From Chromera velia (lineage: Eukaryota; Sar; Chromeraceae), in NCBI GenBank assembly GCA_018398765.1, contig JAHBMJ010000625.1, positions 1 through 42,139 on the forward strand: a stretch of 42,139 nucleotides of DNA, read 5' to 3'. Positions 1 through 42,139 of this stretch are shown here, piece by piece (positions within the stretch are counted from its first letter, which is position 1; every line of letters starts with the position of its first letter). A model generated the notes under the pieces. The model saw only the letters and a program-made list of their open reading frames with translations, made no database searches and was not told where the DNA came from. The position numbers and the translations under genes were made by a program.

Positions 1-449
1 TTTGCAGCTTCCCCAGCTGCCTTCCCTGCCTCGGCTGCCTGGGTACCTTCTCCGTTCCCGTCTCCGCTCTCCTGTTCAGAGAGGAGACGGCTCGAGAAGT
101 CCCCGACATACCTCGAGGCTTCTCTGAACCCGACACTCGCACCCTCCTCATCCTCGCTGGGAGGCTTCACTACAGACGCAGCAGCCGTTTTTCCTGCCAA
201 ATCTGAGAGAAGACGTTTCGATCCTCCAGCCTCTTTCTTCTCCGTACCCTTGAAAAGGGACTCGAAAAAGTGGGAAGTGCCGTTGGACAGCTTCTTGAAC
301 TCTGAACCGACAGCCGTGCCAAACTCTTTCGCATCTTTCTCGACTGTAGTGGCAAAGTGTGACTTGTATGTACTGTTAGAAGGTGAAGGCTCACAGAGAC
401 TTCCAACGGAAGCGCTGAGAAGCAAAAGGACTTGAAGCCTTCTGTGCAT
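1..449 (-). CDS. secreted repeat protein, left copy (3' part outside window)
   Basis: Reading down from the ATG at 449, the frame is open to the window edge. It gives a hydrophobic signal peptide (MHRRLQVLLLLSASVGSLC) and then an acidic, Ala/Gly/Glu-rich chain. The 149 visible codons are almost the same as the N-terminal 149 of the complete gene at 6294-7397, with one clear residue change (KLSNGT here, KLANGT there) plus silent changes. The product is probably exported or sent through the endomembrane system. The family is not recognised. The C-terminal WxKFAxG and 43-residue repeats seen in the other copy would lie outside the window. The start is supported because both copies keep the ATG and signal peptide, while the overlapping alternative frame has no ATG start. 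Confidence 0.75.
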   Translation of the reverse strand, partial: MHRRLQVLLLLSASVGSLCEPSPSNSTYKSHFATTVEKDAKEFGTAVGSEFKKLSNGTSHFFESLFKGTEKKEAGGSKRLLSDLAGKTAAASVVKPPSEDEEGASVGFREASRYVGDFSSRLLSEQESGDGNGEGTQAAEAGKAAGEAA

Positions 450-690
450 CTTGAAGACTGACGGAGATCCACGGAATGAAGACCTGTATTAGCGTCTCGG
501 TTTCAGACAAGGATGAAAAGCGGTAGTGGAAGTCCAATTCACTATGAAGAAGAGGAAATTCTCGAGGAGATGGAGCACTCTGTCAGATCGTTTTTGACTT
601 TTTGTTGAAGGGAGGGAGGCTGAGAGGAGAGAGCCACACCACTTTTGCAGAAGACTTTTTAGGTGACACACGGTCTTCCGATCTATTCTT
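1..690. repeat. segmental duplication, left copy
   Basis: This block is a direct repeat of 6949-7640. The offset is 6948 through the coding part and shifts by one base near 670 because of small indels. The copy covers the N-terminal half of the secreted-protein gene, its 5' flank and a shared ggtcttccgatctattctt segment. Identity is very high from 1 to about 600 and falls away where the GC-rich tract begins. The left boundary is outside the window. Confidence 0.9.
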
Positions 691-880
691 TTGATTGCCC
701 GCGCGTGCACGCGCTCGCGCGCGCAAGAGCGGCAGGCCGGGGTCCACCCCTCGCGCCGCGCGGGCCGCGCGGCCCCACGTCACTGCATGCGCATGCATGG
801 CCCACGCGCAGGGGCCGGGGGAACCGCGCCGCCTCAGTGGCAGTCAGTGCCGCCCGCGCCGCCCACCGCTCACGACCGGT
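690..880. promoter_or_regulatory. GC-rich, CpG-dense tract upstream of left copy
   Basis: About 190 bp of very GC-rich DNA with alternating purine-pyrimidine runs (for example gcgcgtgcacgcgctcgcgc). It lies some 240 bp upstream of the start codon of the minus-strand secreted-protein gene. A comparable tract sits at the matching place upstream of the other copy, so it may be the promoter region. No defined promoter motif was recognised, and the regulatory role is inference from position and composition. Confidence 0.35.
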
Positions 881-2117
881 GCAAGCAAACTAGTGTTGCA
901 ATGTGTTGCACACAAATTTACACCTGCGCAGTCAAATTGTCGATCATTCAGAAATTGCAGCTTCTCTCCGAATGGTTAGTTTGAGCTGGTTTCAGTCTGG
1001 AAGTAGATGTGAACCACTTAAAATGGATCTCCATCTATATGCCTTACCGGAAACCTTTGCATAAGCTGGTCTGTGTGTTACACAAGGCGGGAATAGCTAT
1101 CACCTGCTCTGAACTTCGAAACACCCAAAGTCAGATTGATCTGCGTTAAACTTTGGATACCAGACTTCCGATCCAGTACAGACCAGAATTTCCGTTTACG
1201 AGCGGTTTGCTCTTCTGTGGCGCTCTTATTTGCTTCCAGCAGCTTTCCTCTTTGTGTTATGAATCCTTTCTACTTGGGGAAGGCTTTGATTGAGTGAGCA
1301 ATACCGTGAGCGCAATCTGGACGGCGCTTGCCGAAATGGTATATATTTCGACCTTGAGTTCGAAATAGCGAAACTGGACTTTGGAAAGTGGCTTTGGCGG
1401 TACTCATCTCAACATGCACGCTTCCCGCTCTTCGTGGCCTTGTTCTACTTATGGAAAGAGCATCCTCTTTTGTTGGTCAGTTGCTTAAAAGTTTGTTTTG
1501 TTTCTTTTTGTGTGTTCGATTTTTTATGAAGTGACATGAAAGCGCTTGTTTGGTTCGATCGAAATCGATACACTGGGTTGGCCAATCTGACTGTATGTGC
1601 AATTTTTCTCTATACATCGTGCAACATGTTGCAAATTGATGCAACATACACATTACGACATCTCACTTGAAGCGATCGAGTCAATTAATACTATGTGATG
1701 CACTATCAATACATAATATATTATGCATGTGCACTCTGTATAGACTCTCTCTATTAAAGCGTGCTGCCAATTCTTCCTCAGTGTTTTACGACCTCTCAGA
1801 CAGTCTTTATAGCTCCCATTGATTCTATGAGAACTTTTCGAAGCCTGAGCGTCCGCACTTCCATTGCTCTTCAGGAAGTTTTCTGTTTCTCTGTTTTTCC
1901 AGCGACGATCTCAGGCTGGCTTCGATTCATTGCTTAGTCCTACCGTAGAATCGCGCAAGAGCCCTGCACTCTGTAGAAGCAATAGTGAAGTGTTCTTTAG
2001 CCTGTTCTATCATTTTTTATTCGGTTTCTCTCTGCTGGGCTGAACAGTCATCACAGAAGGAGAAAGGTTCCTATTGGGGTCTGATTTTCTCCGCCAAAAG
2101 TGAATTTGAACAGCAGC
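881..2117. other. intergenic, no supported gene
   Basis: No coding region can be supported here. The longest open stretch (1290-1529) starts at a non-ATG codon and has no domain-like content. The segment holds GTGTTGCA repeated at 893-900 and 903-910, and a related cluster of tgttgca/tgcaaca words near 1620-1650. Base composition moves from GC-rich to moderately AT-rich. Confidence 0.5.
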
Positions 2118-4579
2118 ATGACTACGAAGAAAGTTCCGAAGATTCAGAGCATGGAAATCGCTCGAGTGGTGGTCGGCAGTGGACTCCTCGGCCTCCAAGG
2201 CTTCTGCAAGCTTTCGTCTATCTATAATGAGCTGCTCGCCCTGAGGGATGACCCGACGTGTTCAGGATTTGGGAGCGTGTGCGACGGTTTTGTGAAACCC
2301 AGAGAGAGAGAAGACGTTTGGACCTTCATTGACAGTTGTTTTAAACACGACAATATGAAAGGCTTCCAACAGATCCTTGCCTTGTGAGGCATTGCAAAGC
2401 GCTACCCATTTCTCCTCACACGTGTACTTCGGAAGAAACGGTGCTCTCCAAAGTGTGAGCAGTTTTTGAAGTAGACCGCCAATTCCCAACCGAACACGTC
2501 GTCAAACTCATATAAACCTAACAGCCAAAGAAAGCTGACAAACCCCGATAGAGAGTCCTTTTTAAATCTCTCTGACGAGGCCATTTTCGATCTGACAAGC
2601 GAGCGTTTGACCAGGTTGTTCCAAGGGAAGACTCTCCATCCCGATTCTTGGTACTCTCGCACTGAGGTTCGGACGGCTCGTTCAAGTCATGTTTTGGAGC
2701 GTATCACCGATCGTCCGTTGCTTCATGGCATTGCTCTAATCAGAGCAGGAAAGTTCGAAGAGGCGGGTATGGTTTTAAATGCTGGGGGATGGATGGACCT
2801 GTAGGACCAGCACTCCATTCAGTCAGTATACGGCTGCACTGTGCTTCGAACGCTGCTCAGCCTGCAGTGCTGTTGAAGCTCAACATGTTGTAACAGTTGG
2901 TCTTGAATAATACAAACAAGCAACAAAGCGGTCTCGATCTCCGGTGGCACCTCACTAGGAAGGCCCTAGGGAAGGCCAAAGAAGCGGGTTGCCTTGAATA
3001 GGAGTTTTGGTACGTTGAATTCATGTTTGTTGAGCATAATGAGTACACATACTCATTCGATGGCTACATAATTTCAAAGATGAATTTAACAGCCCTCGGT
3101 CTGGCGTGTCGTCACTGCAATGCTGAGACAGTGAGGGTGTTGGCAGAGGTGCAGGGACCTTTAAAGAGATCCCGCCTTCCTTTGCTGGTTCAACTTGGCG
3201 GTTGGATTCAAAAGGGGTAGAATGGGTTTTAACTTCGATTAGTCGACGATACCCGTTGTGCCGCCACCCTTGAGGCTCTAGCAGATGCGGGAGCGGACTT
3301 CAATGTTGTCAGCAGGGGGGGAAACACACCCCTCTCCCTCGCTTGCTCTTTACGACTGACACAGTCAGCGAAGGTTCTTTTAGAGAGGGGGGCGGTGACA
3401 CAGAGGGTGAGGAAAGGAAAACGAGCGCGCCACTCACCTCTCCTCATTGCTGTCATGAAAGAGGTGCACGACGCAGAATTCCTTCTCACATCTCTCCTCC
3501 TCAGTTGGCATGCCGACGCAAACATAGTCCTCAAGCGTGAAGAGGTTTGTTACACCGTTCTATAGTTCGTATTGCTTAGGAAGGAAGGTGTAGGCCCAAT
3601 TGAGCATCTAGACCTTGAAGGGGGTAGAGTGCCAGCAGTCTTGACGTTCTGATACCCTAGTTGGGAGGGAGAGGAAGTTGATGAGGACGAATGGCACAAA
3701 GAAGACGACCGATTCTGGGCCGTCGACGAGTCTGAGAGCAACCACAGTGAGTCAGATTCGCTATCCATCTACAGTTTCGAAATCGATTCCGAATTTGACT
3801 TCTTTTTCTCTGAAGAAGAGTCTGACCTTGAGGAAGAAGAAGAACAATCGGTGGTCTCTGTAGATTTATCGCCTGCTGGCATCCTTACTGCTCCCAATAC
3901 CCTCCCTTCGCCACCGGGCCCATGAGCCTTGAAGCTTGCCAAGCCAAGCTGGCAAAGCTGCTGATTGTCAATGATCATGGGGCGCGCTGTCCCACATTTC
4001 AAATCACATTGGACGGCCAGTTTGAGTCGCGTCTCCCCTCTCTTATTGGCGTGCTGCATGAAAGATTCCGACCTTGTGCGGTCGTTATACCAGAAGGCGG
4101 GGGCAAACCCGAATGCCTGTGGTATGTTGGGAGAAGAGGAGGGGAAAGAGTCCGCCCATCATCCAGTGATCTAATATATCTTCCTGGAGCTCCGACCTCC
4201 CGAGGAAGAGCTGATTGCTGGGGGGGCAGACCTGAACGTCATAACAGGTTATGGTCACGGGCTGCACTCTCTTGAGTGCACCTAGTAGAGAAGGCTGTCG
4301 GTCGTGGAGTTTCTTCTCTGTAGTGGGGTGGCTGTGGGAGGGGTGACAGATATGGATGGAAAGCGTCGTATGCCTCTGGTGGAAGCGGCTGCGATGCTAG
4401 ACCTCCCCCTTGTGACTCTGTTATTGAAGTGGGAGGCGGCCCCGAACCAGCGAGGGCTTTTGAATATGGGGGGCTCTCTGGTCCTCACATCACCTTTAGA
4501 GGCAGTGAGAGCGAAGGAGGGGTTAAAGTGCAGTCGGGTTAAGCAAATGATGAAGATGCTGCTAAACGCAGGGGCATGC
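2118..4579 (+). pseudogene. decayed ankyrin-repeat protein gene
   Basis: Ankyrin-like pieces occur in order along the plus strand but in changing frames and with stops between them. Examples are LLHGIALIRAGKFEEAGMVL near 2730, LTALGLACRHCNAETVRVL near 3085, GNTPLSLACSLRLTQSAKVL near 3330, VSPLLLACCMKDSDLVRSLY near 4040, and PLVEAAAMLDLPLVTLLLK near 4380. An acidic, Ser-rich linker follows 3660. The first piece has a good ATG at 2118 (MTTKKVPKIQSMEIARVV) and runs to a stop at 2385. Ankyrin repeats are protein-binding modules, and a partner cannot be guessed. The frame changes do not fall at clear GT-AG junctions, so I favour decay, but a multi-exon gene with poor splice signals is possible. 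Confidence 0.55.
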
Positions 4580-4688
4580 TAATACTGCTAAGGCGGTCCC
4601 ATCTCATCTTTGCTGCCAGACTTTACACCCAATCAAGTCAGATTAGAACAGTTAGTCAGCTCTTCCCCCCTTATCCTTTTTTCTTTCC

Positions 4689-4777
4689 TTCGACGACCTA
4701 TAGGTGGACAAGTGCATGGACAGTTTTCTTCGATGACCTATAGGTGAACAGTTTTCTTCGACGATCCAAGTGAAAAG
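4689..4777. repeat. short imperfect tandem repeat
   Basis: Three unevenly spaced units begin with cttcga(c/t)ga at 4689, 4729 and 4756. The first two continue as cctataggtg followed by g/a-aca, and the third is degenerate. It lies just after the last ankyrin-like piece. No function is suggested. Confidence 0.5.
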
Positions 4778-5679
4778 GGTTCACCAATCTGCATGTCAGA
4801 AATGGTTTGATTTTTTTTTGCCTACTACAATCGGATAAATAATTTTATTAGCTTACTCTACACGGTTATTCTTTAAAAAATAAAATCTAGCTAAATTAAT
4901 ATTCTACTAATAATAGCGACTAGAATGGCGATTTAGTTTCTAGCGGTTTACTTAGTTTGTATTGCGAGGAAGTCTGAGGCCTAGACTAAGTGCGTTTCAG
5001 CATTTCATTTCCTCAATTAGAAGCCGATAGAAGCCATATATGCAGCAGAAGTCTATTTGACAGAAGTAAACATTCATAGTACATTTGATACTGAAACTGT
5101 CGGCCCTCAAGAGGGAGACTGACCCTCTGGACATCATTATATGAGTCATACTAAATCCTAGTCCTCATCATCATCATCATCATCATTCACTATCGCCATC
5201 GGCCCATAAATGAGCGTCTGACGTTCAGTAGGTTCGATGCGCAGCTGGACACACTGCTAGGGCAGTCCTAATCATAAATATATGAATTAGAATCAAGAAA
5301 CAGCGATGCGGCATACTTTTACCATTCGCAACTAGGAGCAACTTAATCATAGACTTATTAAGTTCTAGTAGGATAGTTTCTAGTAGAAGGGTAATAATGC
5401 TTAAACAGACTGTGTTTTCTCTACTTGAATTAAATAGTAAAGTGTCAATTAAATCGATCAGTATCACTATCAATCAGTATTACTTTAAACTTTGAATCAC
5501 TTCAATTGTTATATAACGATATTATAACCTAAAATTGTTCTTTAATTTGTAAATTATAAGAAGATAAGGATTATGTAAATCATTGTTCTTAAGTTATTTA
5601 TTCTTTTTATAAAAACTGATAATGTGATTACTTAATTCTAGCTAGAATTCTAGTTAATTTAACTTTTTAAACCTATATA

Positions 5680-5932
5680 GGCTCTGCACTATACATAAAA
5701 AAAATTAAAATAAAAGATGAGAAAACATTTTTTTTTAATGGATTTTTTTTTATTTATCATAACATTCAATAGGTAAACAACTGTTGTTCAAGTGTTGCAA
5801 GAGTGTTGCACGGGGTGTTGCATTGAAAACCATATACTTTTCACTGTGTAAGTTTTCAGTTGATAAATAAAAAAAAAAATAAAAGATCGGAAACTTTCTT
5901 TTTTTTTCTTTTTATTTTTGGAGTGCAGAGCC
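5680..5932. mobile_element. MITE-like palindromic element
   Basis: The ends form a perfect 10-bp inverted repeat (ggctctgcac at 5680-5689, gtgcagagcc at 5923-5932). Inside it a second inverted pair of 17 bp (tttttttttatttatca near 5745-5763 and its complement near 5853-5870) makes the whole 253 bp foldable. There is no ORF. Three GTGTTGCA words lie in the loop at 5792, 5803 and 5815. No clear target duplication flanks it, so the superfamily is unknown; a chance pairing of AT-rich tracts cannot be fully excluded. Confidence 0.5.
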
Positions 5933-6293
5933 AAGTTTTTAACTTGTGAAACTGTTTCTTAGCCTCTTCAGCTAGCTTATAAAATCTTTTTTATTTGGAA
6001 ATAAAAAGATATTTCAACTTTACGTTGGGTCAGGCTCACTGGTATTGTGGTGATATCGAACAGTCAGCTTTTCTGGCTGTTCAAAGTTCAGGACCTTCAG
6101 CAACCGAGTGCAGATCTCGAAACCTCGAAAGTCAGAAACGCCTTATTGAATGTGATTGAATGATCACACCAGTGATCACATCAGCACACAGATATAACAA
6201 CGCAAATTCAACCGAATGCATGATGCATGCACACGCACGCGTGTCATCGAGTGATGGATCTTTCAAGGGACTACAAGATTCAAGGATGCACAC

Positions 6294-7397
6294 TCAGACA
6301 TGAGAAGCAGACCCCCTCAACCTCCGAGGGCTCTCACCGGGAAAAGGGCCACCGGGAAAAGAGCCCGCATAATAAGCATCACCGGGATAGTCAGGAACAG
6401 GCCCACCCACATCACCTCCATACCTCTCCCTCTCATCATGCTCTCTCAACCGACGAGGACTCTCACCGGGGAAAGGGCCACCGGGAAAAGGCCCCGCATA
6501 ATAAGCGTCTCCGGGATAGTCAGGAACAGGCCCACCCACATCACCTCCATACCTCTCCCTCTCATCATGCTCTCTCAACCGACGAGGACTCTCACCGGGA
6601 AAAGGGCCACCGGGAAAAGGCCCCGCATAATAAGCATCACCGGGATAGTCAGGAACAGGCCCACCCACATCACCTCCATACCTCTCCCTCTCATCACGTA
6701 GCCTTCTGTTGGCATCGGAACTTCCCGATTCCGTCTTCTGGTTCTGGCTGTTGGGAGAGAACAGACCCTGGAAGAATCCCCCCGCTGCATCTGCAAACTT
6801 GTTCCACTCGTCAGCGGCCCCACTAGCAAACTTGTGCCAGTCTGTACCGTTCGCGAATTTCTTCCATTCCTCACTGTTGGCAAACTTCTGCCAATCTGTA
6901 CCGTTCACGAAGTTCTGAAACTTTCCAGCCATCGCCTCACCCTCCTTCTTTGCAGCTTCCCCAGCTGCCTTCCCTGCCTCGGCTGCCTGGGTACCTTCTC
7001 CGTTCCCGTCTCCGCTCTCCTGTTCAGAGAGGAGACGGCTCGAGAAGTCCCCGACATACCTCGAGGCTTCTCTGAACCCGACACTCGCACCCTCCTCATC
7101 CTCGCTGGGAGGCTTCACTACAGACGCAGCAGCCGTTTTTCCTGCCAAATCTGAGAGAAGACGTTTCGATCCTCCAGCCTCTTTCTTCTCCGTACCCTTG
7201 AACAGAGACTCGAAAAAGTGGGAAGTGCCATTGGCCAACTTCTTGAACTCTGAACCGACAGCCGTGCCAAACTCTTTCGCATCTTTCTCGACTGTAGTGG
7301 CAAAGTGTGACTTGTATGTACTGTTAGAAGGTGAAGGCTCACAGAGACTTCCAACGGAAGCGCTGAGAAGCAAAAGGACTTGAAGCCTTCTGTGCAT
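6294..7397 (-). CDS. secreted repeat protein, complete copy (367 aa)
   Basis: Single-exon gene, ATG at 7397 and TGA at 6294. It has an N-terminal signal peptide (about residues 1-19), then an acidic Ala/Gly/Lys-rich region. About residues 170-215 carry degenerate repeats around WxKFAxG (DWQKFANSEEWKKFANGTDW and DWHKFASG). Then come three near-identical 43-residue repeats rich in Gly, Pro, Tyr and Arg (VGGPVPDYPGDAYYAGPFPG), separated by an RLREHDERERY linker. There are no membrane segments after the signal peptide and no catalytic motif. A structural, wall or matrix role would fit the composition but is inference. The partial twin is at 1-449, and the divergent neighbour downstream is the WD40 gene. 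Confidence 0.8.
   Translation of the reverse strand: MHRRLQVLLLLSASVGSLCEPSPSNSTYKSHFATTVEKDAKEFGTAVGSEFKKLANGTSHFFESLFKGTEKKEAGGSKRLLSDLAGKTAAASVVKPPSEDEEGASVGFREASRYVGDFSSRLLSEQESGDGNGEGTQAAEAGKAAGEAAKKEGEAMAGKFQNFVNGTDWQKFANSEEWKKFANGTDWHKFASGAADEWNKFADAAGGFFQGLFSPNSQNQKTESGSSDANRRLRDERERYGGDVGGPVPDYPGDAYYAGPFPGGPFPGESPRRLREHDERERYGGDVGGPVPDYPGDAYYAGPFPGGPFPGESPRRLREHDERERYGGDVGGPVPDYPGDAYYAGSFPGGPFPGESPRRLRGSASHV
6313..6700 (-). repeat. three 129-bp tandem repeats (43 codons each)
   Basis: The marker ctctcaccggg recurs at 6331, 6460 and 6589, an exact 129-bp period. The units are almost the same at the DNA level, so the array expanded recently or is kept uniform by conversion. Because the period is a multiple of three, the opposite strand is also open in more than one frame; those antisense ORFs are by-products. 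Confidence 0.9.
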
Positions 7398-7640
7398 CTT
7401 GAAGACTGACGGAGATCCACGGAATGAAGACCTGTATTAGCGTCTCGGTTTCAGACAAGGATGAAAAGCGGTAGTGGAAGTCCAATTCACTATGAAGAAG
7501 AGGAAATTCTCGAGGAGATCGAGCACTCTGTCAGATCGTTTTTGACTTTTTGTTGAAGGGAGAGGGAAGTTGAGAGGAGAGAGCTACACCACCTTTTCAG
7601 AAGACTTTTTGGCATCACGCGGTCTTCCGATCTATTCTTT
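6949..7640. repeat. segmental duplication, right copy
   Basis: Direct repeat of 1-690. The two copies share the 5' half of the secreted-protein gene and roughly 240 bp of its 5' flank with few differences (for example ggagatggagcac against ggagatcgagcac). They diverge where their GC-rich tracts start. Confidence 0.9.
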
Positions 7641-7800
7641 TTGCCCGCCTGCGCATGCAGTCTCGCGCGCGTGCAAGTCTGCATGACCGGACCGCCCGCG
7701 GCCCTCGCAGGTCCGCCCCTCGCGCGCCGCGCGCGGACCGCGTATGCATGCTGAGGCCCCGGCATGCCCGGCGCGGGGCGGGGCGGGCCGGGTACTAAGA
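7640..7800. promoter_or_regulatory. GC-rich, CpG-dense tract upstream of complete copy
   Basis: Counterpart of the tract at 690-880: very GC-rich with alternating gcgc/tgca runs. The sequence itself has diverged but the composition and position are kept. It sits between the divergent starts of the secreted-protein gene (7397, minus) and the WD40 gene (8148, plus), so it could serve either or both. No core promoter motif was recognised. Confidence 0.35.
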
Positions 7801-8147
7801 TGGTACTAAGCTGCATGCAGATGCAGATGTAGCTGTAGGGGACTGTCCAACACGTACAGTGCTCAGTACACTGAGTGCGCAATGTGGTCCTTCGCTTTTT
7901 ACGAGTGTGTACACTGTCGTCTCAGGTTGAATCCCAGGTGTGTGCCAGATTCAAACCTTCCTCCAATGAAAACGTGATAAGCAACCAAACGAAATAGACG
8001 GTACAATCCTTCAGCAACTGTTGTTCGTGTTTCAAAGTGTGTTGTTCAGTGTTGTTCCATCCCTGACCACACGCTCGATTCGTGCGATGCTGCCTGTCTC
8101 AGGCAGGTAGACGGATTCAAAAACCTTGTTGACGTGTTCAATACAAG
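7801..8147. other. rest of divergent intergenic region, WD40 gene 5' flank
   Basis: No gene is supported. This is the 5' flank of the WD40 gene and probably contains its transcription start and 5' untranslated region. No TATA-like or initiator element stands out. Confidence 0.5.
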
Positions 8148-10502
8148 ATGTCCACAAAGAAGAAGAAAGAAAAGACCTTCCAAATTTTGTCATCACCCAT
8201 ACAGGTGAATGTGAAACAGGTGTATGCATACGAGCATTCTGAATTTCAAGCCCCCAAGTCCGTGCTGAGGGCAAAGAAAGATGGATGCGTCCACGTGTCT
8301 GCATCACTTTTGGTCCTCTCAAAACACGCGATGGTCATCGCTCTCTCGTCAGGGAAGATTCTCATCTTTGAAGCTCGGACAGCGCTCTGGTACGGCAAAC
8401 GACCTCGAGAAGACCGACACATTGAGCTCCTGTCTGGACCCAATGGCGACCTGACTGCCCACTTGGGTCTGGTCTCTGCGCTCTTGTTTGAGCAGACTCT
8501 GTATCGTGGTAACGGAATCCTCTTCTCTGGGGGAGCAGACAGGTCCATCAAGGTGTGGGACTTCCCGGATGTCGATCATGCCATCAGCAGAAAGGGGAAG
8601 TGCATACAGACGCTGCAAGGGCACGGGGGGACTATCCTGGCTCTTGCTTATGCGTCTGCTGTTCTTGTGTCCTGTGCTTCTGGAGGGTCCCTTGTGATCT
8701 GGAGACCCGACCCGACGAGGGCTGTCCTCCGGTACCCGGCATTTGTTGCTCACCAATACTTCAACTTGGAGGGCCTGTCTTCTCCCTTTCCGTGGAGACG
8801 TGCAGAGGAGAGAGAGACGTGGTACACATGCACTTCGCCTCGCGAGGGCACTGAAGGTTTAGAGCTCCTTGCAGGCTCTTCCGAGGGCGTTGTGACGGTA
8901 TTCAAATTGATGTATACGCCGATTGCAGGACAGACACAGCTACAGGTGCAGACCCACGAGACGTCTCATAACAACAGCACAGGACAGCAACAACCGCAGC
9001 AGCAGAGGCAGCCGTCATTGGAGGGAGTGGGCAGGTCCCTCGAGGCCGCAGCTTTCATGGCATCTGCACACGCACACGCACAAAACTCGCCCCTTGCACC
9101 TGTGGCCGTGAAGGGGGCAGCTGCACGGTCCCTCAATTTGAGTCACCAGGGCTGGAAGCAGACCGCATTCCACAGGGATGCACGGCTGCAGGTCTGTCGT
9201 TTACAAGGGTGGAAGAATAAAGTGATTGCAGGATGTCTGACGAGTTCCGTGTCCCTTCTGGTTCTTACTTTATGTGAGCCTCACGCTCTTTCAGCTTGTT
9301 TACTGACTGACTCCAACTGCTCTCTAACCCTTTCCCTCCCCCCCCCTCTGCAGGTTCTCCAAAGAGGGGCCCTGCAGGTCCTCGCTCTTCCTGTCGAGAG
9401 TCTGGCTGCCCTCCTCGGGTTCGACAGGAGACTGTACATCGTGGACGTCGACGAGAGCAGACGCGCACCCGCGGGGGGAAACCCGACAGACGCTGCTCAG
9501 GGGGCGTCTGCAGTGGCGGGCCCCGGGAACTCAGGGGGGGCGGGCGGAAGGGAGCAGATGCCCTCTGCTGCTGCACCTTCTTCTGCTGTCTCTGGGGGAG
9601 CTGCGGGAGGGGGGACGAACGCAGAGGGAGCAGCGGTGCCGCCTTGCTTTCTCGTCCCCGCGTCTGTCAAAAGCGTGGAGGCAAATCCCCTCGACAGGTC
9701 GGCAGGGGGGGTTGAAGTGACTTTGGTGCGAATTCAGTCTTTCGCTCTCGGCATTTAAGTAGGTTGGGGAAGGGTCGCGTGTTCTCTGCTTTCTCTTTAT
9801 GACTCTGTCCCTTTCAAGTGGGTACGGCTTTTCTTATTTTCACTCTTTTCTCTGACTGTGTATTTCTGCGCTCTGTTTTCTTTCTTTTTCTGTTTCCTTA
9901 CCGGCCTGCATGCAGACTGTTCACATGCCTCTGTTGGGATGACGCCAATAACGAGCTGATCGTTGCGGACGAGGGCGGCGGGATCTTCTGGTCTGTCTCT
10001 CTGTCTGTCTTTCTATCGGCATGCAGCGTCTTCTGTCCATTTCTATTCTTGAGTCTTTTGGGGGGAGGGGGGCTTTGCGTGAGCGAGGTTCTCCTCAATA
10101 GAAGAGTAATGCAATGAACGCAGCAAGGGGGCAGGAAGTCTGACTTACCATCAGAAAGAAGACACACAAGCAAGAAACAAAACAAAGGATACCAAGGGTG
10201 GACAAAAGTCCAAAGAACGCAGCTGCGTCAACTTTTGACAAAAGGGCGGACATACGGAGAGGATTACTCATGGAAAACACGAAAACCAAATCTGAAGAAA
10301 CCTATGACCCTCTTGTCTCTTTGGCTTTGCACTGGCAGGTTTGACGTTCAAGCAGAAGAGTGGACTGAGGCAAAGCAGCTGACAGAAAACGGAGAGAAAC
10401 TTCATAAAATTACCCTGGCAGATGGTGAGTCGGCCTGCTTTTCTGCGTTTTTGACAGTTTTGTGTCGTGAATACCTCTGAATGGGTACCGCATCCGTTTG
10501 AC

Positions 10503-10540
<38 letters not shown>

Positions 10541-13500
10541 CGCTCTCTCTCGCTCTCTCCCCGTCTGTACCTATGCATCTATCTGTCATCCCATCTACCT
10601 GTGCGTCTTCCTCTCTCGTTGTCTCTCTCCTCCCATTTTTGCACCTTTCCCTGCTTCTTTTGTGGGCATTCCTGCTGACACTGCGTATCCCCCCTGGTCC
10701 TTTCCTGACGAAGTTCCTTCCGTTCGTTGTTCTTTTGTGTTGTCTTCTCTTCTGTTCTGTTTTGCCCTTCTTGTCTGTGTTGTCCACAGAGGGCGCCGCC
10801 CTGATCGTGCAGACCCAGTACGCAGTCAGGGTTCTCTCCCTCAGCAGGTCTGTCTATCTGTCTGTCTGTCTGTCTGTCTGTCTGCCTGTCTGTCTGTCTA
10901 GCTGTCCTCCCTGATGCATCTAGGGCGTGCTGATGTCGGGAGGATCTGTTACCATTTTCTTCGGGCAAGCGTTGAAGCCGTATCGCAAGAACCTGGACGC
11001 AGAGAGGGGGCGGCCCGTTGTCTCTTTGATAACTTGATTGTCTTCCATGCTTTCTCACTTTCTGAGTCCCTGTCTCGATCCAGTTTGGGAGAAAGGGCGA
11101 TGGACAACACAAGTGTGAACAAAATGAAGAAAGGTTGTCATGCAAAAGACTGCTGAGAGAACTTGAGGAAATGGAGCACTTTGGAGAGCAAAAGAGAACT
11201 GTTTAATGGAGAGTGACAGATCCCAGTTCTGTGCTGCTCTCTCTAATTTGAATCTCTTTTCTTTTCTTGACCTCGACGTGCGTCCGAATTTTGCGTGCAG
11301 ATCTCCGAAGATTGTGGAGGTTTTCGCGCACTCAGGTCTCTGTGCTGGTCTCTTTTTTCGACCGTCTCTGGAGGGAGGAAGGCTCTACTCGGCAGCCACG
11401 GACAACTTCATCAGATCGTGAGTCAGTGCATGGATCGGATGAGTTCTCAAGAGGGGGAGGGGGTCCACGCAGAGAGGAGCGGAGGGCGAAGAAAACAGCT
11501 GGTTGACAAAGAAGATTGGCATCGAACACAGACTTCGCTTTCTCCGCTCCCCTTGTTTTGCTTCGTTCTTATCTTGTTTTGACTTTTTAAATTGACTCCT
11601 CATGACTCCCCGGCACTTTTCCCAATTTGCTGAGGATCCTCCTCAAGCGCCCTGCCAGTGATTCTCTTTGTGAATTTGTGGCCGGATGCAGGTGGGACTT
11701 GACAACTCATACGTGCCTTACGCAGCTGAAGGAAAAGTCTAGTGAAATTACTTGGTTGGTTCAACACTTTTTTATGAAAAACATTCTGCTTATCTTTTCA
11801 TGTATAGTCATTCGTCTCCATTCTCCTTTCCCCCGTCTTTTCTTTTGGTCTTCTGCTTTCGTCCTTTCATGCCGTAAGACCATTCTTCTTCTGTAGGGAC
11901 CGATTCGCCTTTTCTGAATCTCTTTGGGCTCATACTTTCCTCAGGCCTCCCGATTCTCTCTCGGTGCTTCGCTGTCTTCTAGCGTCACAATCTGTCGTCG
12001 ACACTGCACCGAGACTGCCTTAGAAACCATTCCTGCTTATCCATTCGGCCTTTCCTTTGCGTGTGCAGTCTGCGGTATCTTCCAGGTACGCGTCTTCTCC
12101 TTTCTGGTCACGAGAACGGAGAGCTCCGTCTCTGGAATCTGGACGAGAGATCTACTGTGACTCTGAAGGGAAACAATGGTGAGGGAAAAGGGAGAGAAAG
12201 GTCCTTAGGGGGGGTGGAATGAGGGAGACAGTGAGTAGAGACAAGGGGGAAAGGAAAAATCTGCTTCTCTATTTTCTTCTTCTTCTTGTGCCCCCCCCAC
12301 GGGTCATGATCGTTCAGCTCAGGGAAGAATCAATGCGCATTCCAATTCTGAGGTCCGGTTCCCTGATCCAACTTTTCAATGTCTTGTCTTAGTAGGGTGG
12401 TTCTCCCTCTCTTTCTTGTCCCGCATGTTGCCAAGCATCCAAATGATTGTGCCTGCCTGTTTGCGTGCAGGGTCAACGGAAATCCACCAGAACTCCGTCT
12501 CCTGCATGTGCGTGTGCGTGTCCAACCACCCCGCTCCTGAAGATCCGTCCACTAAGGCAAAAGCCCAAAAGGTTTCTCTGTTCTCCTCAAGGTACGCAGT
12601 TCCATCCGTCTGTCTCTCTTCGTTTTCTCGTCTTATCCAACGCTCTATTTATTTGATCACTTGTTCCTCCCAGCTGTCACTCTTACCCCGACGAGATTTC
12701 CAAGACTGCCGCTTACTTTTCCCTCGGACTCCTTTCCCCCCCCTCCCGTTTATTTCTTCTCATGTGCTACAGGTCAGGGAGCTCCGTGGACTCTGAGGAG
12801 AGCGACGAGCCTGCCGTACGACGTCCCTCTAGGATCTCCACCGCTCTCCCACCAGAGGGTCCACTCAGACGGGGCAGCCTCTCGCTCCGTCACGCAAGTG
12901 CCGCGTCTGCCCTCAGCATGCCTGACGGAGACGCACAGGCAGTGAAGGACGCGGGCCTGTCGACTTACACGAAGGCGCCCTCAGGGAAGACCGTCCAGGC
13001 AAAGGGCGAAAAGAAGGGAGCCGCCTCTGCTGCAGAATTGATGGAACAGCTAGAAGATCTGCAAAAGGAAAAGGTCAGGCCGTCCTCTTTTTCTATGCCC
13101 TCCCGCCCCCTTCGGGCCCATGTATTCAATTGAGAGAAGACCTTCCCTCTTTCTTGCATGGTGTCAAAGACTTCTCTTCTCTTGTCAAAGACAAGCGTTT
13201 CTCGATCATGTCTCGTTTCCCCCTTCCACTTCTTATCTCCCCCCCCCAACAGGAAGACTTCGAGAGGGCCCTAGAGGAAGAGGCGGGAAGTTGGGGAGCC
13301 ACTAGAGCTGCCAGGCGCACTCTCGGCCTTCCCATGGAGGTCCCGTTTGACCTCGTGGCAACGGGAGGGTATGATTGCAGGTCCGTCGGGGTGTGCATGG
13401 GAGAGCCAGTGCGTCTAAAGAGAGAAGCGCAGCTGGAAGTGACAAGAAAACAGATTCTCTGTCTTGCCTTACCAAGGCGTTTCCTTTATGCATGCACAAA

Positions 13501-14291
13501 ATTGTTCTCTGTGATTCAATTTGCGTCTTCAAGAAGCACAGCAAGAATATGTCAACACACGCGTGTTAATTGCAGAATTTCCGTCTGGCGACTCATCAAC
13601 GAAGGAGAAACAACAACAGCCAAAATGGAGGTTGGTTGGTGACTGTATGAGTACGTCTCTTTGTGCCGCTTTTCGCTGACTGTCCTTTTTGTCATCTGTT
13701 CCGGAGTCCTGTCGACACGCAAAATGAGTCCTGTCCTTTTTGTCACGCAAAATGAGTCCTGTCGACACGCATGTCCCCTTGTGTTGTTTCAACGGTTGTC
13801 GTCTGCTATAGGTCCTATGAAGTTTTTCCATCCTTCTCTCTTCAACAGTTGAACGACTACGGATCTATCCTGGTCCTCCGTTCTACTCAACCCTGCTGCC
13901 CTGTGTGTGAGTTGCGAAACAAAGTTGACTGACTCTCTCTGCAGAGACCCGTAAGTTCGTTGGAAGGAAATTTCTGCATCAATCATGCCTTCCTCTCCAT
14001 GCAACGCCTTCCCTCTCTGTCTCTGTCTCTGTCGCTGCCTTCCTTCCGTGTGTGCAGCAAAGCTTCCTTGCACACCCAACCGATGACGACGAAATTATGG
14101 CTCTCAAGTACTTGCCGTCGCATCAGGTGAGACGAACACAAAGACAAACAGAGCCGGGGGGGGGAGGTGGGACCTTGTCTGACTTCTCCTCTGCTGAAAG
14201 TTGGTTTTTTTTATTTCCTGTAAGGCGTCGCGAACACCATAGAAATTGAAGTCTGCCGAACTTTCTTTCTGAACCATAGAGAGACAGAAAA

Positions 14292-14324
<33 letters not shown>

Positions 14325-14569
14325 GCGACATTAGTGTTCTGTATAGACCTGCATTCTTCCGTACCCTCCCTTTGTCTCTCTGCGTTCCTCTCTGTGTGCA
14401 GATTCTCATTTCGGGTCAGTTTGACTGCTGAGGATGCAGCACTTTTTGTTCCTCACAGGTACAGTCGAGGAGGGAAGGAAGGAAAGAAGTTGGGGAGGAA
14501 GGAACGCAGCAAGAGAGGGAGGGAGAGACAGAGCATTCCTTCCACGCGGTCCTAAGAGTGAGAGAAAAT

Positions 14570-14618
<49 letters not shown>

Positions 14619-17589
14619 GGGNNNNNNNNNNNNNNNNNNGGGGAGGCGGGCGACGTAAAGCAGAACTGATCGCTGGTAGCTGCCTGGCATATAAATCGAC
14701 GGATGCGCATTCTGTGCACCTGCACCAACACAAAACAATGATTGTTTCTCAGGTCTGTTTTTGATTCTGCTTTTAATATGTTTGCTTCTGTCAACGGGGA
14801 AAGAAATAAGAAAAAATGATGTCTAGATGAACAAGTACGTGCAGAATAGGGGAAACAAGTGCATGACTAGAGAGAAGTGCTTGAGGGGTTTCCTCGCTGA
14901 TTTGTTTGTCCCCCGTCATGCAGCTGGAAATCGAGGAGTTCTCTATGGGTGGCATATCGAGGCTGCGTTCCTCGTCTTCAGGACGCAAGCACACTTGGTT
15001 TGTTCATTGGATGGATGCCTGATTGGCTTGTTAAATGGATGGATGGATTGTTGTTTGGTTAATTAACCTGTCCGTGGAGCCGTTCAATTTTCATGTCCTT
15101 TGTTTTTTCCCTTCGAGTAGGGGTGAGAGCATTGTGCAATCTCCCTCTTCGACTCGCTCCTTTCCTCTCTATCGCCTTTCCCGTCCCTTCTCTCGTCAGG
15201 AGTGTGCCATCGAACTCTCTCTTTCTCTCTGTTTCTGTTTCTTTTTCTCTTGAATCCAATTCAACTGAATGCAGGAGGCGATCTCAAGTCTTGCACTTTC
15301 CCACGATGGCGAATTTCTCTGCTCTGGTCAGCAAAAAACAAAAGAATGAAGCAACGTGCAGAGAGAGACATTTGTCAGGGGCATTGAAGAAGGGCAGAAA
15401 GCAGGCGCTCACTTGAATCATCTATCTGACGTATGATGTTTTTCAATTAGGTCCCCATGATGGATATGTGTGCGAAGATCTGACGCACGCCCAGAAACTT
15501 TTCGGATAGACTCAGAATGTATGAGAAGCAAAGAAAATTGGGCTGAGGTCCTCACACTCTTCTGTACAAACAACCTTTGATCCTTCAATTGTCCCCTCGG
15601 ACCTTTCCCCCCCCCCTGCAGGCTCACTCGATCAGACAGTGAAGGTCTGGAACGTCACGGAGATTGCGAACATCGCCGCCCCTTTGCTGGAGGTCGCCAA
15701 GCAGCAGGCGCAGGAGAGTGTCGGCTCAGGAAAGAAAAAAGAAAAGGTGAACGAGCAAGTCAGGAACAACAGTCTCATCAATGGAAGAGAACGCATGCCT
15801 GTTCCTCTCCTTTTGTATTCGTTCGTTCATCATCCTTGTAAAAAAGTCTATCTTTCTGTTCCATCGTTCTCCACGTTTGCCTGTGCAGACACAAAAGGAG
15901 AAGGAGCGCGAGGCGGAGTTGCTCAACGAATCCATCAAGAAGGCAACCCGGAGACAGTCTCTCGGCCCTGCAGGGTTCGCAAATTTCCTCAACCCCCTGG
16001 GAGCACAGCAGGGCTCTCCCACGTCTCCGCAGCCAAGCCAAAGAACGGCAGGCCGGTCCGGTGGAGCAGGTGGGGGAGCTTCAGGATTCGGAGGGGCGGA
16101 TGGAGGCGCAAAGGGACCGGATGGGCGTCCCATGCTGGCAGTCGGGGTCGGCAGTAAGGGCGTGTTCGCATATCCGGTCCAACACGCGCACGTGCCTTTC
16201 ACTCGAATGGCCCCAGTCGCAGAGACGGGAGCTGCCAAGGGCGTGCCGATGGCTCTGCTGGCCCTCCCGCCTCCGTATGAATTTGCTTTGGCGTGTGCGC
16301 ATGGCAACGGGGTTTTGTCATTTATGGACATCAGAGATGGGAAGGTGGGGCGATTTATTCGGAAATAATTCGGATTTTGAGCAGTCTGTATCCCTTTTTC
16401 CCTGTCTGTATTATGAGAGCAGTCTGTATCCTTTTTCTCCTTGCTGTATTGTGAGAGCAGTCTGTATCCCTTTTTTTCTTTCCGTATTGTGAAACTAAAA
16501 ATCATTTGAACGAGGTAAAGTTTAGCAGGTACTTGGAGGGCCGGCACAGGAGAAGGAAGATGTTCACATTCGTAATGCGATTTGATCTCACATTCTCTCT
16601 TTTCGCTTTCTCTCTCATACCTGTCCTGCAGGAGATCACAAGGCAACGCCCCGTACTGACGAAGGACAGAGAAACGCCGCCCGAATTTCTTCACCTCTGC
16701 CTTGCGGGCCCGTACAGAAGCCTCTGGATTGGATGCGGTCAGTCTGTCAACTTGGACGTCCAGTGACAGAGACGTACAGACAAATGACTGCACTCCGTAC
16801 GGGACTTTCTCTGCGTGTTTCAGTAGAGCCTTTATTCCCGTGTGGCGCCGCTCTCTTCAGGAAATGACAGGCAGAGAAGAGATCTTTTTCGTCGCCCCCC
16901 CTGACGTTTTTATCGCTCTGTCTGGTACACTCTTGCCTAGACTTCTTTCTTTTCTCCTGAACCCGTGGCGTCCTGGCTTGCAATTCTTTCCATATATCTG
17001 TGAATGAGCGAACGTCATGTTGTTTGAGACAATGATGGAGATCTGGAGCTCAATTTGCTGCGTTTGTTTTATGCGGACCCTGAATCTTGCGTGTCATGCA
17101 GACGACGGCGCTCTGGTCGCCTTTCCCGTTCCTGTAAAGAAACTGAAGGAGCACGAGATGCTCCGCTTGAAGGAGATGAGGCAGCAGTTCATAGACCTTC
17201 TCAGGGCTGCAGAGAGGAGAGAGGCAGGAGAGGGGTCCGTTGGGTCTGCCGAGCTAAGTGGTGACGGGCCTGGGGGGGAATCTCCGGACCGCGACGCCAC
17301 TCAGGGGGGTGCAGGGAGCGTTGTGGAGCAGTCTCTGATCGAAACAACTGAGGACGGAAGCCAGGAACACACTTCGAGAGACAACCCGAAGGGGCCGCCT
17401 ATGAGTGCCAGACCCTCGAACGGTATGAGTGAGAATGAGAAGGAGTCCCCAAGAGACCAGCAGATAAAGAAAAAACAAACAGGAATTCGTCGTTCATCAT
17501 CACGAAAGGGTCAGGGAACCACTCAGGCTCCATCACAAGGTTTTCCAACCCGTGCTGGTTCAAAAACCCAAAATGCAGCACTGAACTGA
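8148..17589 (+). CDS. multi-blade WD40 repeat protein, about 21 exons
   Basis: ATG at 8148 (MSTKKKKEKTFQ), stop at 17587-17589, about 1,340 residues. Exons read by splice signal and phase: 8148-9697 (probably with an intron near 9274-9353), 9916-9990, 10339-10424, 10790-10847, 11301-11417, 11692-11754, 12069-12178, 12471-12591, 12773-13073, 13253-13380, 13576-13630, about 13849-13902, 14058-14126, 14402-14414, 14924-14997, 15275-15326, 15622-15746, 15889-16344, 16632-16737, 17102-17589. At least twelve WD40-like blades are seen, such as FSGGADRSIKVWDF (residues 126-139), YSAATDNFIRSWDL, LSGHENGELRLWNL, ATGGYDCRISVWRL, CSGSLDQTVKVWNV and LWIGCDDGALVAFPV. Such a number implies two propellers, usually a protein scaffold. 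Charged coiled-coil-like and Gly-rich linkers are encoded by exons 12773-13073 and 15889-16344. The tail is polar and Lys/Arg-rich. No enzyme motif is present. The exact family is not recognised; a ciliary or trafficking scaffold is only a guess. Confidence 0.85.
9274..9353 (+). other. probable intron with unresolved junction in WD40 gene
   Basis: A gtgagc donor at 9274 and a long pyrimidine tract ending in ctgcag at 9353 look like a normal intron. The segment is also open in the main frame. Removing 80 bases would break the frame of the good blade downstream (ALLGFDRRLYIVDVDE). A donor at ctg|gttctt upstream would keep phase but is weak. Either retention or an alternative donor is needed. 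Confidence 0.5.
10504..10558 (+). repeat. (CT)n microsatellite in intron
   Basis: A run of CT dinucleotides with a few G interruptions, between WD40-gene exons 10339-10424 and 10790-10847. Confidence 0.95.
10849..10900 (+). repeat. (GTCT)n microsatellite at an intron 5' end
   Basis: GTCT tetranucleotides begin directly at the 5' splice site after exon 10790-10847, so the donor is part of the repeat. The donor after 9990 (gtctgtctct) has the same form. Confidence 0.95.
14292..14325 (+). repeat. (ACAG)n microsatellite in intron
   Basis: ACAG units between exon 14058-14126 and the 13-nt exon at 14402. Confidence 0.9.
14402..14414 (+). other. 13-nt microexon of WD40 gene
   Basis: The bases attctcatttcgg follow a gtgtgcag acceptor and precede gtcagt. 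They join exon 14058-14126 in phase 0 to exon 14924-14997, which needs one base. The joined blade reads QILISAGNRGVLYGWHI. Reading on past 14414 meets a stop at once. Confidence 0.65.
14570..14618 (+). repeat. (TG)n(GA)n compound microsatellite next to assembly gap
   Basis: TG repeats run straight into GA repeats, just before the unresolved bases. This is the likely cause of the gap. Confidence 0.95.
14622..14639. other. assembly gap (18 N)
   Basis: Eighteen undetermined bases inside an intron of the WD40 gene, between exons 14402-14414 and 14924-14997. No exon seems to be missing because phase is kept across it; the true gap length is unknown. Confidence 0.95.
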
Positions 17590-18510
17590 TGTATTCTTTT
17601 TAGCACGTCGTTTCAGAAAATTAGGTGATTGTTGTGTCTCCGATAATCTGGGTGCCGGTCTATAAATAATTCCAGAATTATAGTGAAAGTGTAAGTTAAT
17701 TAAAAACAATGCATCAATCTATTATAGTATTTAATTAATTAATATAATGTTAAGCCATGTATGCTTTAATTCAAACTAGTTTAAAAACTTTTTTTCTTTG
17801 GAAGTGTAGTTGATCGAAATATATGTAGGGTATAGACACCGCCGCACCAGCCTGCATGACTCAGAAGCAGCACGATTAATGCGGACTGACAGGATCAGCC
17901 TGCAGGCTGAGACGCCGCGAGCTATACCGGGGGCTAGGCCAAGCAAGGGCTGCGCACGCATTGCAAGCTTTGCAATGTTTGCATCTATAGGAAAAAATTA
18001 CTCGGAATACAGTAGCAAAATTAGCTTACTTTCGAGATGACTTTTGTAGTGACTTCTTTGGATTTTTCTGACTGAGTGACTGTCTGTTCGAGTGATTGTC
18101 CTAGGCTCACAAACAAACATTGCATACCATGCCTCATGGTTGGCTAAAGCCTAAGTATTGCCATTGTATTAGCTCACCGGCAGTCGTGCCTAACTTTAAC
18201 TAGTGATAACCACCTTAATTTATTCGTTTTTTCTAGGTAGTAGACCTTGGGGGCATGCACTTGGAACTTAAATATCCTAGCATCTGCCATCTAGTCTGGC
18301 ATGAATCTTATCTCATCTATTTAACAATGCCTAGAACAATGCATAGTAAATCTAATGACAAATTCACGGCATCATTTACTACATATAATCAATATATACG
18401 TACCAGTTTAATATATCATGATGAGCTGGAAGTTTTAAAAAATATAATATTTATATAATAATTGTAGGTACTACGAATTACTACGACTACGAAACTATTT
18501 AAGCTGCGAG
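17590..18510. other. AT-rich region between convergent genes
   Basis: 3' flanks of the WD40 gene (plus) and the membrane protein gene (minus). AT-rich, with no supported gene or RNA. It includes a less AT-rich island at about 17825-17960 and a dispersed repeat at 18137-18228. Confidence 0.5.
18137..18228. repeat. dispersed repeat, copy 1
   Basis: It shares ggttggcta, agcctaagt, gctcaccggc and a ttaatt..attcgtt end, in the same order, with 22793-22875. Indels separate the blocks. There is no coding capacity. It may be an old SINE or MITE; the class cannot be named from two copies. Confidence 0.45.
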
Positions 18511-19587
18511 TCAAGCAATAGAATCAAGTTCCTGCACACTTTTTGAGAAATGTGACTCCATCTCCCTGCACCAATGTTTCATCTGAGCATTATTCGTCTT
18601 GTCTGCCCACCCGCGTGCTCTCTTTGCCAACTCTAGCAATTTTTGTTCACGCTCTCGCTCCGTTACGTCTCCATCACACTCATCGTTCTGAAGACGGTGA
18701 TTTTCCGAATCGATTAACATACTCAACCAATTGTAGAGCATTCCAGCTCTGCATTCAGCGTAGCTTCGTCCCGTTTTCTGTTTGAAGAAACCTTGGCGGT
18801 CCAGTCGATCGATACGACTCTCTCCGAGCTCTTTCTCGATCCGTTCATAACCCAACTCAGCCATGTCCATTCCGTTCTCTGCCCACATTCGAGGGGTCAC
18901 GGTCGCATCAACCGCGGTTCTCTCATTCAAGCGACCGGAAATCGACAGCGGCCGAAACAGGTACCTCTCAGGAAGTTCAACCCACCCATTCAGGTCATTG
19001 TTTGTCGACGTCACAAAGGCCACAGCCGTTGCAAGCATGTTCACCAGGTGCAAGCCAACTCGGGCCCATTTATTCAACTCATCCCCCGACAGCCTGTTTC
19101 CTACTCCTTGACTGCCGATGATTGAATTTACCGGCCCATAATACAATCCTCCAGAGATCACAACCAGGAAAACGGAAGCAAAACGCAAAGCCGTCTGTGT
19201 GTCTGAGGCCTCAAAAACATCACCGTGTCTGTACCATGCGCTATCCCGTCCCTTGAGAGAACCTGGAGCAACCGCAATTGCCAGTTGCAGCATCTCATAA
19301 GCAATTTCTGTAGACTCGGGATTGTTTTCATGTTCAACGATCACCACCTCCGTAGAGAGGCGCTCCAGCAGAACGAGAGCTCTGTTTGCATCAAAGCTCT
19401 GCGTCAACGCCTCTCGCAGCTCTCCAAGGTGGTGCCTCACCGATGGTACCGTGCCGAACGGTTTGTGCACCAGCAGCACATACCATAGGGCACCAGCCAG
19501 TGCAGTCACCATCACAGTGGCGACCACTGCGCGGGACCACGCCCAAAGGAACCCTTTTCCTGATGCTCGTCGAGTTCCCGCCTGCAT
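18511..19587 (-). CDS. membrane-anchored protein of unknown function (358 aa)
   Basis: ATG at 19587, stop at 18511. A clear hydrophobic segment at about residues 20-40 (AVVATVMVTALAGALWYVLL) after a basic N-terminus suggests a signal anchor. A second hydrophobic stretch lies at about 134-150 (ALRFASVFLVVISGGLYY) and a weaker one at 178-192. The C-terminal half is charged and helical (EREREQKLLELAKRARGWAD). No family is recognised. The frame stays open upstream of the ATG to a stop at about 19719, reading plausibly (ISPTPAVPITRWGIDGERER) after a ttttag-like acceptor, so an upstream exon may add an N-terminal extension. Its divergent neighbour starts at 20312. Confidence 0.7.
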   Translation of the reverse strand: MQAGTRRASGKGFLWAWSRAVVATVMVTALAGALWYVLLVHKPFGTVPSVRHHLGELREALTQSFDANRALVLLERLSTEVVIVEHENNPESTEIAYEMLQLAIAVAPGSLKGRDSAWYRHGDVFEASDTQTALRFASVFLVVISGGLYYGPVNSIIGSQGVGNRLSGDELNKWARVGLHLVNMLATAVAFVTSTNNDLNGWVELPERYLFRPLSISGRLNERTAVDATVTPRMWAENGMDMAELGYERIEKELGESRIDRLDRQGFFKQKTGRSYAECRAGMLYNWLSMLIDSENHRLQNDECDGDVTEREREQKLLELAKRARGWADKTNNAQMKHWCREMESHFSKSVQELDSIA

Positions 19588-20311
19588 GCGAGACGCGTCG
19601 CCCGTCGCCCGCGACTGCAGGATCTGTCTGCGTCTTCTTTCTCTCTCGCCATCGATTCCCCATCTTGTAATCGGAACCGCTGGTGTGGGGCTTATCTGAA
19701 GGCCAGTCTCATCGACCTAAATTCTACTGCAGGCCGTCATCTCGAGAGGCGTGAAACTTGGACCAGACTGAACAGACTTCAAGAAACATCCGTGCCGCTT
19801 CGGCATGGCATTGCTTCGCCATCTATACTTCGACAGATACAGGCAGCGAATAAGCGTAAGAACCCACTCAGAGCCATTTTGCTGTGACCATCCACAATGG
19901 TTGGAGAAGCGGTGAACGTTCGATCATCACAGACTGACGGACCAGACGGATGGAGACGGGTGATCCGATATGATCCGATGGAGACGGCATTTCGAGCTCA
20001 GCTTCGATTCTCGTATCTTTCCGTATTCTTTCCGTCTCCTCTCACAAAAATCCGTTTTTCTTACATTTTCGATCTTACTCACTACTCGTCGTACTTGATC
20101 AGTGGAAACCAGTGAACCTCAATGACTTCGATGACCTCACTGTCACTGCGGTATGCATGAGTTCAAAGTCATAGCTGACCTCCAGTAGTCTGGGAGTGAG
20201 CTCTTCTGTTGTCGCTATGCAAGTCAGACTCTTTCTTTCGTTCGACGTAATCGGCGACCAAAAGAAACCGATTAGAAGCCACAGATAGAAAGGCATATTA
20301 ATATAGTCATC
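19588..20311. promoter_or_regulatory. divergent intergenic region
   Basis: About 720 bp between a minus-strand and a plus-strand start. The part to about 19719 may be coding or 5' untranslated sequence of the minus gene. The rest presumably holds both promoters; no specific element is recognisable. Confidence 0.35.
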
Positions 20312-22771
20312 ATGGCACAGCCTGGAAGCGTCATTGCTCCGGACACTTGGCAGTCTGCATACCTTCATTTGAACAAGAAGGTTGAGGATCAAGAAAAGAT
20401 TATTGCGGAGATGCAAAGGTCTCTCCGTGGCGTTGTGAGCCTTTTTGGAGACTTGGGGGGGGCGGAAAGCCTGGTGCGATCCGTCTTTCCTGCCGGCATT
20501 ATGTCTGGCTCAGAGGAAAGCAGTGCGCAGGAGTTTTTGGCGAGCGTTGACACATTGAGGAGGGAGAGGTCGGAGAGGGCGCATCACGTGCTCTTTTCTG
20601 TTTATTTGCCTCATCTGCGGCTCGTCAGGTCCCGTTTTGATGAGAAGAAAAAGAGAGTGGCGGCACTGATCGGGAGTTGGTCCTCCGCCTGTGTCCAGAA
20701 GAAAACCAGGGCTGAATGGTTGGACACGCTTTCTGATGCAGAGCGAGGGTTGTGGAAGTTTGTTTGTGATGAAGCGGTGCCACCGCACCTCAAGGCCCAT
20801 CTCTCCTGCTGGAGAGATTTTCAGTCAGCCTTGAAGGTCGTCTGGGACCTTCCCTCCGTGTGGAAACTTCTTCTCTTGAAAGCAAAGAACCCCGCCTCCC
20901 TTGCCACTCAGTTGATGATGCCTGTGCTCTTGTGGAGACGGGGTTATTACAAAGTACAGAAGAGTGTGCAAGTCGATGGGGGGGATCACCCTTTTGACCG
21001 CGCCCTCCCCAACGTAAAACTTCTTGCACCCGTCGACCGCCACTTTCTCTCTCTCCGCCGTGACGTGCTGCTTGCACTCTGGGAAGCCGCCACGGCCAAT
21101 GACCGCATCCCAGGCCGGAGAACGCTGTGTCAATGGCTTGTGACGGCTTCCCATGTGGGAGACTCGGAGACGGTTGGCATGATCGGGTCGCATTTGACTG
21201 AGCAGCAGAACCTCTCATCTGCTCAGTGGGTTGCCAGACGCATTGACAGTTTCAACCTGCGAAGTTCGGGTAGGGTGATGGGGTCGGGGGACTTGACAAG
21301 AATGGGGTGGCGTTTCGAGGTTCCCTCGTCATATTTGCCTTTTTTTGAAAACATTCGGGCGCTTCCGTTAGAGAAGAGACGTGCGTTGATTTATTCCCAG
21401 GCAGAGAAAATATCAGGGACGTCAGAGGGAATGAAACGATTTTTCTTGAACACTTACAATGGAATGGCAGGGATGGGCGGAGGTTCTCAGACAGAAGCAG
21501 AAAACCGATTTTGTAAGTTTGGAAACCCGTTCGATGCTCTGCGTTGTCTGTATCCAACCCAACACCTGGAAAGTTTCAGACCCGATGATCGCGACGTTTT
21601 GTTTTGGTACGTCGATTCGTTGGAAGCCGAGGTATTAGAATTTGAAATCACAAAAAGACAGATGAATCCAGATCAGATAGTGCGTGTGCCGAATGATAAG
21701 TTCAATTGGGGGGAGGGAGAGTGGGTGGAGATGCGGGCAGTAGACAATTCTCTCCTTCGAGCCTGTTCAGTGGGATTTCCCCGTCTGGTTGTTGGACTGC
21801 TCCGTCACGGTGGGAATCCGAAAGTGATGAAAGCCGAATCTGACGATCATGACCACCCATTTTGGGTCCCTCTGACCTGTGATCCTGTATGTCGTGTTGC
21901 CATTGAAGCGATGAATGATGGGAGGGGGCTGGGAAAAGGGGGTGAGTTTTGTCGTTTTTGGGTTTGTGTGAGAGAGCTTTTGAAGGCAGGGGGCGACCCG
22001 TGTGTGTTTTTGAACCTCCTTGAGAACAGCTTTATTGATCGATGGATTGACCACCGCGATCCCCGCAACACTGACGAGGAAGAAAAGAGAGACCCAACCC
22101 CCTTCTGTTATCCCTCCCGTCTCCTTCGTCTACAGCCTCGAGTGATGAGGCTGAGAGTACTCCTGCGTCTCTGTGCAGAGTTTTCTCTGAAAAGGAGGAG
22201 ACGGCAGGATGGAGACGGCAGTCAGAGAGAGGCTGAGTCAGATGAAGATAGAGAGATCCTCGGCCGTCTCCGCTCGTTTGCGTCTGCACTGTGCCAGAGA
22301 GACGAGGAATACAACACGGGAAGGAGACGACACAGCAGTGCTGATGGAGACGGGGAAGAAGGGAGCCGCCCGGAACATGGTATGATAAGCCTGTTCTTTG
22401 AGCCGCGGGAACCGATTCAACCGCCCAACCCTTCTGATTCCCTTTCAGCTCTCCCATCAGAAAGTCTGACGGCTCCTCAGCCCGTCACGGATGCGACAGC
22501 CCCCCCTTCTGCCCCCCCATTCATCTGTACAGAGAGTGTTGACGAGAGGATGAGGATTTTTGCCGACGAGATGATCTTCCTAGACAGATCTCTTGATGAG
22601 GCCTGGCAGATGGTCCGGAGGTGGGGGCTCCGACCTGCTGATGCGCCCCCCTGCTTCCGCCTTCCAAAGACGCCAGACTCTCTGTGTGAGTCTCTGTGGC
22701 TACAGTTGGAGGAAAGTGGTGAGGCTAGTGGTGAGGAAACAGGATCTCCAGACAATGAACTATGGACATGA
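20312..22771 (+). CDS. intronless 819-aa protein with ankyrin-like repeats
   Basis: A single 820-codon ORF from MAQPGSVIAPDTWQSAYLHL to TGA at 22769-22771. A short coiled coil is likely at residues 20-40 (LNKKVEDQEKIIAEMQ). The middle (about 80-450) is helical with no known domain. Degenerate ankyrin-type helices appear at about 478-505 (NSLLRACSVGFPRLVVGLLR, then HGGNP) and about 523-565 (VCVRELLKAGGDP). A basic KRRRRQDGD patch near 627 could be a nuclear signal. A Pro/Ser-rich linker and an acidic C-terminus follow. Lack of introns beside a 21-exon gene hints at a retrocopy or a young expanding family. Function is unknown; protein binding is likely if the ankyrin reading is right. Confidence 0.8.
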   Translation: MAQPGSVIAPDTWQSAYLHLNKKVEDQEKIIAEMQRSLRGVVSLFGDLGGAESLVRSVFPAGIMSGSEESSAQEFLASVDTLRRERSERAHHVLFSVYLPHLRLVRSRFDEKKKRVAALIGSWSSACVQKKTRAEWLDTLSDAERGLWKFVCDEAVPPHLKAHLSCWRDFQSALKVVWDLPSVWKLLLLKAKNPASLATQLMMPVLLWRRGYYKVQKSVQVDGGDHPFDRALPNVKLLAPVDRHFLSLRRDVLLALWEAATANDRIPGRRTLCQWLVTASHVGDSETVGMIGSHLTEQQNLSSAQWVARRIDSFNLRSSGRVMGSGDLTRMGWRFEVPSSYLPFFENIRALPLEKRRALIYSQAEKISGTSEGMKRFFLNTYNGMAGMGGGSQTEAENRFCKFGNPFDALRCLYPTQHLESFRPDDRDVLFWYVDSLEAEVLEFEITKRQMNPDQIVRVPNDKFNWGEGEWVEMRAVDNSLLRACSVGFPRLVVGLLRHGGNPKVMKAESDDHDHPFWVPLTCDPVCRVAIEAMNDGRGLGKGGEFCRFWVCVRELLKAGGDPCVFLNLLENSFIDRWIDHRDPRNTDEEEKRDPTPFCYPSRLLRLQPRVMRLRVLLRLCAEFSLKRRRRQDGDGSQREAESDEDREILGRLRSFASALCQRDEEYNTGRRRHSSADGDGEEGSRPEHGMISLFFEPREPIQPPNPSDSLSALPSESLTAPQPVTDATAPPSAPPFICTESVDERMRIFADEMIFLDRSLDEAWQMVRRWGLRPADAPPCFRLPKTPDSLCESLWLQLEESGEASGEETGSPDNELWT

Positions 22772-22792
22772 TTTTATAAGCGCTGTATCCCG

Positions 22793-22875
22793 TGGTTGGC
22801 TATAGAGCCTAAGTGGTGGCTCACCGGCGTTGACCGCCTCAATAATCACTCTTAATCAGGCTCAATTCATTCGTT
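22793..22875. repeat. dispersed repeat, copy 2
   Basis: Counterpart of 18137-18228, starting 22 bp after the stop of the 819-aa gene. Its internal hairpin ggctatagagcc is intact, while the other copy has a deletion there. Confidence 0.45.
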
Positions 22876-23310
22876 CATTCATCCTACTCAGGCTACATAC
22901 CATATATACATCTGATCTTTATTGCTAGCTTTATTGATAACTCATCGAAAACAGTTTTATAATTTTGTGCTGCCTTAAAGCACTGCCACTGTCAAACTAT
23001 AAGTAAACTAACTATTAAAAAATTTAAAACGCTAGTTGAAACCTAGTTAAATTAAACTGGGGAACTATTTTCTAGACTATTTTGAATTATATTATTATAG
23101 CCAGTAGAGATTTTACTATAGTAGAACTTTAAAACTGCTCTTGGCCTAGCTCTTAGCCTCTTACTACCATCGAACTCTAGATCAAACCTAGGATCAAACT
23201 AATAAATCAATGAATTAATGCATTCAGCATTTTTTTACAAATTTATATACTTCAAGTTATAATAGCACTACAGTTACGGTACTGTTACTACAGCTATAGC
23301 ATTGGTGCAT
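22876..23310. other. AT-rich intergenic DNA
   Basis: No gene, RNA or clear repeat seen. Composition matches the other AT-rich blocks. Confidence 0.5.
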
Positions 23311-23411
23311 GATGGGATTCAAAAGTTTCTCAAAAAGTTCTCTTTAACATTTAAATATGATGATCATGATAATTTAGATTAATAGCCGTTATATCTGTGA
23401 TAAATTATAAT
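23311..23411. repeat. dispersed repeat interrupted by a transposon
   Basis: From gatgggattc at 23311 to gataaatt at 23406, this matches 26840-26935 over 96 bp with four substitutions and no indels. The match stops where the element at 23412 begins and resumes after the element's right end (aatataattt). Confidence 0.85.
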
Positions 23412-23726
23412 CTAGGCGTAGGATATTAAAAACAATAATCAAAAATAATAATCAAAACAAAAAAAAAATGACGATATGATTCAAATGCAAAAAATGTACA
23501 ATTTGACCTATAGGTTACTACTAGGACCTTCCGATCACCTAAAAACGTCTTCAAAAATTCAAATTTATTGTTTTAGGATTTTTGAAAGCAATTTTATCGA
23601 TTTTTATGGAGATAAATTTTGAAGTTAGTTTGTACACGATAGGCTGACTTACACAATTTTTGTATTTCCCTCTTCAAGAATTTCAACAACTCTAATTAGC
23701 ACCTCTGCCCATCCACCAACCCACCC

Positions 23727-24251
23727 TTAATTCCCCGCTGGCATCTTCATTTTTACCTTTCGCATTTTTTGGAACTCTGAAACCTTCGCGACCCTGAAAA
23801 TATTTCTAAAGCGCGTCCTATCATTGTCTTCGATCATAAGACCAAAGGTCGCAGTCTCTGCGTTTCGCTCAAACATGGGTGCGCGTAAGCACTGTGCTGT
23901 CCAGTCTTTGTGCTTGGGATCACGGGCAACAGGACCAGTGAACCGCCTTCCTGAAGCACTGAACACTGCCTGTACCTGCGCCAATTCATAACACTCTACC
24001 TCTTCCTTGCTTCCTTTCAACTTGCGCATCGTGTACAGCCATACCCACCCCTTCTCCTTGATGATATTGCCAGCATCATCTGCTGCACGCTTGCCCTTTG
24101 CCTGTTCGCGGTCCAAACGAAGCCCTTTAGCCTCAAGAGCATCAACAATGGGATTTTCTTTCTCAAGCACTGTCATTTCTTCTTTCAACACAGCAGCGAT
24201 CGGTCGAAGCTTGCTGCTGCTGTCTTCAATCAAGATTCGGAAAAACTTGTC
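23727..24251 (-). CDS. unknown ORF in transposon, divergent to the OTU gene
   Basis: The frame is open from just after a stop at 24252-24254 down to the stop at 23727. It reads DKFFRILIEDSSSKLRPIAA, then a Lys/Glu-rich part and a compact C-terminus (SGRRFTGPVARDP, FERNAETATFGLMIEDND). The first ATG is internal, at about residue 27, and plausible coding sequence precedes it, so this is probably a 3' exon or a gene that lost its start. No domain is recognised. It lies inside the element and points away from the OTU gene, with about 120 bp between them. Confidence 0.5.
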   Translation of the reverse strand, partial: DKFFRILIEDSSSKLRPIAAVLKEEMTVLEKENPIVDALEAKGLRLDREQAKGKRAADDAGNIIKEKGWVWLYTMRKLKGSKEEVECYELAQVQAVFSASGRRFTGPVARDPKHKDWTAQCLRAPMFERNAETATFGLMIEDNDRTRFRNIFRVAKVSEFQKMRKVKMKMPAGN

Positions 24252-24367
24252 TCAAAAAATGCGGCGGCCGACAGAATACGACGTTGGTCAAATCTCCCCC
24301 TCGAGCTCACGGAGGGCAGAGCAATACGTACGAGGGCCAGCCCGACTTTTTATGTCCTGCTGCGTAG

Positions 24368-25663
24368 CACAGCAAAGAAGAGTCCAAGGATGACAAGATT
24401 GAGCAACTAGTTTTGATGGTGATTCATCACATCGATCGACTTAAAAAGAAGGAGAAAGAGGGGAAAGCGAATGCAAAAAAAGTTGCTCTTCTGGCGTTTT
24501 TAAAAAAGATTCGGGCTTCGGGACCTCCCAAGAGTCTAGGGAGAAACTTTTTTCTCAATGAGGAGAGGAAAGGCACTTTCACAAAGATCGATGGAAAAGA
24601 GAAATTCAGTTTCGTCTGTGTTTGTCATGCTGACATGAAGGGAAAACAGGTGACCCCAAACCACTTCACAAAGGAAAAGGACAAATCATGGAGCATGCAT
24701 GCATGGTTTGACCATTGCAAAAGAGAGCATCCTGAGATTAAAACCACAGACGGAAGTCAAAAGAGCGGGCGGGGTCGGCCTCAATCTGCTGCGACGCAGG
24801 CAGCCAAAAAGAGGAAAATGGAAGAAGAAGAGAAGAAAAAGAAAGAGGAAGCAGCAAAAGCGAATGCAAAGAGAGAGAGTGAGAAACAGAAAGACACCGA
24901 TTCAGAAGTGAAGGGGGAGCAGAAGAAATAGACAACGATATTCACCTTTTTTGGCCCTGGACTCTCTGAAAAGAAGACGGATGGTTTCGCCCCACAGGGG
25001 GCACTTCGACTCGGAAGAGAAGGGGCCGCAGGAGAAGACAAGACTCAGTTAGTTGACGGAGTTGAGTTGTCCCTCCCCAAGTGGATCGACTATGCGCTTC
25101 AGCTGCAGAATGGGGAAGAGAGCGATTGCGCTCTTTCCTCTCTCCCTCTGACAACCCCTGTCATGAAAGCGCCGGGGGATGGAAGATGTTTGTATCATTG
25201 CTTCTCCCGCAAATTCGGAGGGACATGCGAGTCTCACCTTTCCAGGATCACCAATTTTATTCGAACAGTAGGGAGTGGTGAGACCCTTGTGTTTGGCACA
25301 CCGATCGGGGAGGAGGAAGGTTGGATTACGCTCTGTTGTGCCGACGAAGTCAAGAGACTCGGCCTTCTGTCCGACGAGGGCCTGTCCGGCAGACGGAGTC
25401 TTGACATAGACAAATATGCCCGTGCTCTGGAAGGTCGCCTCATTGAAGGGCGTGTATGGGGTAGGTATGTGGAAATGATTTGCTTCTCATTCATAAAGGA
25501 CGTGCGGATTCACGTCTTTAGAAAAGAAACTGATGTGTACAGAAGACTGTGTGTCCTAGGTAAAAAGGAGATGAAGAAAGAAATTTTTTTGCTTTGGCAG
25601 CAGAAAGTGGAAGGGGATCACTATGATGTGCTAGAGCCTCATTCTGTTCTCCAAGCCTATTAA
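24368..25663 (+). pseudogene. BED-like zinc finger plus OTU protease, split by one TAG
   Basis: One frame runs from just after a stop at 24365 to the stop at 25661, broken only by TAG at 24929-24931. The first part is Lys-rich with a likely BED-type finger: CVC at 24617-24625 and WSMHAWFDHCKREHP near 24690-24733. A Lys/Glu-rich coiled segment follows. After the TAG the same frame reads TTIFTFFGPGLSEKK and leads to an OTU domain. Its GDGRCLYHC motif has Asp at 25178 and Cys at 25187, and HYDVLEP has His at 25619. OTU proteins cleave ubiquitin or related linkages, and all three key residues are present. The first ATG (24416) lies inside plausible coding sequence, so a 5' exon may end near the cacag at 24368-24372. 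The TAG may be a disabling mutation, a readthrough site, or a break between two proteins. Confidence 0.65.
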
Positions 25664-25716
25664 AAGCTGTGATTGAGGTCATTGTCTTTGCTCTCAATGT
25701 ATCTCAATGAAAACAA

Positions 25717-25726
25717 TTGTAAATAA
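25717..25726 (+). terminator. possible poly(A) signal of the OTU gene
   Basis: taaataaag, containing AATAAA, lies about 60 bp after the OTU stop codon and still inside the element. In AT-rich DNA this may be chance. Confidence 0.35.
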
Positions 25727-25951
25727 AGTGTTTCGTAGATTTTTATAAAAAAGATCAAAGCAGTTAGAACTTACATCTTGACTAGTGTTTTAAAATGACT
25801 TGACCTAGGTCTTGATCGTTTAATTCAAAACTAATTTCAAAAATAAAAAAAATCAAAATCAAATATTAAAAAAAAAAAAAGTGGAAAAAATGACGTTATG
25901 TTTTGTTATTTGATTTTGATGTCCTACGCCTAGATTATAATAATATAATTT

Positions 25952-26839
25952 GATTGATTGATTGATTGATGCCAAACCCTAGGTGGAGTTAGAACTCCCG
26001 GGCGGTGTATACATGCATGGGTCTGTTCAATTATGCCAGCTGCAAGTTAAGTAGACAACAGTTATTCGAACTTAATCTAATCAATCATTTACTACAATAT
26101 GATGAGAAATCATAAAGAGAAGAGAGGGTTGAGAACGCAAGAGCGATGTGATGAACTTGTGAACCCCCAGATTAGAAAAGGAGGCGGATGCAAAGGGTGA
26201 GTCACAACGAGTGAAGCAGTCTGATTGAATTAATGTTAACCACTACAAAAAGCCTTGTTCGGCAGTCCATCGGGGGCAGATAGAGAGACGATGAATAAAA
26301 TCATCTACACACCGGCAGCAGGCTTCATAGGTGCACAGCTTTCTATCAGAGCAACCAACAGACAGTCCACCTTGCCCGCCTATCGGGTTATATGTCAGCA
26401 TGCGTAAAAAAGAAAAGATCGAGCCCCCCGTAACTGACAGGGCAGAATGGGGAAGGGCAGAGACAGAAGGAACACCAGAAGACGACTTGCTGCACAGGAG
26501 AAAGATAAACATACGGCGGAAAGACGGGAAGTCACGCTGCAGAGGGGTGAGTCTAGTAAGGAGGAGAAAGTGAGAGGAAGATTGCCCATCATCCTCAGAA
26601 GCTTTCATGCATTCCTTTGCAACTGTCTGTCTCACCTTGCCCTTGAAGAAAAGTGAGCCGGTGCCTTGTGCCTTATGATCATTCTGCTCGCGTTGGGAAG
26701 ACAGATCGGGCTTGACCCTCAGCGAGCGGACAGAAATCAAATCAGCCCAACGAAGCAGCCTGTCTATAGACCTTCTGAATTATTGGCAGCAGTTATTCTT
26801 CCAGGCACGCAACATGGCTGCAGGAATAGTGTGTGTTGT
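25952..26839. other. intergenic, one doubtful ORF
   Basis: Begins with four GATT units, then mixed sequence. A minus-strand frame at 26243-26740 is open and Cys-containing near its end (CTYEACCRCVDDF), but it has no domain, no good start context and no partner exon. It is not called as a gene. The stretch 26240-26830 is less AT-rich than its flanks and may be an insertion or gene remnant. Confidence 0.4.
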
Positions 26840-26950
26840 GATGGGATTCAAAAGTTTCTAAAAAAGTTCTCTTTAATATTTAAATGTGATGATCATGATG
26901 ATTTAGATTAATAGCCGTTATATCTGTGATAAATTGCAATAATATAATTT
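26840..26950. repeat. unoccupied paralogue of the transposon target
   Basis: Matches 23311-23406 (96 bp, four differences) and then continues as gcaataatataattt, the last 13 bases of which match the right flank of the element (25939-25951). No element is inserted here. Confidence 0.8.
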
Positions 26951-28127
26951 AAATTTTGAATTTTCAGTTGAAAAATCATCTGAAAAACCAATTCAAACCA
27001 ATCATTGCAATCATAATGAGCAACATGAAGATTAGCCTCCAGATTAGCCTTAAAACCACTGCTTAAACCACGTACTGCAGGCAATATTTAAATAAAATTC
27101 AAAATTAACAACTGCATGGCTTAACAGTCAGCAGACTACCTAGAATACTGTAATCGTTGATTGATCAAAAATCAGATCCGTTTTGCTAATCAGACTAATC
27201 AAGAGACGCGGCAGTGACGTTCAGACCTAGGTTCAGACTTTGAAGTGTCTTCACCAAAACAATGAACGCCGCATTGAACGGGCGCACTGGTACCAGCCCA
27301 GTACTTGTAGACGAATTCAAGCGTATTCAGCCATCGCACATGCATGCACACAGTCTCATTGTCTCACATTGCTCAATGAACAGACACAAACATAGGCGGG
27401 ATCTATCGATTGACCAGAATCAAACACACCGGTCGGCCTCTTCGAATTCGTTCAGACAAATGCCAAAAGATCCTTCAGACAAAACAGCAATTTTGCTTCC
27501 TTGTCCGTCTGAGCAATCTAACCTGACTGAGTGGTCAGTCACAAGTTTCGTGATTCGCCATATGAGAGGTGACAAGATGCAGCCGGCCTGCATGAACCAC
27601 GTGTCCCAGAAACGTTTTTGGCTCCGTGAAAGTCACAGGGCTCACCACCTGCCTCCACATACGCACCGCCTCTTTTCCACCTGCCTTTCTCTGCATGGGC
27701 CAGGGGGGGGGAGGTAAAACGGTCTCCTACCACCGGGGGGCGGGTAAAACGGTCTCCTACCACCTTTCTCATCTCACCCTCTTCCTTCATCTTCGCACCC
27801 CTCGCCCTGTCTCCCACTGGCGGTAGGCAAAGACCTTCATCATGCCCAACTGAACAGCTGCAGAGGGCAAGGGGGGGACCACCAAAAAGGGGCCCGGCTT
27901 CGGCGTGAAAAAAGAGGTGAGGTAATGTTACGTTTACACTTCCTCTGTCAGCCTTTGCTGACCGTGGGGCTGCTGTCTACATCTGCAAATCGTCTCTGCT
28001 CTTTGACGCCTCGTCCGGTCCTCCCTCCTTCCTTTTTCCCCTGCCGCTGAGATGAGAAGAACGAGGGTCATTTCGTCGTTTCCTCCCCTCCCTCCCTCTT
28101 GCTGATGTCCTCTATCTAGCCCTACAG
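26951..28127. other. region upstream of RecQ-like exons, no clear coding
   Basis: AT-rich to about 27240, then mixed. Possible plus-strand exons follow acceptors at about 27883 (gaacagctgcag) and 27952 (cctctgtcag), the first ending at a gtgaggtaa donor near 27915. Their frames cannot be tied to the exon at 28128. A frame opening at an ATG at 27262 has no recognisable content. No helicase ATPase motifs were found. Confidence 0.4.
27713..27764. repeat. two 22-bp direct repeats
   Basis: ggtaaaacggtctcctacca followed by cc occurs at 27713-27734 and 27743-27764, separated by G-rich spacer. Confidence 0.85.
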
Positions 28128-29381
28128 GTTCCTCAACTCACCTCTTGCTGCGGCCTTTCTTTTTAGTCGCGTGGGGTCTTTCGAAGAGAGACGAATCAAG
28201 GGCCGAAGAGGGACTGCAGGGGACGGCCCAAAGTCTTTCCGTGGTTTCTGCTGTCAGCGTGAGGCTCCAAAAAACCAGACAGACTGACTACCAGAAGAAA
28301 GAGAAGCCGACCTAGAGAACAAGAGGGAATTTTCAGTGGGTGGAGAGCAGGGAGTGTGCAGTACAGCGTAAAGAGGGCATATGCAGGTAGTCGGCTTCAC
28401 ACACTGTCCTGCTGGTCGGCCTGAGACAGGGTCCTTGCTGGATTTTTTCTCCCTTTCACACACACATTTAGAGAGAACCTCTGCGACGAATACTTTGGTC
28501 AGACAGACAGAGTCAGCCCTTTCAGAGCTCTCTCACAGACAACCTGCGACGTATGCAAGAACAGGTACTCACTGCCGAAACCCACACCACCACCTTTGAG
28601 GACACAAATGCTGTTGCTTGAATCACCACCAGGAAGGACAAGCATCCCTCCCTCCCTTCCACCCCCTCCCCTGATCGACCCATGCAGCTAATGGATCCCC
28701 GAGCAAGGGACCTACTCCGGAGTGAAACGAAGCTCATATTGCCATGCAGGCACATATGCACGAGGGCGGCTTGATGCGAAGAAAGAGGACCGTACAAAAA
28801 GGGACACAAAAACACTCAAACGAACCAACCGCTTTGTTCCCCCCCGGTCGGTATCTCTTCTCCTCTTTCCACCCACTCGTCCATTCTTTTTTTTCTTGAT
28901 GATCCGTACAGAACAGACAGATAGACAGATAGACATTTTCTTTCTTTGATTGAGAACGCTTGACGGATGTTTCAAGAACAATAAATAAGAGAATAAAAAC
29001 GGAAAAAACAAAATGGAACTAAGTCTCTTGCGACGCGATGGAAGAAGATCAGCCAGGAAGAGGAATCGAAAGTCTGCCTGCCTGCCTGCCTGCCTGAATG
29101 CATGATTGTATGCATTCAGGGGAGGGGTCCCTCCCTCCCTCCCTCCTCTGCTCATACTGCAGTTTCTCCTTTCTTGCCCCTTTTATCTTTTTTTCGTCAG
29201 CCGGAAGGACTGGGCTGACGCTGTGTGTGGAGGGGAGGGGGTCTTCCTTTTCGAAAGGGACTCAACACACAAGCTGGCATCAAGACCCGCAGACAGACAG
29301 ACAGAGCCCCTCCTTCACGGGACGGTCGACAAAAAACAGCTCATCGATCGAGAGACCAAGTCCGAAGTCGAATTAGTTTAA
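28128..29381 (+). CDS. RecQ-type zinc-binding C-terminus (5' part not found)
   Basis: Four exons join in phase: 28128-28258 (donor gtgagg), 28362-28386 (25 nt), 28472-28564 (donor gtactc) and 29201-29381, ending at TAA. The spliced protein contains ICRENLCDEYFGQTD and, 14 residues on, CDVC. This is close to the RecQ zinc-binding pattern of CR...LL.YFGE followed by a C..CD.C cluster, which packs beside the helicase core in that family. One of the usual four cysteines is not at its normal place. Upstream residues (FEERRIKGRRGTAGD) and the tail (DWADAVCGGEGVFLFERDS) are not diagnostic. The 5' end is unknown; the helicase core is missing, too divergent, or lost, so this may be a remnant. Confidence 0.5.
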
Positions 29382-30326
29382 CTTACTTACGTTGACCGAT
29401 CACTTCTTTCGTTTCCTTTTCCTTCTCAGCATTTTGATTGCAAGGGCCTGCTTGCCTGCCACTCAGTGGCGCGCGTTCAGCCCCACCATTCGGGTCAGAA
29501 AATTGACCCTCTACATGCACATGATGCAATGTTTGTTCAGTCTCCAACACCGAAACAGCTGTGTTGAAGTGGGAGAAAGGAGGGGAGAGACAGCAACTGA
29601 ACACGCCAGCGAAGAGTATAACAATGACGTCAGACGTGGGGCACGACTTTGGTATTCGTTCGGGTGGATGGACCAAAGAGCAAAGAAGGAGAGAAGAAAG
29701 GGAGGAAGATCTAGCAGGGCACACACAAACAGACATACACGCACACGAACGCAAACAAAGTAACAGGTAGTGTCAATGGAATTAAAGAAAGAGCGGGAAG
29801 TAATTTAATTCTCTTCCTTCCCAACGAAAACAGACAGAAGCAAAAAGCATTCCTTGAAGTCAGTTCATGTGCCAGTCATGCATTTTGTGTCTACGCTTCG
29901 CCTATGCTTGCTCTCACTCCCTCTTTGCACTCCTTCGCCCTCTCCCACCCCCCCCCCCACCCATCCGCTTGCCTTCCCACTACATGTCGAGAGGTCTGAA
30001 GAAAAGTGAACGGAAGAACGACTCTGCAATACAATAAGCCAAAAAGCAAGCACGTCCGGAGCAAGCAGGAAAGTTGAAAGAAGGACGCAAAAGTATCGAA
30101 TCCCTTTTGTCCCTTCTGATTTCTGCTTTTTCCCCGCCAACCGCACTGAAAGAAACACAGCTAGGCACACAGGTAAGTAGAAGGACATGAGGATGAAGGA
30201 GAAGGAGAGAGAAGTGGAGGAGCCACACAGACAGAAATAGGATGAACAAAGGAACAAAGCCATGCATGAACCAGTATTCATTGACAAACGCTTTTTGAGA
30301 AGCAACAACTTGAAGAGGGAAGCCAG

Positions 30327-30357
30327 AAGGAAGGAAGGAAGGAAGGAAGGAAGGAAG
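30327..30357. repeat. (GGAA)n microsatellite
   Basis: About seven GGAA units. Confidence 0.95.
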
Positions 30358-30752
30358 CCTTGAGGGTGTGAGTGCAAAAAGGGAGGAAGAGCATTGATTT
30401 CCCCTCTCTCTCTTAGAGGAAGGAGATGAGCGGAGAGGGAAACAGGAAGAGAAAGAGACACCATTCAGACATTCAGAAGGTAGAGACACAAATACAGGCA
30501 CACAGATATGCGAACGGACAAAGAGACCTCCCGCCTCAATACTGGGAGGGAGAAGAGACAAACCCAGCAGGGCGGTTGGACGACCAGACGAATTGCACAC
30601 ACCGCAGCTTGAAACGACGACAAGAAGTCTTTTCGAGCGCAGCATTACACATGTAGATAAATGCATTCACAGCCGTACTGAGACGACCGACGTCGGCAGA
30701 AAGCCAGGACAAGCCGAAGGAAAGAGAAGAACAGAGAAACAACACTTCGATC

Positions 30753-30755
30753 GGA

Positions 30756-30791
<36 letters not shown>

Positions 30792-30860
30792 AAAAAAGAA
30801 AAAAAGAAAGAAAGCAAGCAAGCAAGCAAGAAAGAAAGAAAGAAAGAAAGAAAGAAAAGA
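30753..30860. repeat. (GAAA)n microsatellite with GCAA interruption
   Basis: Roughly 100 bp of GAAA units, interrupted near the middle by AAAAG and by three or four GCAA units. The antisense frames give poly Phe/Leu/Ser runs and are not genes. Confidence 0.95.
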
Positions 30861-31034
30861 AAACAAAGAATACAAGCCGGTCCGCCAATTGCGGTGGAGA
30901 ACAAGATCCTCCCCTCCCTCCGTCCCCTTCTCTTCTCTTCTCTTCTGGGCCAACAGCAGTCCAAGTCATTGATTGTCATTGCAGAAGCGGTGTCAACGAC
31001 AGCGCCCCGAATGAAGGTTGCTTAGAATGAAATG

Positions 31035-31054
31035 ACACACACACACACACACAC
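31035..31054. repeat. (AC)n microsatellite
   Basis: About ten AC units. Confidence 0.95.
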
Positions 31055-31361
31055 GCAGGTTGGTGGAACAGGAACACATAAGAGGGAAGATGAATATTCC
31101 CACAGCGCAGCGGAAAAATGCACACACACGGACGGAGACACCAAACCCCCCTTTGCCCTCGTACCCCCATTCGCTCCACAAGTACGAACAGAAAAAACAA
31201 TGGAAGAAGGAAAAAACAGGCGGAAGTCTATAGAATGAAAATGAATTTCTTCATCTTCAATTTCCATCACGCGCTTCGACAAGGAGACCGGTCTACGTCT
31301 ATACACACGACAGAGGGGCTGATCACAGAGAGAGACTGCAAGAGAGAGGTCGTGTGTGTGT

Positions 31362-34300
31362 TCACTTTTTCCTCCCCTTGCTCCCCGCTTTGCTGAGGGA
31401 CTGCGGGTTGCTGCTGCTGCTGGAGGACGCAGCTGCTCCTTTCTCTTGTCCACTCTTCGACTTCGACGTGGTCAGAGGGACTCCGGCCGCAGCCGCTGTC
31501 GCAGCAGCAGCGCCTGCGAGAGAGAGTGGCACGGAAGCCGACACCGAGGACCCTGCTGTGGTGCTCCGGGTGGCAAAAAACGAGTGCGTCGACGCAGACG
31601 CAGAAGAGGAGGAAGAAGCAGCAGCTGATGCCGCTCCCTCTGCCTGAACGGGAGGAGCCCCTTTGGCTCCAGGTACGCGCACCTCTCTCTTTCGTTTGAC
31701 TCTCTGCGTCCCACTCCCCACACCCTCTCCCGCCCCCTCTTCCTCTACATCTTCCATTTCGGCATCGTCCATCGGGTCTCCTCCCTCCTCCTCCTCTCCC
31801 TGTGTGGGGGCGGTGGGGAGGGACATAGCGGACACGAGGGGACGGAAGCGCTCGACAGTCGCAGAGGCAGCCGGAGCAGCCAACAGACGATCTCTGTCTC
31901 CTTCTTGCATCGGAATGTCGTCACGCTGCCCCTCTGTTTCGCTTTCCGACCTCTCTCTCTCCACAGTGCGTTGCTGCTTCTGTGGCGGTTGGTGAGCAGT
32001 CGATGAAGAGGAGGCAGGACTGACAGAGGAGGAAGGCGTCTCCGCCCCAGCACCCCCTCTGGGGTAGGGCGGCGTGATCGCTCCACTGCCCGAAATCCCG
32101 AGAACCCCCTCATTGTGCCCCCCACTCGGAAGGTGGACCCGGCCCCCTAGGGACACCACGTCCTCCCACTCCCTTCTCTCCAACGCGTCCTCCGTCTCCT
32201 GCCACTCCTCCTGAACCCTCCGGGCGTCTCTCCCGCTGATCAGGGCTGCTCGCAAAGCACGGCCCTCTGAGCGCAGCAACCCCGAGGCTCTATTCAGGTG
32301 ATCGAGGGTCAGGCTGTTGTTCAGCCATGCAAGGATGAAGTGCAGCCAGGCGTTTCGAGGACTGGGTGTCGGGTTGCCCCCGTGGGAGTGTGGGTGGGCA
32401 ATCAGGCTGGCGGAAGACAAGGACGCAAAAGCGGAGGCCCCTGGAGGGGGGGGGGCGGCCATTGTTCGTCCAGACAGTCTGTAGGATGAACGAGTGACGG
32501 GACGAGACAGAGGCACATGATGTTTGGGTGCAGATGCTGTGGGGGGCAATGGGGCTGCGAATGCAGAGTAAGCAGGCGGTGGAGGCCGGTGCGTTACGGC
32601 GGGGGGGCGCGCTGAAGGAACGAAGGGGGGGGCATTTGGGTCTAGTTGGGACCCTCTGGAAGCAGCGGCAGGGGGGGGAACGGGTGAGGGTGAAGAGGAG
32701 GAACCAGCAGAGGCGGGGGGAGAAGACGAAGGATGAGAAGAGGAAGAGGAAGCAGAGGCAGCTGCTGAAGCACTCTCCTGGACGACAGTTGAATGTCTGC
32801 CTATTCTGACTGTGACCCTTGGGGCAGGAGAGGGTTGATGTCTCTGGTTCTGCTGTCTGGTGGTGAAATCCCCCACATGGACGACTGCTTGGAGGATGTG
32901 TCTAACCATCCGGACAATCTCCCCTCTCCTCAGATGCATCCACTCTCCCACAGGCACCCACTCACTGGGAAGAGGAGGAATAGGAATCTCACGGGGATCA
33001 TCTGTCTCCTCGTCGCCCCCTTGCTGTTGTTGATCCCCCCCGTTTCTTTGACGTCTGTTGAGCACATGAAGGCTCAAAGCCGGCGGGATCCCTACGGCAG
33101 CGAAAAAGAAAGGAAGCAAATGATCGGAGAAGAGACGGCGGACACCCTCTTCCGATTCCTCATCCCATTCCACTGCCTCACCCGGAGAGGCCCCGTAAAG
33201 CCGTTTCAGATCATCATAAAATTCAACCAACCTTCTATTCTCCCCCTTCCCTGTGGCAGGGTCTGCCGTCTCACGGGCCCTCTCCTCAGCTCTCGGGTCT
33301 GCTAATCGGGTGGGGGGAACGAAAATCGAGGGGTCTGCGGGAGGGTTGCCCCCTCCGAAGAGGGCTCCAGGGGTCCCCAAGTCCCGACGGAAGTGGAGGG
33401 GGGGGTGATGCTCGCCTGCCCCCAACAAACGAAGAGAGTCGTTACGAGAGCGCACGAGGCCTTGTGCATGCGCAAGTCGCGACTCGACGATCTCTCTCGA
33501 AATCGAGAGCAACTCGTCTCTCCGGGGAAGCCGCAGAGGCGCCCCTAGCTGCAGACTCCAGAGACGAATAACCAACGACCGCTGGAGCCTATTTTCTGCC
33601 GTCATATGTGCACCCCCCTCAGCAGGACGCCCCTCAGGGTTGATCGGCTCAAACAAAAACCGACCGGGGCGTCGAAGGAGCACAGTTGTGACGTTCTCCA
33701 TTCCCGGAAACCCCACCGGTCCCATTGGCTCATCCCCCTCTCCCATGTCAATCAACTCCTGCTGCGGCGACAGCCGACGCTCACGGGGCCTGAGAACCAA
33801 CGGGTCGGAATCGAAGAAGCCCATTGTCGGCTTAGGCTTCGTGCTGGCCCTACTATTCACCGCCATTGCAGGGGCTCTGTCAGCTGCGAGAGAGGCCCAG
33901 GGTCTCTCGGCCGGTGAGGGGCGGGATGCCCCTGGGCGCGCTGATGATGATGATGATGCGGCGGCGGCAGCAGAGGGTGCGGCATCGGCAGGTTGCGGCT
34001 CTGTCCTCCCGGACTGCTCGGGCTGGCCACGTCCAGGTCGCCGAGGCACAACATCCGTGTCTTCCCCCTTTTCCTTCTCCTTCTTTGACATAGCGAGGGC
34101 TCTTGCGGCGGCTTCAGCCCCTCTCAGTCGGTCTCCTGAGTAGGGATTCATTCGAGACCCTCCCTGCACATCACCATTAGAAAGATTGATTATACACACG
34201 GACATGGAGGTATAAATAATGGTTGTGGAGGTCGAAACCAACTGAGTGCCCCTCCCATACGAATCTCAGCAGCAAAGCAAGGAAACCGAAGGAATGGTGA

Positions 34301-37300
34301 AGAAACGAACAACGCGTACAGCCACAAAAAAGAGAATCAGAAGGGCGGCTCCGAAAGAAGAAAGGAAGGAACGCACGAAGGAAGAATAAACAGTGCAGGG
34401 ACACTCAAGCACACCACCACAGAAAACAAACTGAACAAAAACAGAAAACTAGAAGGACACGTGGTTGGACTTCTCTTCCCACCCAGTCGTCTGTTTGTCT
34501 CCCTGTGATTCCTGCTGACCATTCCCACTCACAACCTGAAATGCCAAGAATTGTTAAACAACAGAAGAAGAAAGAACACAAAGCAGGATTCCACTCACCC
34601 TCCCCAGCATGTCCACATCGCTGCTTGAAGAGCTCTCAGACAAGAAATCCGGTTGAAGCCTTGCGGAGCGCCGGGGAGGGGCCACCATTCTCCCTGCCCC
34701 CCCCGTCCGGTCACTAGCGCGGGACCGCGGCGCCGCCGTACTCAACCCCCCCCTCGGTCCAGAACCCCCCGCCCCCGTCGCGGCTGCTGCCCCCCTTGCG
34801 GTGAGGTCTGACTGTGCCCCACTGGCGGCAGGTGAAGATGAGAGCCCAACCGGACCCCCGCCCCTCCTGGGAGGGGGGGGGAGAGGTTCTAAGGGCTCGT
34901 CCATCGAATCCTCCCCATCCTCATCATCATCATCGTAGTCATATGAGTCGGGGCCCCGGATACGGAGAGCCCAGTCACTCCTTCTGCCTCCCCTGTTAAG
35001 AAACTGTTCCTCCCATTGATCGCGACGGTCACGGTAAGAGGGATGGAGGAACGGATCTGACATTAGAGGCAGAAGATCGTCCTCCTCTTCTTCGAACCCC
35101 CCAGGCCCTCTTTCTTCCTCCCCCCACCGGGGGACACGGAACCCTGCGGCGGTTCCTTCTGCACCTCCACCAGGCGGCAGAAGGGAAGCACGGGGAGGCT
35201 GTCCTGCGACTGCCCTTGCACCTGCTGAGGCCGGGTCAGCAGCCGGAGAGGGAGAGACGGGTCCCTGCTGGAGGGCTGCTGCTGCGGCTTTTGGCTGTGC
35301 TGCTGTAGTTCGAGTAGGCGAGGTGGTCGAGGGATTCCAACGCCTCCGACACCCGAGGTTGAGGAACCCCCCGGATAACGAAGCAGAGACAGAAGTCTTT
35401 CTTGTCTCCGAAGTGCCCGCAGGGGGGGGACTGCCTTCTGCTGGGGCCCCCACAGTCGTTGCAGCAGCTGTAGCTGCAGAAGCAGAAGAAGATGCTCCTC
35501 CTGCCCTGTGTTGGAAAGGGGGGGGAACGGGGGCAGTCGGAACGGGAGGGGCTCTACTTACTGTTGACGACAGTCGGGCAGTGAGGTCAAAGCCAGTACG
35601 AGAATGTGCCTCAGGCAGGGCGGGAGGGGGATTGGGAGGGCCTCCTGGAGCGGCGCTAGCAGCAGCAGCAGGCCTTTGGGGGGCGGGTGGAGGGCGCCCG
35701 GCGCCAAAAAGAGTGAACCGTGTGCTCCTGCGGGCCCCCTCCGCGCCGCCACGCACCTCCTCGGCGTGCCGGGGGGGCATTGCCCCGTCGAACATCAACA
35801 CATCCTCGTTGTCCTCCTCTGCTGCAAAGAGATCTTGCATAGGGGGTCTGCGGGGGGCAAGGGGAAGACCAAATGCTTCACGTCGCATTCGGTCCTGAGC
35901 TGCCTTTCGCTCGCGCTCTTCTGTCTCCTTTCTTGCTCTCTGCACGGCCCTATTCGCTTCTGCCACGTCTAGAGGAGCCGAGAGCAGACGGTCACCCAGA
36001 TTGAGAATGGGAGCCGCGTGTGTGCGGGGGCGTTTCTCTGGGGACTCTTTCGACTTGTCCCTCACTGAGCTTCGGATCGGCTGTTTGCTGTCTCTTGCCC
36101 TGCTCTCCCCTAAAGCGGGAGAGGGAGACGGGGAAGAAGAGGAAGACGTCCCTGAGGAGGGAGTCGTCCCACTCTCCCCTGCCCTCGAAGGATGGTGGAC
36201 AGAGGCAGAGAAGGCGGAGGCTGCAGCGGCAGAGGACGCACTCGGCGCCGCCCCAGCCGAAACCGAACCGACAGGTGCAGCTGGAACCGCAGCGTTGCTT
36301 TCCCGTCCCCCTGTCCCCCCTGGAGGTGCTGTCATAAGGGCGGCATTCAATGCCCCCTCATCCACCCCTTCTCCTTCTCTGGTGTGTGAGCTCTCCTTCC
36401 CTTTCTTCCCCTTTCCCCACCAACTTGATTTCTTCCCCCCCGAAACCGATTCCTCCTCGTCGTCATCCATCGACAAGTCTTCATTGTCTTCAAATTCCCA
36501 CCCGCTAGCATCCGACTCCGAGGCCTTTCCAATGGCCTCTGAACCTCCGTGTGCCTCCTTCTCTATCGTTTGTCCCCCCACAGTCAAAGGGGGGCAAGGA
36601 GACGTGGACCGGCCCGGACGCCCCCCTGCCGACGCTCTCTGATGACGGGGGGGGGAGCCGAAGGAGGGGCCCTTCACAGGGGCTCCAGGCAGCATGGCCG
36701 GGCCCAGCACACGCACGGGTCTCTGGGAATCCTCCACCCAGGAGCCCCCAGACGTTCCCCCGGGACGTGTCAGCGCACATGCACCCGACACGCCCCCCGT
36801 GTTTGCACCGGACCCCGTTCCGAGCCGGCCGACGATGGGTGCGAAGTTTGTACGGGCGGAAGGCGCAGAGGGAGAAGCAGAAGCGGCGGCAGCACAACCC
36901 ATCTCTGTGTCGCCCTCACTAACCTGCCTCCCAGCAGCAGCCGAAGAGGAATCAGTGCCCCCCCCCGACACAGACTGATTGGCTGCCGCAGCATTCGCAG
37001 CGTTGGCAAGCATGAGGAATCTCGAAGGAAGCACATTTCTGGGTCTTTGTTTTTCGACTGGACAGTGCGGGGTTGGTTGGCGAGAAGCGGAGGAGGAAGT
37101 GCTTTTTCTTTGGTTGCGACAGCCTTTTTCGGTGGCTGACGTACCGGAACTTGAAAGCCTTCCAGTGTGAGAGAACTGGGGGAATGGGGGGGGCACAAGA
37201 GGACGACTCGTGAAAGTGCCTCCGAGAAGTTCGCATATGAAGCCATCCTCCTCCTCCTCCTCCTCCTGTTTCTCATTCTCTTCCGACTCCTTTTCAGATG

Positions 37301-39296
37301 CAGCCAAGAGAGGATCTAGACCGTCATCGAGATCGATTGATGACAGGTCAGAGTCGGAAGCTGTGGATGACCAATCAGAAACATACCCGCCTGCAAAGCG
37401 GCCCGGGGGGGGCTCGGGGGTAGAAGAGGAAGAGGCAGTCGCCGCTGCCGCCCCCCCAGTCGCTGTGGCACCCTCCCCCTGTTGCTGCTGCTCTTGCGGC
37501 GCCGCCGCCGCACCTGCGGGCGGGGGGGTGGCTCCCTGCTGCGCTGGCGGCGGGAGTGGTATCTCCTCCTGCCCGGGTGCTGCCCCTACCTCATCTTCTG
37601 CCCATCTATCGGCTGTGGGGGTTGTGAGAGAGAGGTCTCTCTGGGCAGAGGGGGGAGGTTCGAAAAGATCGGCATCAAATTCTTCGCCTAGAACGGAAAC
37701 GAGACGGGGCGGTTGACGCTGGACGTCTCTGTCAGCCTGGGGCGTGATTTTGGGAGCTTTTTTCTTTTTTCTCTCTCTCTTCACCTCGTCATGTTTTCGG
37801 AGAGCGCGGAGTCCTTTCATTTCTTTCCTTTTTTCTCTCTCTCTTGCACGCATGCCCATCCTTTCAAAACTAGACCCCGACTTCATGGAATGTCGAGTTG
37901 TCAATTCGCGTTCGCGCTCCAGCAACACGGAGTCATCCTCCGACGAGTCGCCTAGTAAAGAATCCTTTTCTGGCACTTCGCTCGGATGGGAGTCCGAGAG
38001 GGTTTCTGACATCTGTCTGCTCTCCGAAGGAAAACTTGAAGACTCGGAGGACGATTCCTCTTCTGAGGAAGAACTCGAACTCATGGGAGAGGGAGGGGCG
38101 CTCTCCCGCTCCCATTCTTCCATACAAACTTCGCAGTCAGGTTTCGCACGAGGAACGAACATGCCGAAATGGGGAGGCAGGGAAAGTGGGTTGCTCGTGC
38201 GAGGAACGCCGGGAATGCGCGGGGCCGCCGGGTGCAGTCCGTCGAGTCCTCGGAGGGGATTTGGAACTCCAGATTCGCTCCTCTGGTCCCCTGTCTCCCC
38301 TCTCCTCGTTATCGTAAAGGGGTTAAGGGGGGTTGGGGGTCTTCGGGGTGGATCTGCCGCCACAGAGGGAGGAGGGGGATTGAAGAGACGAGTCGTCATC
38401 CGGGTGAGACCCGTCAGACCCGACCAAATTGATGACTGCTGAGCCGGTTGCACTGTGGGGGCAGGGGGGGGGGAAGCCTCTGGTAAAGGGACAACAGAGG
38501 GAGCACGGGAGGCAGAGGAGGAGGAAGAGGAGGAGGAAGACGAAGGGACAGAACGTACCTCCTCCTCCCCAACCAAATCCCCAGCAGCTACACTTCTCCT
38601 AGCTGCCTCTTCCATCGGTTCATCGTTCGAAGAATCATCCTCAACACTCGGCTCATCCTCTCTCTCCCGCTCCCGCTCTTCAACCTCCCGTGCGTCAGTC
38701 AGCCCCCCCCCGCCTGATTCTTCTCCTTCGAGTTGCGACGGCTGAGTGCCGGCCTGACCGCTTGCCTCTCTAGAGACACCACCGCTCGACCCCGAGAGCC
38801 CCCCAGCCGTCCCCCGATTCTGTGGGTCCTCTTGACCCCACCCCGTGCCTGTCACGTGAGAGGGCACTCTCTCGCGAAACAGCCGCGAACCCCTCATGCT
38901 GCGGTGCCTTGCAACCATTTTCTCCTGCAGGCAGAAATCAGAGGCCAAAGGGCGTGTGGGAGGGAGGGCATACTCTGGTGATCCTTCCTTGCATGCGATA
39001 TTCAAAAGCACCCTGCAGCATTCGCCCAACGAAGGGGGATGCACAGCATCAGTGAAGGAACACCCAAGTCACGCCCAAGCCCGCCCACGACCCAAAAGCC
39101 AAAAGATTTCCCTCGCGTCCCCACTAGAGGCATGGAGGGGAGGAAGGAGTCACGCAGCGACAGAAACACAGAGCCAAAAACTCATTCCCAACGCCCCAAG
39201 ACCCCAAGCGCATGACAAGAGCGACCAAGGAAGGCACCCTTGCAAGAGTATAGTCAGGGGAGGGTTATCTTGGAGACAGGCAGAGATGGACAGCCT

Positions 39297-39364
<68 letters not shown>

Positions 39365-39770
39365 AAAGAAGGGCGCTTGAGTTTCTGTCTGACTGACCAA
39401 TTCCAACCACTCCTCCATATACTTCATTGCTGAACGCTGTCTCCTTTCGAAGCGCGCTGCTGCGTCTCTGACTGCCTGCCGAGCTGCCTCCAGCCTCTCT
39501 GTCTCGGCAATCCTTCTGATCTCCGCCAGGTCTGGGAACGCTATCTCGTCCTCGGGACTCCACCGAGAGAGGTCCTGCATCCCTGGATCCGCATGGCCCC
39601 CTCCCTCCAGGGCTTTGCGGATGGCTCTGAACTCTCTGAGGAATTTCCGAAAACTCTCCTGTGCGCTGAGCAGGTGGCAGACTCTAGAGGCCATTTTGGC
39701 CTTCACTTTCCGGGCCCTCTCGCGGGTCCATCCAGGCGAAGGCGAAGAGAGCCCCGTGAGCCCAGCAGGC

Positions 39771-39839
<69 letters not shown>

Positions 39840-41868
39840 AGGGGGAGAAGAAGGCAAATCAAAAGGAGGAGCAACAATTGGCCCTCCGTCCACCCCCTCC
39901 CTAGACCTTCAGACCAAAGACCAACGTCTCTTGCGTTCTGTGGTCAAAGGACCGCCTCACTTCAGGAGCTAAAGAGACGCACAAATCATGGAAAGGGAAA
40001 AGACTCGAAAACAAAGGAGGAAGAAATTCCTGAACAACGACAAAAAATGACAGAAGACAGGAACAGGAAACGAATGATTGGGATGGAACCCATGCCGGTA
40101 CAACAAATCGCGATGTCAACGTTTCTTTCGAGAGACATGCATGCACCCAGACAGACGTGCCTGGCGTCCTCCATCTATCCTCCATTCCCCCCCCCCTGCG
40201 CGTACCTTCTTCCGCCTCCCCTCTCGATTCCGAACGCCTCTCCTCGCGCCCGCAGATCCCCTAACTTGTCTGCAAGCAGCCGTGCCAGAGCAGACCGTTG
40301 AGTCCGTCTCTTCAGAATCATCACGGTTCCACAGTGACGAGCAGAGAGCCCGCTGGAGTTGTTCGCGTCCCTCCCCTCGGTGGTGTGTCGGGTCTGCCTC
40401 TGCTGTCTCCGTTCCTTCCTCTGCTGCTTCCGGATGGTCCTCCGGCTATCGTGTTCGCGGGTCGCCAGGGGCAAGGGAAGGTTGGAAGGGTCTGAGGACT
40501 GCACGTGCACACAAGCATGAGGAAGCTGAGAAGAGAAACTTTTTCTTCAAAAGACGCGGACACAAACGCACAAACTAAAGGCGCGTACGGACGGATCAAC
40601 CTTTCAACGAACGCACCTGACAGATCGAAGAAGAGGTCTCCCTGGAGACAAAAAGAAAAAAAAAAGACACGAGGGAAACCTGCAAAAATCCAGAGCTTCC
40701 CGAGAAACCACCTCACGGAACTGCAGAACAAGAATGGAAAAAATAACTCCTCAACGTTGCCGGCGTCCTGCCACCGTCGCCGGCTCGTCCTCAAAAAAAT
40801 AAACCCGTCTTTCTCTTCACATGCAGTTCACCCCAGAAAGAGTAATGCCGGTCTGTCTTTCAGTTCATGGTGATGCAGAGCTATCGCCTCAGATAGCCAG
40901 CCCGACTCGAAGAAGCAGACTGACATCATAACGAGAGCCGCTCGCTCTCGAAAGGCCAACTCCCGTAGGAGAGGGAGGCTGAGAGAAGAGATCTTTTCGA
41001 TGACGTGCCCTGACCAGCTTTGCCTCCATCTCGTACAGCGCCTTCACTCTCTGCAGAGAAAGTGCGCATCATTACAGCACGGGACGGACAGGAGGATGAG
41101 CCAATGGAGGAAAAATAAGTAAAGGCAAACAAACCAGAAAGAAGGAGAACACAACCAAGCAGCAAGGGAGGGCAAAAAGAATCCCATGCAGGCCCCCACC
41201 CTGCCTGCCTGCAGAGAGAGGATCAACCGCTCCACCTGCATGGCTGGATGGATGGATAGACAGACCACCGCCACACAAAACGACAGGCTTCCTTCATTCG
41301 ACAGAGTTCCGACAACCACGAGGAGCGTTGGACAACCGAAACGAGACTGCGACGGCACGCGCCACCAGATTTTCTTCACGCTCTCTGTCTTACACACACA
41401 GAGACAGAACGCATCACGAATCCACGTCCCATATTGCCGCATTGACTCAATTACCCATCCATGTTGACTGAATTACGCCACTTTCTTTTTTCATCCATGT
41501 TCTCTGTCAATCGCAGGCCGATGAATGCAAGCACACGTGCACAGGTGAACGATTTTTTTGCGTTTCATATAGATAGGCCCAGGGCCCAATCAAAAAGTGC
41601 GGCTCTTCTGCAATCCTTTCTGCCCCCCCGACGCTATTCCTCTGTTTTCTCTGTTCCTTTTCAGACTCGACTCTCGTCATTTCATTCCAACACGACAAGA
41701 CAAGGAAGGAGGTGAAATAAGGCATCTCTCTCTTCCCTAGTCACTCATTCACTCGTGCTCGAATAAACGACTCACTAACCCACCCTCGCATGCTGGAAGC
41801 TCCTGTGGCAGAACTGCCAGATGAGCTGACATCGGACCGTGTCAGACAGGCTCAGCTCGGCAAGCCAC
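31362..41868 (-). CDS. giant low-complexity, probably nuclear protein (5' end outside window)
   Basis: Six exons join in phase on the minus strand: 41784-41868, 40925-41050, 40206-40498, 39398-39770, 34599-38924 and 34163-31362 (TGA at 31362-31364), about 2,670 residues. Signals include donor gtgagt at 34598 and acceptor gtgcag before 34163. The N-terminal part is helical and charged (ALYEMEAKLVRARHRKD; RERARKVKAKMASRVCHLL; AETERLEAARQAVRDAAARF). The middle part is then dominated by Ser, Pro, Ala, Glu and Arg runs, acidic clusters (SYDYDDDDEDGEDS), basic KRERKKKKAPK and one isolated CEVCMEEW. The last exon has a short folded-looking part (VEFYDDLKRLYGASPGEAVE; EWMHLRRGEIVRMVRHILQA) and ends in KAGSKGRKK. 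Composition suggests a disordered nuclear protein. The helical N-terminal exons vaguely recall an HSA-type chromatin module, which is weak inference. No catalytic domain is visible. Confidence 0.8.
34164..34598 (-). other. 435-nt intron between the two largest exons
   Basis: Donor gtgagt and acceptor gtgatgtgcag, phase 0. Each flanking ORF extends a little into it, which makes two separate genes appear at first sight. Joined, the protein reads DVDMLGR-GGSRMNPYSGD. Confidence 0.8.
39298..39361. repeat. (CA)n microsatellite in intron
   Basis: About 30 CA units with one T interruption, close to the donor of exon 39398-39770 of the giant gene. Confidence 0.95.
39774..39834. repeat. (CA)n(GA)n compound microsatellite at an acceptor
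   Basis: On the minus strand this reads (TC)n(TG)n and runs directly into the cag acceptor of exon 39398-39770, so the repeat serves as the pyrimidine-containing tract. Confidence 0.9.
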
Positions 41869-42139
41869 CTGAAAGGGAAGTGAACGGAAAGGAAGTAGAG
41901 AAACGGAAACTTGTAAGGTTGGGGGGGAGGAAACGGGATGGCCTCCATGACATTTCTTTCTTCGTGCAGCAGCCTGACGTCAGGTCAGAAGGGCGTCCGT
42001 CAGTCGGGAGAGGACTACATGTTTCCTTCCTTCTTTTCCCCTTTGTTCTGCTTTTCACGTACACAACAAGACCGACGGACAGACGATATGCACCTTTCCA
42101 TTCACTCCTTCCTTCCTTCTTTCCTTCCTTCCATGTACA
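41869..42139 (-). other. intron of the giant gene running off the window
   Basis: The exon at 41784-41868 starts with a split codon after ccctttcag, so an upstream exon must exist. None is recognisable before the window ends. CTTC units occur at 42105-42130. Confidence 0.5.

Follow-up and report, generated by a model that had tools for sequence, protein, structure and literature searches.

The window analysed here is a stretch of 42,139 nucleotides of Chromera velia DNA, the entire contig C624, and it contains a sequence with inverted ends that carries a decayed gene for an OTU-like protease. This raises the question of what kind of transposon carries such a gene, and whether the element makes use of it. 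The copy of the element in the window occupies positions 23412-25933 (2,522 bp) and is a DNA transposon copy with CTAGGCGTAGGA termini. It is a non-autonomous, decayed and internally deleted member of a family of DNA transposons with terminal inverted repeats (TIRs), and it encodes neither of the two genes of this family, here termed P1 and P2, as a whole. The features of the locus are given below, each with the evidence on which it is based.

23404..23411, no strand: target duplication, left copy, 8 bp, ATTATAAT (sequence and empty paralogous site).
23412..23423, plus strand: terminal inverted repeat, left, CTAGGCGTAGGA (sequence, genome-wide end searches).
23649..24274, minus strand: 3' third of P1, about codons 430-639 of 639, stop counted (alignment to the longer copy L039, genome relatives).
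24271..24274, no strand: internal-deletion junction between element positions 863 and 2509 in the numbering of the 4,191-bp copy L039 (alignment to L039; also in C1792).
24272..25663, plus strand: P2 from about codon 88 to the stop (sequence, alignment to L039).
24605..24743, plus strand: Cys/His-containing stretch without Pfam zf-BED match (Pfam search of the window and the L039 counterpart).
25172..25624, plus strand: OTU-like cysteine protease domain with DGRC box and GDHYD His box (Pfam and profile searches, alignment).
25922..25933, minus strand: terminal inverted repeat, right, TCCTACGCCTAG (sequence, genome-wide end searches).
25934..25941, no strand: target duplication, right copy, 8 bp, ATTATAAT (sequence).
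26839..26950, plus strand: paralogous empty insertion site, a repeat copy without the element (repeat comparison within the window).

A preliminary description of this DNA had placed inverted ends and an 8-bp duplication at these positions, and both are present there. The inverted arms are imperfect (41 nt counting the duplication, 85% complementary). A 102-nt repeat within the window stops exactly at the left insertion point. Its partner at 26839-26950 matches the joined flanks with 94.6% identity over 112 positions and spans the insertion point by 10 further bases, although two of the differences fall inside the target octamer and the right-hand side of the match is short. Since the joined flanks match this sequence across the insertion point, it represents an empty paralogous site. 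Compared with L039, element positions 864-2508 are missing from the window copy. The remaining part of P1 carries stops, and longer copies supply the rest of the gene. P2 is interrupted by in-frame TAG codons at 24365-24367 and 24929-24931. The second of these implies that the region 24368-25663, previously described as one frame with a finger and an OTU triad, consists of two open frames in register; the OTU Cys and His boxes are found in it. The second, divergent gene on the minus strand (P1), as well as the status of the window copy as a deletion derivative, were absent from the preliminary description.

The genome searched was a 177.8-Mb assembly comprising 4,040 contigs. The exact terminal 12-mer occurs at 73 places as compared to 8 for a reversed control. 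Searched as a 28-nt degenerate sequence, with 3 mismatches allowed, the end was found at 131 places (with locations given for 100 of them) and its reversed control at 0. These counts exclude chance. Among the loci read, end pairs were formed from a left and a right end that are opposite in type, and 24 of these pairs had both flanks. Identical 8-bp flanks were found in 18 of these 24 pairs and flanks with at most one mismatch in 22, while the match extended over 9 bp in none of the 24. After shuffling of mates, 3.8% reach at most one mismatch, which is about the rate of drawing the true mate by shuffling. The two pairs failing this test are C1416 and C3971, and in C3971 the GTTCTAGA flank copies are displaced by 3 bases. 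The C959 pair was left out of the 24 because its right flank is missing. An additional older copy, C586, is flanked by TAGTGCGT on both sides; its left end is too mismatched for the pairing criterion, and it is therefore not part of the 24. Inverted termini, a duplication of fixed length, many copies and different targets define this family as a TIR DNA transposon (class II). The earlier claim of a transposon with an 8-bp duplication is thereby confirmed. It had been made to hinge on the existence of further copies with these termini and on a match to an OTU profile, and both were found.

The longest copy read without a nested insertion is L039 (C3231:6248-10438, 4,191 bp). It consists of two genes arranged head to head, P1 on the minus strand and P2 on the plus strand. 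In alignment, the close copies read are pieces of L039 with internal deletions. The window copy and C1792 have a common deletion junction and different duplications (ATTATAAT versus GCCGGTGG), C3441 and C3165 have another common junction and likewise different duplications (GCCAAGCC versus GCTTAACT), and a third junction is common to C53, C3541 and C961. Identical junctions at different targets indicate that the deleted copies themselves have moved, and such movement depends on proteins supplied in trans. About 20 short copies form a second subfamily, in which the central 140 bp are retained along with the two ends (L004 was read). Element positions 1789-2508 are found among the copies read in L039 only, save 2079-2224, which is present in another subfamily. 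L039 itself may lack an internal piece. Several longer or intermediate copies were considered as autonomous forms and rejected. The length of the 8-12 kb copies L044, L050 and L052/L053 is due to nested frames, which look like LTR-retroelement polyproteins by their sequence, and the 3.35-kb copy in C3971 contains low-complexity repeats.

Each of the two genes is one long frame, and stops lie mostly at differing places between copies. P1 in L039 is a single minus-strand frame from element position 2154 to 238 with 639 codons including the stop (about 638 amino acids) and 2 internal stops. It has 95 matches in the genome with identities down to 38% (94 of 172 candidates scored). Pfam gives no match for P1 at E<=10, and the P1 fragment of the window gives one match below the cut-off, DUF5417 (E 0.088). 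A PDB search with P1 returned chance-level matches only, a comparison with PHROGs one weak match (E 0.015) to a family of unknown function, and no relatives of P1 were found in viral contigs. Hydrophobic stretches around residues 133-224 are odd for a transposase. Residues 121-240 have a low coding score, and an intron or a deletion at this place was considered and rejected. L042 retains the same frame over these residues with stops at other places, and distant relatives of P1 align with it over roughly residues 193-300 at 38-56% identity; on these two grounds, residues 121-240 are taken as coding. A random stretch of 355 nt was open in 452 of 20000 simulations.

P2 in L039 is a single plus-strand frame from element position 2248 to 3921 (558 codons including the stop, with 4 internal stops). 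The protein of about 558 amino acids has a lysine-rich middle part and a C-terminal OTU domain. In the window frame, OTU alone among the Pfam families gives a match at E<=1 (E 0.09), the score of 13.7 bits lying below the cut-off of 23.3. Scores in L013 (15.6 bits) and in a relative in C852 (13.2 bits) are similarly low, while the distant relative in C3810 clears the cut-off with 24.3 bits (E 4.7e-5). A Pfam OTU match at E<=1 is found in 6 of 7 family members, and there are 76 OTU matches in the genome. A family profile searched against the PDB up to E 10 yielded 9 sequences (best E 0.038), namely 4 named OTU proteins, 3 entries for viral polymerases, whose fragments correspond to viral OTU domains, as well as 2 unrelated proteins. 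The window copy displays DGRC, corresponding to the DGxC Cys box, and the GDHYD His box. The Cys is invariant in all 7 aligned members; C3810 and C619 have Asn at the position of the triad Asp, and the C852 row has Cys in place of His. AlphaFold modelling of the window OTU frame from the single sequence gave a mean pLDDT of 32. No OTU relatives were found in viral contigs, and phage records likewise contained none for the OTU frame. Further Pfam rows below the cut-off were left unused (HemY_N for the window, DUF1663 and Ribosomal_60s in searches with other copies). Based on these matches and motifs, the C-terminal domain of P2 is taken as a divergent OTU domain and a predicted protease, in line with the earlier proposal of an OTU protein within the element. 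The accompanying proposal of a BED-like finger is not borne out. In the Pfam searches, zf-BED is absent from the matches of the window (E<=1) and of L039 (E<=5), and the cysteines of the finger-like stretch are spaced CxC and not CxxC, the zf-BED pattern being CxxC...HxxxH.

P1 and the OTU gene are persistently linked. They are arranged head to head in 34 of the 35 contigs that hold both within 6 kb, the exception being C3727. The OTU identity is below 80% in 14 of these 34 contigs, and the arrangement persists in subfamilies with 52-79% identity in OTU and 40-75% in P1. OTU is found without P1 in 28 contigs and P1 without OTU in 47; deletion would explain many of these cases. Selective constraint was assessed with 12 loci aligned to L039 at the nucleotide level. 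The observed amino acid identity was compared with a null in which the same base changes are redistributed over sites of the same base, and 17 of 24 combinations of locus and gene had at least 60 codons. Between subfamilies, amino acid identity is above the null in all 7 comparisons (z 2.7-6.8) with changes mostly at third positions, both for P1 (L045 3.5, L052 2.7, L055 6.3) and for P2 (L045 5.0, L033 4.3, L032 6.8, L027 5.7). Within the young burst, all 10 comparisons lie near the null (z -0.8 to 1.4), so that the copies tested there are drifting without constraint. A variant of this test with alignment at the protein level (z 4.6-8.4) was discarded as inflated by reading through frame shifts, P1 of L045 having 59% nucleotide identity. 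The constraint between subfamilies implies that P1 and P2 were both functional in the source lineages. As past selection kept the OTU gene intact, the element probably needs it for movement or survival.

The copies also display a distinct pattern of decay. In 22 young copies, with changes polarised by older copies, we counted 476 C-to-T changes (either strand), 35 T-to-C changes and 58 transversions, the counts being made per copy so that shared changes are counted more than once. The rate of C-to-T change is higher in CpA (6.9%) and CpG (8.2%) than in CpC (2.0%) and CpT (2.3%). This pattern resembles RIP or methylation-driven decay. Stops shared between copies may be recurrent C-to-T changes and were for this reason not used as proof of descent.

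Termini, 8-bp duplications, the empty site, mobile deletion derivatives, the lasting linkage of P1 and P2 and their constraint are direct observations. Based on this dataset, we consider it likely that the family is a TIR family of the cut-and-paste type encoding P1 as putative transposase and P2 as putative deubiquitinase, and that its short copies are mobilised in trans. In such a model, the longest form read (4.19 kb) would encode the divergently transcribed orphan protein P1 together with P2, and P1 would be, or would contain, the transposase. P2 may be a deubiquitinase whose targets are the transposition complex or host proteins of silencing or repair, and its removal of ubiquitin or a similar tag may protect or permit transposition. 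Short copies would be mobilised in trans, the window copy having been moved by proteins made elsewhere.

The preliminary description had suggested looking for a full-length relative with a transposase. A longer relative was found in L039, but neither P1 nor P2 of this longest copy matches a Pfam transposase, and P1 is the best transposase candidate by elimination. The hydrophobic stretches of P1 and the restriction of 1789-2508 mostly to L039 would also be compatible with the loss of a domain or with a separate autonomous partner. It is thus quite conceivable, though not what we expect, that a separate and as yet unread autonomous element with CTAGGCG ends encodes the transposase, the P1-P2 element being its long-lived partner with accessory genes. 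Besides the lack of a recognised transposase in P1 and P2, this possibility draws on C2894, which has such an end and a P2-like region without a listed OTU match, on the 31 of 131 ends outside the listed places, and on two copies of the second subfamily, C3544 and C3320, with 6-7 kb between parts that are near each other in other copies, due to either nested insertions or a longer form. However, no P1 match lies in these long gaps among the matches listed, which makes nested insertions the likelier cause, and aside from copies with nested insertions no paired ends are more than 4,191 bp apart. For the MULE transposase domain the genome gave no hit (with the control search matching 3 of 14 named genomes), and the 7 hAT dimerisation domains of the genome all lie away from the listed terminus contigs (100 of the 131 28-nt places and the listing of exact 12-mers). 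Searches of the genome for KDZ and for P-type RNase H-like transposases gave no match, with control searches likewise silent. The linkage of P1 and P2 across subfamilies and the constraint on both also speak against such a separate element.

Returning to our model with P1 as the putative transposase, the main functional rival to a deubiquitinase role of P2 is self-processing, in which the OTU domain would be a protease cutting P2 or another protein of the element. Such self-cutting has been proposed in a preprint for vOTU-like domains in the polymerases of Polinton-like viruses and their relatives (PMC11071308), and the OTU domain found here is divergent; P1 and P2 are separate genes, however, and we regard a processing role as unlikely. 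Still less probable, and disfavoured by the constraint between subfamilies and by a head-to-head linkage that persists at the identities given above, is that a MITE-like family captured the OTU gene once as passive cargo without a role for the element, even though most of this gene is gone from many copies, and stops or deletions are present in those examined. A hAT element with a captured OTU gene, as suggested earlier by the hAT-like label, shares the 8-bp duplications, the short inverted ends and the many internal-deletion derivatives, but is largely refuted and very improbable, as hAT duplications are biased to the consensus nTnnnnAn, which is found in 1 of 22 duplications here (the window's own), Pfam recognises a hAT domain in neither P1 nor P2, and the hAT domains of the genome are unlinked to the listed ends.

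OTU proteases in transposons as such are already known from Ginger1 and the rolling-circle Helentrons. Helentrons are not known to have target duplications or long TIRs. Like the present family they carry OTU in an open reading frame of its own, but TIRs and 8-bp duplications set the present family apart from them. OTU is described as a separate additional frame of Helentrons and Helitrons, its conservation across families being taken as supporting a role in transposition (PMC4067079, PMC2836005), and Helentrons are described as moving by Rep/helicase (PMC4067079). Ginger1 elements are eukaryotic TIR DNA transposons carrying an OTU or Ulp1 protease, the OTU domain lying C-terminally in a transposase resembling Gypsy integrases, with 4-bp CCGG/CCGT duplications, TIRs of 40-270 bp and TGTNR ends; the authors propose a role of the protease in transposition or in repair signalling (PMC2836005). 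The present family is likewise a TIR DNA transposon bearing an OTU protease. In contrast to Ginger1, it has OTU in a separate divergent gene, 8-bp duplications of varied sequence and CTAGGCG ends; the CCGG/CCGT duplication and TGTNR ends are absent, and Pfam finds no integrase upstream of OTU in P2. Zisupton and Dileera of the KDZ/Zisupton group share 8-bp duplications and the combination of a DNA transposon with an accessory enzyme gene, which there is TET/JBP, proposed to counter silencing (PMC12730594), and here is OTU; the genome gives no KDZ match in a search with a silent control. Mutator-like elements can carry a Ulp1 protease (PMC2836005) and similarly combine a DNA transposon with a cysteine protease directed at a ubiquitin-like modifier, but the protease here is OTU and not Ulp1, and the MULE domain was not found in the genome. 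A study of soybean CACTA annotates otubain-like genes on its BAC clone, which may or may not belong to the transposon (PMC2613891). Among the papers listed in literature searches on OTU and 8-bp transposons, most of them covered by title and opening of the abstract, no TIR element combining 8-bp duplications with a separate OTU gene was found. We tentatively suggest, as a possibility short of an expectation, a new cut-and-paste superfamily with several subfamilies in one chromerid-like alga, defined by a divergent P1 (a transposase of novel type, or an orphan mobility protein with membrane-like stretches) and a separate obligatory OTU deubiquitinase. This claim depends on P1.

Proteases for ubiquitin-like modifiers recur in unrelated transposons, where they may aid transposition. 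With its separate, constrained OTU gene and its many deletion derivatives, the family described here makes the need for OTU testable using short reporters flanked by its ends. Should P1 prove to be the transposase, it would represent a new type of this enzyme. For the alga itself, the strong C-to-T decay suggests a methylation- or RIP-like pressure on its repeats.

Contig C2894 has one exact end of the family together with a diverged region resembling P2, the gene with the C-terminal OTU domain. Among the matches listed in the genome search, none to OTU falls here, which may mean a different cargo or an OTU that has decayed. Long internal stretches occur in two copies of the otherwise short second subfamily, contigs C852 and C3971 have related ends, and C3810 has a mini-element.

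G000:C2894:40063 and 41163-41487, exact end of the transposon family and diverged P2-like region (39-60%)
G000:C3544:34181-40353 and C3320:46244-53104, 6-7 kb stretches inside two short second-subfamily copies
L056 4308-4525 (C3810), mini-element of 218 bp with ends CTAGACGCCGG / CTAGGCGCCGG
L057 2936 (C852) and L051 1403 (C3971), related ends CTAGGC(A/G)GAGGACAACATAAATAAAAT

Perfect 8-bp flanks, ACTGCCCC, surround the mini-element, which is some 275 bp away from the distant OTU relative in C3810 and possibly represents another branch with CTAGGCG-type ends. The ends in C852 and C3971 belong to a further subfamily.

The window itself carries two other features.

20276-22771, plus strand, open frame of 831 aa, its end some 640 bp upstream of where the element is inserted
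6316-6696, tandem repeat in which a 129-bp unit occurs three times (95% matches)

A Pfam search of the 831-aa frame gave no match at E<=0.01. The tandem repeat overlaps a 380-aa frame on the minus strand (6294-7436).

Substitutions were counted per copy in 22 element copies (loci L001-L037), and C-to-T accounts for 476 of the 569 that were polarised, its frequency at CpA and CpG being 3-4 times that at CpC and CpT. This is a RIP-like or methylation-deamination signature, which is unexpected in an alga; the literature matches listed for such decay were, by their titles, all fungal. Four of the five tabulated direct-repeat pairs, all LTR-like and three of them within element copies, were also considered.

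L042 6158-6631 / 9521-9993, transitions 20 of 21 differences
L044 3367-3622 / 9273-9528, transitions 8 of 11 differences
L050 2287-2578 / 8276-8567, transitions 6 of 8 differences
L053 1-142 / 8844-8985, transitions 5 of 6 differences

Because the differences within these pairs are mostly transitions, C-to-T decay may be genome-wide.
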